A DNA stretch of 64,000 nt from Devosia elaeis (GTDB taxonomy: Bacteria; Pseudomonadota; Alphaproteobacteria; Rhizobiales; Devosiaceae), in contig NZ_LVVY01000074.1 in assembly GCF_001650025.1 (NCBI RefSeq), positions 1 to 64,000 of the forward strand, in the 5' to 3' direction. How positions within the stretch are numbered: the stretch's first letter is position 1; every line of letters starts with the position of its first letter. The notes beneath the pieces are model-generated. The model did not search any database. It saw only the letters and a list, made by a program, of their open reading frames with translations, and had not been told where the DNA came from. The translations under genes and the position numbers were made by a program. This document shows positions 1-64,000 of the stretch, one piece after another.

Positions 1-410
1 TTCGCCTAACCATCCACGGTTGCTCGACCCGAGGGCGTTCGGGGGCTTGAGCCGATGCGGTGGGGCGCGTGGGGACTGGCCCTCAGGCCCGAGGGGGGCG
101 CGGTGTGTGGGAGGCTTCGGCAGGGAAGAACCCTCGGGTCGAGCCGAGGGTGACGAGCGGTGGGGGTGGCATCGGCCCCAGTGTGCCGGCACCCCCCTCC
201 CAGCTCCGCTAGGCCTGTCGGCCAAGCTGCGCTACCTCCCCCGTCAAGGGGGAGGTTGGGTCCGGTGCTTGGGACAGTTCCCCGCCATTCGAGCAGAGCT
301 TTCATGGCCTTCTCGCCTCAAATCTCTCCGCCGGAGAGATTTGCCCTGCGGGGCGGCTCGAAGCCCGTCAAGGGGGAGGTGTGGGCCGGTGCGTCGGGAT
401 GGCCCTAGGT
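1..410. repeat. Repeat-rich intergenic stretch, no gene
   Basis: I see no credible gene here. The stretch is built of palindromic pieces: CCCTCGG/CCGAGGG at 131-150, CCTCCCCC/GGGGGAGG at 235-255, and a perfect 10-bp inverted repeat AAATCTCTCC/GGAGAGATTT with a 3-base loop at 320-342. The first two belong to families that recur between genes later in the window (3423-3500 and 24912-25012). It lies beyond the 3' end of the minus-strand operon ending at 411, so it may serve as its transcript end, but no T-tract terminator is visible. Confidence 0.7.
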
Positions 411-1550
411 TCAATCCTCCAGCAGATAGCCGCCGGCTCTTGCGGGCAGGATTTCCGTGCCGACGATCTTGGCGACGGAGGCGCCGGTGACGGTATATTT
501 GGCACTGGCGCGGGAGAGGATGAAGCCATTGGTGCCGGCGCGGAGCGGGGTGCGGGCGAGGAAGGCTTGGGGGCCGTCCATGGCGATGATGTCGGCGACG
601 ATGTCGCCCTTCTTCACCTTGTCGCCCAAGCCGACGCGATAGGCGAGGAGGCCGGGGCCGTCGGCGCGGAGGACTTCGGTGGCTTCGAAGGGGGTGGCTG
701 CAGGCATGGGCCTGGCTGCGGGCGCGCTGGCGTCGATGAGGCCGCGATCGGCGAAGAAGTCGAACAGGCCCCGGGCATCGTTGATGCCGGTTTCATCGTG
801 CGTGTCGGCCTGGCCGCGATATTCGAGGGTCGCGGTTTCGGCGCCCATGGGAATGGGCAAATCGGGATGGGCGCGCTGGGCCTTCCGATAGAGGCCGGGC
901 AGGACTTCGTCGAAAGAGCCGCCGCCCGAATCCTCGGCGGTGAGGGTGGCGGCCGCGCCCATGCGGTCAGCGAGATCCTGCAGGCCGGGCATCAGTTCGG
1001 GCGAGGTGAAGATGTGGATGAGGCTTTCGTCGTCGCAATGGAGATCGAGGACGATGTCGGCGTCGTGCGCGGATTTCAGCACGGCGAGGCGCAGTTTCTG
1101 CGCGGCCGTTGCCGGCTGTTGGCTATCGAGCCAGGCGCGGACGGCGTTGCGGATGAGCGCGATATTGGCTTTTGGATCGGCGGTGAGCCGGCCGGCAATA
1201 GCCTGGGCGATCTGCGGGTAGAGATCGGGCCAGCGGCGATTGAAATTGACACCGGTTTCGAGATCGTAGCGGCCGATATGGCGGCGCAGGACGCGGGTGG
1301 CGAGGCCGAGCGGATTGACCGAGGGAAAGATGACGAAACGGGCCCTGAGCTTTCCCGCCGCGTCGGCTTCGCGCAGCATAGGCAGCAGGTGATGCAGGAC
1401 CATGGTGCCGGGCTGTTCGTCGGCATGGAGCGCGGCTTGCAGGTGCACCTTGGTTTCGGCGGTTTCGGGGCCGGCGCTATACCAATAGAGCGTGGTCGAA
1501 TGGCCCGGCGTATCGCCCGGCAGGGTCAGGGTGTGCTGCTGGAAGGTCAT
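411..1550 (-). CDS. Succinylglutamate desuccinylase/aspartoacylase-family metallohydrolase
   Basis: A 379-residue M14-like zinc hydrolase of the AstE/AspA/DoeB type, which removes acyl groups from N-acylated amino acids. Zinc-ligand candidates are His42 and Glu45 in the HADE motif and His171 in DLHCDD. The C-terminal ~80 residues form a second, beta-rich domain with a lipoyl-like KVKKGD turn, as in this family. Its start overlaps the stop of the upstream small gene by 4 bases (ATGA), so it is the last gene of the amino-acid ABC operon. The context suggests it deacylates whatever the transporter brings in; the substrate cannot be read from sequence. Its closest known roles would be ectoine-derived N-acetyl-diaminobutyrate, N-succinylglutamate or N-acetyl-aspartate hydrolysis. 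Confidence 0.85.
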   Translation of the reverse strand: MTFQQHTLTLPGDTPGHSTTLYWYSAGPETAETKVHLQAALHADEQPGTMVLHHLLPMLREADAAGKLRARFVIFPSVNPLGLATRVLRRHIGRYDLETGVNFNRRWPDLYPQIAQAIAGRLTADPKANIALIRNAVRAWLDSQQPATAAQKLRLAVLKSAHDADIVLDLHCDDESLIHIFTSPELMPGLQDLADRMGAAATLTAEDSGGGSFDEVLPGLYRKAQRAHPDLPIPMGAETATLEYRGQADTHDETGINDARGLFDFFADRGLIDASAPAARPMPAATPFEATEVLRADGPGLLAYRVGLGDKVKKGDIVADIIAMDGPQAFLARTPLRAGTNGFILSRASAKYTVTGASVAKIVGTEILPARAGGYLLED

Positions 1551-1846
1551 TTTGCTGGCTCGGCAAGGGCCGAGAGCTTGTCGGCCATGTTCTGGTTTTT
1601 GTCGGTGCGGGTGGAGAAATGCATGGTGCAGAAGATGCGCTCGACGCCCATCTCCTCCAGCCGCCCGCAGCAGGCCTCGATGGCGGCGCTGACCTCGGCC
1701 ATTTCGCCTTCGATATTGGTGCCATTGGCGTGCATTTCGTGGGTGAGGCCGGTCTGGTCCAGCACGGCCTTGACCTCGCGGATATAGCGAGAGACGGAGG
1801 GGCCGGCGCCCATGGGGACGATGCAGAAATCGGCGATGATCTTCAT
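1547..1846 (-). CDS. MTH1187/YkoF-type thiamine-binding-like small protein
   Basis: A 99-residue single-domain protein resembling the MTH1187 family (DUF77), small ferredoxin-fold cytoplasmic proteins, some of which bind thiamine or its pyrimidine. The start is the internal ATG giving MKIIADFC, 7 bases after the permease stop; the open frame extends further only because the region is GC-rich. Visible family features are the N-terminal MGAGPSVS stretch, HANGTNIEG in the middle and the C-terminal NQNMADKLSAL helix. It overlaps the following hydrolase by 4 bases. Its place in a polar amino-acid transporter operon is unusual; it may sense or carry a small ligand. Confidence 0.75.
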   Translation of the reverse strand: MKIIADFCIVPMGAGPSVSRYIREVKAVLDQTGLTHEMHANGTNIEGEMAEVSAAIEACCGRLEEMGVERIFCTMHFSTRTDKNQNMADKLSALAEPAK

Positions 1847-1853
1847 GTCGGGC

Positions 1854-2588
1854 CTAACGGAACCATTTAGGGGCATAGCGCAGGCCCGGGCGGGCCGGCA
1901 GGTGGCGCATGAGACGCTGATAGACCAGGCCGAACAGGAAGAAAATGACCAGCGACACCAGAAGGAAATAGAGCGCGGCGACCGGGAAGTGCAGGAAGGC
2001 GTTGAAATCGCGTTCGAACAGGTTCTTGGCCGTGCTCATCAGGTCGCGCTGCGCGCCCACCACCGGCAGGGCGAAATAGACGATGGCTGTGGCGTGGAAG
2101 AGGAAGACCACTTCATTGGTATAGGCCGGCCAGGCGAGGCGGATAAGGTTGGGCCAGATGATGCGGCGGAATTGCTGGGAGCGGCTCATGCCATAGGCGC
2201 GGGCGGCCTCCACGGCGCCGCGGGGCACGGCGCGCAGGGCGCCATAGAAAATCTCGGCGGTATACGCGCCGGTGTTCAGCATCAGGACCAGCGGCCCCAT
2301 GAACAGGGGGTGCAGCACGAAGCCGGAAATGCCCAGGGGGCGCCAGACGCTCATGTTGAGCGAGAGGGCCAGGGAATAGAACATGAAGAACTGGATGAAG
2401 AGCGGCGAGCCGCGGAAGGCATAGATGAAGCCGCGCGACAACCGGTTGAGGAGCGGATTGGACGAGGCCTTGCCCAGGGCCAGGAAGACGGCGAGGACGA
2501 AGCCGATGGGGATGGAGGCGGCGGCGAAATAGATGTTGAACAACACCGCCGGGGCCATGATGGCCAGATCGTCGAGAAAGCCCTGCAT
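1854..2588 (-). CDS. Polar amino-acid ABC transporter permease (HisM-like)
   Basis: Inner-membrane subunit of about 244 residues, with hydrophobic segments starting at residue 10. It carries the binding-protein-dependent permease signature EAARAYGMSRSQQFRRIIWP, in the EAA loop that contacts the ATPase. The start MQGFLDDLAIM is chosen because its ATG overlaps the upstream permease stop (TGATG). Sequence style (YAFRGSPLFIQFFM) matches the HisM/OccM branch that moves histidine, lysine, arginine and opines. It should pair with the HisQ-like permease immediately upstream. Confidence 0.9.
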   Translation of the reverse strand: MQGFLDDLAIMAPAVLFNIYFAAASIPIGFVLAVFLALGKASSNPLLNRLSRGFIYAFRGSPLFIQFFMFYSLALSLNMSVWRPLGISGFVLHPLFMGPLVLMLNTGAYTAEIFYGALRAVPRGAVEAARAYGMSRSQQFRRIIWPNLIRLAWPAYTNEVVFLFHATAIVYFALPVVGAQRDLMSTAKNLFERDFNAFLHFPVAALYFLLVSLVIFFLFGLVYQRLMRHLPARPGLRYAPKWFR

Positions 2589-3400
2589 CAGCCATGCGCC
2601 TCGCTGAGAATGCCGCGTCCGGCGCGGCGCATGATGGCCCCGAAGGCGCGCTCGGACAGCCAGGTGACGAGGATGTAGAAGACGAAGAGCACGAGGTAAT
2701 AGCGCCAGCGCCAATCGTCATGGACGAGGCCCACGGCGGGCAGGAAATTGGGAGCGCCGAGCCGGTCGGCCCAGAGCACGATATCGGCGATCTGCAACAG
2801 CGAGAGCAGGGAGGTCGCCTTGATGATCAGCATCCAGACATTGGAGAGGCCGGGCAGGGCATAGACCCACATCTGGCGGATATGGATGTGCCAGAGCACC
2901 TGGCGGGCGCTCATGCCATAGGCGCGGGCGGCTTCGAGCTGGCCGGCGGGCACCGAGCGCATGGCGCCGTGGATGACATTGGTGGCGAAGGCGCCATAGA
3001 CGAGGCCGAGCGAGACGCTGGCCAGGATCAGATATTCGAACGTGCCCAGGAACCAATTGGCTTCCCGGCAGGGCGGCCAGGGTGCGGTCTGGGCGGCGAT
3101 GGCTTCGGGCGAACAGACCTGGGTGGCGACGATCCACTCCACCGCCTGCTCGAAAGCCAGGGGGAAGAACAGGAAGAACAGCACATCGGGCACGCCGCGC
3201 ACGATGGCCGAATAGAACGAGCCGACCAGACGGAAGGGCAGGAAGCGCGAATTCTTCAGCGTCGCGCCGGTCAGACCGAAGACGACGGCCAGCGCACCGC
3301 CCATGAGGGCGGCGAAGATGGTGAACTGGAAGCTGGCATACCAGGTCAGATGCTTGCCATTGGTCAGGTAGCCGACCCAGAAGGCGATGTCGTCGAGCAT
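2588..3400 (-). CDS. Polar amino-acid ABC transporter permease (HisQ-like)
   Basis: A 270-residue inner-membrane permease with about five hydrophobic segments and the EAA loop EAARAYGMSARQVLWHIHIR. It contains IVRGVPDVLFFLFF, matching the HisQ/OccQ family, plus an extra ~25-residue loop (around WIVATQVCSPEAIAAQTA) in the middle that may be periplasmic. Second permease of the operon, one base of overlap with the HisM-like gene. It is separated from the binding-protein gene by 155 bases holding a palindromic repeat. Confidence 0.9.
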   Translation of the reverse strand: MLDDIAFWVGYLTNGKHLTWYASFQFTIFAALMGGALAVVFGLTGATLKNSRFLPFRLVGSFYSAIVRGVPDVLFFLFFPLAFEQAVEWIVATQVCSPEAIAAQTAPWPPCREANWFLGTFEYLILASVSLGLVYGAFATNVIHGAMRSVPAGQLEAARAYGMSARQVLWHIHIRQMWVYALPGLSNVWMLIIKATSLLSLLQIADIVLWADRLGAPNFLPAVGLVHDDWRWRYYLVLFVFYILVTWLSERAFGAIMRRAGRGILSEAHG

Positions 3401-3422
3401 GCGCTTTTTTGAACCCGTCGTT

Positions 3423-3500
3423 CGTCACCTCGGGCTCGACCCGAGGGCGTTATGTTTTGCGACCGTCGCAAGAGCCCTCGGGTCAAGCCCGAGGGTGACG
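3423..3500. repeat. Palindromic repeat pair, CTCGGG family
   Basis: Two short hairpins, CCTCGGG/CCCGAGG (3428-3446) and CCCTCGGG/CCCGAGGG (3475-3495), enclosed by an outer dyad CGTCACC (3423-3429) / GGTGACG (3494-3500). The same unit occurs singly at 21494-21519 and about 131-150. It lies between the binding-protein and permease genes of one operon, so it is transcribed and can fold as RNA. Confidence 0.85.
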
Positions 3501-3555
3501 ATCTGTGGGTGAGGCGGATGCTGCGAGAATGTCTGGCAGGTCCGCCTCAACCAGC

Positions 3556-4308
3556 TTACTCGGCGTAGTACGGGCCCTGGCCGTCGAACCACTGGGCGAT
3601 CAGCCGGTCGACGGTGCCATCGGCCTTGAGCGCGGTGAGGGCGTCGTCGATCTTGGCCTTGAGTTCGGCATCGTCCTTGCGCAGGCCCGCACCGACGCCG
3701 CCGCCGACCAGGATATCCTCACCGAAGAATTCGATGGCGCCGTTGGAGGCCGTGACGACCTGCTCGAGATAGGAGCCGTCGGCCAGGATGGTGTCGATAT
3801 TGCCGGCCATCAGGTCGGCCATGTTCTGGTCGGCAGTGGCGAAGGACACGATGGTATTGTCCGCGGACAGGTTCTCTTCGGCATAGGCGGCCTGGATCGT
3901 GCCGCTCTGCACGCCGATCCGGGCGCCGGACAGGGCCGAGAAATCGAGGTCAGAGCCGGGCGCGGCGACGAACTTGGACGGATCGGGCGGGAAATAATCC
4001 TGCGTGAAGTCGATGGTGGCCAGGCGCTCCTCGGTGATCGACATGCCGGCCATGATCAGATCGTAATTGCCCGCGAGCAGGTTGGGGATGATGGAATCCC
4101 AGTCATTGAGAATCCATTCGCAGGTAAGCCCCGCGGTCTCGCAGATGGCATTGCCCAGGTCGATTTCGAAGCCAGCGGGTTCGCCTGCATCGTTGAGGAA
4201 GTTCCAGGGCGCATAGGCGCCTTCGGTGGCGATGCGAACGCTTTCCTGGGCGAAGGCGGGAGTGGCGAGCGCCAGGACGGCCGCGGCCGCCAGCATGGTC
4301 TTTTTCAT
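3556..4308 (-). CDS. Amino-acid ABC transporter periplasmic binding protein (HisJ/ArgT/OccT-like)
   Basis: A 250-residue secreted solute-binding protein of family 3. The start is MKKTMLAAAAVLALATPAFA-Q, a clean signal peptide cut after AFA; the longer frame upstream has no signal sequence. Family features include YAPWNFLNDAGEPAGFEIDL near the N terminus and a cysteine pair (CETAGLTC) typical of lysine/arginine/ornithine/histidine binders. It has FVAAPGSD and GVQSGTIQAAY in the second lobe. The ATPase gene precedes it and the two permeases follow. Confidence 0.92.
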   Translation of the reverse strand: MKKTMLAAAAVLALATPAFAQESVRIATEGAYAPWNFLNDAGEPAGFEIDLGNAICETAGLTCEWILNDWDSIIPNLLAGNYDLIMAGMSITEERLATIDFTQDYFPPDPSKFVAAPGSDLDFSALSGARIGVQSGTIQAAYAEENLSADNTIVSFATADQNMADLMAGNIDTILADGSYLEQVVTASNGAIEFFGEDILVGGGVGAGLRKDDAELKAKIDDALTALKADGTVDRLIAQWFDGQGPYYAE

Positions 4309-4372
4309 CGTGTTTCTCCGTTCAATTGATCTTGTGATTAGGCGCCCGGTGTTCCGGGTCGGTTCCCAACGC

Positions 4373-5179
4373 TCAAGCATGGCTGGCGGCGTTGAGGAAT
4401 TGCTTGAGGCGGGCCGATCTGGTGGCGCCGAAGACTTCGTCGGGGCTGCCTTCCTCCTCGATCAGGCCCTGATGGAGGAAGATGACGCGGTCCGATACCG
4501 AGCGGGCAAAATCCATGTCGTGGGTCACCAGGACCATGGTGCGGCCTTCATCGGCGAGCAGCTTTATGACGCGCAGGACTTCGACCTCGAGTTCGGGATC
4601 GAGCGCGGATGTGGGCTCGTCGAACAGCATGACGCGCGGATTGATGCACAGGGCGCGGGCAATGGCGGCGCGCTGCTGCTGACCGCCGGACAATTGGGCG
4701 GGATAGGCATCGGCCTTGGCGCCGATCCCCACCTTGTCGAGCATGGCGCGGGCGTCGGCCTCGACCTCGGTGCGCTGGCGCTTCTGCACGATCAGGGGCG
4801 CTTCCATGACATTTTCGAGCACGGTCATGTGGGCCCAGAGATTGAAGGACTGGAACACCATGCCCAATTCGGAGCGGATGCGGCGGATCTGGTGCTCGTC
4901 GCCAATCTGGCGCTGGGGACCGGTGCCCCGGAGCGCGATGAGCTCGCCATCGATCAGCACGTCGCCCTGGTCGGGGATTTCGAGCATGTTGATGCAGCGC
5001 AAAAGCGTGGACTTGCCCGATCCGGAGGAGCCGATAAGCGAGACGACCTGACCTTCGCGCGCGGTAAAGGAGATGCCCTTGAGGACTTCGAGGGCGCCGA
5101 AGGACTTGTGCAGATTGCGCAGTTCGACAACCGCCGATGCCCCCGCGACGACGGGTTCAGTTTGCGTCATGCTCACCAT
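4373..5179 (-). CDS. Polar amino-acid ABC transporter ATP-binding protein (HisP/OccP-like)
   Basis: Cytoplasmic ATPase of 268 residues with Walker [10 protein letters not shown], signature LSGGQQQR, Walker [13 protein letters not shown] and switch His in [26 protein letters not shown]-type wording is typical of HisP. First gene of the six-gene minus-strand operon. Two starts are possible, ATG at 5179 and ATG at 5170; neither has a strong Shine-Dalgarno. A 14-bp perfect palindrome sits 7 bases upstream of the first. Confidence 0.9.
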
Positions 5180-5185
5180 GGGCGC

Positions 5186-5199
5186 GAAAGGCGCCTTTC
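5186..5199. promoter_or_regulatory. 14-bp perfect palindrome upstream of amino-acid ABC operon
   Basis: GAAAGGCGCCTTTC is a perfect palindrome 7 bases before the first possible start codon of the operon. It could be a repressor operator or, as RNA, a hairpin that hides the ribosome binding site. No regulator gene for this operon is adjacent. Confidence 0.4.
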
Positions 5200-5315
5200 C
5201 TGACTGACGATTGCCTTATTGAGGCTGGCAATCTTGACCGTTTGGTAGAAAACCAGAAGCCAGTGAGATAGCAAGCGAAAAAGCTTTCCCTCGAACGGCT
5301 GGAGAGAGTGGCCCG

Positions 5316-6107
5316 ATGTTTTTCCTCGCCTCTAAAGTGTTCTGGCTTCTGGTGCAGCCGACCAGCCTGGTGCTGCTTCTGATGCTGGCGGGCCTTGCAC
5401 TAGTGCTATGGGGGCGGCGGCGGATGGCGATATCGGCGCTGGGCCTGGGCGTGGGGCTGCACTTTCTCGTCGCCTTCACCAGTTTCGGCTATGTGCTGAT
5501 CCAGCCGCTGGAGAACCGGTTTCCGATGCCGGTCGAACCGCCCGAGCAGGTGGGAACGATCATCATGCTGGGTGGTGCGACCATGGCGCGGCCAAGCACG
5601 GTGCGGGGCGTAGCCGAACTCAACCAGGCGGGTGACCGGCTGACCACCACGCTGCGGCTGGCGCAGCTCTATCCGGACGCCAAGATCGTCCTGAGCGGCG
5701 GCGCCGGTTTCCTGCAGGGGGAAACGGAAAGCGAGGCCGAGACCATGCGCCGGTTCTTCACTGGTTTCGGGGTGGCCGAAGACCGGCTGGTGCTGGAGGG
5801 GGACTCGATGAATACGGCCCAGAACGCCGATTTCACGCGGGGCCTGCTCGAGGGGGATGGGGGCGCGGTGGTGTTGGTGACTTCGGCCTTCCACATGCCG
5901 CGCTCGGTGGGGATTTTCCGTCAATTGGGCGTGGAGGTCGTGCCCTGGCCGACCGATTACCGCAGCGCCGGCAACCAGGGCTTCGGGATTGATATCGCCA
6001 ATCCCAACCAGAACCTGGAGACGGCGACGATCGCGGTGCGGGAATGGATCGGCCTTTTGGCCTATCACTGGACGGGGCGCAGCGCGGAACTGCTGCCGGG
6101 CCCATAA
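5316..6107 (+). CDS. YdcF/SanA-family (DUF218) membrane-anchored protein
   Basis: A 263-residue protein with two N-terminal membrane segments (about residues 7-31 and 37-62) followed by a DUF218 domain. Domain motifs include IIMLGGAT, KIVLSGGAG, the acidic ESEAETM segment, EGDSMNTAQNA and LVTSAFHMPRS. Relatives such as ElyC and SanA act in envelope and peptidoglycan precursor homeostasis; the exact reaction is unknown. Start supported by GGAGAG 9 bases upstream. It is divergent from the amino-acid operon and ends at a strong bidirectional terminator. Confidence 0.85.
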   Translation: MFFLASKVFWLLVQPTSLVLLLMLAGLALVLWGRRRMAISALGLGVGLHFLVAFTSFGYVLIQPLENRFPMPVEPPEQVGTIIMLGGATMARPSTVRGVAELNQAGDRLTTTLRLAQLYPDAKIVLSGGAGFLQGETESEAETMRRFFTGFGVAEDRLVLEGDSMNTAQNADFTRGLLEGDGGAVVLVTSAFHMPRSVGIFRQLGVEVVPWPTDYRSAGNQGFGIDIANPNQNLETATIAVREWIGLLAYHWTGRSAELLPGP

Positions 6108-6109
6108 TG

Positions 6110-6135
6110 AAAAAGGCGCCTCGCGGCGCCTTTTT
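6110..6135. terminator. Bidirectional rho-independent terminator
   Basis: GGCGCC-tcgc-GGCGCC stem flanked by A5 on the left and T5 on the right. It lies 3 bases after the YdcF-family stop and serves the convergent DUF1328 gene from the other side. Confidence 0.9.
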
Positions 6136-6153
6136 CATTCAGATGATCGGGTG

Positions 6154-6318
6154 TCAGGTCCTGCGGAACAGGCCGATGACCAGCGAGATGACCAGGAAGG
6201 CCAAGAACAGGAAGAACAGGATCTGCGCGATACCTGCCGAGGCGCCGGCAATGCCGCCGAAACCGAGAACGCCAGCGATCAGCGCGATCACCAGAAAGAC
6301 GAGAGCATAGTACAGCAT
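6154..6318 (-). CDS. DUF1328-family small membrane protein
   Basis: A 54-residue, almost wholly hydrophobic protein with two membrane helices separated by a glycine-rich turn ([12 protein letters not shown]) and ending in FRRT. This is the YtjA/DUF1328 pattern. Function unknown; family members are commonly stress-induced. A perfect EcfG-type promoter ends 32 bases before its start codon, which ties it to the neighbouring general stress response. It shares a terminator with the YdcF-family gene. Confidence 0.85.
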
Positions 6319-6350
6319 GGGGAATCTCCATGATTTTGCCTTGAGTTAGA

Positions 6351-6375
6351 AACGCTTGGCCAAGATCGGAGTTCC
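6351..6375 (-). promoter_or_regulatory. EcfG-type promoter for the DUF1328 gene
   Basis: On the minus strand GGAAC (6375-6371), 16-base spacer, CGTT (6354-6351): an exact match to the alphaproteobacterial EcfG/RpoE2 consensus GGAAC-N16/17-CGTT. Confidence 0.85.
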
Positions 6376-6386
6376 GATGCCCAAAC

Positions 6387-6414
6387 AAAAAGGCCGGCGA
6401 TGCGCCGGCCTTTT
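6387..6414 (-). terminator. Rho-independent terminator of phyR
   Basis: GGCCGGCG-atg-CGCCGGCC stem (6392-6410) followed on the minus strand by a T5 tract, starting 19 bases after the phyR stop. Confidence 0.88.
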
Positions 6415-6432
6415 CGAGAAAATTTCGGGGCC

Positions 6433-7227
6433 TCAGGCGGCGGCGCGAGAGCCGTCGTCGAAGAACAGGGCCTGGCTGATCAGGGCCTTGACCATGTCTG
6501 GATTGAACGGCTTGGTGACCAGGAAGGTCGGCTCGGGCCGCTCGCCCGTGAGGAGGCGCTCGGGGAAGGCGGTGATGAAGATCACCGGCACCGAATGGGT
6601 GTTGAGAATGTCGTTGACCGCATCGATGCCGGAGCTGCCATCGGCAAGCTGAATATCGGCCAGGATCATGCGGGGCCGGGTCTGGTTGAACAGGCTCACC
6701 GCTTCCTTGTGGGTGCGGGCGATGCTGACCACCTTATGGCCCAGGCTTTCCACCATCTGCTCGATATCCATGGCGATGAGCGGCTCGTCCTCGATGATCA
6801 TGATTTCGGTGGCCACCTGGCGCGAAATCTCGTGGGAGGCCTGGTCGAGCAAGGCTTCGAATTCCTGGTCCGAGACAGAGAGGATTTCGGCCGCCTGGGC
6901 ATGGGTGAAGCCTTCGACGGCCACGAGCAGGAAAGCCTGGCGGGGGCGCGGGGCGAGATTGGCGAGGTTGGCGGCGGCGCGCTGTTCCCAGACGAAGCTG
7001 GAGGCCGGCTGGGGCACGCTCACAGCGGAGGAGGAGAACAGGGCCGAGAACAGCTTATAGAGCGCGATGCGATCATTGCTGGCCTCGGGGAAAAGCGAAA
7101 TGTCGCCGATAAGAGTTTCGAGCGTAGCAGCCACATAGGCATCACCCGACGTCTGCGATCCCGTGACGGCCCGTGAAAAACGGCGCAGGTAGGGCAGGTG
7201 CGGAGCAATCCGCGTGGACAAAGACAT
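6433..7227 (-). CDS. phyR: General stress response anti-anti-sigma regulator PhyR
   Basis: A 264-residue protein with the diagnostic PhyR layout: an N-terminal sigma-factor-like domain (residues 1-135, carrying a sigma4-like helix pair around AVEGFTHAQAAEILSVS) joined to a C-terminal receiver domain. The receiver has Glu146/Asp147, phospho-acceptor Asp191 (ILADIQL), Thr219 and Lys239. When phosphorylated, PhyR exposes the sigma-like domain and captures NepR, freeing EcfG. It is divergent from nepR-ecfG. A perfect EcfG promoter 51 bases upstream implies positive feedback. Confidence 0.97.
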   Translation of the reverse strand: MSLSTRIAPHLPYLRRFSRAVTGSQTSGDAYVAATLETLIGDISLFPEASNDRIALYKLFSALFSSSAVSVPQPASSFVWEQRAAANLANLAPRPRQAFLLVAVEGFTHAQAAEILSVSDQEFEALLDQASHEISRQVATEIMIIEDEPLIAMDIEQMVESLGHKVVSIARTHKEAVSLFNQTRPRMILADIQLADGSSGIDAVNDILNTHSVPVIFITAFPERLLTGERPEPTFLVTKPFNPDMVKALISQALFFDDGSRAAA

Positions 7228-7277
7228 AGACGAAATCTCCCAGATGACGCTTGTGATATGACCTCACAGCAGTCCGA

Positions 7278-7302
7278 AACGGGCCAGCATTGGAAAAGTT
7301 CC
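7278..7302 (-). promoter_or_regulatory. EcfG-type promoter for phyR
   Basis: Minus strand GGAAC (7302-7298), 16-base spacer, CGTT (7281-7278); exact consensus. Predicted transcript start is about 50 bases upstream of the phyR ATG. Confidence 0.88.
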
Positions 7303-7312
7303 TCTCCGGCTT

Positions 7313-7337
7313 GGAACTTTTTTGCAACCGGGGCATT
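7313..7337 (+). promoter_or_regulatory. Probable EcfG-type promoter for nepR-ecfG
   Basis: GGAAC (7313-7317), 16-base spacer, CATT (7334-7337): one mismatch in the -10 element. Only 10 bases separate its -35 from that of the divergent phyR promoter, so the two are back to back. Autoregulation of nepR-ecfG is known in other Alphaproteobacteria; here it is inferred. Confidence 0.55.
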
Positions 7338-7379
7338 TCCAGCCTCCAGGGATGGCAAGACTGATCGGTCTATTGAAGT

Positions 7380-7601
7380 ATGACAAAGGATAATTGGGTG
7401 ACCCAGCAACGTGCGCGAACGCAGCCGGGGCGGGCTGAAGATGGTCTCGGGCCGAATTCGGATATCGGCTCGCGCCTACGCGCGCTTTATGGCGCGGTCC
7501 AGGAAGAAGGCGTGCCGGATCAATTGCTCGACTTGCTCGAAAAATTGGACAATGCCGAAAAGGCGCAGCAGACCGGGACGACCCAGCGGGACGGGGAATA
7601 G
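7380..7601 (+). CDS. nepR: Anti-sigma factor NepR
   Basis: A 73-residue protein with the NepR core: IGSRLRALYGAVQEEGVPDQ followed by LLDLLEKLDNAE, two short helices that clamp EcfG and, alternatively, the PhyR sigma-like domain. Flanking regions are polar and probably disordered, as usual. It sits between phyR (divergent) and ecfG (3 bases downstream), the conserved order of the locus. Confidence 0.95.
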   Translation: MTKDNWVTQQRARTQPGRAEDGLGPNSDIGSRLRALYGAVQEEGVPDQLLDLLEKLDNAEKAQQTGTTQRDGE

Positions 7602-7604
7602 GCC

Positions 7605-8159
7605 ATGAGCGCCGAAGGAACCTCGTTCAAACGCGAGATGCTGGCCACGTTGCCGAGCCTCCGAGCTTTTGCCGTGTCGCTGACCGGCAAGCACGACAAG
7701 GCCGACGACCTGGTCCAGGATACGGTGATGAAGGCCTGGGCGAAACAATCCAGCTTTCAGATGGGCACCAATATCAAGGCGTGGCTGTTCACGATCCTGC
7801 GCAATGAATTCTACAGCCAGATGCGCAAGCGTGGCCGGGAAGTGCAGGACAGCGACGGCGTGTTCACCGAAAGGCTCTCGGTGCATCCTTCCCAATATGG
7901 CTCGCTGGACCTCGAAGACTTCAAGAAGGCCCTGTCGCAATTGCCCGACGACCAGCGCGAGGCCATCATCCTGATCGGCGCCTCAGGGTTTTCCTACGAG
8001 GAAGCGGCTGCGATCTGCGATTGCGCCGTAGGCACGATGAAAAGCCGGGTGAGCCGGGCGCGTTCGCGGCTGAGCGAATTGCTGCAGATCAGCGGCGAGG
8101 CCGATTACGGTCCCGATGCGGTTTCCGCGCAGGTGACCTCGGGCAATCACTCGTTCTGA
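7605..8159 (+). CDS. ecfG: ECF sigma factor EcfG (general stress response)
   Basis: A 184-residue ECF15 sigma factor. Region 2 (about residues 12-80) contains DKADDLVQDTVMKAW and WLFTILRNEFYSQMRKR. Region 4 (about 105-165) contains LPDDQREAIILIGASGFSYEEAA and GTMKSRVSRARSRL. It directs RNA polymerase to GGAAC-N16/17-CGTT promoters, several of which are visible in this window. Co-transcribed with nepR. Its last 13 bases overlap, tail to tail, the 3' end of the receiver-domain gene on the other strand. Confidence 0.96.
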   Translation: MSAEGTSFKREMLATLPSLRAFAVSLTGKHDKADDLVQDTVMKAWAKQSSFQMGTNIKAWLFTILRNEFYSQMRKRGREVQDSDGVFTERLSVHPSQYGSLDLEDFKKALSQLPDDQREAIILIGASGFSYEEAAAICDCAVGTMKSRVSRARSRLSELLQISGEADYGPDAVSAQVTSGNHSF

Positions 8160-8527
8160 GCCGGTTGCTGCCGGAGCAGGCTGAGCACCGCTTCCACGAG
8201 GCTCTCGTCGGGCACAGGTTTGACCAGGAATGGCGTGTCCGGGAAATCGGGCATGCCATTTCGCAATCCGTTGTCTGCCGTCAGCCCGAGCACGGGAATG
8301 CCGGCCTCGCGCAGCGCGCGGACAAGGTCGAGCTGGTCGCGGCGACGCGATTCCACCTCGATGACGGCCAAGGCAGGGTTGGCGGCCAATTTCGCATGAC
8401 TACGAAATTCCTCCGGGCTGGTCAGCACGGTGACATGGCCCGCGCCCATGGCCTGCAACACGACCTGCATGCTCAGCGATATGATGATTTCCGACTCAAC
8501 GATGAGAACGGGTTGTCCGGCCAGCAT
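8147..8527 (-). CDS. Stand-alone receiver domain with Glu at the phospho-acceptor site
   Basis: A 126-residue single receiver-like domain: beta1 LIVESE (Glu11/Glu13 in the acidic pocket), beta3 LAVIEVES, beta4 GLTA (Thr83) and beta5 FLVKPV (Lys103). The residue aligned with the phospho-acceptor Asp is Glu57. Such a domain cannot take the usual aspartyl phosphate and may be fixed in an active-like state or simply be a binding module. It converges on ecfG with a 13-base overlap. Position in the stress locus suggests a role in tuning that response; this is inference. Confidence 0.85.
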   Translation of the reverse strand: MLAGQPVLIVESEIIISLSMQVVLQAMGAGHVTVLTSPEEFRSHAKLAANPALAVIEVESRRRDQLDLVRALREAGIPVLGLTADNGLRNGMPDFPDTPFLVKPVPDESLVEAVLSLLRQQPAQNE

Positions 8528-8600
8528 ATGGGGCGCCTTTCGCCGAGTTAGGCGTCATTTGCACTGGCTAGCTCTGGATTGTCATTTAACTTTGACATGC

Positions 8601-8625
8601 GGAACGCTACGCAGCGCGGCGCGTT
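8601..8625 (+). promoter_or_regulatory. EcfG-type promoter for the Crp/Fnr-family gene
   Basis: GGAAC (8601-8605), 16-base spacer, CGTT (8622-8625), an exact consensus match. It ends 30 bases before the TTG start of the regulator, leaving a leader of only about 20-25 bases. Confidence 0.85.
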
Positions 8626-8655
8626 GAGGACTTACCTTCAGCGTCGGGTCATTTC

Positions 8656-9408
8656 TTGAATCTCGTTCTTCCCCATACAGGCCGCCGCGTGCCCTGCGAG
8701 CAATGCCCGCTGCGCGCCCTGCCGGCCTTCCGCGATTTCACGCCGACGGAGCTGCGTTTCGTCTCCGGTTTCAAGACCGGGGAAATGACGGCGGAGCCTG
8801 GCGCGGTCATCCTGTCCGAAGGGGCGCATAGCGCGCATCTCTATACGCTGCTGTCCGGTTGGGCCTTCCGCTTCAAGACGCTGGCCGATGGCCGCCGTCA
8901 AATTCTCAATTACATGCTGCCGGGGGACCTGGTGGGTCTGCAGGGCTCGGTGATCGGCGAAATGGAGCATTCGGTGGAGGCGCTGTCGCCGCTGGTGCTG
9001 TGCGTGTTCCAGCGCGATCGGCTGGACGAATTGTTCGGCGGCCATCCCGGCCTGGGCTTCGACGTGACCTGGCTGGCGGCACAGGAGGAGCGCATGCTGG
9101 ACAATCATCTGCTGAGCCTGGGCCGCCGGACGGCGCTGGAACGCGCGGCCTACCTCCTGAGCTTCCTGCACCAGCGCGCCCGGATGGTGGCGCCCAATGC
9201 GGCCCGGATCGAGCTGCCCCTGACCCAGCAGCATGTGGCCGATACGCTGGGATTGTCGATCGTGCATACCAACAAGACCCTGCGCAAGCTGAGCAATCTG
9301 GGCCTGGTGCGCTGGCTGGGCGGGGCCTGCGAGGTGCTGGATCTCGAGCGGCTGATGGTCGTCGCCGATTGGGAAGGCCTGCACGATCGCAAGCGGCCGC
9401 TGATCTAG
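8656..9408 (+). CDS. Crp/Fnr-family transcriptional regulator
   Basis: A 250-residue regulator with a cyclic-nucleotide-binding-like domain (about residues 25-140), dimer helix, and a Crp-type helix-turn-helix (residues 189-212, LTQQHVADTLGLSIVHTNKT). It has Cys14 and Cys17 in PCEQCPLR and Cys116, fewer than the four cysteines of a true Fnr cluster, so oxygen sensing by [4Fe-4S] is not supported. The only start near the domain boundary is TTG at 8656; no ATG or GTG lies in frame upstream. It is the only regulator here with a perfect EcfG promoter, so it may relay the stress signal to a second gene set. Confidence 0.88.
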   Translation: MNLVLPHTGRRVPCEQCPLRALPAFRDFTPTELRFVSGFKTGEMTAEPGAVILSEGAHSAHLYTLLSGWAFRFKTLADGRRQILNYMLPGDLVGLQGSVIGEMEHSVEALSPLVLCVFQRDRLDELFGGHPGLGFDVTWLAAQEERMLDNHLLSLGRRTALERAAYLLSFLHQRARMVAPNAARIELPLTQQHVADTLGLSIVHTNKTLRKLSNLGLVRWLGGACEVLDLERLMVVADWEGLHDRKRPLI

Positions 9409-9499
9409 CCATGCCGGCCTCAATCCTGCCATGGCGATTGACCAATGCTGGCCGGGCTGAAGACCGGTTGTGGCGGTCGGCATCCGTGCGGTGGACGGG

Positions 9500-10918
9500 A
9501 TGAGTGCTGTGGCTGAGGCGACCGAGAAGAGCGTTGAAGCATCCCTGGCGCTGCGCCGCAGCGCGAGGCGGGTGGCCATCTGGGTGTCGCTCGGCCTGGT
9601 ATGCCTGGCAGCCCTGGCCTCGCTGCTGCTGATGCAGGGGATCGGGCGGCAGATCAGCGACGTCGTCGAAAGCCATGCCATGCGCACGGCAGCGCGGGAA
9701 CTGACCCATGCGCTGAGCCAGGCCGAGGCCAGCCAGCGCGGTTTTCTGTTGACCGCCGATCCGCAATTTCTCGAACGCTACCAGCAAGCCGCTTCCGGCA
9801 TCGACAGCCGGGTGGAGGCGCTGCTGGCTCTGACAGCCGACGATCCGGCCCAGAGCCTGCGCGTGGCCGGCATCACCGACGATATTGCCGGCAAGATGGC
9901 GGAAATGGAACGCGCGGTCGAACTGGCCAGGACGGAGCGGGCGAACGAGGCGCAATCGCTGACCCAGACGGGGATGGGCGCGCGCTTGATGGCGGAGGTC
10001 AACCAGACGCTGGAAGATTTCATCGCCGAGGAAGATTTCAAGCTGGCGGCGCGCAACGAGGAGATGGAGCAGACCCGGATCGGGCTGGTCGTGGCCTTGA
10101 TTGCCGCGCTGGTCGCTGCCGCGATCCTGGCCTATGCCCTCTTGTCGCGAACCCAGCGGCAGGTGAGCGACCTGGCGCGCAGCCACCGGGGCCTGCTCAG
10201 CCAGAACGAAGTGCTCGAAGCGCAGGTCGCCGAGCGGACGCACGAAATCGAAGCTGCCCGCGCCCATGCGGAGCGGGAGCGGCAGCGGGTGGAGGCGCTG
10301 CTGCAGGATACAAATCACCGGGTGGGCAATTCGCTGGCCACGGTCTCGTCGCTGCTGGCCCTACAGGTGATGCGCAGCCGCTCGGACGAGGTTCGGGATG
10401 CGCTGGAGGCGGCGCGGCTCCGGGTGCATGCCATCGCCTCGGCGCATCGGCGGCTGCGGCTGGGCGACGACCTGGAAAGCGCCAGCGCCAGCGAATTTCT
10501 CACCGCCGTCATCGAGGATATCGCGGCGACGCAGACCGATGGCGGACGGATCGCGCTGTCCAGCACTATCGAGCCTATCGATGTCAGCGCTCGCGACGCC
10601 ACGACGCTGGGCATATTGGTGGGCGAATTGGTCACCAATGCGCTCAAGCATGCCTTTCCCGGCGGGCGGAGGGGGGCGATCGATGTGCGGCTGTTCCGCG
10701 ACGAGGGTGGCACGCCTGTGCTGGAAGTGCGCGACGATGGCGTGGGCATGAGCGATCCGGCAGCGACGGATGGCGGGCTGGGATCGCTGATCGTCCGGCA
10801 GCTTGCCGGGCAGTTCGAGGGCGAACCCCGATATGAGAGCACCACGGCGGGCGGCGTGGCGATCAGAATAGCCCTGCCGGGGCTGACCGGCGCGTCCCAA
10901 GCGCAATTGGAGGCCTAG
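9500..10918 (+). CDS. CHASE3-HisKA_2 sensor histidine kinase, candidate PhyR kinase
   Basis: From the ATG at 9500, 472 residues: membrane helix 26-46, periplasmic CHASE3-type helical domain about 50-190 (ASQRGFLLTAD motif), membrane helix 194-215, coiled coil to about 265, then a HisKA_2 domain with His273 (NHRVGNSLATVSSLLALQ). The ATPase domain carries the N box (GELVTNALKH) and G box (DDGVGMS). A GTG at 9470 in the same frame would add 10 residues. HisKA_2/HWE kinases are the class that phosphorylates PhyR in relatives, and location favours that here. Only one base separates it from the next gene. Confidence 0.9.
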   Translation: MSAVAEATEKSVEASLALRRSARRVAIWVSLGLVCLAALASLLLMQGIGRQISDVVESHAMRTAARELTHALSQAEASQRGFLLTADPQFLERYQQAASGIDSRVEALLALTADDPAQSLRVAGITDDIAGKMAEMERAVELARTERANEAQSLTQTGMGARLMAEVNQTLEDFIAEEDFKLAARNEEMEQTRIGLVVALIAALVAAAILAYALLSRTQRQVSDLARSHRGLLSQNEVLEAQVAERTHEIEAARAHAERERQRVEALLQDTNHRVGNSLATVSSLLALQVMRSRSDEVRDALEAARLRVHAIASAHRRLRLGDDLESASASEFLTAVIEDIAATQTDGGRIALSSTIEPIDVSARDATTLGILVGELVTNALKHAFPGGRRGAIDVRLFRDEGGTPVLEVRDDGVGMSDPAATDGGLGSLIVRQLAGQFEGEPRYESTTAGGVAIRIALPGLTGASQAQLEA

Positions 10919-10919
10919 C

Positions 10920-11828
10920 ATGCAGTTCCGGGCAATTCTCAACAAGGATGGCGGCACACTTCGCAGCCTCGATCTCGACGATTTCTCCCAGCGTGCCGAG
11001 GCACTGTTCGCCGAGGAAGGCCACGCGCTGGAATGCCGTGTGATCGGCGGCGATGCGGTGGAGGCGGCGCTGGCCGAGGCCTCCACGGCCGAGGCGGTCG
11101 ACGTGATGCTGGCCGGGGGCGGAGACGGTACGATATCGGCCGCCGCGGCCGCCGCCTATGCCAGCGGCAAGCCGCTGGCCGTGTTGCCCGCGGGAACCAT
11201 GAACCTGTTCGCCCGCGCCCTCGGCATGCCGCTCGATCTCGATGCGGCGCTGGTGGCGATCGCGCGGGGGCGGATCGAGAATATCGATATCGCCACGGCC
11301 AATGGGCGGCCCTTCGTGCATCAATATGGCGTGGGCATCCATGCGCGGCTGGTGCGGATCCGCAACGGCATGAGCTATCGCGACCGGGTGGGCAAGATGC
11401 TGGCGAGCCTGCGGGCGATCCTGGCGACGGCCATCGATCCGCCCCGCTTCGAGGTGGAACTGGTGGGGCCGGAGGGCGCCAAGACGCATGTGGTATCCGG
11501 TATTGCCGTCTCCAACAATCCGCTGGGCGATGGTCCGATTCCGGTGGCGGCGCGGCTCGATAGCGGCCTTCTGGGCGTCTACCTGGCGGCAGGCACCAGC
11601 AGCCGCGAATTGGTGGCGCTGGCGCTCGACGTCTTTACCGGCCGGTGGCGAGACAATGCGCTGGTGAGCGAGGCGGAAGTGCCCGAAGTGGTATTGCGCT
11701 TTCCCAAGCGCAAGCGCGGCAATCACGCGGTGGTCGATGGCGAGCTGATCCCGCTCGAGCCCAGCGTCACGCTCAAACTCCATGCGCAGGCCATGGCGGT
11801 GGTCAGGCCGGCGGAAGACGCGGCCTGA
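10920..11828 (+). CDS. Diacylglycerol/sphingosine kinase-family lipid kinase
   Basis: A 302-residue member of the DAGK catalytic family (YegS/BmrU/LCB5 type) with the nucleotide-binding GGGDGT (residues 66-71) and PAGTMNLFARAL (90-101). The C-terminal beta-sandwich ends in the conserved VVDGELIP segment. These enzymes phosphorylate diacylglycerol or related lipids at the membrane. One base after the kinase stop, so probably co-transcribed with it. The lipid substrate is unknown. Confidence 0.88.
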   Translation: MQFRAILNKDGGTLRSLDLDDFSQRAEALFAEEGHALECRVIGGDAVEAALAEASTAEAVDVMLAGGGDGTISAAAAAAYASGKPLAVLPAGTMNLFARALGMPLDLDAALVAIARGRIENIDIATANGRPFVHQYGVGIHARLVRIRNGMSYRDRVGKMLASLRAILATAIDPPRFEVELVGPEGAKTHVVSGIAVSNNPLGDGPIPVAARLDSGLLGVYLAAGTSSRELVALALDVFTGRWRDNALVSEAEVPEVVLRFPKRKRGNHAVVDGELIPLEPSVTLKLHAQAMAVVRPAEDAA

Positions 11829-11835
11829 CCTGGGT

Positions 11836-12267
11836 TCATTCGTCGTCGGAGCGGTCCCGCAACAAAGCGAAGGCGGCGATCGCGGCCGCGGGCAGGCCGA
11901 TGCGCACCAGGGCTGGTGCGCGCAGCAGCGCGGGCAGGGCGGTGAGCGCGGCGGTGGTGACGAAGGCGCCGGTTTCGCTGGCGCGGCGACGTTCGGCGAC
12001 ATGGCGGCGAGTGCGTCCACGCCCGATCAGCATGCCGGCATAGACCGCCAGGGCCAGAACCAGGAACAGGCCGGCCATGAGCAGCGCCGCGATGAGCGGG
12101 CTGAACAAATCGGCCAGCGCCAGATAGCCGGCGACGGTGAGAAAGATGGCGGCGGCCAGCAGGAAAAGCGCAATCAGGCCATAGACGATGGCCGCGGCCC
12201 GGGCGCGGGCCGCGACGCTTTCCAGCTCAAGACCGAACAGGGCCGCGAGCGGCGCGATCAGCCCCAT
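11836..12267 (-). CDS. Holin-superfamily-like membrane protein (DUF1469 type)
   Basis: About 143 residues with two central membrane helices (roughly residues 28-50 and 56-80) and a further C-terminal hydrophobic stretch. The amphipathic N terminus and basic loop RGRTRRHVAERRR fit the putative holin-X/DUF1469 family, small envelope proteins often found beside YqjD/DUF883-like proteins. Start is ATG 12267, two bases after the upstream stop; a TTG at 12273 overlapping that stop is an alternative. Second gene of a two-gene stress-type operon. Confidence 0.7.
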   Translation of the reverse strand: MGLIAPLAALFGLELESVAARARAAAIVYGLIALFLLAAAIFLTVAGYLALADLFSPLIAALLMAGLFLVLALAVYAGMLIGRGRTRRHVAERRRASETGAFVTTAALTALPALLRAPALVRIGLPAAAIAAFALLRDRSDDE

Positions 12268-12269
12268 GG

Positions 12270-12629
12270 TCAATGCCGGGTGAGCAAGGCGAGCACGAAG
12301 CCGATGCCGGCGGCAGTGGCCACGGCGGTCAGCGGCTTTTCGCGGATCGTGTCCTTGAGCTGCTTCTCGACCTCTTCGGCCTGGCCCTGGGCATCGTGCA
12401 GCATATCCTGACCCTTGCGCTTGAGCTGCTTCAATTCACCGGCGGCCATGGCGCGGGCCTCGCCGGCCTTTTCGCCAGTCAGCTTGCCCAGCGTTTCCGT
12501 GATGGATTTGAGGTCGTCCTGCAATTGCTTGACCTGGGCTTCCAGTTCCTGCTCGCGACCCCGGGAAGCGGTGCTCCTGGCAGGGGTCTGGTTCTTGCGG
12601 CCGGGGGCCATGTCGGTGGTGGTTGCCAT
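12270..12629 (-). CDS. DUF883/ElaB/YqjD-like ribosome- or membrane-associated protein
   Basis: A 119-residue protein: a disordered Ser/Thr/Arg-rich N terminus, a long amphipathic coiled coil (about residues 25-95), then IREKPLTAVATAAGIGFVLALL, the typical C-terminal membrane helix of ElaB/YqjD/DUF883 proteins. In E. coli these are stationary-phase, ribosome-binding inner-membrane proteins. GGAG lies 9 bases before the ATG. A near-consensus EcfG promoter starts about 50 bases upstream. Confidence 0.8.
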   Translation of the reverse strand: MATTTDMAPGRKNQTPARSTASRGREQELEAQVKQLQDDLKSITETLGKLTGEKAGEARAMAAGELKQLKRKGQDMLHDAQGQAEEVEKQLKDTIREKPLTAVATAAGIGFVLALLTRH

Positions 12630-12656
12630 AAGGGGCTCCTTTTCGATTACGAAGAA

Positions 12657-12681
12657 AATGCCTCAACCCGGCGCAGGTTCC
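12657..12681 (-). promoter_or_regulatory. Possible EcfG-type promoter for the DUF883 operon
   Basis: Minus strand GGAAC (12681-12677), 16-base spacer, CATT (12660-12657). Same single mismatch as the candidate in front of nepR. Confidence 0.45.
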
Positions 12682-12862
12682 CGGCCGCTTTCCGAAAGCC
12701 GTCCCGACAAGACTGCGCCTGCCGGGACGAAGGTTGCGGATCGAGCGGGGGGCGCTGCCCGATCCGCTCCAGGCACATATTGTTGAGGGAGCTCGACGTG
12801 CCTGTGGCGTGCAGGCGGCGCGGCGACGTCCTTGCCCGGGCGCCCGCGCCGCGTGAAATGGG

Positions 12863-13021
12863 CTAGATGCGGCCCATCAGGACCAGGATCAGCACGACGA
12901 TCAGGACAACGCCGAGAATGCCCGAGGGGAAATAGCCGAAGCCACGGGAATAGCCCCAGTTCGGCAAGGCGCCGATGAGCAGCAGAATGAGAATGATGAT
13001 AAGAATTGTGCCAAGCGTCAT
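12863..13021 (-). CDS. DUF3309-family small membrane protein
   Basis: A 52-residue protein: N-terminal membrane helix (TILIIILILLLIGALP), the conserved NWGYSRGFGYFPSG turn, and a second helix GVVLIVVLILVLMGRI. This is the DUF3309 pattern; function unknown. AGGAGGGTT precedes the ATG with good spacing. It may be read from the EcfG promoter at 13320-13345 together with the 55-residue gene upstream (90-base gap). Confidence 0.82.
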   Translation of the reverse strand: MTLGTILIIILILLLIGALPNWGYSRGFGYFPSGILGVVLIVVLILVLMGRI

Positions 13022-13111
13022 GTAACCCTCCTAGAGATTTCATACAGCCCGCCGATCGGCGGTTGTCCCTGGAGCGGCGTGCTTTTGACGGCGCTGCCCC
13101 AGTCTTGTTGC

Positions 13112-13279
13112 TTAAAGCAGCGCAACGAGCAGCGCGGTGGCGGCCACTAGGATCAGCGAGGCGGGCAGCAGCGCCAGGGCGATGTCTGCAAAACGCGGCT
13201 GGTGATCAAAGCTGTCCGGAACCCACGCGGTGGTGGTGCGACCTGCATCTTCAAGGGCTCTGATCTGGAACTGGTTCAT
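13112..13279 (-). CDS. Small single-helix membrane protein, unrecognised
   Basis: A 55-residue reading frame from ATG 13279. The N-terminal 33 residues are polar; the C-terminal 22 (DIALALLPASLILVAATALL and on) form one membrane helix. I do not recognise a family. What supports it as a gene is an exact EcfG promoter (GGAAC-N17-CGTT) 41 bases upstream and its place between stress-type membrane protein genes. Confidence 0.6.
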   Translation of the reverse strand: MNQFQIRALEDAGRTTTAWVPDSFDHQPRFADIALALLPASLILVAATALLVALL

Positions 13280-13319
13280 GTCCGTCTCCTAAGGCGGTCC
13301 ATCGGCCGCGTGCCAGAAG

Positions 13320-13345
13320 AACGGAGCGATATGAATTTTGGTTCC
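13320..13345 (-). promoter_or_regulatory. EcfG-type promoter for the 55-residue membrane protein
   Basis: Minus strand GGAAC (13345-13341), 17-base spacer, CGTT (13323-13320). Exact consensus, with the longer of the two permitted spacers. Could also drive the DUF3309 gene. Confidence 0.8.
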
Positions 13346-13381
13346 CGAGGGCGGGCCCGCGGCAGCCGGCGCGGCGCGCTA

Positions 13382-14965
13382 TTACAGGCTGTCGATGACC
13401 TGGCGTTGCTTCAGCATTTCCAGGAAGATGCGGTAATCGCGGGAGAAGCGTTCCTGCGCCTGGGGATCGGGCGCGCGGCTGGTGCCGCCCTGGTGCATGG
13501 CAAGGCAGGCGCTTTCGAGGCTGGGATAAAGGCCGGCGGCATTGGCGGCGATCATGGCCATGCCGAGCAGCGTGGCATCGGGCGTCTTCGGCTCGATCAC
13601 GGTGCAGCCGGTGGCGTCGGCGTAAAGCTCCATCAGCAATGGATTTTTCGTGTGTCCGCCGATGATGTGGAGATGATCGATGGCGTAATTGCCCTGCCGC
13701 ATCGTGTCCAGGATATGGCGGATGCCCAGGACGATGCCGATGCAGGTGCGCCAATAGAGCCGGCAGAGGCTGTCGAAATCGCTGTCCAGGGTGAGGCCGG
13801 AAATGACGCCCAGGGCGTTGGGATCGGCGAGGGGGGAGCGATTGCCGTGAAAATCGGGCAGGACATGGAGGCGTTCGGCCAGGGCCGGGCCTTCAATCTC
13901 GCGCAATTGCAGGACGCGGTCGCAGATGGTGCGATGGCGTTCGGCACTCGGCTCGCCCCCGGCCGCATGCCAGCGCACGATATGGTCGAGCAGGGCGCCG
14001 GAGGCCGATTGGCCCCCTTCGAGTTGCCAGAAGCCGTCGAGAATGGTGCCGAGATGCGGACCCCAAATGCCTTTCATTCCAACATCTTGGGTCGACATGG
14101 CCATGACGCAGCTCGATGTGCCGGCGATGAGGGCGCAATGGCGGTTCATCCGGGCGGGATCGGCGGTCAGCGGGCCGAGTTCGGCCAGGGCGCCGGCATA
14201 GGCATCGACGACGCCGGTGCCGACGCGGCAGGAGGGGGTGAGGCCGAGCTGGGCGGCGGCCTCGGCGGTAAGGGGGCCGAGATCGGCGCCGACGGGAGAG
14301 GCTTTTTCGGGCAAGTCGGCCTTGTCGATCAGGTCTTCAAGGCCGACTTCGGCGAGAAAATCAGCTTTCCAGCCAATGGCTTGGTGCGGAACATAAGTCC
14401 ATTTGGTGGCGAGGGTGCATTGCGAGCGGGCCAGCGAGCCGGTGGCTTTCCAGGAGAGGAAGTCGGCCAGGTCGAACATCATGCCGGCGCGGGCCCAGCT
14501 CTGCGGCAGGTGGCGCTTGAGCCACATCAGCTTGGGCACTTCCATTTCCGGGGACATGACGCCGCCGATATAATCGAGCACTTCATGGCCGGTGGCGGTG
14601 CACTCCTCTGCCTCGGCGAGGGCGCGATGATCGAGCCAAACGATTGTATCCCAACGATTTTCGCCGTTGCGGGCGACGGAAACCGGCTGGCCCTGCGGGT
14701 CGAGGACGACGAGGGAGCAGGTGGCGTCGAAGGCTATGCCGGCGACGTCGGCCGGGGCCGCCTCCGCCTTTGCCATGGCGCCGCGGACGGCCTGGCAGAC
14801 GGCGGACCAGATCTGGGTGCTGTCATGCTCGGCGAAATTGGCGTCTTCGCGCCGCATCGAAATGGGATTTTCGTGACGCCCCAGTAACTTACCAGAGCGC
14901 GTGAACACGCCTGCCCGGGCGCTGCCCGTTCCGACATCCACTCCCACCAGGAGGTCTTGCGCCAC
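13382..14965 (-). CDS. FGGY-family carbohydrate kinase (pentulose kinase type)
   Basis: A 527-residue two-domain sugar kinase. N-terminal phosphate-binding VGVDVGTGSARAG, DATCS in the first domain, catalytic-base region GTGVVDAYAG, adenosine-side IAGTSSC, and C-terminal HIIGGHTKNPLLMELYADATG. Length and wording fit the ribulokinase/YpCarbK (pentulose) branch rather than glycerol or xylulose kinase, so D-ribulose or a similar ketose is a likely substrate. Last gene of the polyol operon, 55 bases after the dehydrogenase; it would phosphorylate the ketose that enzyme produces. Confidence 0.87.
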   Translation of the reverse strand: MAQDLLVGVDVGTGSARAGVFTRSGKLLGRHENPISMRREDANFAEHDSTQIWSAVCQAVRGAMAKAEAAPADVAGIAFDATCSLVVLDPQGQPVSVARNGENRWDTIVWLDHRALAEAEECTATGHEVLDYIGGVMSPEMEVPKLMWLKRHLPQSWARAGMMFDLADFLSWKATGSLARSQCTLATKWTYVPHQAIGWKADFLAEVGLEDLIDKADLPEKASPVGADLGPLTAEAAAQLGLTPSCRVGTGVVDAYAGALAELGPLTADPARMNRHCALIAGTSSCVMAMSTQDVGMKGIWGPHLGTILDGFWQLEGGQSASGALLDHIVRWHAAGGEPSAERHRTICDRVLQLREIEGPALAERLHVLPDFHGNRSPLADPNALGVISGLTLDSDFDSLCRLYWRTCIGIVLGIRHILDTMRQGNYAIDHLHIIGGHTKNPLLMELYADATGCTVIEPKTPDATLLGMAMIAANAAGLYPSLESACLAMHQGGTSRAPDPQAQERFSRDYRIFLEMLKQRQVIDSL

Positions 14966-15020
14966 GCCGGCCTCTCTTGTTCGGTCCGGCGCGGACCATA
15001 GCCGAAGCCATCAAGAGGGG

Positions 15021-16493
15021 CTAGAGGCGGCCTGCGAGATAGGCTTCGAGCGTCGCGGCCGTGCCGTTTTTCCAAAGGAAATTCAGGCACTTGGTGAAAG
15101 TTTCCGTGAAAGCGGGCGCCTTGGCGAGGTCGCCATAGATGTCGGCCATCTCCAGCCAGGCGGCAGGATTGTCCTTCGCTTTCCGGGCCTGGGCGGTCAG
15201 CCGATCCCAGCTTGGATCGTTGGGTTCGATGACTGCGCCGCTATCGGTGGTGCCGTAGCAATATCGGCACCAGAATGCTGACACCAGGGCCAATCCGGTG
15301 AGCAGACTGTTAGCGTTGACCCTGTCCATAGCGCTCGGAATGATGAACTTTGGCTGACGATTGGAGCCATCGAGCGCGAGTCGACGGATCGTGTCGCCGA
15401 TCTTGGGATTAGCGAAGCGTTTTTCGCACATGGCGAAGTAGGCGCCGAGGTCGGTATCGGGCACCGGGGGCACGATGGGGATGATCTCCTCGGTCTCGAC
15501 CTTTTTGAGGAAGGCGGAGACGAGGGGGTGCTCCATGGCCTCATGGACGAAGTGGATGTCGAGCAACCCGGCCGGATAGGCAATGGTGGCGTGGCCGCCA
15601 TTGAGGATGCGGATCTTCATGTGCTCGTAGGGCGCGACATCGAGCACGAATTGCACCCCGACCTGTTCCAGTGCCGGGCGACCGGCGGGGAAATTGTCTT
15701 CGAGCACCCATTGCTTGAAGCTCTCGCAGAAGACCGGCCAGGCATCGTCGATGCCGAACCGCTCGGCGAGAAGATTTTTCTCGCGTTCCGAGGTGGCGGG
15801 GGTGATGCGGTCGACCATGCCATTGGGGAAGGCAACCGAAGACTTGACCCATTCGGCGAGGGCCGGATCGATCAGGGCGGCGAGGCCGGCGACGGCGTTC
15901 CGGGTGACGTGGCCATTGCCGGGGATATTGTCGCAGCTCATTACGGTGAAGGGCGCGATGCCGGCTTCGCGGCGCTTGACCAGCCCGGCGAGGATGAGGC
16001 CGAAGGCGGTTTTGGGCGTGGCGAAGTTCGCCGCATCCCAGGCGATATCGGGATGGGTGGGATCGAATTTCTGGCTGGCCGGATCGATGTAATAGCCGCC
16101 CTCGGTGATGGTCAGCGAGACAATGCGGATGGCGGGATCGGTCAGTGCGGCGATGACGGCCTGGCTGTCGCCGGGCTCGATGTAATCGACCATGGCGCCA
16201 GTGATGTGGGCGGCGCTGGTGTCGGCCTCCTGCTCGACCACGGAGGTGAGCCAATCCTGCTGGCGCAGGGCATCGCGCATGGCGGCGTCGGTGGCGCGGG
16301 TGCCGGCGCCGATAATGGCCCAGTCCCGACCCTCGCCGCGATTGAACAGGGCATCGAGATAGACCGCCTGATGGGCACGATGGAAATTGCCGACGCCGAA
16401 ATGGACGATGCCGGGGGTGAGATCGGCGCGACTGTATGAGGGCGTGGCGGCGGTTTGGATGGCGGGCAGGGCGGCGATGGAGAGTTGGGTCAT
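15021..16493 (-). CDS. mtlK: Mannitol 2-dehydrogenase-family polyol dehydrogenase
   Basis: A 490-residue long-chain polyol dehydrogenase. N-terminal NAD-binding GIVHFGVGNFHRAHQAVYLD, DNIPGNG in the middle, and the catalytic signature KIRILNGGHA (K-x4-N-x2-H) around residues 300-310. The family oxidises D-mannitol, D-arabitol or sorbitol to the 2- or 4-ketose in the cytoplasm. The pairing with a pentulose-type kinase leaves open whether the substrate here is a hexitol or a pentitol. A repeat block separates it from the ATPase gene upstream. Confidence 0.9.
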   Translation of the reverse strand: MTQLSIAALPAIQTAATPSYSRADLTPGIVHFGVGNFHRAHQAVYLDALFNRGEGRDWAIIGAGTRATDAAMRDALRQQDWLTSVVEQEADTSAAHITGAMVDYIEPGDSQAVIAALTDPAIRIVSLTITEGGYYIDPASQKFDPTHPDIAWDAANFATPKTAFGLILAGLVKRREAGIAPFTVMSCDNIPGNGHVTRNAVAGLAALIDPALAEWVKSSVAFPNGMVDRITPATSEREKNLLAERFGIDDAWPVFCESFKQWVLEDNFPAGRPALEQVGVQFVLDVAPYEHMKIRILNGGHATIAYPAGLLDIHFVHEAMEHPLVSAFLKKVETEEIIPIVPPVPDTDLGAYFAMCEKRFANPKIGDTIRRLALDGSNRQPKFIIPSAMDRVNANSLLTGLALVSAFWCRYCYGTTDSGAVIEPNDPSWDRLTAQARKAKDNPAAWLEMADIYGDLAKAPAFTETFTKCLNFLWKNGTAATLEAYLAGRL

Positions 16494-16526
16494 AGTGCGG
16501 AGCTCGATGCGAGGGCGGTCGGCTCC

Positions 16527-16676
16527 CTCCCCCCATGAGGGGGAGGGTTGGGGTGGGGGGTGGTGCCGTGGACGCTGAATTTCAGGCGCACTAGACGGTG
16601 GACCCCCTCCCCAGCTTTGCTACGGCCCGTTGGCCCTAGCGTCGCTACCCTCCCCTCAAGGGGGAGGGTGGGCAGA
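16527..16676. repeat. Palindromic repeat block, CCCTCCCC family
   Basis: Starts CCCTCCCCCCATGAGGGGG and ends CCCTCCCCTCAAGGGGGAGGG on the same strand, giving two internal hairpins plus long-range pairing. It fills the junction between the transporter ATPase and mtlK genes. Confidence 0.8.
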
Positions 16677-16701
16677 ACCGATAGTTGGGTGCCCTGCATC
16701 A

Positions 16702-17697
<996 letters not shown>

Positions 17698-17748
17698 GGT
17701 TTAGTCCTCCGAAGAGATGAAATAGAGCGCTGCGGGTGACGCCTGCGC

Positions 17749-17866
17749 CTCCCTCCCCCTTGAGGGGAGGGAATGAGGGTGGGGGTTCAGGAAGACTGGC
17801 GAGCGCCGGACTCGTTGTGAGGCCGGAACCCCCACCCCTTCCCCTCCCCTCAAGGGGGAGGGGTAC
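17749..17866. repeat. Palindromic repeat block, CCCTCCCC family
   Basis: CCCTCCCCCTTGAGGGGAGGG at the left and CCCCTCCCCTCAAGGGGGAGG at the right, with a GGGTGGGGGTTC/GAACCCCCACCC inner pairing. Located between the permease and ATPase genes of the polyol operon. Confidence 0.85.
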
Positions 17867-17897
17867 ACAGGAGCCGCGGCATTGGTGACTGTTCGCA

Positions 17898-18728
17898 TCA
17901 CTTCACCGCCCCAAAGGTCAGGCCGCGCACAAGCTGCTTCTGGCTGAACCAGCCGAGCAGCAGGATGGGGGCGATGGCCAGGAGCGAGGCGGCGGAGAGT
18001 TTGGCGAGGAAGAGGCCTTGCGGTGAGGAGAACGAGGAGATGAAGGCCGTCAGCGTGCCGGCGCGGCCGGAGGTGAGCGTGATGGTCCAGAAGGCCTCGT
18101 TCCAGGCGAGAATGACGTTGAGCAGCAGCGTCGAGGCGATGCCGGGAATGGCCATGGGCACGAGGACATGGGTGATTTCGTTCCAGAGTTCGGCCCCGTC
18201 CATGCGGGCGGCTTCGAGGATATCGACCGGGATTTCCTTGAAATAGGTGTAGAGCATCCAGATGATGATCGGCAGGTTGATCAGCGTCATGATCAGGGTG
18301 AGGCCGTGCAGCGTGTCGAGCAGGCGCAGGTCGCGGAAGATCAGGTAGATCGGGATCAGGACGCCGACGGCGGGCATCATCTTGGTGGAGAGCATCCACA
18401 TCAGGATGTCTTTCGTCCGCTTGGTGGGGGCGAAGGCCATGGACCAGGCGGCGGGAATGGCGATCACCAGGCCGAGCAGGGTGGAGCCGAAGGAGACGAT
18501 GATCGAATTGGTGGCGTGCTTGATATAGTCGGAACGATCCTGCACGGCGCCGAAATTTTCCAGCGTGAAGGTTTCCGGCAGGAAGGTCGGCGGGGCGGCG
18601 ATGGCCTCGGCCTCGGTCTTGAAGGCCGTGAGGATGGTCCAGAGGATCGGCGAGAACAGCAGCAGGGCGATGGCCCAGGCGAGGATGGTGAAGCCGATGC
18701 GGGTGGAAGTGGGGACGCGGCGGGCCAT
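17898..18728 (-). CDS. Polyol ABC transporter permease (SmoG/MalG type)
   Basis: A 276-residue inner-membrane protein with six hydrophobic segments and the EAA motif EAARMDGAELWNEITHVLVP. N-terminal LAWAIALLLFSPILWTILTAFKTEAEA and the C-terminal WFSQKQLVRGLTFGAVK are typical of the MalG/SmoG branch. GGAG lies 9 bases upstream of the ATG. It pairs with the MalF-like permease whose gene precedes it. Confidence 0.92.
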   Translation of the reverse strand: MARRVPTSTRIGFTILAWAIALLLFSPILWTILTAFKTEAEAIAAPPTFLPETFTLENFGAVQDRSDYIKHATNSIIVSFGSTLLGLVIAIPAAWSMAFAPTKRTKDILMWMLSTKMMPAVGVLIPIYLIFRDLRLLDTLHGLTLIMTLINLPIIIWMLYTYFKEIPVDILEAARMDGAELWNEITHVLVPMAIPGIASTLLLNVILAWNEAFWTITLTSGRAGTLTAFISSFSSPQGLFLAKLSAASLLAIAPILLLGWFSQKQLVRGLTFGAVK

Positions 18729-18765
18729 GTTCAGCTCCTGACGCTGGAGGGGAGCGCTGTCTTAC

Positions 18766-18892
18766 CTCTCCCTTTGGGGGAGAGGTCGGCGCGCAGCGAC
18801 GGGTGAGGGGGCCTTGCCCACGCGTCGGTTTTGGGGAAGGCCCCCTCACCCGCCCCAAGGGGGGCGACCTCTCCCCCGAAGGGAGAGGTGAA
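18766..18892. repeat. Palindromic repeat block, CTCTCCC family
   Basis: ACCTCTCCCTTTGGGGGAGAGGT on the left, ACCTCTCCCCCGAAGGGAGAGGT on the right, with GTGAGGGGGCC/GGCCCCCTCAC pairing inside. This is the family that also precedes the xdh genes. It fills the junction between the two permease genes. Confidence 0.85.
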
Positions 18893-18914
18893 GAGGGGCC
18901 GGCGCTCGCTGGAC

Positions 18915-19787
18915 CTACGCATCCAAATTCCTCCCCACGGCGCGCATCAGGAAGATGGCGACGATGTTGGCGATGATGACGGCGATGACGCCGCCGGCGG
19001 AGCCGGCGCCGATGTCGTTGCTGAGGATGCCGGTGCGGAAGACGAGGAAGGCGATATTGGTGGAGGCATAGCCCGGCCCGCCGCCAGTGGTGACGCGGAT
19101 TTCGGCGAAGATGCCGAGCAGGAAGATGGTCTGGATGAGAATGACGATGGTGATCGCCCGGGCCATGTGCGGCAGGATGATGTAGCGGAAACGGTTGAGC
19201 GCGTTGGCGCCGTCCATTTCGGCGGCCTCGCGCTGTTCCTCGGAAAGCGATTGCAGGGCGGTCAGCAGGATCAGGGTCGCAAAGGGCAGCCATTGCCAGG
19301 CGACGATGACGATAACCGAAAACAGCGGATATTGATTGAACCAGTCCACCGGCTGGAGGCCGAAGGCCTTCCAGAGATGGCCGAGCATGCCATAGCCGGG
19401 ATGCATGAAGCCGTTCTTCCAGATCAGCGCCGCGACCGGCGGCATGACGAAGAAGGGCGAGATGACCAGGATGCGCAATATGCCCTGGCCCCAGATGGGC
19501 TGATCGAGCAGGAGCGCGAGGAAGGTGCCGCCAATGACGGTGATCAGCAGCACGCCGCCGACCAGGAACAGGGTATTGAGCAGCGCCTGGGTGAAGCTGG
19601 GATCGCCGATGACATAGACATAATTGGCCCAGCCGGCGAAGCCGGTCATCATCGGGTTGATGAGGCTGTAATTCTGGAAGCTGAACCACAGGGTCATGGC
19701 CAGCGGCACGGCCATCCAGATGAACAGCACGATGACGGCGGGGGCCATCATGGTGCGGGCGAGGGTTCGGGTTTGTCTGGTGGCCAT
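18915..19787 (-). CDS. Polyol ABC transporter permease (SmoF/MalF type)
   Basis: A 290-residue inner-membrane permease. First membrane segment about residues 13-38 (MMAPAVIVLFIWMAVPLAMTLWFS), EAA motif EAAEMDGANALNRFRYIILP, and a closing hydrophobic segment (VIAVIIANIVAIFLM) followed by RAVGRNLDA. Together with the MalG-like permease it forms the channel for a polyol such as sorbitol, mannitol or arabitol. Confidence 0.92.
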   Translation of the reverse strand: MATRQTRTLARTMMAPAVIVLFIWMAVPLAMTLWFSFQNYSLINPMMTGFAGWANYVYVIGDPSFTQALLNTLFLVGGVLLITVIGGTFLALLLDQPIWGQGILRILVISPFFVMPPVAALIWKNGFMHPGYGMLGHLWKAFGLQPVDWFNQYPLFSVIVIVAWQWLPFATLILLTALQSLSEEQREAAEMDGANALNRFRYIILPHMARAITIVILIQTIFLLGIFAEIRVTTGGGPGYASTNIAFLVFRTGILSNDIGAGSAGGVIAVIIANIVAIFLMRAVGRNLDA

Positions 19788-19823
19788 GTTATCTCGCCAT
19801 TGCCGGATGCTGGGGCTCTTTCC

Positions 19824-19918
19824 CCCCTCCCCCTTGGGGGGAGGGCCGGGGTGGGGGTGGTTCAGTGGATACCTGACGGACCCCCACCTTCAATCCCTCC
19901 CCACAAGGGGGAGGGAGG
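19824..19918. repeat. Palindromic repeat block, CCCTCCCC family
   Basis: CCCCTCCCCCTTGGGGGGAGGG and CCCTCCCCACAAGGGGGAGGG flank GGGTGGGGGTGGTTCAGTGG. Nearly the same sequence occurs at 24912-25012 and 34077-34172, each time directly after a sugar-binding-protein gene. Confidence 0.88.
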
Positions 19919-19960
19919 CGATGGAGCCGTTTGATCTGTACGAAACCAAATTCAAAAGCA

Positions 19961-19989
19961 CCCGGCTGGCTGAGGGTCACCCAGCCGGG
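19961..19989 (-). terminator. Hairpin after polyol binding-protein gene (attenuating terminator)
   Basis: CCCGGCTGG/CCAGCCGGG perfect 9-bp stem 17 bases after the binding-protein stop, followed on the minus strand by TGCTTTTG. Its T-tract is short, so read-through into the permease genes is expected. Confidence 0.6.
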
Positions 19990-20006
19990 CGTAGGTCTTT
20001 GGAGAG

Positions 20007-21317
20007 CTACTTAATGTACCCGGCGCGGGTCATGTCGCGGGTGGTGGCGTCCTGGGCCTGGGCCAGGGCGTCATCGGCGGACATCTGGCCGGCCAGGGCG
20101 GCCGAGAAGAGCTGGCCGACATTGGTGCCGATGCCGGCGAATTCCGGAATGGCCACGAATTGCACGCCGGTATAGGGGACCGGCTCGACCGTGGGCGCAT
20201 TGGGATCGGCGGCATTGATGGAATCCAGCGTCATCTTGGCGAAGGGGGCTGCGGCCTGGTAATCCGGATTCTCGTAGAGCGAAGTGCGCGTGCCCGGGGG
20301 TACGTTGGCCCAGCCTTCGTTTTCGGCGACCAGGGCGAGATAATCCTTGCTGGTGGCCCAATTGATGAATTGCTCGGCGGCCTCGGCATTCTGCGAGGAA
20401 GCCGGGATGGCCAGCGACCAGGCCCAGAGCCAATTGCCGCGCTTGCCCAGGCCATTGTCCGGGGCGAGGGCGAAGCCGACCTTGTCGGCCACGGTGGAAT
20501 CATCGGGATTGGTGACGAAGGAGGCGGCGACGGTGGCGTCGATCCACATGCCGCACTTGCCCTGCTGGAACAGGGTCAGGTTTTCGTTGAAGCCATTGGA
20601 GGAGGCGCCGGAGGGGCCGGCATCGGCCATCAGGGCGAGATAGGTATCGAGGGTATTCTTCCACTCGGGCTGATCGAACTGGGGCACCCAGTTTTCGTCA
20701 AACCAGCGGGCGCCGAAGGAATTGGACATGGCGGTGAGGAAGGCCATGTTCTCGCCCCAGCCGGCCTTGCCGCGCAGGCAGATGCCGTTGATGTCGGCGT
20801 CGCGGTCGGTCATGGCGCGGGCGGCTTCGCCGATAAATTCCCAAGTGGGGGCTTCGGGCATTTCGAGGCCGGCGGCCTCCATCAGATCGGTGCGATACAT
20901 GATGAAGGAGCTCTCGCCGTAGAAGGGCGCGGCATAGAGCTTGCCATCGACGGAGAGGCCGCCGCGAATGGCGGGGAGCAGGTCGTCGACATCGTATTCG
21001 GCATCGGCGCTGAGCCCGTCGAGCGGCTTCAGCCAGTTCTGGCGCGCCCAGATCGGCGCTTCATAGGTGCCGATGGTCATGATGTCGTATTGGCCGCCAT
21101 TGGTGGCGATGTCGGTGGTGACGTTCTGGCGCAGGGTGTTTTCTTCCAGCACGACCCAGTTGAGCGCGATGCCGGTTTCTTCGGTGAAGGCGCTGGACAG
21201 GCCCTGCATGCGGATCATGTCGCCATTGTTCACCGTGGCGATGGTGAGCGTCTGGGCCGAGGCCGACGCGGTCAGGGCAAGCAGAGCTGCGCCCGCGAAA
21301 AGGGGTGTCAGTTTCAT
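20007..21317 (-). CDS. Polyol ABC transporter periplasmic binding protein (SmoE-like)
   Basis: A 436-residue family-1 solute-binding protein. The start ATG 21317 is set by GGGAGGATATTG and a clean signal peptide (MKLTPLFAGAALLALTASASA-Q). Mature features: FTEETGIALNWVVLEENTLRQ, YDIMTIGTYEAPIW, the APFYGESSF ligand-region stretch, and two cysteines (GICLRG, GKCGMW). The wording matches rhizobial sorbitol/mannitol binders (SmoE). First structural gene of the operon, followed by a hairpin and repeat that probably set its expression above the permeases. Confidence 0.9.
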   Translation of the reverse strand: MKLTPLFAGAALLALTASASAQTLTIATVNNGDMIRMQGLSSAFTEETGIALNWVVLEENTLRQNVTTDIATNGGQYDIMTIGTYEAPIWARQNWLKPLDGLSADAEYDVDDLLPAIRGGLSVDGKLYAAPFYGESSFIMYRTDLMEAAGLEMPEAPTWEFIGEAARAMTDRDADINGICLRGKAGWGENMAFLTAMSNSFGARWFDENWVPQFDQPEWKNTLDTYLALMADAGPSGASSNGFNENLTLFQQGKCGMWIDATVAASFVTNPDDSTVADKVGFALAPDNGLGKRGNWLWAWSLAIPASSQNAEAAEQFINWATSKDYLALVAENEGWANVPPGTRTSLYENPDYQAAAPFAKMTLDSINAADPNAPTVEPVPYTGVQFVAIPEFAGIGTNVGQLFSAALAGQMSADDALAQAQDATTRDMTRAGYIK

Positions 21318-21379
21318 CAATATCCTCCCAAGGGCCGAAGCGAGCAATTGCTTTGGCTGTGGGCAGATGTTCACCAAAC

Positions 21380-21394
21380 TGACGCGGTTCGTCA
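21380..21394. promoter_or_regulatory. Candidate operator of the polyol operon
   Basis: TGACG-CGGTT-CGTCA, a perfect 5-bp inverted repeat 63 bases before the binding-protein start, between it and the SorC-family regulator gene. A reasonable SorC target; unproven. Confidence 0.4.
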
Positions 21395-21493
21395 AGCGGG
21401 ATGATCGCGGAATCTGTGCGGTACGTGCGTCAGAGGGCGTGATTGGGTGGGCGGATGCTCGGTGGAGTGGCAGATTTTTCGCGTGAGGAAGGG

Positions 21494-21519
21494 CCCTCGG
21501 GTCAAGCCCGAGGGTGACG
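21494..21519. repeat. Palindromic repeat, CTCGGG family
   Basis: CCCTCGGG-tcaag-CCCGAGGG followed by TGACG, the same unit as at 3475-3500. Lies 64 bases after the SorC-family gene stop and may end or trim its transcript. Confidence 0.8.
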
Positions 21520-21582
21520 ATCCGTGGGTGGGAGGGTGGCGATCTGTGGGGCGGCGGCGGTGGGGGAGCCGAGTGGCGGCCG

Positions 21583-22536
21583 TCAGGCGAGCAGCAATTG
21601 GGCGGTGCGTTCGTCGGTGATGAGGCCGTTGGCGAGGCGGCGCTGCAGGGCGGCGCGGATGGCGGGGGCCTTGCGTTCGCCCATGGCGATGGCGATGACG
21701 CGGCCGGTTTCGCGCGAGGGCAGGGGCGCGGAGGCGACGCGGTCGTTGATGAGGCCTTCGATGAGGCGTCCCTGGGCATCGAAGCACCAGCCGCAAATCT
21801 CGCCGACGGCGCCGGCCTTTTGCAGAGCCTTCTGCTCGGCCTCGGTGAGGAAGCCGTCGAGCAGGAGCGGGGCGTCGGAGCCGAGATGGCCGATGCCGAC
21901 GAAGCTGATATTGGCGCGGGCGGCCAGTTCGAGGGTGGAGCGGATCATCGGCTGGGCATGGAGCAGTTCGCGCTCGCGGGCCGAGGAGGCGATGACCGGC
22001 AGGGGCATGGGGAAGGAGCGCGCCTTGACCGTGTCGGCGACGTTGAAGATGACGTTGTAGAAGGCCGCCGAGCCGTCTGGCGCGATATTGCCGGTGAGCG
22101 AGACCACCTTGTGGTGCGGGCATTCCATGGGCTGGAGCTGTTCGACGGCCGCCTTGAGGGTGCGGCCGGTGCCGATGGCGATGATCTGGGGTTCGGAAAG
22201 GCGCAGGGTGCGCTCGATCTCGGCGGCGCCGGCTTCGGCAATGCCGATCGTGGTGGAGGCGCTGGCGGGATCGGAGGGCACGATCTCGCAATGGTCGAGG
22301 GCGAATCGGGCGCGCAGGCGCTCGGCGAGGTCGAGGCAATGGCCGATGGGGTGATCGAGACGGACCTTGATCAGGCCCTCGCTGACCGACAGGGAGACCA
22401 GGCGCTGCGCCGATTGACGGGAAATGCCCATCTTGGCGGCGATCTCCTCCTGGGTATTGCCGGCGACGTAATAGAGCCAGCCGGCCCGCGCGGCATCGTC
22501 CAGACGGGTGGCAGAATTGTCCTGTCGCGCGGCCAT
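21583..22536 (-). CDS. SorC/DeoR-type sugar-binding transcriptional regulator
   Basis: A 317-residue regulator: N-terminal helix-turn-helix (residues 15-55, YYVAGNTQEEIAAKMGISRQSAQRLVSLSVSEG), then a SorC sugar-phosphate-binding domain with IAIGTGRTLKAAVEQL and the late FVGIGHLGSDAPLL and CGWCFDAQG segments. Such regulators respond to phosphorylated sugars or polyols. It lies directly upstream of the polyol operon in the same orientation and most likely controls it. Confidence 0.88.
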   Translation of the reverse strand: MAARQDNSATRLDDAARAGWLYYVAGNTQEEIAAKMGISRQSAQRLVSLSVSEGLIKVRLDHPIGHCLDLAERLRARFALDHCEIVPSDPASASTTIGIAEAGAAEIERTLRLSEPQIIAIGTGRTLKAAVEQLQPMECPHHKVVSLTGNIAPDGSAAFYNVIFNVADTVKARSFPMPLPVIASSARERELLHAQPMIRSTLELAARANISFVGIGHLGSDAPLLLDGFLTEAEQKALQKAGAVGEICGWCFDAQGRLIEGLINDRVASAPLPSRETGRVIAIAMGERKAPAIRAALQRRLANGLITDERTAQLLLA

Positions 22537-22562
22537 GAAATCCCCTCGGGCGTTTCGCGCGA

Positions 22563-23309
22563 TTATTCGGATCGTGCCCGCGACCGCAAGGGGCTTTGCC
22601 GCGCCGGACCCGGGGCGGGCACATTGCCCATATTGCTCAAGGCGGTGCCGATGTCGCGCTCGGTATTCCGCAAATGCAGGCGCATGGCCTCGGCGGCAGC
22701 GCGGGAATTGCCGGCGCGGATGGCATCGAGAATGCGCTGGTGATGCTCGATCGTGTCGGCCAGGCTGTGGCCGCGGCTGGCATGGCCCTGGCGGCTGATC
22801 TGGATGCCGTTGCGCAGCGGGCCGGCCATGGCCTCGAACAGGTAGCCAAGGATGCGATTGCCGCTGGCCAGGGCCACGGCCTCGTGGAAGCCGACATCGA
22901 AATCGTGGAACCGCGCCTCGCCTTCGGCGCCGGAGGCCGCCTCGGCGTCGCGCATGCCCTGCAGGGCATTTTCGATGGCGGCGATGCCGGCGCGGCTGGC
23001 GCGCTTGGCCGCGAGGGTGGCGGCCTGCACTTCGAGGGACAGGCGCACCTCGATGAGATCGAACAGGCCCTTGGAATCGTTGTGCAGCACCGAGAGCAGG
23101 AAATCGGCAAAGGCGGCGCCATCGGGCTCGCGCACGACGGCCCGCTTGCCGCGCGCCAGTTCGACCAGTCCGCGCCCGGCCAGGAGCTTGACCGCCTCGC
23201 GCACGGTGAGGCGGCTGACGGCATAATGGCCGGCCAGTTCCGCCTCGCTGGGCAGGCTGGTGCCAGGGGCCATGCTGGTCAGGATCGTGTCTGCCAGATC
23301 GTCGGCCAC
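22563..23309 (-). CDS. GntR-family (FadR-type) transcriptional regulator
   Basis: A winged helix (SLPSEAELAGHYAVSRLTVREAVKLLAGRGLVE) followed by an all-helical FCD effector domain (FDLIEVRLSLEVQAATLAA, FHDFDVGFHEAVALASGN, IEHHQRILDAIRAGN, with the usual Asp and His metal ligands). The GTG start at 23309 given here begins right at the first helix and has no Shine-Dalgarno. An ATT codon in frame at 23357 has AGGGAGG six bases upstream and would add 16 residues; see findings. It is divergent from chvE, and a perfect palindromic operator lies just upstream. Confidence 0.85.
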   Translation of the reverse strand: MADDLADTILTSMAPGTSLPSEAELAGHYAVSRLTVREAVKLLAGRGLVELARGKRAVVREPDGAAFADFLLSVLHNDSKGLFDLIEVRLSLEVQAATLAAKRASRAGIAAIENALQGMRDAEAASGAEGEARFHDFDVGFHEAVALASGNRILGYLFEAMAGPLRNGIQISRQGHASRGHSLADTIEHHQRILDAIRAGNSRAAAEAMRLHLRNTERDIGTALSNMGNVPAPGPARQSPLRSRARSE

Positions 23310-23370
23310 CGCATTGGCGGCGCTGGACCGATCGGGCCGGATATCGCCGGTCTTAATGTTTCGCCTCCCT

Positions 23371-23389
23371 AAAGGTATCAGATACCTTT
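23371..23389. promoter_or_regulatory. Palindromic operator, probably for the GntR regulator
   Basis: AAAGGTATCAGATACCTTT, a perfect 9-bp inverted repeat about a single central A. Its GGTATC/GATACC halves look like FadR-subfamily GntR targets (TGGTATNATACCA type). It overlaps the Shine-Dalgarno region of the regulator gene, suggesting autorepression, and sits about 360 bases from chvE. Confidence 0.65.
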
Positions 23390-23750
23390 TCGTTATTCGG
23401 GGCCATTGTCCAGCCCGCTTTCGTGTCTTTGCCGCCGCTCGGCGCGACCATAGACCTGCGGTAACAGCCGTGCAACCGGGCTCCGTTTTTTCTTCTAGAT
23501 TCGAAAAAATGTGCGACGGCGAGAGATGACGCTTTACACGCCTATCTGATTATTTTAGCGTCCGGGCTCATGGGCTGGGAGGGTTCATGACGGCGCAAAG
23601 CCGTTGGTGCCGGAGGATTTCATGCGGTTTGGAATGGTGATGCGGCGCGCGGCGCCGACCCATCGCAATGCGGTGTCGCGTTGCGGCCGCCTGAGCTGAT
23701 CCTCGCCCGGGCCAGATAAAATCATCTCGAATATCAAAGGGAGTCGAGAC
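23390..23750. other. Intergenic region between GntR regulator and chvE
   Basis: No gene is evident in these 361 bases. The last 20 hold the chvE Shine-Dalgarno (AAAGGGAGT). I see no second copy of the 23371 palindrome and no confident promoter; an AT-rich patch near 23540-23560 is the likeliest promoter area. Confidence 0.5.
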
Positions 23751-24827
23751 GTGAAGCTTTTCAAATCGATCATGGCGGTGCTCACCGCCGGTGCGCTGAT
23801 GTCCAGCGCCGCCAGCGCCGTGCTGGCCCAGGACAAGGGCGCGGTGGGCATTGCCATGCCGACCCAGTCATCGCTGCGCTGGATCTCGGACGGCAACGAG
23901 CTCAAGGCCGCGCTGGAAGGCATGGGCTATTCGGTCGACCTGCAATATGCGGAAGACGACATTCCCAACCAGCTGGCCCAGATCGAAAACATGGTCACCA
24001 AGGGCGTGGACGCGCTGGTGATCGCTTCGATCGACGGCACCACGCTGAGCGCCGTGCTGCAGCAGGCCGCCGACCAGGGCGTCAAGGTGGTGGCCTATGA
24101 CCGCCTGATCCGCGACAGCGCCAATGTCGATTATTACACCACCTTCGACAATTTCCAGGTGGGCGTGCTGCAGGCCAATTCGCTGGTGAAGGGCCTCGAA
24201 GAGCGCTTCCCCGACGACAAGCCGTGGAACGTGGAATTGTTCGGCGGCTCGCCGGACGACAACAATGCCTTCTTCTTCTATGACGGCGCCATGGCCGTGC
24301 TGCAGCCGCTGATCGACAGCGGCGACATCGTGGTCAAGTCCGGCCAGCAGGGCATGGACGTGGTCGGCACGCTGCGCTGGGACGGCGCGGTGGCCCAAGC
24401 CCGCATGGACAATATCCTGTCGGCCAATTACTCGGACGGCAGCCGGGTGCATGGCGTTCTGGCCCCCTATGACGGGCTCTCGCGCGGCATCATCTCGTCG
24501 CTGCGCGGCGTGGGCTATGGCTCGGGCGACCTGTCCTGGCCGATCATCACCGGCCAGGACGCCGAAGTCCCCTCGGTCAAGGCGATCATTGCCGGCGAAC
24601 AGTATTCGACCGTGTTCAAGGACACGCGCGAACTGGCCCAGTACACCGCGCAGCTGCTCGACACCGTTCTGTCGGGCCAGGAGCCGGGCGGGCTGGACAC
24701 CGAGACCTATGACAATGGCGTCAAGGTCGTCCCCTCGATCCTGCTGACCCCCTATGAGGTCGACGCGACCAATTACGAGGAACGCGTCGTCGCTTCGGGC
24801 TATATCAAGGCCGAAGAACTGCAGTAA
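23751..24827 (+). CDS. chvE: ChvE-type multiple monosaccharide-binding protein
   Basis: A 358-residue periplasmic sugar binder starting at GTG, with signal peptide through about residue 26 (ASAVLA-Q). Mature protein begins [20 protein letters not shown], followed by [32 protein letters not shown] and [28 protein letters not shown], all typical of ChvE. In Agrobacterium ChvE binds arabinose, galactose, glucose and xylose and also talks to a sensor kinase; only uptake is supported here, since gguA and gguB follow. Confidence 0.93.
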
Positions 24828-24845
24828 TAATCTGCAACGATCGGG

Positions 24846-24873
24846 AGGGCCTCGCGATCAGCGGGGCCCTTTC
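24846..24873 (+). terminator. Hairpin after chvE (attenuating terminator)
   Basis: AGGGCCTCGC-gatca-GCGGGGCCCT stem with one mismatch, 19 bases after the chvE stop, followed by TTTC only. A weak terminator or mRNA-protecting stem. Confidence 0.55.
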
Positions 24874-24911
24874 GACGATAAATTCGGGGTGCAGAAGCTT
24901 AGGTTCCTGCG

Positions 24912-25012
24912 CCCCCTCCCCCTTGAGGGGAGGGCCGGGGTGGGGGTGGTTCAGTGGAATGCTGATGGACCCCCTCCCTCATTCCCTCCCCTCAAGGGGG
25001 AGGGATGCGACG
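24912..25012. repeat. Palindromic repeat block, CCCTCCCC family, between chvE and gguA
   Basis: CCCTCCCCCTTGAGGGGAGGG, then GGGTGGGGGTGGTTCAGTGGA, and CCCTCCCCTCAAGGGGGAGGG at the right end. Almost identical to the blocks after the polyol and trehalose binding-protein genes. Confidence 0.9.
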
Positions 25013-25102
25013 GAGCCGCCATTTCTGTCGATGGTGATCACTCTCGAGGGTGATGATCTGGTGTGGCGGGGCGGCCAAGGGTCTATCGAAGTTAGGACCA
25101 GC

Positions 25103-26635
25103 ATGACCAAGACCATTCTGGAGATGCGCGGCATCACCAAGACCTTTCCCGGCGTCAAGGCGTTGCAGGACGTCAACCTGGATGTGCGGGAAGGGGAAAT
25201 CCACGCCATATGCGGCGAGAACGGGGCCGGCAAATCCACCCTGATGAAGGTGTTGAGCGGTGTCTATCCGCACGGCTCCTATGAGGGCGAGATCATCTAT
25301 TTGGGCGAGGAGCAGCATTTCCGCTCCATCCGCGACAGCGAGCACAAGGGCATCGTCATCATCCACCAGGAGCTGGCGCTGGTGCCGCTGCTGTCGATCG
25401 CCGAGAACATCTTCCTCGGCAACGAACAGGCCAAGACCGGGGTGATCGACTGGGACGAGACCCGCGACGGGGCGCGCAAGCTGCTCTCCATGGTGGGGCT
25501 GAACGAAGATCCCGATACGCTGATCACCAATATCGGGGTGGGCAAGCAGCAGCTTGTCGAGATCGCCAAGGCGCTCTCCAAGCAGGTGCAATTGCTGATC
25601 CTGGACGAGCCGACCGCCTCGCTTTCCGAAAAGGACAGCGCGGCGCTGCTCGAATTGCTGCTCGAGTTCAAGAAGCAGGGCATTACCTCGATCATCATCA
25701 GCCACAAGCTGAACGAAATCTCGCGCATCGCCGACCGGGTGACCGTGATCCGCGACGGCCGCACCATCGAGACGATGGACAAGGCCGATATCACCGAAGA
25801 CCGCATCATCACCTCGATGGTGGGCCGCGCCCTGGATGACCGCTACCCGGCCCGCAGCCCCAATGTGGGCGAGGTGGTGCTGGAGGTGAAGAACTGGAAC
25901 GTGTTCCATCCTCAGCATCGGGACCGGCAGGTGATCCGCGATGTCGATATCGTGCTGCGCAAGGGCGAAGTGGTGGGCATTGCCGGGCTGATGGGCTCGG
26001 GGCGCACCGAATTCGCCATGAGCCTGTTCGGCAAGTCCTATGGCCAGAAAATCTCGGGCGAGGTGCGGCTCAACGGGCAGAAGGTGGATACGTCCAGCGT
26101 CGACAAGGCGATCCGGCACGGCATCGCCTATGCCACCGAGGACCGCAAGACCTATGGCCTCAACCTCATCGACCACATCAAGAACAATACGACCATCGCC
26201 AATCTGCGCGGCGTGTCGCGCTGGGGCGTGATCGACGATCTGGCCGAGCTCGACGTGGCCAATGATTACCGCAGGAAGACCAATATCCGCTCCTCGAGCG
26301 TCTATCAGGTGGCGGGGAACCTGTCGGGCGGCAACCAGCAGAAGGTGGTGCTCTCCAAATGGCTCTATGCCAATCCGGACGTGCTGATCCTGGACGAGCC
26401 GACGCGCGGCATCGACGTGGGCGCGAAATATGAAATCTATACGATCATCAACCAGCTCGCCGCGCAGGGCAAGGCGATCCTGGTGATCTCGTCGGAAATG
26501 CCGGAACTGCTCGGCATTACCGACCGCCTCTATGTAATGAACGAGGGCCGCATCGTGGGCGAAATGCCGACCAGCGAGGCGAGCCAGGAAAAGATCATGC
26601 GCTCCATCGTGCGCGCTGAAGGAAAGGCATCATGA
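25103..26635 (+). CDS. gguA: Sugar ABC transporter ATP-binding protein GguA
   Basis: A 510-residue fused double ATPase of the CUT2 type. First domain: Walker [10 protein letters not shown], Walker [13 protein letters not shown]; second domain: a degenerate Walker A region [10 protein letters not shown] and LSGGNQQK, then [15 protein letters not shown] 25103 is preceded by TTAGGA; the longer open frame upstream runs through the repeat block and is not coding. It powers GguB. Four-base overlap (ATGA) with gguB. Confidence 0.93.
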
Positions 26636-27909
26636 CGACCGAAACTGTACCGACCGGAGCCCCGGCCGATCAGGCCAAGAGCCACGAATTGTCCCTGATC
26701 GGGGCATTGCGCGCCAATATGCGCGATTATGGCCTGCTGCTGGCGCTCATCCTCATCATGCTGTTCTTCCAGTATTTCACCAATGGCGTGCTGTTCAAGC
26801 CGGTGAACCTGACCAATATCATCCTGCAGAATTCCTATATCATCGTCATGGCGCTGGGCATGCTGCTGGTGATCGTGGCGGGCCATATCGACCTTTCGGT
26901 GGGCTCGGTGTCCGGTTTCATCGGGGCGCTGGCGGCCATGCTGATGGTGGGCTGGCGCTTTCCGCCGGAACTGGCTTTCCTGGCCAATCCCATCGTCGCC
27001 GGAGCGATATGCCTGGTGGCCGGGGCGGCCATCGGAGCGGCGCAGGGCTATCTCATCGCCTATCACCGCATCCCGGCCTTCATCGTGACGCTGGCCGGCA
27101 TGCTGATCTTCAAGGGGTTGTCGCTGGCCATCCTGGCCGGCAAGTCGGTGGGCCCGTTCCCGGCCGAATTCCAGCTGCTCTCGGCCGGGTTCATCCCCGA
27201 CGTGATCGGGCCGACCACCATGCCCTGGCTGGCCGAGAACGGGCAGAACGTGGTGCTGCACACCACTACGATGGTGATCGCTATCGCCGCCGTGGTCGCC
27301 ATGGTGTTCTTTTCCATCCGCACCCGGGCGCGGCGCAAGATGCGCGGCTATGACGTGGAGCCGTTCAGCCTGTTCGTGGTCAAGAACGTGGTGATCGCGG
27401 CTTTGGTGCTGTTCTTCGCCTATATGCTGGCCTCCTATCGCGGCCTGCCCAATGTGCTGGTGGTGATGGGCGTGCTGATCGCGGGCTTCGTGTTCCTGAC
27501 CAAGCGCATGACCTTCGGCCGTCGCATCTATGCGCTGGGCGGCAATCTCAAGGCGGCGGCGCTTTCGGGCATCAAGACCGAGCGGACCACGTTCTACATC
27601 TTCGCCATCATGGGCGCGCTGGCGGCGCTGGCCGGCATGATCTATGCCGCCCGTCTCAATTCGGCGACGCCGAAGGCGGGGCAGGGGCTGGAGCTGGACG
27701 TGATCGCGGCCGTGTTCATCGGCGGCGCCTCGGCTTTGGGCGGCGTGGGCCAGGTGGCCGGCGCGGTGATCGGCGCCTTCATCATGGGCGTGATGAACAA
27801 CGGCATGTCGATCATGGGCGTCAATATCGACTGGCAGCAGATGATCAAGGGCGTGGTGCTGCTGGCCGCCGTGTTCTTCGACCTCTACAACAAGAACAAA
27901 TCGGCCTGA
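26632..27909 (+). CDS. gguB: Sugar ABC transporter permease GguB
   Basis: A 425-residue inner-membrane protein of the BPD_transp_2/XylH type with about ten hydrophobic segments. It has the family sequences [18 protein letters not shown] and [23 protein letters not shown]. It forms the channel used with ChvE and GguA for pentose/hexose import. Last gene of the operon, ending 22 bases before a strong terminator. Confidence 0.93.
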
Positions 27910-27931
27910 GATTTCGGGCTGGTGCGTATAG

Positions 27932-27966
27932 GGCCGCCGGGGAAACCCGGCGGCCTTTTTTGTTTT
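27932..27966 (+). terminator. Rho-independent terminator of chvE-gguAB
   Basis: GGCCGCCGGG-gaaa-CCCGGCGGCC perfect 10-bp stem followed by TTTTTTGTTTT. Confidence 0.95.
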
Positions 27967-27985
27967 GGGGGAAGGGTGGGGCTGA

Positions 27986-28708
27986 TCAGGCGGTGGCGGC
28001 GCCTGCCATCTGCAAATGGCCGTCATGCAGAAACCAGAAACGGCTGAACAGGCCGAGATCGAGCGGATTGGGCAGGCGGATATCGGCCGGCCCGGGCATA
28101 GGCGCGTCGGCCGGGTCGAACGTGCGGTCGATCTGGCAGATGAAGACGACGATCAGCCCGCGCTGGCGGGCGAAAGCGGCGAGGGTTTCCACCTGTTGCT
28201 GGAGCGGCGGATGGGTGCGCTTCTGGTCGAGCAATTGCAGATAATCGACGACGATCAGCGTGTGGGGCGGGGCAGAGGCCAGGCGCTGGATGAGGTGATC
28301 GGCGCTGATATGGTCGGAACAATCGACATTGAGATCGGTGGCGTGACGGGAGAGGTCGGCGGGCAGCGCAGAGAGCGCCCCGGATATGTCGCGCGGCGTA
28401 TAGTCGAGCGAGAAGAAATGAGCCGAGTTGCCGACGGCGATGGCCGCGAGGGCCAGGCGCAGGGCCAGGACGGTCTTGCCCTGGTGCGGACGCGCGGCGA
28501 TCAGCACCAGCTCGCCGGGCAGGAGCATGGCATGGAGCCGGGCCGGATCATGGGCCTGCCGCCTATGGCGGGATGCGAGCAGGCTCCAGCTCGCGAAGCC
28601 CTCGGCGATGGCCACGCGGTCGAGCGCGGCATGAAGGGGAATGGCCTGGTCGCGGGCCTGCATCCTGGCAGCGCGCTTGAGGCGGTGGATGGGGGCGGAA
28701 AGTCGCAT
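27986..28708 (-). CDS. Small DnaB/RecA-fold ATPase, orphan
   Basis: A 240-residue protein containing only the C-terminal ATPase core of a DnaB-like helicase: Walker A ARPHQGKT (72-79), FFSLDYTPRD (98-107), Walker B LIVVDYLQLLDQKR (151-164) and the CQIDR sensor motif (191-195). The primase-interacting N-terminal domain of DnaB is absent. In its place, residues 22-48 (AIPLHAALDRVAIAEGFASWSLLASRH) resemble the short helical module found in Glyoxalase_8-type proteins. Similar stand-alone proteins are annotated only as DNA helicase in Hyphomicrobiales; the role is unknown. Confidence 0.7.
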   Translation of the reverse strand: MRLSAPIHRLKRAARMQARDQAIPLHAALDRVAIAEGFASWSLLASRHRRQAHDPARLHAMLLPGELVLIAARPHQGKTVLALRLALAAIAVGNSAHFFSLDYTPRDISGALSALPADLSRHATDLNVDCSDHISADHLIQRLASAPPHTLIVVDYLQLLDQKRTHPPLQQQVETLAAFARQRGLIVVFICQIDRTFDPADAPMPGPADIRLPNPLDLGLFSRFWFLHDGHLQMAGAATA

Positions 28709-28920
28709 CGAATTGCTCCAGTCGTTCCGGCTTGGGCAATCCCTCCTTTTGCCGTCGCACGACGGGATGGTTCGATGGAACGATGATCCTGCAGGAGGGC
28801 TGCTTTCCCGGCGGAGGGGGGAGGCGTGGACCGCGCCGGAAGGATGCTAGCTGATTCTGCCGGCCCGGCGCGAGCGGGTTGGGTCAGGGTGAGGGCTTGA
28901 CGGGTGGCGGGGCTTTATGT

Positions 28921-28937
28921 GTAACTAATGAAGTTAC
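28921..28937. promoter_or_regulatory. Candidate operator upstream of the methyltransferase
   Basis: GTAACT-AATGA-AGTTAC, a perfect 6-bp inverted repeat 20 bases before the ATG and downstream of a TTGACG (28897-28902). GTAACT/AGTTAC arms are typical of TetR-family operators, but no TetR gene is adjacent in the window. Confidence 0.45.
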
Positions 28938-28957
28938 GAATTCTGACGGAGAGGTCC

Positions 28958-29635
28958 ATGGCGCAGTTTGCTTTCGATGCGCATGCGGCGGCGGGTTATG
29001 TGGAGCGGCCGCCGCGGCAGGTGCCGGGATTGGAGGGGCTGCACAAGATGGCCGCCCTGCTGCTGGGCGAATATGTGCCGGCGGACGGGCGGGTGCTGGT
29101 GCTGGGCGCGGGCGGCGGGCTGGAGCTCAAGGCCCTGGCCGAGGCGCAGGCGGGCTGGCATTTTCACGGGGTGGATCCCTCGGCGGACATGCTGGCGCTG
29201 GCGCGGCAGGTGGTCGGGCCGCTGGCGCGCCGGATCGACTTGCAGCAGGGCTATATCGCGGACGCGCCCGAGGGGCCGTTCGACGGGGCGGTCTGCCTCC
29301 TTACCTTTCATTTCATCGGCCGGGCGCAGCGGCTGGAGACGCTGCGGCACTTGCGGAGCCGGCTGCGGCCCGGAGCGCCGCTGATCCTGGCCCATATCAG
29401 TTTTTCGCAGGAGGAGCCGGAGCGCTCGCGCTGGATCGCGCGGCATGCGGGCTTCGCCGAGGGGCGGACGGCCAGCGGCGCGGCGCTGGACCGGGCGCTG
29501 GGGACCATGGGCACGCAACTGACCATCCTGCCACCTGAGGAAGAAGAGGCGATGCTGGCCGAGGCGGGGTTCGAGGGGATCAGCCTCTTTTATGCCGGGT
29601 TGAGCTTTCGTGGCTGGGTGGCCTACGCGGGCTAG
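28958..29635 (+). CDS. Class I SAM-dependent methyltransferase
   Basis: 225 residues from ATG 28958, chosen over an ATG 30 bases upstream because GGAGAGG precedes it and the upstream ATG lies inside the palindrome. SAM-binding motif I is VLVLGAGGGLELKAL, motif II HGVDPSADMLALAR, and motif IV FDGAVCLLTFHFI. A Trans_aconit/UbiE-like small-molecule methyltransferase; substrate unknown. Its stop overlaps the convergent VOC gene by 4 bases. Confidence 0.82.
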   Translation: MAQFAFDAHAAAGYVERPPRQVPGLEGLHKMAALLLGEYVPADGRVLVLGAGGGLELKALAEAQAGWHFHGVDPSADMLALARQVVGPLARRIDLQQGYIADAPEGPFDGAVCLLTFHFIGRAQRLETLRHLRSRLRPGAPLILAHISFSQEEPERSRWIARHAGFAEGRTASGAALDRALGTMGTQLTILPPEEEEAMLAEAGFEGISLFYAGLSFRGWVAYAG

Positions 29636-30036
29636 TGCGCCGCCTCGCCCCGGCAGCAGGCTTCGATATTGTTGCCATCGGGATCGAGCACGAAGGCGCC
29701 GTAATAATCGCCGGCGCCCTGGCGCGGGCCGGGCGCGCCATTGTCCCTGCCGCCATGGGCCAGGGCGGCCTGGTAAAAGGCCTGGACCATGGCCTTGCTC
29801 TCGGCGCGAAAGGCGACGTGCATCTGGTTGATGCCGGCGCGCGAGCCCTCGATCCAATAGGAGGGGCGGGTGGTGCCGACCCAGAGATAGGGAATGGGCT
29901 CCTCGGCGCTCTTGCCGAACAGGAAGGCTTCGGGGCCGTTATCGGCGGTCTGCAGGCCGAACGCCGTGGCGATGGCGTCGTAGAAACGGCGGGCCCGGGC
30001 GAGATCGGTGACGACGATGCCGGTATGATCGAACAT
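29632..30036 (-). CDS. VOC-superfamily (glyoxalase/dioxygenase fold) protein
   Basis: A 134-residue protein with two beta-alpha-beta-beta-beta modules. Metal-ligand candidates are His4 (FDHTGIVV), a second His in QMHVAFRA, and Glu near the C terminus (FVLDPDGNNIEACC). Could be a lactoylglutathione-lyase-like enzyme or an antibiotic-binding protein; the substrate is not deducible. GGAG lies close upstream of the ATG. Confidence 0.82.
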   Translation of the reverse strand: MFDHTGIVVTDLARARRFYDAIATAFGLQTADNGPEAFLFGKSAEEPIPYLWVGTTRPSYWIEGSRAGINQMHVAFRAESKAMVQAFYQAALAHGGRDNGAPGPRQGAGDYYGAFVLDPDGNNIEACCRGEAAH

Positions 30037-30113
30037 GATGCTCCTCCGGATTGGGCGCAGGAGGAATGTCGGGAGGCGAGGATTGTTCCGGCAGCTCTGA
30101 CGGCGCCCCGGAA

Positions 30114-30206
30114 GACCTCATGGTGAGCTTGTCGAACCACGAGGTCGGGAACGTTGCCGCTTTTGGGTGCCACGACCTCGTCCTTCGACAGGCTCAGGAT
30201 GAGGTC
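30114..30206. repeat. Inverted pair of CCTCATGGTGAGC-type repeats
   Basis: GACCTCATGGTGAGCTTGTC (from 30114) and its near-complement ending GGCTCAGGATGAGGTC (to 30206). This unit, close to CCTCATCCTGAGCCTGTCG, is a very common dispersed repeat in many Alphaproteobacteria. Only copy pair of this family in the window. Confidence 0.75.
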
Positions 30207-30240
30207 TACTGTGAGGTCTGCTGCTGGACCTGTTGAGGGG

Positions 30241-31074
30241 TCAGCTTTCCACTTCCGCGTTGGGGCGGGCGCCCCATTCGGACCAGGAGCCGTCATAGAT
30301 TGCGACGTCCCGGGCGCCGGCCTGTTCGAGGGCGAGGGCGAGGGTGACGGCGGTGATGCCGGAGCCGCAGGAGGTGATGATCGGCCTCGCAAGATCGACG
30401 CCACGCTCGGAAAAGAGGCTGCGCAAGGCCTCGGGCGATTTGAGGATGCCGTTTTCGGAGAGGAGACCCACCGGGACGTTGAGGCTGTTGGGGATGTGGC
30501 CGGATTTGAGGCCGGGGCGCGGTTCGGGCACTTCGGCGTGGAAGCGCGGGGCGGGGCGAGCATCGACGATCTGGGCAGCGCCATCGCGGGAGCGGGCGGC
30601 GACCTTGTCGAAATCGACGGCGGCGGCGGCATCGAAGCGGGGCCGGAAGGTCGCGGGCGCGCGCTCGACCAGGCCGGTCTCGATGGGGCGGCGTTCGGCG
30701 CGCCAGCGGGGGCCTCCGCCTTCGAGGATGACGACGTCGCCAGCCCCGAAGGTGCGGAAGGTCCACCAGACGCGCGGGGCGCTGAACAGGCCCACTTCGT
30801 CATAGACGACGATCTTCATGTCCTCCGAAATGCCCAGGGCGCCGACGGCGCGAGCGAAATCGGCGGGGGCGGGGAGCATGTGGGGCAGGTCGGTATCGGT
30901 GTCGGCAATGCCGTCGATATCGAAGAAGACCGCGCCGGGAATATGCCCATCCAGATATTCGGCCTGGGCATTGCGGGCGGCATTGGGCATGTGCCAGCTG
31001 GCATCGACCACAACGAGGCCGGGATCGTGCAGATGGTCGGCCAGCCAGGCCGGCGTGACGAAGGGAGAGATCAT
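30241..31074 (-). CDS. sseA: 3-mercaptopyruvate sulfurtransferase
   Basis: A 277-residue protein with two rhodanese domains; the first is inactive and the second carries the catalytic loop CGSGIT (Cys236-Thr241). That loop is the mercaptopyruvate sulfurtransferase form rather than the CRxGx[RT] of thiosulfate sulfurtransferase. It transfers sulfur from 3-mercaptopyruvate to acceptors such as thiols or cyanide in the cytoplasm. Monocistronic as far as can be seen. Confidence 0.9.
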   Translation of the reverse strand: MISPFVTPAWLADHLHDPGLVVVDASWHMPNAARNAQAEYLDGHIPGAVFFDIDGIADTDTDLPHMLPAPADFARAVGALGISEDMKIVVYDEVGLFSAPRVWWTFRTFGAGDVVILEGGGPRWRAERRPIETGLVERAPATFRPRFDAAAAVDFDKVAARSRDGAAQIVDARPAPRFHAEVPEPRPGLKSGHIPNSLNVPVGLLSENGILKSPEALRSLFSERGVDLARPIITSCGSGITAVTLALALEQAGARDVAIYDGSWSEWGARPNAEVES

Positions 31075-31170
31075 TTGCGCTTGCTCCTTGGCCGCGACCT
31101 CTCATGGGTAGCGCCGGGGACGGCGTGCGGGCAAGCGCTATTGCGAAAGGGCCCCAGCTCTTTCACCCGC

Positions 31171-32229
31171 TCAGGGGGAGGCGGGGCCGGAGCTTTCGCG
31201 CAGCACCAGTTCAACCGGCCAGAGTTCGTGCACGTCCTCGGCCGGCTTGCCGGCCAGGACCTGGGCGATCAATTCGGCGATACGGGTGCCGGCCTGGCGG
31301 ATCGAGGAGCGCGTGGTCGACATGGTCGGGTACATGTTGTCGGCGTTGAGATAGGGAAAGACGTCGTCATGAGCGATCATGGAGACGTCCCGGCCCAGCT
31401 CCAGCCCGGCCTGGCGAATGGCGCGGAAAATGCCGAGCGCCGTCATCATCGAGCCGGCGAGGAAGGCGGTGGGTCGGGGGCGCAATTCGAGCATGGACTG
31501 GGCCATGCGGAAGGCGATTTCGTCGGTGAAGGCGGTATTGACGATGAGCGCTGAATCGAAGGGGACGCCCCGCGCCGAGAGGGCGGCGAGATAGCCGATC
31601 TCGCGATGCTGGGAAAAGGTGCGGCCCTTGAGGCCGTTGAACAGGGCAATGCGCCTGTGGCCCAGATCGAGGAGATGGCCGGTGGCGCGCTCCAGGGCGC
31701 CGGTATTGTCGATATCGAGCCAGGCGACGGGATGGCCGATATTGGTGCGGCCATGCAGGACGAAGGGGATTTTCAGATCGAGCAGCAATTCGGCGCGCTC
31801 GTCCTTGAGGGTAGGCGAATGCAGCACGACCGCATCCACCTTCTGGCTGGCGGCAAGGCGCCGATAGGCGGCCAGCTCCTCCTGCTGGCTGGCCACGGTG
31901 GTCACCAGGACGTCGATCTCGCGATTGGCCATATAGGCGCCGACACCGGAAAGGAATTCCGACATATGCGGCCCCAGCTCGTCGGCGCCGCGCAGAACCA
32001 GGCCGATGGCGCCGGCGCGGCCGGTGGCCAGGCGCAGGGCACTGGCATTGGGCCGATAGCCCAGCGCGCTTGCCGCCTCCGCGACCCGCCGGCGCGTGGC
32101 TTCGTTCACTTCCGGATAGCCGTTCAGCGCACGGCTCACCGTGGTCTGCGACAGGCCGAGATGCTCGGCAAGATCTTTCAGTCTCATAGCGGCTTTCGGC
32201 CCGGATGGTTCGTCGCTCCGGTGCGCCAT
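31171..32229 (-). CDS. thuR: LacI-family repressor of the thu operon (ThuR/AglR-like)
   Basis: A 352-residue LacI-type regulator: helix-turn-helix MRLKDLAEHLGLSQTTVSRALNGYPEVN from residue 15, then a periplasmic-binding-protein-like effector domain (ATGRAGAIGLVLRGAD to the C terminus). The DNA-binding helix is very close to AglR/ThuR of rhizobia. It is divergent from thuE, with AAAGCG-type half-palindromes between them. ATG 32229 has AGGCGG upstream; ATG 32187 is an alternative start. Confidence 0.85.
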   Translation of the reverse strand: MAHRSDEPSGPKAAMRLKDLAEHLGLSQTTVSRALNGYPEVNEATRRRVAEAASALGYRPNASALRLATGRAGAIGLVLRGADELGPHMSEFLSGVGAYMANREIDVLVTTVASQQEELAAYRRLAASQKVDAVVLHSPTLKDERAELLLDLKIPFVLHGRTNIGHPVAWLDIDNTGALERATGHLLDLGHRRIALFNGLKGRTFSQHREIGYLAALSARGVPFDSALIVNTAFTDEIAFRMAQSMLELRPRPTAFLAGSMMTALGIFRAIRQAGLELGRDVSMIAHDDVFPYLNADNMYPTMSTTRSSIRQAGTRIAELIAQVLAGKPAEDVHELWPVELVLRESSGPASP

Positions 32230-32326
32230 GCCAGCCGCCTGGCCCCAGCATAAACCGGCTCGTCCTTGCCATTAGGGCAGGCGGGGTCCTTTGAACAGGG
32301 CTGGCCGCCATCTCCTCCAAACATCA

Positions 32327-32341
32327 TTCAAAGCGATTTCA
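32327..32341. promoter_or_regulatory. LacI-type operator, copy 1
   Basis: TTCAAAGCGATTTCA: AAAGCGATTT core of the AAAGCGCTTT LacI type with one altered half. Lies about 98 bases upstream of thuR. Confidence 0.55.
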
Positions 32342-32360
32342 AATTTTGTGACAAGAGGGG

Positions 32361-32371
32361 GAAATCGTTTC
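32361..32371. promoter_or_regulatory. LacI-type operator, copy 2
   Basis: GAAATCGTTTC, read with TTGA-like ends; on the opposite strand copy 1 reads GAAATCGCTTTGAA, so the two share GAAATCG[CT]TT. Centre-to-centre distance is about three helical turns. Confidence 0.5.
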
Positions 32372-32509
32372 AAATTCTTGAGGTACGTACATCATGCGGC
32401 GATTGGGCGATTTTAACCACTTTTCGGGGCGCGTTCTGCTAAGTGCCTGTTCAATATGTGCTATTTGCAGGTAGGGCCGGAATTTCCTAAATTTGTCGGC
32501 ATGCGCCGC

Positions 32510-32558
32510 TTGACAGGAAATGGCGTCTCTGGTTCCCTTTCCTTCAAAGCGCTTTAAA
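32510..32558 (+). promoter_or_regulatory. thuE promoter with overlapping LacI operator
   Basis: A TTGACA -35 element (32510-32515), 17-base spacer and a poor -10 (TTCCCT, 32533-32538). Next comes TTCAAAGCGCTTTAAA (32543-32558), a near-perfect LacI operator with AAAGC/GCTTT core, at the expected transcript start. Repressor bound here would block initiation of the thu operon. Confidence 0.6.
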
Positions 32559-32680
32559 ACTGACCGGTCAACGGATCAGGCGGGGTGCTTTTCATGGGAG
32601 GGGGCCTGGCCAAGCGCAGCGTCGCGCAAGGCCGTTTCAGCGCGCCTTCCCGAACCGCGAATCTTTCGGGAGGATTTCCT

Positions 32681-33949
32681 ATGACTCTGAAGAAGCTGCT
32701 CGTCGGGATGATGGCGAGCGTGACGCTGGTGGCCGGTGCGGCCCAGGCCGCCGAACTGGCGATCGTCTCGGGCGATACCGGTACGGGCCTGGCGTTCCTG
32801 CGCAGCCAGCTCGACAAGTTCGAAGCCGAAACCGGCCATACGGTGACCGTGGTGCCGATGCCCTCGTCGACCTCCGACCAGTTCGGCCAGTACCGCCTGT
32901 GGCTCGCCGCCGGCAATACCGATATCGACGTGTACCAGACCGACGTGATCTGGGCTCCGCAGCTGGCCGACCAGTTCCTTGACCTGACCGAGGCGGCCGC
33001 CGATATCGTCGACCAGCACTTCCCCTCGATCATCGAATCCCAGACGGTGGACGGCAAGCTCGTGGCGCTGCCGGCCTTCACCGACGCGCCCGCCCTGTTC
33101 TACCGCACGGACCTGTTGGAAAAGTACGGCAAGTCCGTGCCGACCACCTGGGCCGAGCTCGAAGAGACCGCCAAGGAAATCATGGATGGCGAGCGGGCCG
33201 AAGGCAACCAGGACATGTGGGGCTTCGTGTTCCAGGGCAATGCCTATGAAGGGCTGACCTGCAATGCGCTGGAATGGGTCATGTCCAATGGCGGCGGCCA
33301 GATCGTGGAAGCAGACGGCACCATCTCGATCAACAACGAGAATGCCGCCGCGGCCGTCGACCGCGCCGCGGGCTGGATCGGCACGATCTCTCCGGAAGGC
33401 AATCTGGCCTATCAGGAAGAAGAAAGCCGCGGCGTCTGGCAGCTCGGCAATTCGGTGTTCATGCGCAACTGGCCCTATGCCTATGCGCTGGGCAATGGCG
33501 ACGATTCCGGGGTGAAGGACAAGTTCGACGTCGCGCCGCTTCCCGCCGGTGACGGCGAGGGCGCCCGCTCGGCGGCGACCCTGGGCGGCTGGAACGTCGC
33601 GGTTTCCAAGTACTCGACCGATCCGGAAGCGGCCATCGAGCTGGCCAAGTTCCTGGCCTCGCCCGAAGTGCAGAAGGAACGCGCCATCAACCAGTCGAAC
33701 CTGCCGACCATCGAGGCGCTCTATGACGACGCCGACGTGCTCGAGGCTTCGCCCTTCATGGCCAACTGGAAGGAAATCTTCCAGAACGCGGTGCCGCGTC
33801 CCTCCGCTCCGACCAAGACCGATTACAACGAGGTCTCCTCGCTGTTCTGGAGCGCGGTCCACAACACCCTTTCGGGCAATGGCACGGCTGCCGAGAATCT
33901 CGAACTTCTCGAAGCCGACCTGACCGATCTCAAGGGCAGCGGCTGGTAA
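32681..33949 (+). CDS. thuE: Trehalose/disaccharide ABC transporter binding protein ThuE
   Basis: A 422-residue family-1 solute-binding protein from ATG 32681 (CGGGAGGA upstream), signal peptide MTLKKLLVGMMASVTLVAGA to AQA. Mature features: AIVSGDTGTGLAFLRSQLDKF, YRLWLAAGNTDIDVYQTDVIW, ALPAFTDAPALFYRTDLLEKYG and GGWNVAVSKYS, as in ThuE/AglE-type binders of trehalose, maltose and sucrose. The following thuF-G-K-A-B order identifies the operon. A hairpin and repeat separate it from thuF. Confidence 0.9.
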   Translation: MTLKKLLVGMMASVTLVAGAAQAAELAIVSGDTGTGLAFLRSQLDKFEAETGHTVTVVPMPSSTSDQFGQYRLWLAAGNTDIDVYQTDVIWAPQLADQFLDLTEAAADIVDQHFPSIIESQTVDGKLVALPAFTDAPALFYRTDLLEKYGKSVPTTWAELEETAKEIMDGERAEGNQDMWGFVFQGNAYEGLTCNALEWVMSNGGGQIVEADGTISINNENAAAAVDRAAGWIGTISPEGNLAYQEEESRGVWQLGNSVFMRNWPYAYALGNGDDSGVKDKFDVAPLPAGDGEGARSAATLGGWNVAVSKYSTDPEAAIELAKFLASPEVQKERAINQSNLPTIEALYDDADVLEASPFMANWKEIFQNAVPRPSAPTKTDYNEVSSLFWSAVHNTLSGNGTAAENLELLEADLTDLKGSGW

Positions 33950-33972
33950 GTCCTCGCCAGTCGCCCGAAAAG

Positions 33973-34001
33973 CCCCTCCCGGTTCGCGCCGGGAGGGGTT
34001 T
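33973..34001 (+). terminator. Hairpin after thuE (attenuating terminator)
   Basis: CCCCTCCCGG-ttcgcg-CCGGGAGGGG perfect 10-bp stem, then TTTG. A strong stem with a short T-tract 24 bases after the thuE stop. Confidence 0.7.
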
Positions 34002-34076
34002 GTGATCAGGAGATACGGCCGATCTGGTGCCGTGCGTTCCGGATCAGGTCCGTTTGATGGAAGCGGTTCTATCGCT

Positions 34077-34172
34077 CCCTCCCCCTTGAGGGGAGGGTCG
34101 GGGAGGGGGTGGTTCAGCGATCCACTGATGGACCCCCACCCTCAATCCCTCCCCTCAAGGGGAGGGAGGCGA
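34077..34172. repeat. Palindromic repeat block, CCCTCCCC family, between thuE and thuF
   Basis: CCCTCCCCCTTGAGGGGAGGG, GGTGGTTCAGCGATCC, and CCCTCCCCTCAAGGGGAGGG. Same family and orientation as the block between chvE and gguA. Confidence 0.9.
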
Positions 34173-34232
34173 AGGAACGGCCGTTCCGCGAAGAATAAAT
34201 CGTCCAGAGCGACGACCCGGCAGGGGAAGCAA

Positions 34233-35213
34233 ATGACGACAGAGACCATGTCGACCGCGATGGCCGCGCCCAGGCGCGCGGAGCGGTCGGAACTGATGAA
34301 GCAGCGCGTGGCCGCGGCCCGCTGGTTCCTTCTGCCGATGATGGCGGCCTTGGCGGTGGTGGCCGGGTGGCCGTTGCTGCGATCCATCTGGTTTTCCTTC
34401 ACCGATGCGTCGCTGACCGACCTCTACGGGTCCGAATTCATCGGTTTCGGCAATTACCTGCGCTGGACGGTGCTGGAAAGCGGCACGGTGCGCTATCGGG
34501 GCCTGCTGGTCGATCCGGCCTGGTGGAATGCGGTATGGAACACGCTGCGTTTCGCGGTGATCTCGGTGAGCGTGGAAGCCGTGCTCGGCATGATCGTGGC
34601 CCTGGTGCTCAATGCCGAATTCAAGGGGCGCGGCATCGTGCGCGCCGCCATTCTCATTCCCTGGGCCATTCCGACCATCGTTTCGGCCCGCATGTGGGGC
34701 TGGATGCTGAACGACCAGTTCGGCATCATCAACGATATTCTGCTCAATCTGGGGCTGATCAGCTCCAAGATCGCCTGGACGGCGAGCCCGGACACGGCGA
34801 TGACCGCGGTGCTGATCGTCGATATCTGGAAGACGACGCCGTTCATGGCGCTGCTCATCCTGGCGGGCCTGCAGATGATCCCCAAGGATATCTACGAGGC
34901 CGCCGAAATCGACGGCGTGCATCCGATCAAGCAGTTCTTCAGGATCACGCTGCCGCTGGTGCGGCCGGCGCTGATGGTGGCGATCATCTTCCGCCTGCTC
35001 GACGCGCTGCGCATCTTCGACCTCATCTATGTGCTGACGCCCAATAGCGTCGCCACCAAGACCATGAGCGTGCTGGCGCGCGAAAACCTCTTCGACTTCG
35101 ACAATTTCGCCTATGGTTCGGCGATGTCGACGCTGCTGTTCCTGATCATCGCACTGATGACCATCCTCTATATCTGGCTGGGTCGTGTGCGCTTCGACGG
35201 GGGAGACCGGTAA
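34233..35213 (+). CDS. thuF: Trehalose-type ABC transporter permease ThuF
   Basis: 326 residues from ATG 34233 (CAGGGGAAG upstream); the longer open frame crosses the repeat and is not coding. MalF-like with six hydrophobic segments, first at about residues 30-50 (FLLPMMAALAVVAGWPLL), and EAA motif EAAEIDGVHPIKQFFRITLP. The stop overlaps the thuG start by one base. Forms the channel with ThuG. Confidence 0.92.
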   Translation: MTTETMSTAMAAPRRAERSELMKQRVAAARWFLLPMMAALAVVAGWPLLRSIWFSFTDASLTDLYGSEFIGFGNYLRWTVLESGTVRYRGLLVDPAWWNAVWNTLRFAVISVSVEAVLGMIVALVLNAEFKGRGIVRAAILIPWAIPTIVSARMWGWMLNDQFGIINDILLNLGLISSKIAWTASPDTAMTAVLIVDIWKTTPFMALLILAGLQMIPKDIYEAAEIDGVHPIKQFFRITLPLVRPALMVAIIFRLLDALRIFDLIYVLTPNSVATKTMSVLARENLFDFDNFAYGSAMSTLLFLIIALMTILYIWLGRVRFDGGDR

Positions 35214-36058
35214 TGGGCGCGACTTTCGATCTCTGGAAATTCACCAAGAGCGTGCTGTTCTACGCGCTGGTCGCGGTCATCGTGGTGGTCTCGGTGTTCC
35301 CGTTCTACTACGCGATCCTGACCAGCTTCAAATCCGGCACGGACCTGTTCCGCGTCACCTATTGGCCGACCAATATTTCCTGGAACAATTATGTCCAGGT
35401 GTTCACCCAGGGCAGCTTCGTGCAGAACCTGCTCAACTCGATCTTCGTGGCCACCGTGACGGTGCTGCTGGCGCTGTTCCTGGCGGTCACGGCCAGTTTC
35501 GCGCTGTCCCGCGTGCGGTTCGCGGGGCGGGGCCTGTTGCTGATGACGATCCTGGCGGTGTCGATGTTCCCGCAGATCGCGGTGCTGGCCGGCCTGTTCG
35601 AGGTCATCCGCATGCTGGGCATCTACAATACGCCCTGGGCGCTGATCTTCTCCTATACGATCTTCACGCTGCCGTTCACCGTGTGGGTATTGACCACCTT
35701 CATGCGCGAATTGCCGGTGGAAATCGAGGAAGCGGCGATCGTGGATGGCGCGTCGCCCTGGGTCATCATCACGCGGGTATTCATGCCGCTGATGTGGCCG
35801 GCTTTGGTGACCACGGGTCTCTTGGCCTTTATCGGCGCCTGGAACGAATTCCTCTTCGCGCTGACCTTCACCTCGTCCAATGCGACACGCACCGTGCCGG
35901 TGGCCATCGCGCTGCTCTCGGGCGGGTCGCAGTTCGAAATTCCGTGGGGCATCATCATGGCGGCTTCGGTGGTGGTCACCGTGCCGCTGGTGGTGCTGGT
36001 GCTCATCTTCCAGCGCAAGATCGTGTCGGGCCTGACGGCCGGCGGCGTCAAAGGCTAA
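35213..36058 (+). CDS. thuG: Trehalose-type ABC transporter permease ThuG
   Basis: A 281-residue MalG-like inner-membrane protein with hydrophobic segments at about 15-38, 80-105, 115-140, 150-170, 195-215 and 245-268. The EAA motif is EEAAIVDGASPWVIITRVFMP, and the C terminus is RKIVSGLTAGGVKG. It overlaps thuF by one base and precedes thuK by 12 bases. Confidence 0.92.
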   Translation: MGATFDLWKFTKSVLFYALVAVIVVVSVFPFYYAILTSFKSGTDLFRVTYWPTNISWNNYVQVFTQGSFVQNLLNSIFVATVTVLLALFLAVTASFALSRVRFAGRGLLLMTILAVSMFPQIAVLAGLFEVIRMLGIYNTPWALIFSYTIFTLPFTVWVLTTFMRELPVEIEEAAIVDGASPWVIITRVFMPLMWPALVTTGLLAFIGAWNEFLFALTFTSSNATRTVPVAIALLSGGSQFEIPWGIIMAASVVVTVPLVVLVLIFQRKIVSGLTAGGVKG

Positions 36059-36070
36059 GGGAAAAAGAAA

Positions 36071-37075
36071 ATGGCAAGCATCGAGCTGCGCAATATCCGC
36101 AAGTCCTTCGGCGTCGTGGACGTCATCAAGGGCGTGGACCTGGAGATCAAGAAGGGCGAATTCATGGTCTTTGTCGGCCCTTCGGGATGCGGCAAGTCCA
36201 CGCTGCTGCGGCTGATCTCGGGGCTGGAGGACATCACTTCGGGCGAAATGCTGTTCGACGGCAAGGTGGTCAACGCCCTGGCGCCGTCCAAGCGCGGCAT
36301 CGCCATGGTGTTCCAGTCCTATGCGCTTTATCCGCATATGACGGTCTACGAGAACATGGCCTTCGGGCTGACGCTGGAAAAGGGCCACGGCAAGGAGGAA
36401 ATCCGCCAGCGCGTGGAAAAGGCGGCGGACATGCTGCAAATCCGCGAATATCTCGACCGCCTGCCCAAGCAGCTTTCGGGCGGGCAGCGCCAGCGCGTGG
36501 CCATCGGCCGCGCGATCACCCGCGATCCCAAAGTCTTCCTGTTCGACGAGCCGCTCTCCAATCTCGACGCCGCCTTGCGCGTGGCGACGCGTATCGAGAT
36601 CGCCAAGCTGCATGAGGGCATGCACGACGTCACCATGATCTATGTGACGCATGACCAGGTCGAAGCGATGACGCTGGCCGACCGCATCTGCGTGTTGCGC
36701 GACGGCATCGTGGAGCAGGTCGGCACGCCCATGGAACTCTATGAGCGGCCGGACAGCATTTTCGTGGCCGGGTTCATCGGCTCGCCGAAGATGAACTTCA
36801 TCGGCGGGGAAAAGGCGGAAAGCTTCGGCTGCACGACCCTGGGCATTCGCGGCGAGCACATGCTGGTGCGGCCCGACGGCATCTGGCAGGGCACGGTGAT
36901 CCATACCGAGAACCTGGGCGCGGACGCCTATGTCTATCTCGAGATGGGCACAGAGGAGCCAGTCGTGGTGCGGCTGGAAGGGGCCGCGCAATATAATAGC
37001 GGCGAGACGCTGCGGGTCTCGCCGATGGAGGACAAAATCCACCGGTTCGACGCGGCGGGCAAGCCGATCCGCTGA
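36071..37075 (+). CDS. thuK: Trehalose-type ABC transporter ATPase ThuK
   Basis: A 334-residue MalK-like ATPase with Walker [10 protein letters not shown], signature [19 protein letters not shown] and [10 protein letters not shown]. The C-terminal TOBE-type regulatory domain (FIGSPKMNF, GIRGEHMLV) is present. Energises ThuFG. About 50% of its wording is shared with the polyol ATPase at 16702-17697, as expected for CUT1 paralogues. Confidence 0.92.
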   Translation: MASIELRNIRKSFGVVDVIKGVDLEIKKGEFMVFVGPSGCGKSTLLRLISGLEDITSGEMLFDGKVVNALAPSKRGIAMVFQSYALYPHMTVYENMAFGLTLEKGHGKEEIRQRVEKAADMLQIREYLDRLPKQLSGGQRQRVAIGRAITRDPKVFLFDEPLSNLDAALRVATRIEIAKLHEGMHDVTMIYVTHDQVEAMTLADRICVLRDGIVEQVGTPMELYERPDSIFVAGFIGSPKMNFIGGEKAESFGCTTLGIRGEHMLVRPDGIWQGTVIHTENLGADAYVYLEMGTEEPVVVRLEGAAQYNSGETLRVSPMEDKIHRFDAAGKPIR

Positions 37076-37091
37076 ACAAGTGCTTTTGAGG

Positions 37092-37181
37092 TGGCGGTGC
37101 AAAGCATCGCCATCTTGTTGACCCAAAGTGTCCTTCGCCGGAAAGCGGGAGCCGATTGCGCAAGCAGGGGTTCCCGCTTTC
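37092..37181. repeat. Two hairpins between thuK and thuA
   Basis: TGGCGGTGC-aaa-GCATCGCCA (37092-37112, one mismatch), then GAAAGCGGGA (37141-37150) / TCCCGCTTTC (37172-37181), a perfect 10-bp inverted repeat with a 21-base loop. Neither has a T-tract, so RNA stabilisation or attenuation is likelier than termination. Confidence 0.6.
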
Positions 37182-37243
37182 GCGGACAGGCGCCCAGTTT
37201 AAACAGCGGCATCCTCCCTTGCCGCTTCTAGCAGGAGATTATC

Positions 37244-38032
37244 ATGGCCATCCGTACCCTGGTGTGGGGCGAGAACGTTCACGAGCAGAAGAACAAGGTC
37301 GTTGCCGAAAACTATCCCAAGGGGATGCATAACCAGATCGCGGCGCTGCTGGCGTCGGATCCCAATATCACGACCAGGACCACGACCCTGCAGGAGCCCG
37401 AGCATGGCTGCACCGAGGAGGCGCTGGCCAATACCGACGTGCTGATCTGGTGGGGCCACGCCGCCCATGACAAGGTCGACGACGCGGTGGTCAAGCGCGT
37501 CATGGAGCATGTCTGGCAGGGCATGGGCCTGATCGTGCTTCATTCGGGGCACCATTCCAAGGTGTTCAAGGGCCTGATGGGGTCGCCGGCCAATCTGCAC
37601 TGGCGCGAGGCCGGCGAGCGCGAACGGCTCTGGGTGGTCAATCCCGGCCATCCCATCGCCAAGGGCCTGCCGCCCTATTTCGAGCTCGAATACGAGGAAA
37701 TGTATGGCGAGCCCTTCACCGTGCCGGAGCCGCTGGAAACGGTGTTCGTCTCCTGGTTCCAGGGCGGGGAAGTGTTCCGGAGCGGGCTGACCTATCGGCG
37801 TGGCGCTGGCAATATCTTCTATTTCCGTCCCGGCCACGAAACCTATCCCACCTATCACGACGCCAATGTGGGCCAGGTGCTGCGCAATGCGGTCAACTGG
37901 GCCTATAGCGGGCAGCGCCACAGCCATCTGATGAAGGCGCCGAATACGCCGGTGGGCGAGGCGATCGAGAAGATCGAGGAACGCGGCGCCAAGCTGTCGG
38001 CGAGCGATCATGCGGGTGAAGTGAAGGCCTAG
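37244..38032 (+). CDS. thuA: ThuA, trehalose utilisation protein
   Basis: A 262-residue glutamine-amidotransferase-fold ThuA domain protein: [47 protein letters not shown] and [29 protein letters not shown]. In Sinorhizobium and Agrobacterium, ThuA acts with ThuB in converting imported trehalose and related disaccharides to 3-keto forms. Cytoplasmic, no signal peptide. AGGAGATT precedes the ATG. Confidence 0.93.
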
Positions 38033-38060
38033 CGGCTTCCCATTTCTCACGTTCATAGTC

Positions 38061-38157
38061 ATTGCCCGGCTTGTCCGGGCAATCCATCGGGCCGGGAGAG
38101 TCGTAAGAAAGATGGATCACCCGGTCCTCGGGTCAGGCCCGAGGATGGCCGGGTGAT
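38061..38157. repeat. Palindromic repeats between thuA and thuB
   Basis: TTGCCCGGCTTGTCCGGGCAA at the left and ATCACCCGG...CCGGGTGAT at the right, the latter enclosing CCTCGGGTCAGGCCCGAGG. Relatives at 39335-39412 and 47507-47592. Confidence 0.8.
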
Positions 38158-38243
38158 GACGATGGTTGAGAATGCGGTTCATTTCCCCGGAGGAATGGAC
38201 CGTTATACATTGCAAGCGGGCTGGGTGCCCAAGGAATAAAACT

Positions 38244-39287
38244 ATGCGGATCCTCATTCTGGGAACCGGCGGCATGGCCAATACGCATGCCAAGAATTTC
38301 GCCTCCATCGAGGGCGTGACCCTGGCGGGCGGCGTCGACGTCGATCCGGCGCGGGTGGAAGCGTTCTGCGCCGCGCACAATATCGAGCGCGGTTTCGGTT
38401 CGCTCGATGCGGCCCTGGCCTGGGGCGAGTTCGACGCGGTGGCCAATGTGACGCCGGACAGCGTGCATTACCCAACCACCATGGCGGCCCTGGCGGCCCG
38501 CAAGCATGTCTTCTGCGAAAAGCCGCTGGCGACGGACCATGCGCGGGCGCTGGAAATGACCGAGACGGCCGAGCGGCTGGGCCTGGTCAATATGGTCAAC
38601 CTGACCTATCGCAATGTCGCGCAATTGCAGAAGGCGCGCGAGATCGTGACATCGGGCCAGGTGGGGTCGGTCAAGCATTTCGAGGCGAGCTATCTGCAGA
38701 GCTGGCTGGTCTCCAAGGCCTGGGGCGATTGGCGCACGGAAAGCCAGTGGCTGTGGCGGCTCTCCAAGAAGCACGGCTCGAACGGTGTGCTCGGCGATAT
38801 CGGCGTGCACATCCTCGATTTCGCCGCCTATGGCGCGGGCAGCGATTTCTCGAAAGTGTTCTGTCGGCTGGAGACCTTCGAGAAGGCCGAAGGCAACAGA
38901 ATCGGCGAATATGACCTGGACGCCAATGACAGCTTCGCCATGACGGCGCAGCTGGAGAACGGGGCGCTGGGCGTGATCCATGCCACGCGCTGGGCGACGG
39001 GGCATTTCAACGAATTGCGGCTGCGAGTCTATGGCGAAAAAGGCTCGCTGGAAGTGCAGCATCGGCACGACTGGTCCAAGCTCTTCACCTGCCTGGGGGA
39101 AGATGTGGAGACCGGGACCTGGACCGAGGTGGAGGTCGATCCCGTGCCGACCAATTACCAGCGCTTCGTCGATGCCTGCCGCATGGGCCGCAATCTCGAA
39201 CCCAGTTTCCGCCACGCCACCAATATCCAGAAAGTGCTGGACCTGGGCACGGTGACCGACCGGGACCGCATGGAACACGTGGTTTAG
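38244..39287 (+). CDS. thuB: ThuB, Gfo/Idh/MocA-family sugar dehydrogenase
   Basis: 347 residues from ATG 38244 (AAGGAAT upstream; the longer frame lacks a site). N-terminal Rossmann LILGTGGMANTHAKNF, the family signature VFCEKPLATD with the cofactor-contact Lys, and the C-terminal alpha/beta domain with GDIGVHILDFAAYGAG (catalytic Asp/His). Oxidises C3 of a glucosyl unit with ThuA's help. Last gene of the operon, with a repeat then a terminator downstream. Confidence 0.92.
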   Translation: MRILILGTGGMANTHAKNFASIEGVTLAGGVDVDPARVEAFCAAHNIERGFGSLDAALAWGEFDAVANVTPDSVHYPTTMAALAARKHVFCEKPLATDHARALEMTETAERLGLVNMVNLTYRNVAQLQKAREIVTSGQVGSVKHFEASYLQSWLVSKAWGDWRTESQWLWRLSKKHGSNGVLGDIGVHILDFAAYGAGSDFSKVFCRLETFEKAEGNRIGEYDLDANDSFAMTAQLENGALGVIHATRWATGHFNELRLRVYGEKGSLEVQHRHDWSKLFTCLGEDVETGTWTEVEVDPVPTNYQRFVDACRMGRNLEPSFRHATNIQKVLDLGTVTDRDRMEHVV

Positions 39288-39334
39288 AGGGCAGTCTGCG
39301 CTGAAGCGCCAGTCGCTTCCGATCCGTTTTTATC

Positions 39335-39412
39335 GTCATTGCCGGGCTTGTCCCGGCAATCCATTTAGCCGCGGGCATGGACCACCGGGACAAGCCCGGT
39401 GGTGACGATGGG
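39335..39412. repeat. Palindromic repeat pair downstream of thuB
   Basis: TCATTGCCGGGCTTGTCCCGG at the left, ACCACCGGGACAAGCCCGGTGG at the right; the two units are inverted to each other. Confidence 0.8.
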
Positions 39413-39472
39413 GATTGCCGTTTAAGCTCGACATGAAACGTTCTGGGCTGTGTGCAACGGCTCAAACAAAAA

Positions 39473-39501
39473 GGCCCCGGCGCAGTGCCGGGGCCTTTTT
39501 T
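39473..39501. terminator. Bidirectional rho-independent terminator
   Basis: GGCCCCGGC-gcagt-GCCGGGGCC stem with A5 on the left and T6 on the right. Serves thuB from one side and the secreted-protein gene at 39514 from the other. Confidence 0.92.
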
Positions 39502-39513
39502 GGACGAGGGCGA

Positions 39514-40005
39514 TCAGGCGCGATCGTCCACATAGACGATGAGCGAACCATCGGCATTGGACTTGACCGCGACCACGTCGGAGGCGGCGTAGCCTTCGGC
39601 CTCGAGCTTGGCCTTGATGGTTTCGTTGCCTTCGATATTGGCATGCAGCGTGGTCTGGCCCTCGGCACCGGCCGACAGGGCCTCATCGAGCGCCGAGGCT
39701 TCGGTCGCCGCATTGCCCTGCAGCGAGGACAGCAGCACGATGGTCACCTTGGATTCATCGGTGATGGCGCTCAAATCCACATCGGCGGAGCCGGAAATCG
39801 AGGAGATCACCGAACCATAGGTGTTGTCGGAATTGCCAGCATTGGCATTGGCGTTTGCATCGGTGCCGACCTGGGCACTCCCGGCCGGGCTATCCACCGA
39901 AACGCCGGCACCGGCGTCGACGCCGACCCCCGCATCCTGTGCGACGGCAAAGGAGCCGGCGCTGAGCAGGGCAGCGATGGAAATGGCGGTCATGGTCTTC
40001 TTCAT
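39514..40005 (-). CDS. Secreted hypothetical protein, Gly/Ala/Asn-rich
   Basis: 163 residues from ATG 40005 (GGAGT upstream), signal peptide MKKTMTAISIAALLSAGSFAVA-Q. The mature N terminus is low-complexity (alternating GVGVDAGAG, SVDS and NANAN tracts), followed by a compact region with SAITDESKVTIVLLSSLQGN, LHANIEGNETIKAKLEAEGYAASDVVAVKS and a final DGSLIVYVDDRA. I recognise no family with certainty; similar short alphaproteobacterial exported proteins are uncharacterised. Confidence 0.75.
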   Translation of the reverse strand: MKKTMTAISIAALLSAGSFAVAQDAGVGVDAGAGVSVDSPAGSAQVGTDANANANAGNSDNTYGSVISSISGSADVDLSAITDESKVTIVLLSSLQGNAATEASALDEALSAGAEGQTTLHANIEGNETIKAKLEAEGYAASDVVAVKSNADGSLIVYVDDRA

Positions 40006-40171
40006 TGTCTTTACTCCTAGTTGCATACGCCCCTCGGACCGCAATAACGTGGGCATCCCATTCAGGTTGCGTGCATTCGTTCACAATCGGAAGAAAAGGG
40101 AAAATCGTGATCGGCCTGCAACCGGGCGGGCCGACCCGACTTATTCGGGCATCGATACAAGGAGCGTCAGC

Positions 40172-40423
40172 ATGTCCATTCTCTGGGCCATCATCATCGG
40201 ATTCTTCGCCGGCCTCATCGCCAAGTGGATCACCCCGGGCGACAACAAGCCCTCGGGCTTCATCCTCACCACGGTCCTGGGGATCGTCGGTTCGGTCCTG
40301 GCGACATGGCTGGGCCAGCAGATCGGCTGGTACAATCCCGGCGACGGCGCAGGCTTCATCGCCTCCATCGTGGGTGCGGTCATCATCCTGCTGATCTGGG
40401 GACAATTGGCGCGTCGCGCCTGA
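40172..40423 (+). CDS. GlsB/YeaQ/YmgE-family small membrane protein
   Basis: 83 residues from ATG 40172 (AAGGAG upstream). Three membrane helices: ILWAIIIGFFAGLIAKWI, GFILTTVLGIVGSVLATWLG and GFIASIVGAVIILLIWGQL, with the family's ITPGDNKPSGF loop. YeaQ/GlsB proteins are transglycosylase-associated stress proteins of unknown mechanism. No exact EcfG promoter was found upstream of it. Confidence 0.88.
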   Translation: MSILWAIIIGFFAGLIAKWITPGDNKPSGFILTTVLGIVGSVLATWLGQQIGWYNPGDGAGFIASIVGAVIILLIWGQLARRA

Positions 40424-40474
40424 GCCGGCAGGTTCCATAAACCGCGGCCATGATCCCGGTATCCAACCGGGATG

Positions 40475-40498
40475 GCGCTCCGCCCGAAGGCGGAGCGC
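40475..40498. terminator. Hairpin between convergent genes
   Basis: GCGCTCCGCC-cgaa-GGCGGAGCGC perfect 10-bp stem; read on the minus strand the loop is C(TTCG)G, a very stable tetraloop. No T-tract on either side. It separates the convergent YeaQ-type gene and lipoprotein gene. Confidence 0.6.
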
Positions 40499-40507
40499 TC
40501 TCGCATA

Positions 40508-40933
40508 TTATTCGATGCCAAACATGGTCTTGGCGGCCTGCTCGGCGGCGTCGCCGGCCTGCTTGACCTGCTCGTCGCTCAGCCCGGCGGCGCGGGCGGC
40601 CTGTTCGGCCTGGGTGCGGGCGTCGGCAACGGCCTGCTGCTTCTGCTCGTCGGTCAGCTGCATTTCGTTGACCTGCTGCTGCACGTTCTCGACGGCCTCT
40701 TCGACCGTCATCTCGGTGCCGGGCACCATGGTGCCGGCGGGCACGTCGACGGAAACGGACGGCGTCGCGGCGGGCGCTTCGGCCGGGGTTTCGGACGGCG
40801 CAGGATCGGCCTCGGGAATGGTTTCGGTCTGGGCGGCCGGAGTCGCGGTCTCGGCGGGCTGGTCGGGGGCGTTGCCGCAGGCGGCCAGGGTCAGCGTTGC
40901 AACCAGGGTTGCGGCGATGGCAAAGGGCTTCAT
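40508..40933 (-). CDS. Small lipoprotein, acidic Pro/Ala-rich, unrecognised
   Basis: 141 residues from ATG 40933. Signal peptide with lipobox LTLAAC (Cys at about residue 19), then a Pro/Glu/Thr-rich linker (about residues 22-60) and a helical, Gln/Ala-rich C-terminal half containing EEAVENVQQQVNEMQLTDEQKQ and two similar DEQ[KV]xQA segments. Probably membrane-anchored through lipid with an extended periplasmic reach. No known family is evident. Confidence 0.75.
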   Translation of the reverse strand: MKPFAIAATLVATLTLAACGNAPDQPAETATPAAQTETIPEADPAPSETPAEAPAATPSVSVDVPAGTMVPGTEMTVEEAVENVQQQVNEMQLTDEQKQQAVADARTQAEQAARAAGLSDEQVKQAGDAAEQAAKTMFGIE

Positions 40934-41055
40934 TGGGAACTCTTTTGCGTCAAGGGGTTGGGTCTCTTCACGAGACCGTGAGTGACTGTCCCGCAATCAT
41001 GTCGAAGTTGCGTCAGGAATTGGGTGAAGTTCGGGCAAACGCAGTTCCGAAACGA

Positions 41056-41080
41056 AAAAGGGGCGCCGAAGCGCCCCTTC
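41056..41080 (-). terminator. Rho-independent terminator of the 5'-nucleotidase gene
   Basis: GGGGCGC-cgaa-GCGCCCC stem (41061-41078), T5 on the minus strand. About 20 bases past the stop at 41100. Confidence 0.88.
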
Positions 41081-41099
41081 CGTGCCCTTTATGCAGGGT

Positions 41100-42704
41100 C
41101 TATTCGATGACGGTAATGCGGCCATCGGTATAGGGCGTGTATTCGCCGCCCTGCTTGGCGATGTAATCGGCCAGCACCTGCTCCAGCGGCGGGCCGAAAT
41201 CATAGGGATTGTCGCCTTCGGCAAAGGTGCCGTAGCCGTCGCCGCCGCCACGCATGTAATTGTTGGTGGCGATCTTGTAGGTGGCTTCCTCGTCGATCGG
41301 GACCCAGTCGTCGCCGGAGCGGACCATGACGTCGCTGATGCGTTCGCCGGCGGGCTTGGACAGGGTGTAGCTGTATTTGAGGCCCGCGACCTGCGAGAAG
41401 CGGCCGGCGCCGTTTTCGATGTCGGAAGCGCCGTTTTCAAGCGCGTCGATCACGTCAGCGCCGGAAATTTCGACAGTGGCCAGCGTGTTGGAGAAGGGCA
41501 GGACGGTCAGCGCCTCGCCCATGGTGATCTCGCCGGCATCGATCGAGGCGCGCAGGCCGCCGCCATTCTGGATGGCGATGGTGACGCCCTGGTCGGCCAC
41601 GCGATCGAGCATGGCATCGGCGACTAGGTTGCCCATGGTGCATTCCATGACGCGGCAGGTTTCACGCGAGCCATCGATGGCTTCGGTGGTGGTGCCGATG
41701 ACCTGGGCCATCAATTCCTGGATCGGCTCTTCGAGTTCGGCCAGGCGGGTGACATAGGCCTCATGGGGCTCGACCGAGGCATCCATCAGGATGGGGGCGC
41801 CGTCGGCGGAGGTCACATTGCCTTCATCATCCCAGGTGACGACCAGGTCGCCGAGATATTTGCCATAGGAATAGGCGGTGACGACCGGGACTTCGACGCC
41901 ATCGGGATTGTTGACCAGGGTGGGGTAGGGGCCGGCGGCGCCTTCCTCGGTATTGGACAAGAGCGTGTGCGAATGGCCGCCAACGATCACGTCGATGCCC
42001 GGCACATTGGCCGCGATCTGCAAATCCTGCGTATAGCCCACATGGGTGAGGGCGATGATCTTGTTGACGCCGGCAGCGGTCAGCGCATCGACCTGGGCGC
42101 GCAGGCTGGTGAAGGTATCCTCGAATTCGACATTGTCGCCGGGCGAGGAGGTTTCATCGGTATCTTCGGCGAGAGCCGAGACGAAGCCGATCTGCTCACC
42201 GCCGACCTCGAGCACGAACGTGCCGGGAATGCGGCCCGCCAGGAGCGGTTCGTTTTCGACATTGGTATTGCCCGAGATGATCGGGAAATCGACGGCATCG
42301 AGCAGTTTTGCGAGTTCCTCGGGGCCGTCGTCGAATTCGTGATTGCCCACGGCCATCACTTCGATGCCGAGATCGTTGGCGAATTCGGCGATGATCTCGC
42401 TGCGGTACTGGGTGTAGAACAGCGAGCCCTGGAACTGGTCGCCGGCATCGACCAGGACGACGTTCTGGCCTTCGAGTTCGGCGCGCTTGGCGTCGATCGC
42501 GGTCTTGAGGCGCGCAATGCCGCCGAAGCATTCGCCGGCGGCATCGGTTTCGACATCGCAATTGGAATCCGAGCTGGTGATCGGGCCAAAGCGGGAATGG
42601 AAATCGTTGATATGCAGGATATTGAGCGTGAACTCGGCATAGGCCGCGCTTGAGAAGCCGGCACAGAGCGTGAGCGCAGTGGCGCCCAGCAATAGGTTTT
42701 TCAT
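41100..42704 (-). CDS. Periplasmic bifunctional metallophosphatase/5'-nucleotidase (UshA family)
   Basis: A 534-residue exported enzyme, signal peptide to about residue 23 (SAAYA-E). Metallophosphatase motifs HINDFHSR, VDAGDQFQG, GNHEFDDG, ALTHVG and GGHSHTLL coordinate two metals. The C-terminal substrate domain has GNLVADAMLDR, NGGGLRASID, LPFSNTLATVEISG and NNYMRGGGDGY. It hydrolyses nucleotides to nucleosides and phosphate in the periplasm. A 34-base dyad lies about 100 bases upstream, shared with the divergent ThuA-like gene. Confidence 0.93.
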   Translation of the reverse strand: MKNLLLGATALTLCAGFSSAAYAEFTLNILHINDFHSRFGPITSSDSNCDVETDAAGECFGGIARLKTAIDAKRAELEGQNVVLVDAGDQFQGSLFYTQYRSEIIAEFANDLGIEVMAVGNHEFDDGPEELAKLLDAVDFPIISGNTNVENEPLLAGRIPGTFVLEVGGEQIGFVSALAEDTDETSSPGDNVEFEDTFTSLRAQVDALTAAGVNKIIALTHVGYTQDLQIAANVPGIDVIVGGHSHTLLSNTEEGAAGPYPTLVNNPDGVEVPVVTAYSYGKYLGDLVVTWDDEGNVTSADGAPILMDASVEPHEAYVTRLAELEEPIQELMAQVIGTTTEAIDGSRETCRVMECTMGNLVADAMLDRVADQGVTIAIQNGGGLRASIDAGEITMGEALTVLPFSNTLATVEISGADVIDALENGASDIENGAGRFSQVAGLKYSYTLSKPAGERISDVMVRSGDDWVPIDEEATYKIATNNYMRGGGDGYGTFAEGDNPYDFGPPLEQVLADYIAKQGGEYTPYTDGRITVIE

Positions 42705-42800
42705 CCCTGTTTTCCCTTTGCTTTTGCGTTCGACGTCGCCGTCATGCCGGGACAGTTGGCAGGCGCCTGCGTCGAATGCAGTAAAACAGCAATTTATGAC

Positions 42801-42834
42801 GGACGAAAGTGGACCTTTTGGTCAAATTTCGTCC
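42801..42834. promoter_or_regulatory. 34-base interrupted palindrome in the divergent region
   Basis: Outer arms GGACGAAA / TTTCGTCC pair perfectly; inner GACC-TTTT-GGTC is centred on the same axis, with one further T-A pair between. It is nearly equidistant from the starts of the nucleotidase (97 bases) and ThuA-like (94 bases) genes, as expected for an operator of a divergent pair. Confidence 0.6.
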
Positions 42835-42927
42835 CCGTGTGCAGCAAGTTCGCACTGTGATCGGCACGGGGTTTCAATACTGAACCAGTAGGGTATTCTC
42901 CGCCCGCTTGATTTGCGGGGAATGCTC

Positions 42928-43578
42928 ATGCGCAGTGCTTTGATCGTCTATGGTGGCTGGGAAGGTCATGATCCGGAGGAATGCGCCTCCATCTATCGCC
43001 GCTGGCTGCACGAGGACGGCTTTTCGGTCCGGACGGCCACGGAAACCAGCGCCTTTGCCGATCCGGCCATTCACGACCTGTCGCTGATCATCCCCATCTA
43101 TACGATGAGCAAGATCGCCAAGGAGGAGGTGGAGAACCTCACCAAGGCGGTCGAGAACGGGGTGGGCCTGGCCGGGCATCACGGCGGCATGAGCGACGCG
43201 TTCCGCGATTCGGTCGAATACCAGTTCATGGTGGGCGGGCAATGGGTGGCCCATCCGGGCAATATCATCGACTACACGGTGGACGTGGCCAAGCCGGACG
43301 ATCCGATCATGGCGGGGATCAAGTCGTTTCCCTATACGTCCGAGCAATATTACATGCATGTCGACCCCTCGAACGAGGTGCTGGCGACGACGACGTTCAG
43401 CGGCGAGCATGCGCCCTGGATCGAGGGCGTGGTGATGCCGGTGGCCTGGAAGCGCCGGCATGGCAAGGGCCGCGTCTTCCACATGACGCTGGGCCACAGC
43501 GTCAAGGAATTCGAGAATCCCAACATGGCGACGATCCTGCGCCGGGGCATCAACTGGGCGGCGCGCGAGGAGGGCTAG
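42928..43578 (+). CDS. ThuA-domain protein, second copy in window
   Basis: 216 residues from ATG 42928 (GCGGGGA 7 bases upstream). ThuA-like fold: ALIVYGGWEGHDPEECASIY, GVGLAGHHGGMSDAFRDS, HPGNIIDYTVDV, EQYYMHVDPSNEVLATTTF and GRVFHMTLGHSVKEFENPNM. It differs clearly from ThuA at 37244 and resembles the group found with sugar dehydrogenases in other bacteria, but no dehydrogenase is adjacent here. Its partner sugar is unknown. Confidence 0.85.
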   Translation: MRSALIVYGGWEGHDPEECASIYRRWLHEDGFSVRTATETSAFADPAIHDLSLIIPIYTMSKIAKEEVENLTKAVENGVGLAGHHGGMSDAFRDSVEYQFMVGGQWVAHPGNIIDYTVDVAKPDDPIMAGIKSFPYTSEQYYMHVDPSNEVLATTTFSGEHAPWIEGVVMPVAWKRRHGKGRVFHMTLGHSVKEFENPNMATILRRGINWAAREEG

Positions 43579-43652
43579 TCGCCGTTCTCAAAGCAAGGTG
43601 AGTTGAAACCGAAAGGGTTTTGGCATCGTATCGCTTGCGGGAGGCACGCGAC

Positions 43653-44507
43653 ATGAGCCTGGATGATGCGACGAAGCTGCCGGCGGCCAAGGGGCCGCTG
43701 GTCTATCGCCAATCGGTGTGGACGCGGGTGACCCATTGGGTCTGGGCGATCTGCCTGTTCTTCCTGCTGCTCTCGGGGCTGCAAATCTTCAATGCCCATC
43801 CCGCCCTCTATGTGGGGCAGGAAAGCGGCTTCGAATACGACAATGCGCTGCTGCGCATCGGGGCGGTGAATACGCCCGAAGGGCCGCGCGGGCGCACCAT
43901 CCTGTTCGGGCAGACCTATGACACGACGGGCGTGCTGGGGATGAGCGGACCGCAGGCCAGCCCGGTCTATACGGCCTTTCCGGGCGCGGTGACCATTCCC
44001 TCCTTCCGCGACCTGGCGACCGGCCGGGTGGTGCATTTCTTCTTCGGCTGGATTTTCGTCGGCGCACTGTTCGTCTGGTTCCTCGCCAGCTTCATCAATG
44101 GGCATTTGCGGCGCGACATCCTGCCCGGTGGCCGTGACGTGGCCGGCCTGCCGCGCGACCTGGCCGACCACGCCCGGTTTCGGCTGCATCACGGGCGGCT
44201 GTATTCGCCGTTGCAGAAGCTCAGCTATTTCATCGTGTTCTTCATCCTGTTCCCGCTGATCGTGCTCACCGGGCTGACCATGAGCCCGGGCATGGATGCC
44301 GCCTGGCCGTGGCTGCTCGATCTTTTCGGCGGGCGGCAGACGGCGCGGACCATCCATTTCGGGGTGATGGTGCTGCTGGTTCTGTTCTTCATCGTGCATA
44401 TCGTCATGGTGTTGCTGGCCGGGCCGCTCAACCAATTGCGCTCGATGATCACCGGCTGGTATCGCACCGCGCCCGGCACGCCACGCGAGCAGGGAGACAG
44501 GCCATGA
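43653..44507 (+). CDS. Cytochrome b561/b6-domain membrane subunit of a molybdoenzyme
   Basis: 284 residues from ATG 43653 (GGGAGG upstream). Membrane helices at about 30-50, 125-150, 185-210 and 235-260 carry the haem-ligand candidates His28 (TRVTHWVWAI), a His in GRVVHFFFGW, and paired His residues in IHFGVMVLLVLFFIVHIVMV. A ~60-residue periplasmic loop lies between the first two helices. It overlaps the next gene by 4 bases and would pass quinol electrons to or from that molybdoprotein. Confidence 0.88.
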   Translation: MSLDDATKLPAAKGPLVYRQSVWTRVTHWVWAICLFFLLLSGLQIFNAHPALYVGQESGFEYDNALLRIGAVNTPEGPRGRTILFGQTYDTTGVLGMSGPQASPVYTAFPGAVTIPSFRDLATGRVVHFFFGWIFVGALFVWFLASFINGHLRRDILPGGRDVAGLPRDLADHARFRLHHGRLYSPLQKLSYFIVFFILFPLIVLTGLTMSPGMDAAWPWLLDLFGGRQTARTIHFGVMVLLVLFFIVHIVMVLLAGPLNQLRSMITGWYRTAPGTPREQGDRP

Positions 44508-45295
44508 GCCGGCTGATCGTCAATCGCCGCCGCTTCCTGCTCGGCTCGGCCGCGGCAGGATCGGGGCTGGTGCTGTCGGGCTGCAACCAGTTCGATTTCC
44601 TGGCGCAGCGCGGCAATCCGGTGCGGGAAGTAATTGAACAGGCCAATGTGCTGACCTATTCGGCGCAGCGCGCGCTGATCGGCGACCAGGTGCTGGCGCG
44701 CGAATATGCCGAAAGCGAAATCCGGCAGGGCATGAAGCCCAATGGCTCGACCGAGCCGAGCACGCCCGAATATATGTTCCTGCGGCAGGCCAATTTCGAA
44801 CCCTACCGGCTGACCATCAAGGGCATGGTGGAGCGGGAAGTGAGCTTCAGCCTCGCCGAATTGCGCAATATGCCGAGCCGGACGCAGATCACCCGCCACG
44901 ATTGCGTCGAGGGCTGGAGCTGCATCGCCAAATGGACCGGCACGCCGCTGGGGCCGGTGCTGGATCAGGCGGGGGTGAAGCCGGGCGCGCGCTTCGCCGT
45001 CTATCATTGCTTCGACAATATCCAGCGCACGGTTTCGGGCGACATTCTCTATTATACCAGCTCGGACCTGGTGGACGCCTATCACCCGCAATCGATCCTG
45101 GCCTATGGGCTCAACGACGAGGTGCTGCCGGTCAGCAATGGCGCACCGCTGCGCCTGCGGATCGAGCGGGCGCTGGGCTACAAGCAACCCAAATATCTGC
45201 ACACGATCGAGATCGTGGACGATCTCAGCCCGTTCGGGCGGGGCAAGGGCGGCTATTGGGAGGACAACGGGTATGATTGGTACGGGGGGATTTAG
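44504..45295 (+). CDS. Tat-exported sulfite-oxidase-family molybdopterin oxidoreductase
   Basis: 263 residues with a Tat signal (NRRRFLLGSAAAGSGLVLSGC) whose LSGC could also act as a lipobox. The molybdenum-ligand cysteine lies in RHDCVEGWSCIAKWTG; later SDLVDAYHPQSILAYGLNDEVLP and GAPLRLRIERALGYKQPKY are typical of the SuOx/YedY fold. The tight pairing with a cytochrome b recalls MsrPQ (methionine sulfoxide repair) but the sequence is distinct, so the substrate is open. Confidence 0.88.
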   Translation: MSRLIVNRRRFLLGSAAAGSGLVLSGCNQFDFLAQRGNPVREVIEQANVLTYSAQRALIGDQVLAREYAESEIRQGMKPNGSTEPSTPEYMFLRQANFEPYRLTIKGMVEREVSFSLAELRNMPSRTQITRHDCVEGWSCIAKWTGTPLGPVLDQAGVKPGARFAVYHCFDNIQRTVSGDILYYTSSDLVDAYHPQSILAYGLNDEVLPVSNGAPLRLRIERALGYKQPKYLHTIEIVDDLSPFGRGKGGYWEDNGYDWYGGI

Positions 45296-45322
45296 TTGAG
45301 CTTGTGGCATTCACCGGCGCAG

Positions 45323-45424
45323 CACCCTCCCCCTTGCGGGGAGGGCTGGGGTGGGGGGATCACCCGCTCGGACATCGGGGCTCCAGCGCCCCCTCCCATC
45401 CTCCCCCGTCAAGGGGGAGGTGCC
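45323..45424. repeat. Palindromic repeat block, CCCTCCCC family
   Basis: CCCTCCCCCTTGCGGGGAGGG at the left, CCTCCCCCGTCAAGGGGGAGG at the right. Part of a 460-base stretch (45296-45755) in which I see no gene. Confidence 0.85.
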
Positions 45425-45595
45425 GCATCGTGCTCGAGGCGGGGCCTGCACCCCTCCCATGCGCCCGCCACACTTGCCTTTTTCGCGCTTCTCCCCCATA
45501 TGTGCCCCACGTCGCGGCAAAATGACCGTCGATGGACTTCTCTTCTTACTTACGCGGTGAGCGGCGGAGTCGGCCCGGAGACTGTTTCAGTGGTC

Positions 45596-45640
45596 GCGTC
45601 TTCGAACCGAAAAACCGGTTCCCACTTTTTCTGAAGACGC
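45596..45640. repeat. Rhizobial-type palindromic element
   Basis: GCGTCTTC (45596-45603) and GAAGACGC (45633-45640) enclose GAACCG-aaaaac-CGGTTC and CCCACTTTTTCT. The AACCGGTTCCCACTTTTTC core is a widespread intergenic element in Hyphomicrobiales genomes. Single copy here, 115 bases upstream of the helicase gene. Confidence 0.75.
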
Positions 45641-45755
45641 TCCAAGCAGTCCGGGTTTTGAGCCAGCACCCGCGCGATAATCCCTATCGCCCGATTGCAT
45701 ATTGAAGACGCGCTCGCCGCAGGTGCGGCAGGGCGCATGCGCGGTTTCGCGCGAC

Positions 45756-47210
45756 ATGAAAGACAAGAGTTTGAACGATTTCATTTCCCTCGGCCTGCCG
45801 AGCCTGATTACCGACAGCCTGACTGCCGGCGGCTTCACCGAGCCCACAAAAATCCAGAGCCAGGCCATTCCCAAATTGCTCGAGGGCCGGGACATGCTGG
45901 GCATTGCCCAGACTGGCTCGGGCAAGACGGCGGCCTTCGGCCTGCCGATCCTGGCCGGCATTCTGGGCCTGACCGGCCGGCCCCGGCCGATGACGACGCG
46001 CGCGCTGATCCTGGCGCCGACGCGCGAACTGGCGGTGCAGATCGACGAGAATATCCGCAAGTTCGCGGGCTCGAAGATGAAGCTCGATACCGTGCTCGTT
46101 CTGGGCGGGGTGTCGCGCTACCATCAGGTCGGCAAGATCGCCAAGGGCGTCGATGTGGTCGTGGCCACGCCCGGCCGTCTCAAGGATCTGATGGACGACA
46201 ACAAGATCCGCCTCAATGAAACGCGCTGGCTGGTGCTGGACGAGGCCGACCGCATGCTGGACATGGGCTTCATCGCCCCGGTGCGCGCCATTGCCAGGCA
46301 GATCGGCCTGCGTCGCCAGACCATGCTGTTCTCCGCCACCATGGCGCCGGAAGTGGAAGACCTGGCCAAGACGCTGCTGAAGGAGCCGATCAAGGTCGAG
46401 GCGGCGCCGCAGGGCTCCACCGTGGTCAAGATCGACCAGCGGGTGATCATGTCCGGTTCCAAGGCCAAGCGCGGCGTGCTGAACGACCTGCTCGCCGACG
46501 AGAAGGAAGGCATGGAGCGCGTCATCATCTTTTCGCGCACCAAGCATGGCGCCGACCGCGTGGCCAAGAACCTGGCCATCGACGGGCATGAGGCCGCCGC
46601 CATCCATGGCAACAAGAGCCAGAATGCGCGCCAGGCGGCGCTCAAGGGCTTTGCCAATGGCTCGGTGCGCATTCTCGTCGCCACCGATATCGCGGCGCGC
46701 GGCATCGACGTCACCGGCATCACCCATGTGGTGAATTACGAATTGCCCGACGATCCGGAAAATTATGTGCACCGCATCGGCCGCACCGGCCGCAACGGCG
46801 CTTCGGGCATTGCCATCACGCTGTGCGACGGCACCGAAAAGAGCAAGCTGCGCGACGTGGAACGGCTGATCCGCCGGACGCTGCCGGTCTCCGGCGACGT
46901 CAACCTGGTGGAGGAAGCGCCGGCGCCCCGCGGGGCGCGGAATGCACCGGGCGCTCCCGCCGGAGCTCGCACGGCGCGCAATCCCAAGGCCAAGCCGCGC
47001 AAGTTCAACACGCCGCGCCCCGGCGGCGAGCGGACCAAGGCCGCGGCGCCGGCCAATGGCGAGCGTCCGGCGCAGGCCAAGATGGTGCGTCGCGATTCCG
47101 AGACCGGCAAGGTCATCGGCGGCAAGCCCGGCGCCAAGAGCGGCAAGCCGCGCTGGACCAAGGGCCAGCGCGACGCTGGCCGCGCCCGCCGCGCTTCGGC
47201 AAACGCATAA
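45756..47210 (+). CDS. DEAD-box RNA helicase (RhlE type)
   Basis: About 484 residues from ATG 45756; a TTG 54 bases upstream keeps the frame open. Motifs in order: Q-motif GFTEPTKIQSQAIP, AQTGSGKT, PTRELA, TPGR, DEAD, SAT, IIFSRTKHGADR, ATDIAARGID and HRIGRTGR. A basic, Pro/Ala/Gly-rich tail of about 100 residues binds RNA non-specifically. Such helicases act in mRNA turnover, ribosome assembly and cold adaptation. Ends at a strong terminator. Confidence 0.92.
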   Translation: MKDKSLNDFISLGLPSLITDSLTAGGFTEPTKIQSQAIPKLLEGRDMLGIAQTGSGKTAAFGLPILAGILGLTGRPRPMTTRALILAPTRELAVQIDENIRKFAGSKMKLDTVLVLGGVSRYHQVGKIAKGVDVVVATPGRLKDLMDDNKIRLNETRWLVLDEADRMLDMGFIAPVRAIARQIGLRRQTMLFSATMAPEVEDLAKTLLKEPIKVEAAPQGSTVVKIDQRVIMSGSKAKRGVLNDLLADEKEGMERVIIFSRTKHGADRVAKNLAIDGHEAAAIHGNKSQNARQAALKGFANGSVRILVATDIAARGIDVTGITHVVNYELPDDPENYVHRIGRTGRNGASGIAITLCDGTEKSKLRDVERLIRRTLPVSGDVNLVEEAPAPRGARNAPGAPAGARTARNPKAKPRKFNTPRPGGERTKAAAPANGERPAQAKMVRRDSETGKVIGGKPGAKSGKPRWTKGQRDAGRARRASANA

Positions 47211-47212
47211 GA

Positions 47213-47243
47213 AAAGGGCGGTCCCGAGGGACCGCCCTTTTTG
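47213..47243 (+). terminator. Rho-independent terminator of the helicase gene
   Basis: GGGCGGTCCC-ga-GGGACCGCCC perfect 10-bp stem flanked by A4 and T5. Confidence 0.95.
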
Positions 47244-47299
47244 TTTGTTGATTCCGGAAGTCCTAGAGGGGTTCAGGTTTTGACGGCTGCGGCTCTAGC

Positions 47300-47482
47300 G
47301 CCCGCGCCCTCTCACGAGGGGAGGGTAGCGCAGCTTGGCTCCCTGGAGCCTAGCAGAGCTGGGGAGGGGGGCGGAGACAGCCGCGAACGCCCCGTTTTCC
47401 CGAAGCCGCAGCACCCCCACCCGAGCGTCGCTAAGGTCCTTCGGACCAAAGCTCTGCTTGCCCTCCCCTCAAGGGGGAGGGT
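47300..47482. repeat. Repeat block, CCCTCCCC family (compound)
   Basis: ACGAGGGGAGGGTAGC and AGCAGAGCTGGGGAGGGGG at the left, CCCCCACCCGAGCGTCGCTAAGG and CCCTCCCCTCAAGGGGGAGGG at the right. The AGCTTTGC/AGCGTCGCTA modules also occur in the block at 16527-16676. With the next repeat it fills the 390 bases between helicase terminator and otsA; no gene is seen. Confidence 0.75.
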
Positions 47483-47506
47483 GATCAAAGTAAACACATC
47501 CCCCAA

Positions 47507-47592
47507 TCGTCATCACCCGGCTTGTCCGGGTGATCCATAGCGGTCGCGATGTGTGAAGATAGATTGCCCGACAAGCCGGGCAATGACGACGG
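47507..47592. repeat. Palindromic repeat pair downstream of otsA
   Basis: CGTCATCACCCGGCTTGTCC (unit of 38061-38157) and, inverted, TGCCCGACAAGCCGGGCAATG. The pair lies about 40-125 bases past the otsA stop and may end that transcript. Confidence 0.8.
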
Positions 47593-47631
47593 GGATGCTG
47601 CGGCAAACGCTCCCGTCGAACCCGTTGCGCG

Positions 47632-49044
47632 CTAAGCCACGGAGGCCAGATAGAGAATGTCGCGGCTGCTGGATTTCTGCATGGTGTCCGGCGCCAGGCG
47701 GTCGAGGAAGCTGATGGCCCAATTGTCGACATTGTGCGCGCGGGCGGCCTGCATCAGTGCCTGCCAGCGATCCAGGCGCTCGTCCAGCGGCATGTCGAGG
47801 GCGATGCGCAGGGCTTCGGCGGTTTCGTCGGTATCAAAGGGATTGACCAGCAGCGCTTCGGGGAAAATCTCGGCGGCGCCGGCAAAGCGGGACAGCACCA
47901 GCACGCCCGGATCGGCGGGGTCCTGGGAGCCGACATATTCGTGTGCCACCAGATTCATGCCGTCGCGCAGGGGCGTCACCAGCCCGACCCTGGCCAGACG
48001 GTAGAGGCCGGCAAGGCTGGGCTGGCCATAGGCGCGCTTCACATAGGTGAGAGGCTGCCAGTCGGGCTCGGCGAAATGGCCCATGACGCGGCCGCACATG
48101 GCGTCCAGCGTGTCGCTGGTTTCCTGATATTCCTTGATGCTGTCGCGCGAAGGCGGGGCCACCTGCAGCAAGTGGACGGAGCGGCGCAGGCGGGCATTGT
48201 TGGCGAGAAGCTTTTCATAGGCTTCCACGCGCTGGGGCAGGCCCTTGGAATAGTCCAGGCGGTCGACGCCCAGGATCAGCCGCTGATCGCCGAGGGAGCG
48301 CTTCATGCGGTGAATCATCTTGGTGCCGGCCGGGCTGACGGCCAGGCGGGCGAAGGCGTCCGGGTCCGAGCCGATGGGGAAGGAATCCACCTCGGTGCGG
48401 CTGAAATCGATGGTCTCGCTGCGATGCCCGCCAAAGGTGGAGGGCATCTGGTGCTCGGCGAACTCAGTGAAGGCGGCGACATCGCGCTTGGCCTGCATGC
48501 CGACAAGGTCATAGCGCGAGAGGTCGCGCATCAATTCCTCATGGTGCGGGATGGCGTAGAGCGCATCGGCAGTGGGGAAGGGGATGTGGAGATAGAAGCC
48601 GATCCGGTTGCGGGCGCCCAGATTGCGCAGTTCCGAGGCGAGGGGGATCAGGTGATAATCATGCACCCAGATGATGTCGTCGGGGCGGATCAGCGTCAGC
48701 AGCGCCCGGGCGAACTGCTGGTTCACCCGACGATAGCCTTCGTACCAATGGCTTTCGATGGTGGCGAGGTCGAGCCGCAGGTGGAAGCTGGGCCAGAGGA
48801 TGGAATTGGAAAAGCCGGCATAATAGGCGTGGTGATCGTCGCGGGTCAGATCGACCTGGGCGACCTTGAGCCCGTCGATATCCTCGAAGCGCGGCTCCTT
48901 GGAAGGCTGATCGGTCAGCTTGCCGGACCATCCGAACCAGAACCCTTCGCGTTCGCTCAGTACCTTGCGCAAGGCCACGGCAAGCCCGCCGGCGACGGGG
49001 CCCTTGCCGGGTGTGCGGTTGGATACGACAACGATGCGACTCAT
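47632..49044 (-). CDS. otsA: Trehalose-6-phosphate synthase OtsA
   Basis: About 470 residues from MSRIVVVSNR (ATG 49044), the usual OtsA N terminus; the frame stays open 16 codons further. GT20 motifs: VAGGLAVAL, FGWSG, SILWPSFH, WVHDYHLIPL, FYLHIPFPTADALY, VDRLDYSKGLPQRVEAY and TPLRDGMNLVAHEYV. Joins UDP-glucose to glucose-6-phosphate. The gene follows otsB by 44 bases. Its product and the thu operon make trehalose both a made and an imported sugar here. Confidence 0.95.
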   Translation of the reverse strand: MSRIVVVSNRTPGKGPVAGGLAVALRKVLSEREGFWFGWSGKLTDQPSKEPRFEDIDGLKVAQVDLTRDDHHAYYAGFSNSILWPSFHLRLDLATIESHWYEGYRRVNQQFARALLTLIRPDDIIWVHDYHLIPLASELRNLGARNRIGFYLHIPFPTADALYAIPHHEELMRDLSRYDLVGMQAKRDVAAFTEFAEHQMPSTFGGHRSETIDFSRTEVDSFPIGSDPDAFARLAVSPAGTKMIHRMKRSLGDQRLILGVDRLDYSKGLPQRVEAYEKLLANNARLRRSVHLLQVAPPSRDSIKEYQETSDTLDAMCGRVMGHFAEPDWQPLTYVKRAYGQPSLAGLYRLARVGLVTPLRDGMNLVAHEYVGSQDPADPGVLVLSRFAGAAEIFPEALLVNPFDTDETAEALRIALDMPLDERLDRWQALMQAARAHNVDNWAISFLDRLAPDTMQKSSSRDILYLASVA

Positions 49045-49088
49045 GGGTTCTCTGGCTCCTTTGCTGCTTTTCGGGATCGGCGTGGCGT

Positions 49089-49880
49089 TCAATGGGCGGT
49101 GTCGGTGACGATCGGGGCGGCGTCCTGGTGGCGATGGGCGAGGCCGCCCAGGCCTTCGAGCAGCGCATAGACCGAGGCCACATTGGCGATGCGCATGCGG
49201 GCGGCAGTTTCGCCCGAGCCGAGCTTGATGCCGACGCCGCCCAATTCCTGGGCCGCGCGGAAGGCATCCTCGTCGGTGCGGTCATCGCCGATGAAGATCG
49301 GCGTGCGGCCGGCAAAGGGCTCTTCCTGCATGAAGGCGCGCAGGGCCGCGCCCTTGTCGAAACCGACGGGGCGGGCTTCCAGCACCATCTTGCCGGGCAC
49401 GAGGGTGAACTGGGGGTGATCGAGCAGCGCTTCCTGCATGGCCAGGTGCACCGCTTCCTCCATTTCAGGGGCCTGGCGGAAATGCATGGCCACGGCGCCA
49501 TCCTTGGCCTCGATCAGGAGATCTGGATTGGTCATGGCCAGGGCCTGCAGCGATTGGGCAATGGCGTCGGCGCCTTCGATGATGGCCTGGTCGACCTCTT
49601 CCAGCGTGCCGTCGGCGCGGCGGCGCTGGGCGCCATGGGCGCCGGCCACCGGCAATTGCAGGGGGGAAAGGTAGCGGTCGATGTCTGCAATCTCGCGGCC
49701 GGTCAGCACGGCGAAGGCATGGTCGAAATCGTGCAGGGCGCGATCGATGCGTTCGGTCAGCCCGGACGGCACATCGATGGCATCGGGCGTCTCGGCGATC
49801 TCGACGAGGGTGCCGTCGAAATCGGTGAATACGGCCAGCAACGGAACCGCGCCGCCAGCGTGAGCAATCGGGTCGGACAT
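49089..49880 (-). CDS. otsB: Trehalose-6-phosphate phosphatase OtsB
   Basis: A 263-residue HAD-superfamily phosphatase. Motif I FTDFDGTLVEI (nucleophile Asp20, acid Asp22), motif II LTGRE, motif III Lys within VGFDKGAALRAF, motif IV IGDDRTDEDAFRAA. Removes phosphate from trehalose-6-phosphate. First gene of otsB-otsA. A one-mismatch EcfG promoter lies about 40 bases upstream, in line with otsBA being a general-stress target in relatives. Confidence 0.95.
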   Translation of the reverse strand: MSDPIAHAGGAVPLLAVFTDFDGTLVEIAETPDAIDVPSGLTERIDRALHDFDHAFAVLTGREIADIDRYLSPLQLPVAGAHGAQRRRADGTLEEVDQAIIEGADAIAQSLQALAMTNPDLLIEAKDGAVAMHFRQAPEMEEAVHLAMQEALLDHPQFTLVPGKMVLEARPVGFDKGAALRAFMQEEPFAGRTPIFIGDDRTDEDAFRAAQELGGVGIKLGSGETAARMRIANVASVYALLEGLGGLAHRHQDAAPIVTDTAH

Positions 49881-49917
49881 GGCGACTCCCTTGGTTACAT
49901 TGATAGCCAGTCATTGC

Positions 49918-49942
49918 AACGCCGGGGCGGCAAAAAGGTTCG
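49918..49942 (-). promoter_or_regulatory. Probable EcfG-type promoter for otsBA
   Basis: Minus strand CGAAC (49942-49938), 16-base spacer, CGTT (49921-49918): one mismatch in the -35 element, perfect spacer and -10. Correctly placed 38 bases before the otsB start. Confidence 0.55.
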
Positions 49943-50040
49943 GGGCACATGGCTGGCATGCGCCGGACGGGATTTGCGCCGGGATGTGGATCGCGTATCG
50001 CAGGGCGTCGGCAGGTGATCAGCGAGGCATTGGCGGCGGA

Positions 50041-50169
50041 ATGAAGGGCCTGTCCCAAATCATGCTCGGAGCGCTGCTGGCGCTGACGATCAGCGCGCTG
50101 ACCTTTGCCGCTTCCATGGCCGAGGTGCCCCGCAGCACCTATATGCCGGAGCTGGTGCTCGGCGAATAG
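50041..50169 (+). CDS. Small exported peptide, unrecognised
   Basis: A 42-residue frame: MKGLSQ, a hydrophobic core (IMLGALLALTISALTFAASMA) and a short polar tail EVPRSTYMPELVLGE. It looks like a signal peptide with a 15-residue mature part, or a single-pass membrane peptide. It ends 11 bases before the convergent stop of the next gene. No strong Shine-Dalgarno, so it may not be expressed. Confidence 0.35.
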   Translation: MKGLSQIMLGALLALTISALTFAASMAEVPRSTYMPELVLGE

Positions 50170-50179
50170 GGCCCGCCGT

Positions 50180-50941
50180 TCAATCCCCGCTGCGGACGAG
50201 GCCGACCAGCGCGACGCCGGCGGCATCGAGCAGGCGCAGGCTGTCACCATCGATCTCGAAGCCGGTCACCGCGGCCAAAGCCGACAGATAGGCATTTTCC
50301 TGGGCCATGAGCTCGGGCGCGCAGGCCATGCGGGTGGCCGCGGCGGGACCGAAGACGAGCCGATTTCCGGTCATGCTGGCTTCGGCGAAATAGCTGTTGC
50401 AACTCGCATGGCCGCCTGCGCGCAGGTCGGAGGCGATGGAAAGTGTGGGCGGGCGGCTGCCGGTAACGGGGGTGCCGCCAATGCTGGTTACGGTCCAGAG
50501 GACATCGAGCAGATCGCCGGAGGGCATGGGCGGCGGCTGGACCGGGGGCAGGACCGGATGGCCGGGCACCGATCGCACGAGAATATCGACCGGGGCCGGC
50601 ATGGCCGGATCGACGGGGACGGGCTGGGCATTGCGGAACAGGATGCGGCCGCCGCCACGGATTTCGGCCACCAGCCCATAGGGGCCGGTCGACAGCTTCG
50701 TCCGCACATTCAGCGCATAGTTCAGCGGCACCTGGCCGATGGCGGGGATGGTTGCCGAGGCGCCGGCAATCGGCCTTCCATCCGGCAGGGCGACGAGCGT
50801 GACGCGCAATTGCGCGCCAGGGGGCAGGGCGATGCGCTCGCGATAGGTGACCGTGCCACTGAGCGTGAGGTTATCGGCCATGGCCGAACCCGCCAGCAGG
50901 AGCAGCGCCAGGACGACATGGATGAGCTTCAGCACGGACAT
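50180..50941 (-). CDS. YbaY-type plus META-domain exported protein
   Basis: 253 residues: signal peptide (about 1-22, GSAMA-D), a YbaY/DUF4377-like beta domain (NLTLSGTVTYRERIALPPGAQ to residue ~120), a Pro-rich linker, and a C-terminal META/HslJ domain (WTVTSIGGTPV, LRAGGHASCNSYFAEA, ATRMACAPELMAQENAYLSAL). META proteins are linked to envelope stress and resistance; function unproven. No lipobox cysteine follows the signal peptide. Confidence 0.85.
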   Translation of the reverse strand: MSVLKLIHVVLALLLLAGSAMADNLTLSGTVTYRERIALPPGAQLRVTLVALPDGRPIAGASATIPAIGQVPLNYALNVRTKLSTGPYGLVAEIRGGGRILFRNAQPVPVDPAMPAPVDILVRSVPGHPVLPPVQPPPMPSGDLLDVLWTVTSIGGTPVTGSRPPTLSIASDLRAGGHASCNSYFAEASMTGNRLVFGPAAATRMACAPELMAQENAYLSALAAVTGFEIDGDSLRLLDAAGVALVGLVRSGD

Positions 50942-51024
50942 GGCTTTCTCCCTGCATTTGCAGAGAAACTACCGCAGGGGCCAAAGGGATGCGAGCAAAG
51001 ACGAAAATCAGGGTTATTAGAGCT

Positions 51025-51519
51025 TCAGCCCTCGATCCGCCATGGCAGCTCGAAGCGATATTCTTCCAGATTGTCGCCCTCCCCGCCGCGATCGACGACC
51101 AAGAAAGCGCTTTCCCGTTCCAGCGGCGTGAGCACGCCATGCCAAGTGTTCATGGCAATATTGACGCCCTGGCCCGGCGCGGGGCGGAAGGCGCGGAGGC
51201 GGGCGGGCGTGCCGGCCTCGTCCTCGGCGACGATGACCAGCCAGGGATTGTCCGAGAGCGGATAGAAGGCCTGGCTGCCGAGCGGATGCCGTTCCACCAG
51301 GCCAAGGTCCAGCGGCAGCGCATAGGGCTGGCCGCGAAAGATGGAGATGAGCGGCCTGGGATGGACGCCACCCAGCTCGACCCGCGCCAGATCGTGGTAG
51401 CGCTCGGTCATGCCGGCATTGATGGGATAATGGCGCGCGCCCTCGGTCTGGATGACCTGCCCGAAAGGGGCGAAGGCCTGGGGCGTCAGCGGCTCGATCC
51501 GGATGAGACGATCCTGCAT
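51025..51519 (-). CDS. allA: Ureidoglycolate lyase
   Basis: A 164-residue AllA cupin-like enzyme: LTPQAFAPFGQVIQ at the N terminus, RHYPINAG, PLSDNPWLVIVA, and the FRPAPGQGVNIAMNTWHGVLTPL core typical of the family. It splits ureidoglycolate to glyoxylate and urea, the last step of allantoin breakdown. Its ATG lies 3 bases after the stop of the aminohydrolase gene, so the two steps are co-expressed. Confidence 0.92.
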   Translation of the reverse strand: MQDRLIRIEPLTPQAFAPFGQVIQTEGARHYPINAGMTERYHDLARVELGGVHPRPLISIFRGQPYALPLDLGLVERHPLGSQAFYPLSDNPWLVIVAEDEAGTPARLRAFRPAPGQGVNIAMNTWHGVLTPLERESAFLVVDRGGEGDNLEEYRFELPWRIEG

Positions 51520-51522
51520 GGC

Positions 51523-52341
51523 TCAGAAGGGCAGCTTGGCGTGGCGGTTGACGTCCTTGTAGAGCAGATAGCGGAAGCGCTCCGGCCCTGCATAGCAGGC
51601 CTGGGGGCAGAAGGCGCGCAGCCACATGAAATCGCCGGCTTCGACTTCCACCCAGTCACGATTGAGCCGATAGACCGCCTTGCCCTCGAGCACATAGAGG
51701 CCATGTTCCATCACATGGGTTTCCTCGAAGGGGATGACGGCGCCGGGCTCCAGGGTGACGATGTTCACATGCATGTCGTGGCGGGTGTCGGCGGGATCGA
51801 CGAAGCGCGTGGTGCCCCAGGTCTGGTTGGTGTCCGGCATCCAGCGGATGGGTTCGTCCTGCTCGTTGGCGACGAAGGGTGGAGGGATTTCGATGCCGTC
51901 CACGACCTCGTAGCGCTTGCGCACCCAATGAAAGCGGGCCGGCGCGGTGGATTTGTTGACCAGGCTCCATGACGCGCCGGGCGGCAGGAAGGCGTAGCCG
52001 CCTTCCTCGAGCAGATGGGTTTCTCCGGCAAGGGTCAGCGTTACTTGTCCCGCAACCACGAAAAGCACGCCTTCGGCCTCGGGGTTTTGCTCCGGCCTTT
52101 CGCTGCCGCCGCCGGGCAGGACTTCGACGATATATTGCGAGAAGGTCTCGGCAAAGCCGCTTAGCGGCCGGGCGATGACCCAGAGGCGCGTGTCGCGCCA
52201 ATGGGGCAGATAGGAGGTGACGATGTCCCGCATCACGCCGGCCGGGATCAGCGCATAGGCTTCGGTAAATACGGCGCGGCCGGTATGGAGCGACATCTGG
52301 CCGGGCAGGCCGGCGGGCGGGGAGGCGTAGGTGGAAGCCAT
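51523..52341 (-). CDS. (S)-ureidoglycine aminohydrolase (AllE/UGHY-type bicupin)
   Basis: 272 residues from ATG 52341: two cupin domains, the first with EGVLFVVAGQVTLTL, the second with the metal-binding HDMHVNIVTLEPGAVIPFEETHVMEHGLYVLEG (His, Glu and His ligands). Converts ureidoglycine to ureidoglycolate and ammonia, feeding AllA next door. Relatives are sometimes labelled bifunctional allantoicase; only the aminohydrolase reaction is well supported by the family. Confidence 0.88.
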   Translation of the reverse strand: MASTYASPPAGLPGQMSLHTGRAVFTEAYALIPAGVMRDIVTSYLPHWRDTRLWVIARPLSGFAETFSQYIVEVLPGGGSERPEQNPEAEGVLFVVAGQVTLTLAGETHLLEEGGYAFLPPGASWSLVNKSTAPARFHWVRKRYEVVDGIEIPPPFVANEQDEPIRWMPDTNQTWGTTRFVDPADTRHDMHVNIVTLEPGAVIPFEETHVMEHGLYVLEGKAVYRLNRDWVEVEAGDFMWLRAFCPQACYAGPERFRYLLYKDVNRHAKLPF

Positions 52342-52414
52342 GGCTCGCTTGTCGAATGCTGGGCGGCAACACCTGGCCGCCGCCCAATCCTTAGCGGGAA
52401 GTCGGGGGACTTGG

Positions 52415-53533
52415 CTAGACGGGGTAGCGCAGGATGGCGGCCAGATCGCCCTGGCGCGGCAGGTCCTGGTGGCGCACCGCCATGACATTGGCGCCTGATG
52501 CCAGCGCCCTTCCGGCGATCTCATCGACGATGCCGTAATCGACGGCGTCGGGCGCTTCGGAAAAGGCGATGGCGCCGGTGTCCTCGTCCACGAGGCCGTG
52601 GACGACGCTGTCGATGTCGATCAGAAGCGTGTCGATGGCACCGAAAGTGGCGGCACGGGCCGCGTCGGAGAGGTCGGTGGTCGCGCGGTTCTGACCGGCG
52701 CGGGTGTCGAAAAGCGTGGAGAAATCCGCGAGCTTGCGGGCATAGCGGGCATCCAGCACCTGGCGGGCGGCATCGGCAAGCTCGGCCTCGGCGAGCCGGT
52801 CGGGACTGCCCGCGATGATGTCCGGTTCGAAATCCAGGCCGCTGACCGAGCGCATCAGGGAGGCGACCGGCTCGGTGGCCGCCAATATCAGCGGCAGGTC
52901 CTGCCCCGCCAGGATGGGACGCAGGGCGGCGTCGATGCGGCGGATATATTTGGTCAGCTGTACCTTCTGGCCTTCCGAGCCATGGATGCGGCGGCTGTGA
53001 GAGCGGTCGTTGATCGTCGATTTGTTGACCGCATCGGCCGCGCCCCTGGGAAAGCCGGGCACATCGACTTCGGCCGGGGGCAGATCGGCGGCGATCTCCA
53101 CCAGCCGGACCTGGTTTTCCGAGACGGCCAGCACATGGGCGGCGTTGCGGAAGGTGACGGCGCGCAGCAATGGCTTCAAATGAAAGCGGTCGGAGACTTC
53201 CGCCATATCGATGAGCCGATTGGCGAGGCGGAAGGTGCGGATGCTGTCGGGTGTGGCGAAGACGGCGAGGCTATGGGCCTGGCGGCGCCAGAAGTCGTCG
53301 TCGTCGGCCAGGTCGTCCAGCTCCTCGATCAGGCTGGCCAGGCGCCGCTTGTCGAGGCCGGCATCAGCCAGTTGCGACAAGGCCTCCTTGCCCAGATTGC
53401 CGAAGGCGATCCTGCTTTTCTCGATATCCTGGGTCAGCGGGGTGGTTTCGAGATAGATCGAAACGCTGGCCTCGTCGCGGCTGGCGCGGAGATTGGCGAG
53501 GTCCTTAAGGGTGGGGATATCGACATAAAGCAT
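52415..53533 (-). CDS. BaeRF-family (archaeo-eukaryotic release-factor-like) protein
   Basis: A 372-residue protein with the layout of the bacterial release-factor-1-like families: N-terminal VSIYLETTPL, middle SENQVRLVEIAADLP and the C-terminal pelota/eRF1-like domain (VVHGLVDEDTGAIAF, YGIVDEIAGRALASGANVMAVR). Family members are thought to sense or rescue ribosomes, or act in stress, but none is well characterised. It interrupts the purine block and shows no functional link to it. Confidence 0.75.
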   Translation of the reverse strand: MLYVDIPTLKDLANLRASRDEASVSIYLETTPLTQDIEKSRIAFGNLGKEALSQLADAGLDKRRLASLIEELDDLADDDDFWRRQAHSLAVFATPDSIRTFRLANRLIDMAEVSDRFHLKPLLRAVTFRNAAHVLAVSENQVRLVEIAADLPPAEVDVPGFPRGAADAVNKSTINDRSHSRRIHGSEGQKVQLTKYIRRIDAALRPILAGQDLPLILAATEPVASLMRSVSGLDFEPDIIAGSPDRLAEAELADAARQVLDARYARKLADFSTLFDTRAGQNRATTDLSDAARAATFGAIDTLLIDIDSVVHGLVDEDTGAIAFSEAPDAVDYGIVDEIAGRALASGANVMAVRHQDLPRQGDLAAILRYPV

Positions 53534-53633
53534 GCCTTATCGTTCCTTTCATCACGGCGGCGTGTGGAAGGGGAACGGGCTGGGGCAATAGTGGTTTCGG
53601 CCGGGGCGGGCGCGGCGGCTGACTTTGGCGTGA

Positions 53634-53966
53634 TCAGCCGGCCGGCACCTCCATGCCCGTCTTGAGCCGGCTCAGCATGGCGGCGGCATAGGCCGCGTAT
53701 GGGCCGATCCAACGTTCGTGAATGGCGTGGACCGGCAGAGCGTCGAGATGGTTCCAGCGCTCGCGGCCGCGCTTTTCGGGAATGACCAGGCCGGCCTCCT
53801 CGAGCACGTTGAGATGCTGCATCACCGTGCAGCGGTCGAGCTCGGGAAAGAGCTTGCACAACATGCCGGTAGTGCGCGGCTCGGCCTTGAGATGGTCGAG
53901 AATGCGCCGCCGCACGCGATGGCTCAAAGCCTTGAAAATCAGGTCGTCCGCTTCGTCATTTGACAT
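53634..53966 (-). CDS. ArsR-family transcriptional repressor
   Basis: A 110-residue winged-helix protein: FKALSHRVRRRILDHLKAEPRTTGMLCKLFPELDRCTVMQHLNVLEEAGLV then wing RGRERWNHL. The single Cys in MLCKLF sits in helix 3 but no CxC metal site is present. It is divergent from an AHSA1/SRPBCC gene, the classic ArsR-AHSA1 pairing, and a 20-base palindrome covers its own start codon. Confidence 0.9.
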   Translation of the reverse strand: MSNDEADDLIFKALSHRVRRRILDHLKAEPRTTGMLCKLFPELDRCTVMQHLNVLEEAGLVIPEKRGRERWNHLDALPVHAIHERWIGPYAAYAAAMLSRLKTGMEVPAG

Positions 53967-53984
53967 GTTATAGATTTATAACAT
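53965..53984. promoter_or_regulatory. ArsR operator overlapping the repressor start codon
   Basis: ATGTTATA-gatt-TATAACAT, a perfect 8-bp inverted repeat. The ArsR-family gene's ATG is at 53966-53964, so the operator covers it; the same site is 33 bases upstream of the SRPBCC gene start. Expected to repress both genes. Confidence 0.75.
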
Positions 53985-54016
53985 ATAATGCCTGTGGTCA
54001 AGCCGAGGAGGTGGAA

Positions 54017-54475
54017 ATGGCCTATGAATTCACGGTAAGCGGGCGCATTTCCCGCCCGGTGCACGAGGTGTTCGAGGCGGTGGCCGACCCAGCCAAGCTC
54101 TCGGGATATTTCACCACGGGCGGCGCGCAGGGTCGGCTGGAAACCGGCGCGACCGTCACCTGGGACTTTCACGATTTTCCCGGCGCCTTTCCGGTCCATG
54201 TCGTCGAGGTGGTGCCGGACCAGCGCATCGTGCTGCGCTGGGAAGCGCCGGAAGACGGCGATCCGGCGGGCACTTACGAGACCATTGTGACCATGCGCTT
54301 CGAGGCGATCGAGGCGGGGCGCACGCTGGTTCAGATTCATGAAGCCGGATGGCGCGAGAATGAAGCGGGCCAGAAGGCGTCCTATAGCAATTGCGAAGGC
54401 TGGACTGGCATGCTCTGCGCCATGCGCGTCTGGATCGAGCACGGCATCAACCTGCGCGACGGCTTCTACAAGTGA
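54017..54475 (+). CDS. AHSA1/SRPBCC-domain protein
   Basis: 152 residues from ATG 54017 with an ideal GGAGGT site. START/SRPBCC fold: TVSGRISRPVHEVFEAVADPAKLSGYF, VTWDFHDFPGAF, VPDQRIVLRW and the C-terminal helix NCEGWTGMLCAMRVWIEHGI. Ligand unknown; these proteins bind hydrophobic molecules or chaperone partners. Controlled, most likely, by the divergent ArsR-family repressor. Confidence 0.9.
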   Translation: MAYEFTVSGRISRPVHEVFEAVADPAKLSGYFTTGGAQGRLETGATVTWDFHDFPGAFPVHVVEVVPDQRIVLRWEAPEDGDPAGTYETIVTMRFEAIEAGRTLVQIHEAGWRENEAGQKASYSNCEGWTGMLCAMRVWIEHGINLRDGFYK

Positions 54476-54487
54476 CGGATATGGTTA

Positions 54488-54595
54488 GTGCTGGTTGCGC
54501 GGCACGACTCCGCCAGCTTCACGCCCCAAGAGGTCTATTCGGCATGGCTTGATGCCGCCAAGCTGCGCGTGTGGATGATGCGTCTTAGGGGCTGA
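54488..54595 (+). pseudogene. Remnant of a second AHSA1/SRPBCC gene
   Basis: A 35-codon frame reading VLVARHDSASFTPQEVYSAW and then LDAAKLRVWMMRLRG-stop. This is the N-terminal helix-grip segment of AHSA1 proteins (compare VHEVFEAVADPAKLSGYF in the intact neighbour) and stops where the beta sheet should begin. No continuation of the domain is seen downstream, so the rest has been deleted or decayed. Confidence 0.6.
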
Positions 54596-54638
54596 TTAGG
54601 GTTACCGATTGTTCAATTTTTCCGCCTATGCTGGGCGG

Positions 54639-54785
54639 ATGCGTAACCTGCTTCTCAATATCGGCGGCATCGAACACCATTGGGTGCAGCACAACCTGCC
54701 CTGGCTGGCTATGCTCGCCATCCTGTTCGGGCTGGAGCGGGACGAAGCGGCGGCCGGCGACAGGTCCATTGGGCAGGATGGCTAG
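54639..54785 (+). other. Short reading frame of doubtful status
   Basis: A 48-codon ATG frame with a moderately hydrophobic middle (WLAMLAILFGLE). It has no Shine-Dalgarno and its stop overlaps the convergent puuE-uraD stop by 3 bases. It may be a chance frame within the decayed region that starts at 54488. Confidence 0.25.
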
Positions 54786-56200
54786 GGCAGCAGCGCCTTG
54801 AGCCGCAGCAGGGCGATCCGCTCCACCTGGCCGCAGGCCGTCGCGAATTCCTCCTCCGGCGTATTGGCGATGCGGCGCCGGAAATTCTCCAGGATCGACG
54901 CCTTGGTGTGATCGCGCACGGCGATGATGAAGGGGAAGCCGAACTTTTCGACATAGGCCTTGTTGAGCGCGGTGAAGTTTTCGCGCTCCGCGTCGGTGAG
55001 GGCGTCGAGCCCGGCCGAGGCCTGTTCGGCGGTTGAATCCGCGGTGAGGCGCTTGGCGGCGGCCAGCTTGCCGGCAAGGTCGGGATGGGCGCGCAGCACC
55101 GCCAGCCGCTCCTCCGGCGTCGCCATGCGGAACTGGCTGCGGAGCGCGAAATGGAGCCCGACGGCATTGTCGTTGGCCGGGCCCATTTCCGCCTCCCAGG
55201 CGCGCTCGGCGATCCAGGGGGAATGCTCGAAGATCGAGCCGTAACGGGCGACAAAATCGTCCTTACCGAGCTGGCTAGGAATGGTTTCGGGCGCGATATA
55301 GGGATGTTCGCGGGCCCAATGCTCGGCAATCTCCAGGCGTGTGGGCACCCAGATCTTCTCGAAGCCTTGGATGTAGTCGACGAACTTCCTGAGGCCCTGG
55401 AAGCGGCCGGGCTGGCCGACTAGGCGGCAATGCAGGCCGATGGACATCATCCTCGGCGCGCCGGCCTGGCCTTCGGCATAAAGGCAATCGAAGCTGTCCT
55501 TGAGGAAGGTGAAATATTCCTCGCCATTGTCGAAGCCTGGCGCGGTGACGAAGCGCATGTCGTTGGTGGACAGCGAATAGGGGATGATGAGCTGCGGCTG
55601 ACCGCCGATAACCCGCCAGTGAGGCAGGTCGTCGTCATAGGTGTCGGAGATATAGGCGAAGCCGCCGGCCTCGGCGACGAGATCGATGGTGTTGAGGCTG
55701 GAGCGGCCGGTATACCAGCCGCGCGGACGGGCGCCAGTGGCGATCTCGTGCAGGCGGATGGCCTCGGCGATCTCCCGGCGTTCCTCGTCCGGCGCCATGT
55801 CCTTGTGCTGCACCCATTTATGGCCGTGGCTGGCGATTTCCCAGCCGGCCTCCTGCATGGCGGCCAATTGGGTCGGGGCGCGCATCAGGGCAGAGGAGAC
55901 ACCATAGACGGTGACCGGCAGACCGGCTTCGGTGAACAGCCGATGCAGCCGCCAGAAGCCGGCCCGGGCGCCATATTCATACATCGATTCCACATTGGCG
56001 TGGCGCTGGCCGGGCCAGGGCGCGGCGCCGAGCACATCCACGAGAAAGGCTTCCGAGGCGGCGTCGCCATGGAGAATGTTGTTTTCGCCCCCCTCCTCGT
56101 AATTGAGCACGAATTGCACCGCCACATGTGCGCCGCCGGGCCAATTGGCGTGGGGCGGGGTCTGGCCGTAACCGTGCATGTCACGAGGATAGCGGTTCAT
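54782..56200 (-). CDS. Fused allantoinase (PuuE) and OHCU decarboxylase (UraD)
   Basis: 472 residues from ATG 56200 (MNRYPRDMHGYGQ, the standard PuuE N terminus). Residues 1 to about 305 form a polysaccharide-deacetylase-fold allantoinase (VQFVLNYEEGGEN, NVESMYEYGARAGFWRLHRL, ASHGHKWVQH, SIGLHCRLVGQPGR). Residues from about 311 form UraD (FEHSPWIAERAW, LRAHPDLAGKLA, LNKAYVEKFGFPFIIAVRDHTK). The protein would take OHCU to allantoin and on to allantoate, two consecutive steps. Divergent from hiuH, which supplies OHCU. Confidence 0.93.
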   Translation of the reverse strand: MNRYPRDMHGYGQTPPHANWPGGAHVAVQFVLNYEEGGENNILHGDAASEAFLVDVLGAAPWPGQRHANVESMYEYGARAGFWRLHRLFTEAGLPVTVYGVSSALMRAPTQLAAMQEAGWEIASHGHKWVQHKDMAPDEERREIAEAIRLHEIATGARPRGWYTGRSSLNTIDLVAEAGGFAYISDTYDDDLPHWRVIGGQPQLIIPYSLSTNDMRFVTAPGFDNGEEYFTFLKDSFDCLYAEGQAGAPRMMSIGLHCRLVGQPGRFQGLRKFVDYIQGFEKIWVPTRLEIAEHWAREHPYIAPETIPSQLGKDDFVARYGSIFEHSPWIAERAWEAEMGPANDNAVGLHFALRSQFRMATPEERLAVLRAHPDLAGKLAAAKRLTADSTAEQASAGLDALTDAERENFTALNKAYVEKFGFPFIIAVRDHTKASILENFRRRIANTPEEEFATACGQVERIALLRLKALLP

Positions 56201-56270
56201 CGAAACTCTCTTGGCGTCGCAATGGCGCAAGTCTAGCGCGCCGATGGCCGCAAACAAGATGCCCAAAAAT

Positions 56271-56284
56271 GGACCATCTGGTAA
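56271..56284. promoter_or_regulatory. Candidate operator between puuE-uraD and hiuH
   Basis: GGACCATCTGGTAA contains ACCA-tc-TGGT. With the preceding T it reads TGGACC-N4-GGTAAA, close to TGGACC-N4-GGTCAA at 42810-42825. Roughly 70 bases from each start codon. Confidence 0.4.
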
Positions 56285-56353
56285 AAAATGTGCATTGCGC
56301 CGCCGGGCTGATACGATAATCTCTTTCCAGGGGACGATTTTGGGAGCAGCAGC

Positions 56354-56704
56354 ATGGCGGGCGGTCGCCTGACGACACACGTACTCGACACCATGCAGGG
56401 CAAGCCGGCGCGCGGCATGCGGCTGGAACTGCATTTCGTGCATGGCGACCACACCCATCACCTGCTCGACAGCTATACCAACGAGGATGGCCGCGTGGAC
56501 CGGCCGCTGCTGGACGAGGATTTCCAGCAGGGCGAATTCGAAATCCGCTTCCATGTGGGGCAATATTTCGAGCGGCTGGGGGTGGAGATCGAGACGCCCT
56601 TCCTCGATGTCGTGCCGATCCGCTTCACCATATCGGAAGACCGGCACTACCACGTGCCGCTGCTGGTCAGCCCATTTGCTTATTCGACCTATCGGGGGAG
56701 TTGA
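56354..56704 (+). CDS. hiuH: 5-hydroxyisourate hydrolase (transthyretin-like)
   Basis: A 116-residue HIUase: N-terminal LTTHVLDTMQGKPARGM (active-site His and the family signature), central Arg in GRVDRPLL, HYHVPLLVSPFAYSTYRGS at the C terminus with the diagnostic YRGS tetrapeptide. It hydrolyses 5-hydroxyisourate to OHCU for UraD. No signal peptide; the unusual MAGG start gives 7 residues before the first strand. Confidence 0.95.
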   Translation: MAGGRLTTHVLDTMQGKPARGMRLELHFVHGDHTHHLLDSYTNEDGRVDRPLLDEDFQQGEFEIRFHVGQYFERLGVEIETPFLDVVPIRFTISEDRHYHVPLLVSPFAYSTYRGS

Positions 56705-56726
56705 GATGGCGTTCATGTTTGCCAAT

Positions 56727-56858
56727 AGGCCCCTCACCCCGGCCCTCTCCCCGGAGGGACGAGGGGGCGACGGCTACGGCCCCCAAGTTTCAAATGATGC
56801 TGCGCTATCGGTTCCTGCGTCCCCTCGCCCCTCCGGGGAGAGGGCTAGGGTGAGGGGG
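56727..56858. repeat. Repeat block, CTCTCCC family, before xdhA
   Basis: GCCCCTCACCCCGGCCCTCTCCCCGGAGGGACGAGGGG and, inverted, CCCTCGCCCCTCCGGGGAGAGGGCTAGGGTGAGGGGGC. The right end stops 3-8 bases before the xdhA start codon. Confidence 0.9.
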
Positions 56859-56865
56859 CTTTAGG

Positions 56866-58332
56866 ATGGTCGAAGTCGCAAACGCCATCCGCTTCCTGCT
56901 CAATGGCGAGGAGATCAGTCTCACCGATGTGGCGCCCGATCTGACCCTGCTCGATTGGCTGAGGCTGGAGCGGCGCCTGCGCGGGTCCAAGGAGGGTTGC
57001 GCGGAAGGCGATTGCGGAGCCTGCACCGTTCTGGTCGGGCGGCTGGCGGGCGACGAGATCATCTATGATTCAGTGACCGCCTGTATCCGCTTCGTCGCGA
57101 GTCTCCATGGCACGCATGTGGTGACCATCGAGCACTTGCGCGGCGAGAACGGCGCGTTGCATCCGGTGCAGCAGGCCATGGTCGATCATCATGGCAGCCA
57201 GTGCGGGTTCTGCACGCCGGGCTTCGTCATGAGCCTTTACGGGCTCTGGATGCGCGATCCCGATCCGTCGCGCAACGCCATCGAAAAAGCGCTGCAGGGC
57301 AATCTCTGCCGCTGCACCGGCTATGCGCCGATCATCCGCGCCGGCCAGGCGATTTCCAGCTATGGCCAGCCGCAGGGCGATCCGCTCTGGGCCGAGCGCA
57401 TTGCGGTGAAAGACAGGATCAGGGCGATCCATGACGGGCGGCGGGTCGAGGTCGGCACGGGGGAGAACCGGATCATCATTCCGGCCAGCCTCGACGATTT
57501 CGCGGCATTCTATGCGGAGAATCCCGAGGCCCGGATCGTGGCGGGCTCGACCGATGTGGGGCTGTGGGTCACCAAATTCATGCGCCGCATCGGGCCGGTC
57601 ATCTTTATCGGTCACCTGCCGGAATTGAAGCGGATCGCCGAAAACGACAGCGAAGTGCGCTTCTATGCCGGGGTGACCTATTCGGAGGCGCTGCCGGTCA
57701 TCCAGGCCAATTTCCCGCAATTGGGGGAATTGTGGAACCGCTTCGCGGGCGAACAGGTGCGCAATATGGGCACGATCGGCGGCAATATTGCCAATGGTTC
57801 GCCCATCGGCGATACGCCGCCCCCCTTCATTGCGCTGGGCGCCAAGCTGCATCTGCGCCGGGGCGAGCATCGGCGCGAGATCAAGCTGGAAGACTATTTC
57901 CTGGCCTATGGAAAACAGGACCGCCAGCCGGGCGAATTCGTGGAAAGCATCACCATCCCGTTGCTGCCGGCGGGAGAAACATTCGCGACCTATAAGATTT
58001 CCAAGCGGCGCGAAGAGGATATCTCGGCGCTGTGCGGCGCGTTTCGCGTCTTCGTCAACGATGCCGGCATTGTGGGCATGGCGCGCATCGCCTTTGGTGG
58101 CATGGCGGCGACGCCCAAGCGGGCGCGGGCGGTCGAGGCGGCCTTGGTCGGAAAGCCCTGGACGATGGACAGCGTCGAAACGGTGCTGCCGGCTTTCGCC
58201 GAGGATTATCAACCGATTTCCGACATGCGCGCTTCGGCCGAATACCGGCTGCTGGCGGCGCAGAACCTGCTCAAGCGGTTTTTCTTGGAGACCCAGGGGC
58301 AGGGCGAGCGGCTGAAGCGGGAGGTGGCGTGA
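56866..58332 (+). CDS. xdhA: Xanthine dehydrogenase small subunit (FeS/FAD)
   Basis: A 488-residue subunit. Two [2Fe-2S] domains: Cys45, Cys50, Cys53, Cys73 (SKEGCAEGDCGACTVLVG) and Cys113, Cys116, Cys148, Cys150 (CGFCTPGFVM, GNLCRCTGYAPI). FAD domain from about residue 190 with ARIVAGSTDVGLWV and NMGTIGGNIANGSPIGDTPP. Carries electrons from the molybdenum subunit to NAD. Start codon 56866 follows a repeat-derived GGTGAGGGGG. Confidence 0.95.
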   Translation: MVEVANAIRFLLNGEEISLTDVAPDLTLLDWLRLERRLRGSKEGCAEGDCGACTVLVGRLAGDEIIYDSVTACIRFVASLHGTHVVTIEHLRGENGALHPVQQAMVDHHGSQCGFCTPGFVMSLYGLWMRDPDPSRNAIEKALQGNLCRCTGYAPIIRAGQAISSYGQPQGDPLWAERIAVKDRIRAIHDGRRVEVGTGENRIIIPASLDDFAAFYAENPEARIVAGSTDVGLWVTKFMRRIGPVIFIGHLPELKRIAENDSEVRFYAGVTYSEALPVIQANFPQLGELWNRFAGEQVRNMGTIGGNIANGSPIGDTPPPFIALGAKLHLRRGEHRREIKLEDYFLAYGKQDRQPGEFVESITIPLLPAGETFATYKISKRREEDISALCGAFRVFVNDAGIVGMARIAFGGMAATPKRARAVEAALVGKPWTMDSVETVLPAFAEDYQPISDMRASAEYRLLAAQNLLKRFFLETQGQGERLKREVA

Positions 58333-58344
58333 TGGTTGAGCTTG

Positions 58345-58556
58345 GACCGCACTTCCCTTCTCCCCTTGAGGGAGAAGGTGCCCGAAGGGCGGATGAGGGG
58401 TTTCTTCCTGCGATTGTGGCCAGCGCAGCACCCCTCACCCTAGCCCTCTCCCCGGAGGGGCGAGGGGACCGATCCAGTTTGGTGCTGGGCCGTGTCAAAA
58501 TCGCCGACCTGGCTCCCTCGCCCCTTCGGGGAGAGGGCTGGGGTGAGGGGGCTTTC
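58345..58556. repeat. Repeat blocks, CTCTCCC family, between xdhA and xdhB
   Basis: A short unit CTTCTCCCCTTGAGGGAGAAG (from 58357) plus a full block from GCACCCCTCACCCTAGCCCTC to CGGGGAGAGGGCTGGGGTGAGGGGGC. The right end abuts the xdhB start with GGTGAGGGGGCTTT in Shine-Dalgarno position. No gene in these 226 bases. Confidence 0.9.
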
Positions 58557-58558
58557 GC

Positions 58559-60889
58559 ATGAACAAGCACGAAGCCCCTATCAATCTCGCCGTCCTCCAC
58601 ACCGGCACCCGCCATGACAGCGGCCCCAAGCATGTCACCGGGACGGCGGAATATATCGACGACATGATCGAGCCCGTGGGCACGATGCATGCCTATCTCG
58701 GGCTTTCCACCCGGGCGCATGCCGAGATCGTCTCGATGGATTTTTCGGCAGTGCGAGCAGCGCCGGGGGTGATCGGCGTGCTGACGGCGGAAGACATTCC
58801 GGGCGAGAACGATGTGTCGCCCAGCCACAAGCATGACGAGCCGATCTTCGCTGTGGGCAAGGTGCAGTTTTGGGGGCAGCCGGTCTTTGCGGTCATCGCC
58901 GAAACGCGTGACGCGGCGCGGCGGGCGGCGCAATTGGCGAAAATCGACTATGCCGACCTTGACTGGATTGCCGATGTCCGCGCTGCACAGGCTGCTGGCG
59001 GCAGGCTGGTGACCGAGCCGTTGAAGCTGGAGCGGGGTCAGGTTGAGGCGGGACTCGCGGCGGCGCCGCGGCGGCTCCAGGGCGCCATCGCCATCGGCGG
59101 GCAGGACCATTTCTACCTCGAAGGCCAGATCGCCATGGCGGTGCCGGGCGAGGACGAGGATGTGGTGATCCATTCCTCCACCCAGCATCCGAGCGAAGTG
59201 CAATTGATGGTCGCGGCGGTGCTGGGCATCCGGCACAATGCGGTGACGGTCAATGTGCGCCGCATGGGCGGGGGCTTCGGCGGCAAGGAAACGCAGGGCA
59301 ATCTCTTCGCGGCGGTTGCCGCCTTGGCGGCCAAGAAATGGAACCGCGCCTGCAAGATCCGCCCTGACCGGGACGACGATATGCAGTCTACCGGTAAAAG
59401 GCACGATTTCGTCGTCGACTACGACGTCGGCTATGACGAGAGCGGCAAAATTCTCGCCGTCGATGCCGTCTATGGCACGCGGGCCGGGTTTTCCTCGGAC
59501 CTGTCCGGCCCGGTTTCCGACCGGGCCTTGTTCCACGCCGACAATGCCTATTTCTATCCGGCGGTGCGGGTGCGCTCGGAGCCGCTCTATACCAATACCG
59601 TGTCCAATACGGCCTTCCGCGGCTTTGGCGGGCCGCAGGGCATGATGGGGGCGGAGCGGTGGATCGAGGACATCGCCTATGCCTTGGGCAAGGATCCGCT
59701 CGATATCCGCAAGGCCAATTTCTACGGTACCGACAAGGACAATGTGACGCCCTATCACCAGGTGGTGGAGGACAATATCGTCCACCGCGTCGTGGATGAG
59801 CTCGAGGCCTCGTCCGATTACCAGGCGCGGCGCAAGGCAATCATTGATTTCAACAAGACCAGCACGGTGGTGAAAAAAGGCATCGCGCTGACGCCGGTGA
59901 AGTTCGGCATCTCCTTCACCGCCACCTGGTACAACCAGGCCGGGGCGCTGGTGCATGTCTACAAGGATGGCTCGATCCATCTCAGCCATGGCGGCACCGA
60001 GATGGGGCAGGGGCTCTATATCAAGGTCGCTCAGGTGGTGGCCGATGCGTTCGGCGTCAATCTCGACAACATCAAGATCATGCCGACCTCGACCGGCAAG
60101 GTGCCCAACACCTCGGCTACGGCGGCGTCGTCCGGCTCCGACCTCAACGGCATGGCGGCCTGGGATGCCTGCGAGCAGATCAAGGCGCGCCTGCTGGCCC
60201 ATGCGGCCAAGCTCTACCAGGCCGAAGAAAGTGATTGCCATTGGGTGCAGGGCGGCATGACGATCGGGCGCGAATTCGTGCCCTTCGCCGAGCTTTGCGC
60301 CTCGGCCTATCTCAACCGCGTGCAGCTTTCCGCCGCCGGTTTCTACAAGACGCCGAAAATCCACTGGGATCGCGCCACCGGCAAGGGACATCCCTTCTAT
60401 TACTTCGCCTATGGCGCCTCGGTCAGCGAGGTGAGCGTGGACACGTTGACCGGCGAATATAACGTGGATCGGGTGGATATCCTGCACGATGTGGGCAAGT
60501 CGCTGAACCCGGCCATCGATATCGGCCAGATCGAGGGCGGTTTCATCCAGGGCATGGGCTGGCTGACGAGCGAGGAACTGGTCTGGGACGACAAGGGGCA
60601 ATTGCGAACCCATGCGCCCTCTACCTACAAGATCCCGCTGGCCTCCGATGTTCCGCCGGTCTTCAACGTGAAACTGGCGGAATGGTCGGTCAATCGCGAG
60701 CCGACCATCGGGCGGTCCAAGGCGGTGGGCGAGCCGCCCTTCATGCTGGCGATCAGCGTGGTCGAGGCGCTGGGCATGGCCGTGGCGAGCGTTGCGGATT
60801 ATCGGGTGGCGCCCCGGCTCGATACGCCGGTGACGCCGGAGCGGGTGCTGATGGGCGTCGAGCGGATGAAGCGGGAGGCGCGGGGGTGA
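58559..60889 (+). CDS. xdhB: Xanthine dehydrogenase large subunit (molybdopterin)
   Basis: A 776-residue molybdopterin subunit. Features: GTAEYIDDM near the N terminus, GGGFGGKETQ (Moco contact), TAFRGFGGPQGMMGAERW with the substrate-positioning Arg, GGTEMGQGLYIKV, and the catalytic Glu in KAVGEPPFMLAISV near residue 735. Hydroxylates hypoxanthine and xanthine to urate in the cytoplasm with XdhA. Length is normal for the split bacterial enzyme. Confidence 0.96.
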   Translation: MNKHEAPINLAVLHTGTRHDSGPKHVTGTAEYIDDMIEPVGTMHAYLGLSTRAHAEIVSMDFSAVRAAPGVIGVLTAEDIPGENDVSPSHKHDEPIFAVGKVQFWGQPVFAVIAETRDAARRAAQLAKIDYADLDWIADVRAAQAAGGRLVTEPLKLERGQVEAGLAAAPRRLQGAIAIGGQDHFYLEGQIAMAVPGEDEDVVIHSSTQHPSEVQLMVAAVLGIRHNAVTVNVRRMGGGFGGKETQGNLFAAVAALAAKKWNRACKIRPDRDDDMQSTGKRHDFVVDYDVGYDESGKILAVDAVYGTRAGFSSDLSGPVSDRALFHADNAYFYPAVRVRSEPLYTNTVSNTAFRGFGGPQGMMGAERWIEDIAYALGKDPLDIRKANFYGTDKDNVTPYHQVVEDNIVHRVVDELEASSDYQARRKAIIDFNKTSTVVKKGIALTPVKFGISFTATWYNQAGALVHVYKDGSIHLSHGGTEMGQGLYIKVAQVVADAFGVNLDNIKIMPTSTGKVPNTSATAASSGSDLNGMAAWDACEQIKARLLAHAAKLYQAEESDCHWVQGGMTIGREFVPFAELCASAYLNRVQLSAAGFYKTPKIHWDRATGKGHPFYYFAYGASVSEVSVDTLTGEYNVDRVDILHDVGKSLNPAIDIGQIEGGFIQGMGWLTSEELVWDDKGQLRTHAPSTYKIPLASDVPPVFNVKLAEWSVNREPTIGRSKAVGEPPFMLAISVVEALGMAVASVADYRVAPRLDTPVTPERVLMGVERMKREARG

Positions 60890-60908
60890 AGTTGGTGGGC
60901 CACGCCTG

Positions 60909-61036
60909 TAGACCCCTCACCCTAGCCCTCTCCCCAAAGGGGCGAGGGGATCGATTGCGGGTTTGGCAATATCGAGCCCCGATCACTGAGCAGACTCCCT
61001 CGCCCCTCCGGGGAGAGGGCTGGGGTGAGGGGGGCT
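60909..61036. repeat. Repeat block, CTCTCCC family, between xdhB and xdhC
   Basis: GACCCCTCACCCTAGCCCTCTCCCCAAAGGGGCGAGGGG to CCCTCGCCCCTCCGGGGAGAGGGCTGGGGTGAGGGGGG. Its right end lies 4-10 bases before the xdhC ATG. Confidence 0.9.
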
Positions 61037-61040
61037 TGCG

Positions 61041-61898
61041 ATGAGCGCCACCGATCTCGCCAATTTCCTCACCGCAAATCCCGATGTGATTGCCTGCGAA
61101 CTCACCTTTGTCCGGGGCTCATCGCCGCGCGAGCAGGGGACGTTCATGCTGGTGGGCCAGGAGGCTATTTTCGGTACGATCGGCGGCGGGGCGCTGGAAT
61201 ATATGGTGATCGAGCATGCGCGCCGCCTGATCGCCGAGGGCCGCGCCGAGGCGGTCATGGATGTGCCGCTGGGCCCGGAAATCGGGCAGTGTTGCGGTGG
61301 GCGGGTCAAGGTAGGGCTGCGATTTGCGGACCAGGCGCTGCGCCGGGAGCTGGCCGAGCGGATGGCGGCCGAAGAAGCAAAGGCTTGCCACGTCTATATT
61401 TTCGGAGCCGGACATGTCGGGCGGGTGCTGGCGCAAATCCTGGCGCTGCTGCCGGTGCGGGTCGAGGTGATCGATACGCGGCAGGACGAACTGGACCTGC
61501 TGGCGCCCTTTATTCCCTTTCGGCGCGTGGCGATGCCCGAGGCTTTGGTGCGTTCGGCGCCGTCCGGCAGCGCCTTCGTCATCGTGACCCATGACCACGC
61601 GCTGGATTTTCTCATTGCCAATGAAGCACTTGCGCGGAAAGACGCAAGCTATGTCGGCATGGTCGGGTCGCGAACCAAGCGAGGGAAATTCGCGCGCTGG
61701 TTCGTGGAGCAGGGCGGCGATCCGGCACTGCTGGAGCGGTTGGTTCTGCCGATCGGGGCGCAAGGGCTTGGGGATAAACGACCTTCGGTGATTGCGGCAC
61801 TGGCGGCAGCCGAGATTATGGTCCACATTGGGGAACGGGAAGCGTCTGTCGAGCATGTGCCCACCCCCAGGAACATGGGGGTGGCGAGTGGACATTGA
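61041..61898 (+). CDS. xdhC: XdhC, molybdenum cofactor chaperone for xanthine dehydrogenase
   Basis: A 285-residue XdhC: N-terminal domain with ELTFVRGSSPREQGTFMLV and GGGALEYMVIEHARR, the PEIGQCCGGRVKVGLRF cysteines, then a Rossmann domain VYIFGAGHVGRVLAQILA, and VGMVGSRTKRGKFARWF. It binds and sulfurates Moco and inserts it into XdhB. Third gene of the xdh operon. The transporter gene begins 1 base after its stop, or overlaps it if GTG 61888 is used. Confidence 0.94.
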   Translation: MSATDLANFLTANPDVIACELTFVRGSSPREQGTFMLVGQEAIFGTIGGGALEYMVIEHARRLIAEGRAEAVMDVPLGPEIGQCCGGRVKVGLRFADQALRRELAERMAAEEAKACHVYIFGAGHVGRVLAQILALLPVRVEVIDTRQDELDLLAPFIPFRRVAMPEALVRSAPSGSAFVIVTHDHALDFLIANEALARKDASYVGMVGSRTKRGKFARWFVEQGGDPALLERLVLPIGAQGLGDKRPSVIAALAAAEIMVHIGEREASVEHVPTPRNMGVASGH

Positions 61899-61899
61899 T

Positions 61900-63414
61900 A
61901 TGCCCAACCGGCTTGAGCTGAGCGGAATTACCAAGCAATTTCCAGGGGTTCTGGCGAATGACAATGTGTCGTTCGCGGTAAAGCCCGGCGAAATCCATGC
62001 GCTGCTCGGCGAGAACGGGGCGGGCAAATCCACCCTCGTCAAGATGATTTACGGGATCATGCAGCCCGATGCCGGCGAAATCCGCTGGAATGGCGAGCCG
62101 GTGGTCGTGCCCAATCCGAAGGCGGCGCGCAAATTCGGTATCGGTATGGTTTTCCAGCACTTTTCGCTGTTCGAGGCGCTGACGGTGCTGGAAAATATCG
62201 CGCTGGGCATGGATGCCAAGGTGCCCTCGCGGGAGCTGGAGGCGCGAATCCGGGAGGTGATGGCGACCTATGGATTGGCGCTGGACCCGCATCGGACGGT
62301 GGCGACCTTGTCGGTGGGCGAGCGCCAACGCATTGAAATCGTTCGCGCTTTGCTGCTGAACCCGCAATTGCTGATCATGGACGAGCCGACTTCGGTGCTG
62401 ACGCCGCAGGAGGTGGAGCAATTGTTCACCGTGCTGCGCAAGCTGGCGGCGGAGGGATGCTCGATCCTCTATATTTCGCATAAACTCCACGAAATCAAAG
62501 CCTTATGCGATGTGGCGACGATTTTGCGGGGCGGGAAGCTGGTCGATACCTGCGATCCCAAGCAGGAGACGAGCCGCTCCATGGCCGAGAAAATGATCGG
62601 CAGCGGGCTCAAGGATATCGTCAAACCGGAGGGGCGCAGCTTTGGCACTCCGAAGCTTGTGGTTAACAGACTGTCAACGTTGAGCACCGGCCATTTTGAC
62701 ATTCCGGTGCGAAATGTGAGCTTCACGGTACGGGCCGGGGAAATCCTCGGCATTGCCGGGGTGGCGGGCAATGGACAGAACGCATTGCTCGATGCGCTCT
62801 CGGGCGAAGTGCGCAGCGACGACCGCGACGCGATCAGCATCGACGGGCTCGGCATCGGCGGCATGGATACGACCGAGCGGCGGCGGCATGGCCTCTGCGC
62901 GGTGCCGGAGGAGCGCAACGGACATGCGGCGGTGGGAGATTTCTCGCTGAGCGACAATTCGGTGCTGACGGCGCGCGACCGGCTGGGCATGGTGGTGATG
63001 GGGCTGATCAATTCAGGCGCGGCCAGGACCTATACCGGCCGGGTGATCGCCGATTTCGCCGTCAAGGCCCTGGGTCCGGCCTCGACGGCGGGCTCGCTGT
63101 CGGGCGGGAACTTGCAGAAATATATCATGGGTCGGGAAATCCTGCAGAAGCCGAGCGTGCTGGTGGTGAGCCAGCCGACCTGGGGCGTGGATGCGGGCGC
63201 TGCGGCGGCCATCCACCAGGCGCTGGTCGACCTGGCGGCGGCGGGCTCGGCCATCGTGGTCATCAGCCAGGATCTCGATGAATTGCGGGCGCTGGCCGAC
63301 ACACTGGCAGTGATCAATATGGGCGAATTGAGCGCGGCGCGGCCGGTCAAGGATTTCAGCGTCGAGGAAATCGGCCTGTTGATGGGCGGCGTGCACGGGG
63401 AGGCGGCGGCGTGA
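61900..63414 (+). CDS. Purine/nucleoside-type ABC transporter ATP-binding protein
   Basis: About 504 residues from ATG 61900; a GTG at 61888 in frame, with GGGGGTG 5 bases upstream, may be the real start. Fused double ATPase: Walker [10 protein letters not shown], signature LSVGERQRIEI, LLIMDEPTSVLT; second half GVAGNGQN, LSGGNLQKYIMGREI, VVSQPTWGVD. The LSVGE/LSGGNLQK pair is typical of BmpA/NupA-type (nucleoside and purine) uptake systems. Direct continuation from xdhC suggests it feeds purines to XDH. Confidence 0.9.
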   Translation: MPNRLELSGITKQFPGVLANDNVSFAVKPGEIHALLGENGAGKSTLVKMIYGIMQPDAGEIRWNGEPVVVPNPKAARKFGIGMVFQHFSLFEALTVLENIALGMDAKVPSRELEARIREVMATYGLALDPHRTVATLSVGERQRIEIVRALLLNPQLLIMDEPTSVLTPQEVEQLFTVLRKLAAEGCSILYISHKLHEIKALCDVATILRGGKLVDTCDPKQETSRSMAEKMIGSGLKDIVKPEGRSFGTPKLVVNRLSTLSTGHFDIPVRNVSFTVRAGEILGIAGVAGNGQNALLDALSGEVRSDDRDAISIDGLGIGGMDTTERRRHGLCAVPEERNGHAAVGDFSLSDNSVLTARDRLGMVVMGLINSGAARTYTGRVIADFAVKALGPASTAGSLSGGNLQKYIMGREILQKPSVLVVSQPTWGVDAGAAAAIHQALVDLAAAGSAIVVISQDLDELRALADTLAVINMGELSAARPVKDFSVEEIGLLMGGVHGEAAA

Positions 63415-64000
63415 TGCAGTTCCGTCTCGAAAAGCGCCGCGAGCCGTCCAGGGTCGTGCTCTATTCGGCACCGCTGATCGCGGTGCTGCTGACCATGTTC
63501 TTTGGGGCCATCATCTTTTCGGCCATCGGCTATGACGGCGTCGGCGCGGTGCGGGAAATCTTCCTGACCCCGATTACCAATTCGCTGAAATGGCAGGACC
63601 TGGCGGTCAAGGCCTCGCCGCTGATCATCATCGGGGTAGGGCTGTCCATCGCCTATCGCGCCAATGTGTGGAATATCGGCGCCGAGGGGCAATATATCAT
63701 GGGCGGGCTGGCGGCGACCTGGGTGGCGCTGCTGACCCATGGCATGGGCGGGTTCTGGATCCTGCCGGCCATGATGGTCGCCGGTTTCCTCGGCGGAGCG
63801 GCCTATGCCGCCATTCCGGCCTTCTTCAAGACCCGGCTCAACGTCAACGAAATCCTGACATCGCTGATGCTGACCTATGCTTCGGTGCAGCTGATCTATT
63901 ACCTGGTCCGCGCGCCCTGGAAGGACCCGATGGGCATGGGCTTTCCGCAGACGCGGCGCTTCGCCTCCGAGGCGCTGCTGCCCAATATCGTTCCCGGCAC
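63414..64000 (+). CDS. Purine/nucleoside-type ABC transporter permease (partial)
   Basis: The first 195 codons are in the window, with no stop reached. ATG overlaps the ATPase stop (TGATG). Hydrophobic segments at about 19-43, 66-84, 96-112 and 118-137, plus the family sequence GVGLSIAYRANVWNIGAEGQYIMGG and NEILTSLMLTYASVQL, identify the BPD_transp_2 permease of BmpA/NupB-type systems. A second permease and a binding protein probably follow beyond 64000. Confidence 0.9.
   Translation, partial: MQFRLEKRREPSRVVLYSAPLIAVLLTMFFGAIIFSAIGYDGVGAVREIFLTPITNSLKWQDLAVKASPLIIIGVGLSIAYRANVWNIGAEGQYIMGGLAATWVALLTHGMGGFWILPAMMVAGFLGGAAYAAIPAFFKTRLNVNEILTSLMLTYASVQLIYYLVRAPWKDPMGMGFPQTRRFASEALLPNIVPG

What the first reader, a model, noticed from the sequence alone, without database searches (positions are those of the whole stretch)
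56727..61041. One repeat family supplies the ribosome binding site of xdhA, xdhB and xdhC
Seen: each gene starts just after the right end of a CTCTCCC-family repeat: GGTGAGGGGGCTTTAGG-ATG, GGTGAGGGGGCTTTCGC-ATG and GGTGAGGGGGGCTTGCG-ATG. The GAGGGGG sits 7-9 bases before each ATG and no other Shine-Dalgarno is present. The same strand can pair with the left arm of the repeat (CCCCTCACC), so the site can be hidden in a hairpin. Inference: repeat insertion has replaced the native sites and may couple or tune translation of the three subunits.
Basis: partly seen in the sequence, partly recalled or inferred. Interest (0 to 1): 0.6.

Follow-up and report, generated by a model that had tools for sequence, protein, structure and literature searches.

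The report
Repeat-borne relay ORFs bridge operon genes
In this Devosia operon, repeats have pushed neighbouring genes apart, and each repeat is crossed by a tiny reading frame that starts at the last gene's stop codon and stops at the next gene's start codon, so ribosomes can probably be handed on as if the repeat were not there.

Summary
In detail: xdhA, xdhB and xdhC each start 6-7 nt after the GAGGGG(G) end of a two-armed repeat, and that end pairs well with the anti-Shine-Dalgarno. The arm is the known PIT/TM motif of E. coli (1-3 base differences). The native sites were not replaced: SDs at the 3' ends of uraH, xdhA and xdhB remain, and each now opens a mini-ORF (53, 77 and 53 codons with stop) that crosses the insert and stops at the next start. 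In 61 Devosia xdh loci, 65 junctions carry inserts of 20 nt or more, of several repeat families; 63 of 65 are bridged this way, 16 of 16 at xdhA-xdhB. The pattern recurs in three other operons (32 of 37 inserts) and in a 1.24 Mb sample of this genome (22 of 38 repeat-bearing overlap gaps, against 2 and 5 in the other frames). Substitutions show no codon-position bias, so frame and stop, not peptide, seem to be kept. Most likely the mini-ORF relays ribosomes across the insert. The nearest precedent is the mycobacterial MIRU; this is an element-independent variant. Translation is inferred, and the rule is not established outside Devosia.

The parts
56354..56704 (+). uraH (hydroxyisourate hydrolase), upstream gene of junction 1
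   Evidence: Pfam Transthyretin/HIUase 1e-36
56693..56700 (+). retained native SD CGGGGGAG, now in front of mini-ORF 1
   Evidence: the same sequence precedes xdhA directly in most relatives with tight junctions
56706..56864 (+). mini-ORF 1 (ATG to TAG, 53 codons with stop); starts 1 nt after the uraH stop and stops 1 nt before the xdhA ATG
56730..56859 (+). two-armed PIT/TM repeat r1
   Evidence: right arm 1-2 bases from E. coli copies in PMC4666352 Table 1
56866..58332 (+). xdhA
   Evidence: Pfam Fer2_2, FAD_binding_5, CO_deh_flav_C
58319..58325 (+). retained native SD GGGAGGT at the 3' end of xdhA
58332..58562 (+). mini-ORF 2 (77 codons with stop): TGATG overlap with the xdhA stop, ATGA overlap with the xdhB start
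58353..58400 (+). second repeat (CTTCTCCCC..GATGAGGGG) inside the same insert
   Evidence: similar stretches seen by eye in inserts of relatives
58431..58551 (+). two-armed PIT/TM repeat r2
58559..60889 (+). xdhB
   Evidence: Pfam MoCoBD_1, MoCoBD_2, Ald_Xan_dh_C
60873..60878 (+). SD-like GGGAGG at the 3' end of xdhB, in front of mini-ORF 3
60886..61044 (+). mini-ORF 3 (GTG to TGA, 53 codons with stop): GTGA overlap with the xdhB stop, ATGA overlap with the xdhC start
60913..61034 (+). two-armed PIT/TM repeat r3
61041..61898 (+). xdhC
   Evidence: Pfam XdhC_CoxI, XdhC_C
16490..16702 (-). another bridging mini-ORF over repeats at a co-directional junction in the window (genes from crude calls)
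17701..17898 (-). another bridging mini-ORF, its stop ending 3 nt before the next called start

Best explanation
The ancestral operon probably had tight junctions (xdhA-xdhB overlapping as TGATG or ATGA). Repeats of several families inserted there and moved the downstream start away, typically by 100-350 nt. Each insert kept, or was selected to have, a reading frame that starts at a start codon on or next to the upstream stop (served by the old SD) and stops on or next to the new downstream start. A ribosome that finishes xdhA re-initiates on the mini-ORF, translates through the repeat and so melts its hairpin, terminates at the xdhB start codon and re-initiates there, helped in this genome by an SD that the repeat end supplies. 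The peptide itself is probably irrelevant. Shown: anatomy, tight state in relatives, frame conservation across repeat families, genomes and operons. Inferred: that the mini-ORFs are translated and that re-initiation is the selected function.
For: Tight junctions (gap under 20 nt) in 55, 45 and 18 of 61 rows; 44 of the 45 xdhA-xdhB ones overlap by 1 or 4 nt. Bridged inserts: 6 of 6, 16 of 16, 41 of 43. Gap length is 1 mod 3, as the two overlaps require, in 15 of 16 and 38 of 43. Within 12 nt of the start, 69 frames end in the 65 inserts, 63 inserts being bridged; within 8 nt a non-bridging frame ends in one insert. Inserts hold different repeat families, by eye. Insert presence needs at least 4, 12 and 7 changes on the XdhA+XdhB tree; 13 of 14 insert clusters are bridged throughout against 5.0 expected. 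At uraH-xdhA, where 5 of 6 insert-bearing starts are ATGG and not ATGA, four or five different stop positions do the job, which suggests selection rather than a fixed insertion footprint. Own genome: 22 of 38 repeat-bearing NTGA/TGATG gaps end in the overlap frame at the next start, against 2 and 5 in the other frames; 4 of 46 (4, 3) in repeat-free NTGA gaps, 4 of 82 (2, 4) in repeat gaps without overlap, 22 of 243 (18, 28) in the rest. Three further operons: 5 of 6, 7 of 7, 20 of 24, other frames 1 and 0, 0 and 0, 1 and 1. The SD is predicted buried without a ribosome. A reporter study found that about 20 nt between genes almost abolishes coupling (abstract of PMC10666635).
Against: No translation data. 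Two xdhC junctions are not bridged: L081, and L100, one nt from bridged L102. Substitutions by codon position are 914, 1037 and 1007 (all pairs of related inserts, not independent), so no coding signature. Predicted structure still pairs the repeat SD when the left arm is left out (0.05-0.16 unpaired), so melting the repeat may not be enough. Outside Devosia the rule is not established: in the named-genome set 5 of 11 and 19 of 30 spaced xdh junctions are unbridged; non-Devosia alone 3 of 8 and 5 of 24 bridged, several unbridged ones without start/stop overlap or with doubtful start choice. A second Devosia gave 1 of 1 and a Mesorhizobium 2 of 4 eligible gaps. The three extra operons were picked because this genome is bridged there; without the own rows they give 29 of 34. 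In the own genome 16 of 38 eligible gaps are not bridged; gene calls were crude.
Confidence: 0.78

Rival explanations
1. The repeat end is a stand-alone ribosome binding site switched by the repeat hairpin; the mini-ORF is incidental.
For: Strong SD pairing at all three starts and predicted burial.
Against: Frame bridging is conserved in 63 of 65 inserts whereas a repeat end near the start is seen in 21 of 65; in the own sample only the three xdh arm ends of 23 sit within 12 nt of a called start.
Confidence: 0.1
2. The frame is a by-product of how the elements insert: they target and duplicate NTGA start/stop sites, as suggested for MIRUs, with an in-frame element.
For: Start and stop overlaps flank most xdhB and xdhC inserts; a near-duplicate of SD, stop and start flanks the uraH-xdhA insert in L066, L070 and L073 (read by eye).
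Against: Inserts run from 40 to 349 nt and families differ, yet the frame holds; mini-ORF ends lie outside the repeats; at ATGG starts other stops are used; I saw no clear target duplication at most junctions.
Confidence: 0.2
3. The mini-ORF is kept to cover C-rich repeat RNA with ribosomes and so prevent Rho-dependent polarity, not for re-initiation.
For: The left arm is pyrimidine-rich, which resembles Rho loading sites (inference from recall).
Against: Repeat gaps without start/stop overlap are not bridged above the other frames (4 of 82, against 2 and 4), though many of those pairs may not share an operon.
Confidence: 0.2
4. The mini-ORFs encode functional small proteins.
For: Conserved presence of a frame.
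Against: No Pfam family at E 0.001 in 3 of 3 peptides; peptides differ between repeat families; no codon-position bias.
Confidence: 0.03

Closest known systems
MIRU, mycobacterial interspersed repetitive units (as described in PMC12548453, passages read; the original MIRU paper not seen)
   Same: A short repeat at a start codon whose ORF is coupled to the gene there with -4 spacing; said to allow insertion with minimal impact.
   Different: Here several different repeat families do it, mini-ORF ends lie outside the repeats, the host is Devosia, and conservation across many inserts points to selection on frame rather than one element's design.
PIT / TM(ECO) intrastrand-triplex motif (PMC4666352, passages read)
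   Same: The right arms differ from E. coli copies 18 and 23 of that paper's Table 1 by 1-3 bases; inverted pairs occur there too; intergenic.
   Different: That paper found no trend in distance to ORFs and no hint of a general regulatory role; here the pairs sit within an operon 6-7 nt before starts and are crossed by mini-ORFs.
Enterobacter sp. 638 palindromes CCCTCTCCC..GGGAGAGGG (PMC2869309, passages read)
   Same: Same core palindrome.
   Different: Reported as often at 3' ends of genes with a presumed terminator role.
Translational coupling by termination-reinitiation at ATGA/TGATG overlaps (PMC10666635 abstract, PMC12548453 passages)
   Same: Uses the same -4 and -1 overlaps.
   Different: Here two stop/start contacts in series, joined by a repeat-borne relay ORF.

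Membership tests
PIT/TM repeat | 34-37 nt motif CCCTC(T/G)CCC..GGG(A/T)GAGGG..GGGTGAGGG | tested here: met
   right arms of r1-r3 differ by 1-3 bases from two copies in Table 1 of PMC4666352; own-genome scan of a 23-nt part gives 27 matches with at most 1 mismatch, 44 with at most 3 against 27 for the reversed control at 3
PIT/TM repeat | inverted pairs in some loci, intergenic location | tested here: met
   three inverted pairs r1-r3 between genes
PIT/TM repeat | folds into an intrastrand DNA triplex | not testable with these tools
   no triplex assay available
MIRU | ORF in the repeat coupled to the neighbouring gene by start/stop overlap | tested here: met
MIRU | MIRU sequence family of mycobacteria | not tested
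   no MIRU sequence was compared; the host is Devosia, so it is filed as MIRU-like in working only
MIRU | one element with its own ORF inserting at start codons | tested here: not met
   different repeat families by eye, mini-ORF ends outside the repeats
Translationally coupled gene pair | -4 or -1 start/stop overlap or very short spacing | tested here: met
   of the six mini-ORF ends in the window's operon four overlap the neighbouring gene and two lie 1 nt from it
Translationally coupled gene pair | downstream translation depends on upstream translation | not testable with these tools
   needs reporters or ribosome profiling
Rfam RNA element | match to a known family | tested here: not met
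   no match at E 0.1 or better in 56300-61200

The most novel reading that the evidence does not exclude
In this lineage DNA of any repeat family can settle in a translationally coupled junction only if it is read as a relay ORF closing both stop/start contacts. Operon inserts are thus filtered by reading frame alone, giving dozens of unannotated relay ORFs per repeat-rich genome whose sequence does not matter, and a natural test of how far a terminated ribosome can travel.
Probability: 0.5. Interest if true: 0.75.

Novelty: new variant of a known kind. Interest (0 to 1): 0.6.

Why it matters
Whether a ribosome can cross long gaps between coupled genes is debated. These loci are repeated natural experiments: gaps of mostly 100-350 nt (59 of 65 xdh inserts) occur at junctions that are tight in relatives, and nearly all are bridged in frame. 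They also show how repeats can enter operons without breaking subunit balance, suggest a class of small ORFs whose function would be translation itself rather than the peptide, and warn that intergenic repeats between operon genes may be translated.

Tried and rejected
Peptide function: Pfam and codon-position counts gave nothing. A known RNA family: none. A genome-wide habit of arm ends serving as SDs: rejected, 3 of 23 exact arm ends in the own sample, all in xdh. Stronger SDs at displaced starts: not general; at xdhB the insert-bearing starts have weaker SDs than tight ones (median -8.35 against -13.5), at xdhC stronger (-8.6 against -6.45), at xdhA equal (-8.7, -8.6). Target-site duplication: looked for by eye; clear only in three related loci. 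Generality: a second Devosia (400 kb) had only one eligible repeat gap. Literature: nine searches of the open-licence PMC library; among the titles and abstract starts listed I saw none on repeat inserts bridged by mini-ORFs outside mycobacteria. The original MIRU paper was not among them and subscription papers are mostly not held.

One search stopped on a script error after the first junctions; one search repeats it in full. In one search the start of mini-ORF 2 was entered one base too low; one search gives the right frame. In one search the tree was built but its display failed; one search shows it. One search is a looser count that also admits TTG (repeat gaps 23 of 50 with overlap, 3 of 70 without); searches are the stricter one used here.
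Full report
WHAT IS THERE. The window lies in a 3.88 Mb draft genome of 151 contigs. Its same-genus relatives are Devosia: named Devosia contigs found have the same lengths as contigs of those genomes (for instance 377725, 790078 and 309791). The region holds uraH, xdhA, xdhB and xdhC in one direction (Pfam). Each xdh start follows, by 6-7 nt, the GAGGGG(G) end of an inverted pair of 36-nt arms. The quoted sequences are exact. The arm is the PIT/TM motif: the three right arms differ by 1-3 bases from two E. coli copies listed in PMC4666352 (passages read, and 66).

The repeat end does look like a good SD: -10.6, -10.6 and -11.1 kcal/mol against CACCUCCUUU, in the top 4-6% of called starts. It is predicted to be buried: P(unpaired) 0.03 or less in the folded leader, and still only 0.05-0.16 when the left arm is left out. 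But this is not a habit of the repeat. Of 23 exact arm ends in 1.24 Mb of this genome, only these three lie within 12 nt of a called start.

WHAT WAS MISSED. Each repeat is crossed by a mini-ORF: ATG 56706 to TAG 56864, ATG 58332 to TGA 58562, GTG 60886 to TGA 61044. The second and third overlap the upstream stop (TGATG, GTGA) and the downstream start (ATGA); the first starts 1 nt after the uraH stop and stops 1 nt before the xdhA start. The SDs before the first two (CGGGGGAG, GGGAGGT) are those that directly precede xdhA and xdhB in relatives with tight junctions; for the third (GGGAGG) several tight relatives look alike by eye.

COMPARATIVE TEST. XdhB was sought in 75 same-genus genomes and 73 had it, own included. 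Regions of 60 of the 72 relatives were fetched; the 12 left out were mostly fragmentary or at contig ends, three lay lower in the ranking. With the own locus this gives 61 rows, all resolved at each junction. Tight (gap under 20 nt): 55, 45 and 18. Inserts of 20 nt or more: 6, 16 and 43. Bridged: 6, 16 and 41. Gap length is 1 mod 3 in 15 of 16 and 38 of 43 cases at the last two junctions, which is what a start overlap at one end and ATGA at the other require; a plain multiple-of-three insertion into a -1 or -4 junction would give 2. Within 12 nt of the start 69 frames end in the 65 inserts; within 8 nt a non-bridging frame ends in one insert, and L077 has two bridging frames. By eye the inserts hold different families: PIT/TM pairs, CTTCTCCCC..GATGAGGGG, GTCATTCCCGCGAAAGCGGGAATC, CCTGAGCCTGTCGAAGG, CCCCCACCC..GGGTGGGGG, and a 40-nt insert with no evident repeat.

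INDEPENDENCE. On a tree of XdhA plus XdhB (quick method) insert presence needs at least 4, 12 and 7 changes, with 8 forced by well supported branches at xdhA-xdhB. Crude clustering gives 14 insert clusters, 13 bridged throughout, against 5.0 expected if frame were random (binomial p about 1e-5). Rows are related, so these are rough guides.

GENOME-WIDE TEST. In 1,237,245 bases of this genome with 1118 crude gene calls, 409 co-directional gaps measure 40-450 nt. Of 38 that hold a repeat and have NTGA or TGATG at the upstream stop, the overlap frame ends within 8 nt of the next start in 22 and the other two frames in 2 and 5. Repeat-free NTGA gaps: 4 of 46 against 4 and 3. Repeat gaps without overlap: 4 of 82 against 2 and 4. 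The rest: 22 of 243 against 18 and 28. Of the 29 endings in the first class 22 are in the overlap frame, p 3e-6. Two of the 22 are xdh junctions. uraH was missed by the gene caller, so junction 1 is not in this count.

OTHER OPERONS. Three bridged junctions of this genome, of seven printed, were followed in the 30 best loci each of 35, 65 and 71 matching genomes out of 75, own included. A molybdopterin oxidoreductase-like gene: 12 unusable, 12 tight, 6 inserts, 5 bridged. A permease pair: 23 tight, 7 inserts, 7 bridged. A third pair: 6 tight, 24 inserts, 20 bridged. The other two frames end there in 1 and 0, 0 and 0, 1 and 1. Gene names here are recalled from sequence, not tested. Leaving out the own row in each, 29 of 34 are bridged.

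RESULTS AGAINST. Two xdhC junctions are unbridged: L081, and L100, which differs from bridged L102 by a net 1 nt. Four of the 24 inserts of the third pair and one of six in the first are unbridged. Sixteen of the 38 eligible own-genome gaps are unbridged. Outside Devosia the picture is mixed: in 79 usable of 80 named loci per junction, 11 and 30 have spacing of 20 nt or more, and 6 and 11 are bridged; 3 and 6 of these are Devosia, species already counted above, which leaves 3 of 8 and 5 of 24. Three Mesorhizobium xdhA-xdhB inserts are bridged, while several Mesorhizobium xdhB-xdhC spacers of about 60 nt without start overlap are not. A second Devosia sample gave 1 of 1 and a Mesorhizobium sample 2 of 4 eligible gaps. 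Substitutions between related inserts show no third-position excess.

MECHANISM. In this genome bridging exceeds the other frames at overlap junctions with repeats and not elsewhere. It holds across repeat families, tolerates different peptides, and at uraH-xdhA, where ATGA is rare, is achieved by stops at four or five different positions. That fits selection for passing the ribosome on. Reporter work found that about 20 nt between genes almost abolishes coupling (PMC10666635, abstract). A review describes RNA-unfolding and ribosome-scanning models (PMC12548453, passages); both would use the mini-ORF, the first by melting the repeat hairpin, the second by delivering the ribosome. The repeat-derived SD then probably helps: repeat ends 4-12 nt from the start occur in 21 of 65 inserts. 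Translation is not shown.

NOVELTY. The same review says that MIRUs insert at start codons with an ORF coupled at -4 spacing. The working is therefore known in mycobacteria as a property of one kind of element. New here, as far as I could search, is that different repeats do it, repeatedly, in several operons of another phylum (recalled taxonomy), with the frame evidently under selection. I saw no such report in the listings of nine searches of the library.

Noticed in passing
window 16490-16702 (-) and 17701-17898 (-): Two more repeat-crossing mini-ORFs that bridge co-directional called genes in the same window.
   Followed up: partly
L163, minus strand, about 18394-18553: A PIT/TM inverted pair between two genes elsewhere in this genome (a nitrate or nitrite assimilation-like operon, name recalled) is bridged by a TGATG-to-ATGA mini-ORF; of 18 usable loci 12 are tight, 5 bridged and 1 unbridged.
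   Followed up: yes
window 56730-61034; L077: All three xdh repeats have the same orientation and the same 8 nt from arm core to ATG but loops that look unrelated; another Devosia (L077) has the same 8-nt layout before xdhA.
   Followed up: no
L066, L070, L073 at uraH-xdhA: SD, stop and start codon appear as an imperfect near-duplicate on both sides of the insert, as in a target-site duplication.
   Followed up: no
xdhB-xdhC and the third gene pair, various loci: The 15-25 nt between the overlap start codon and the left repeat arm look alike across different repeats (ATGGGGGC.., VRxVVxxA..), perhaps an older insert whose repeat was later swapped.
   Followed up: no
window 56822-61032 against E. 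coli copies in PMC4666352: The arm differs by only 1-3 of 36 bases between Devosia and E. coli, which calls for horizontal spread or strong constraint.
   Followed up: partly
window 54782-56737 (-): The reverse-strand ORF of the next gene stays open across uraH, which probably made the simple gene caller miss uraH.
   Followed up: no
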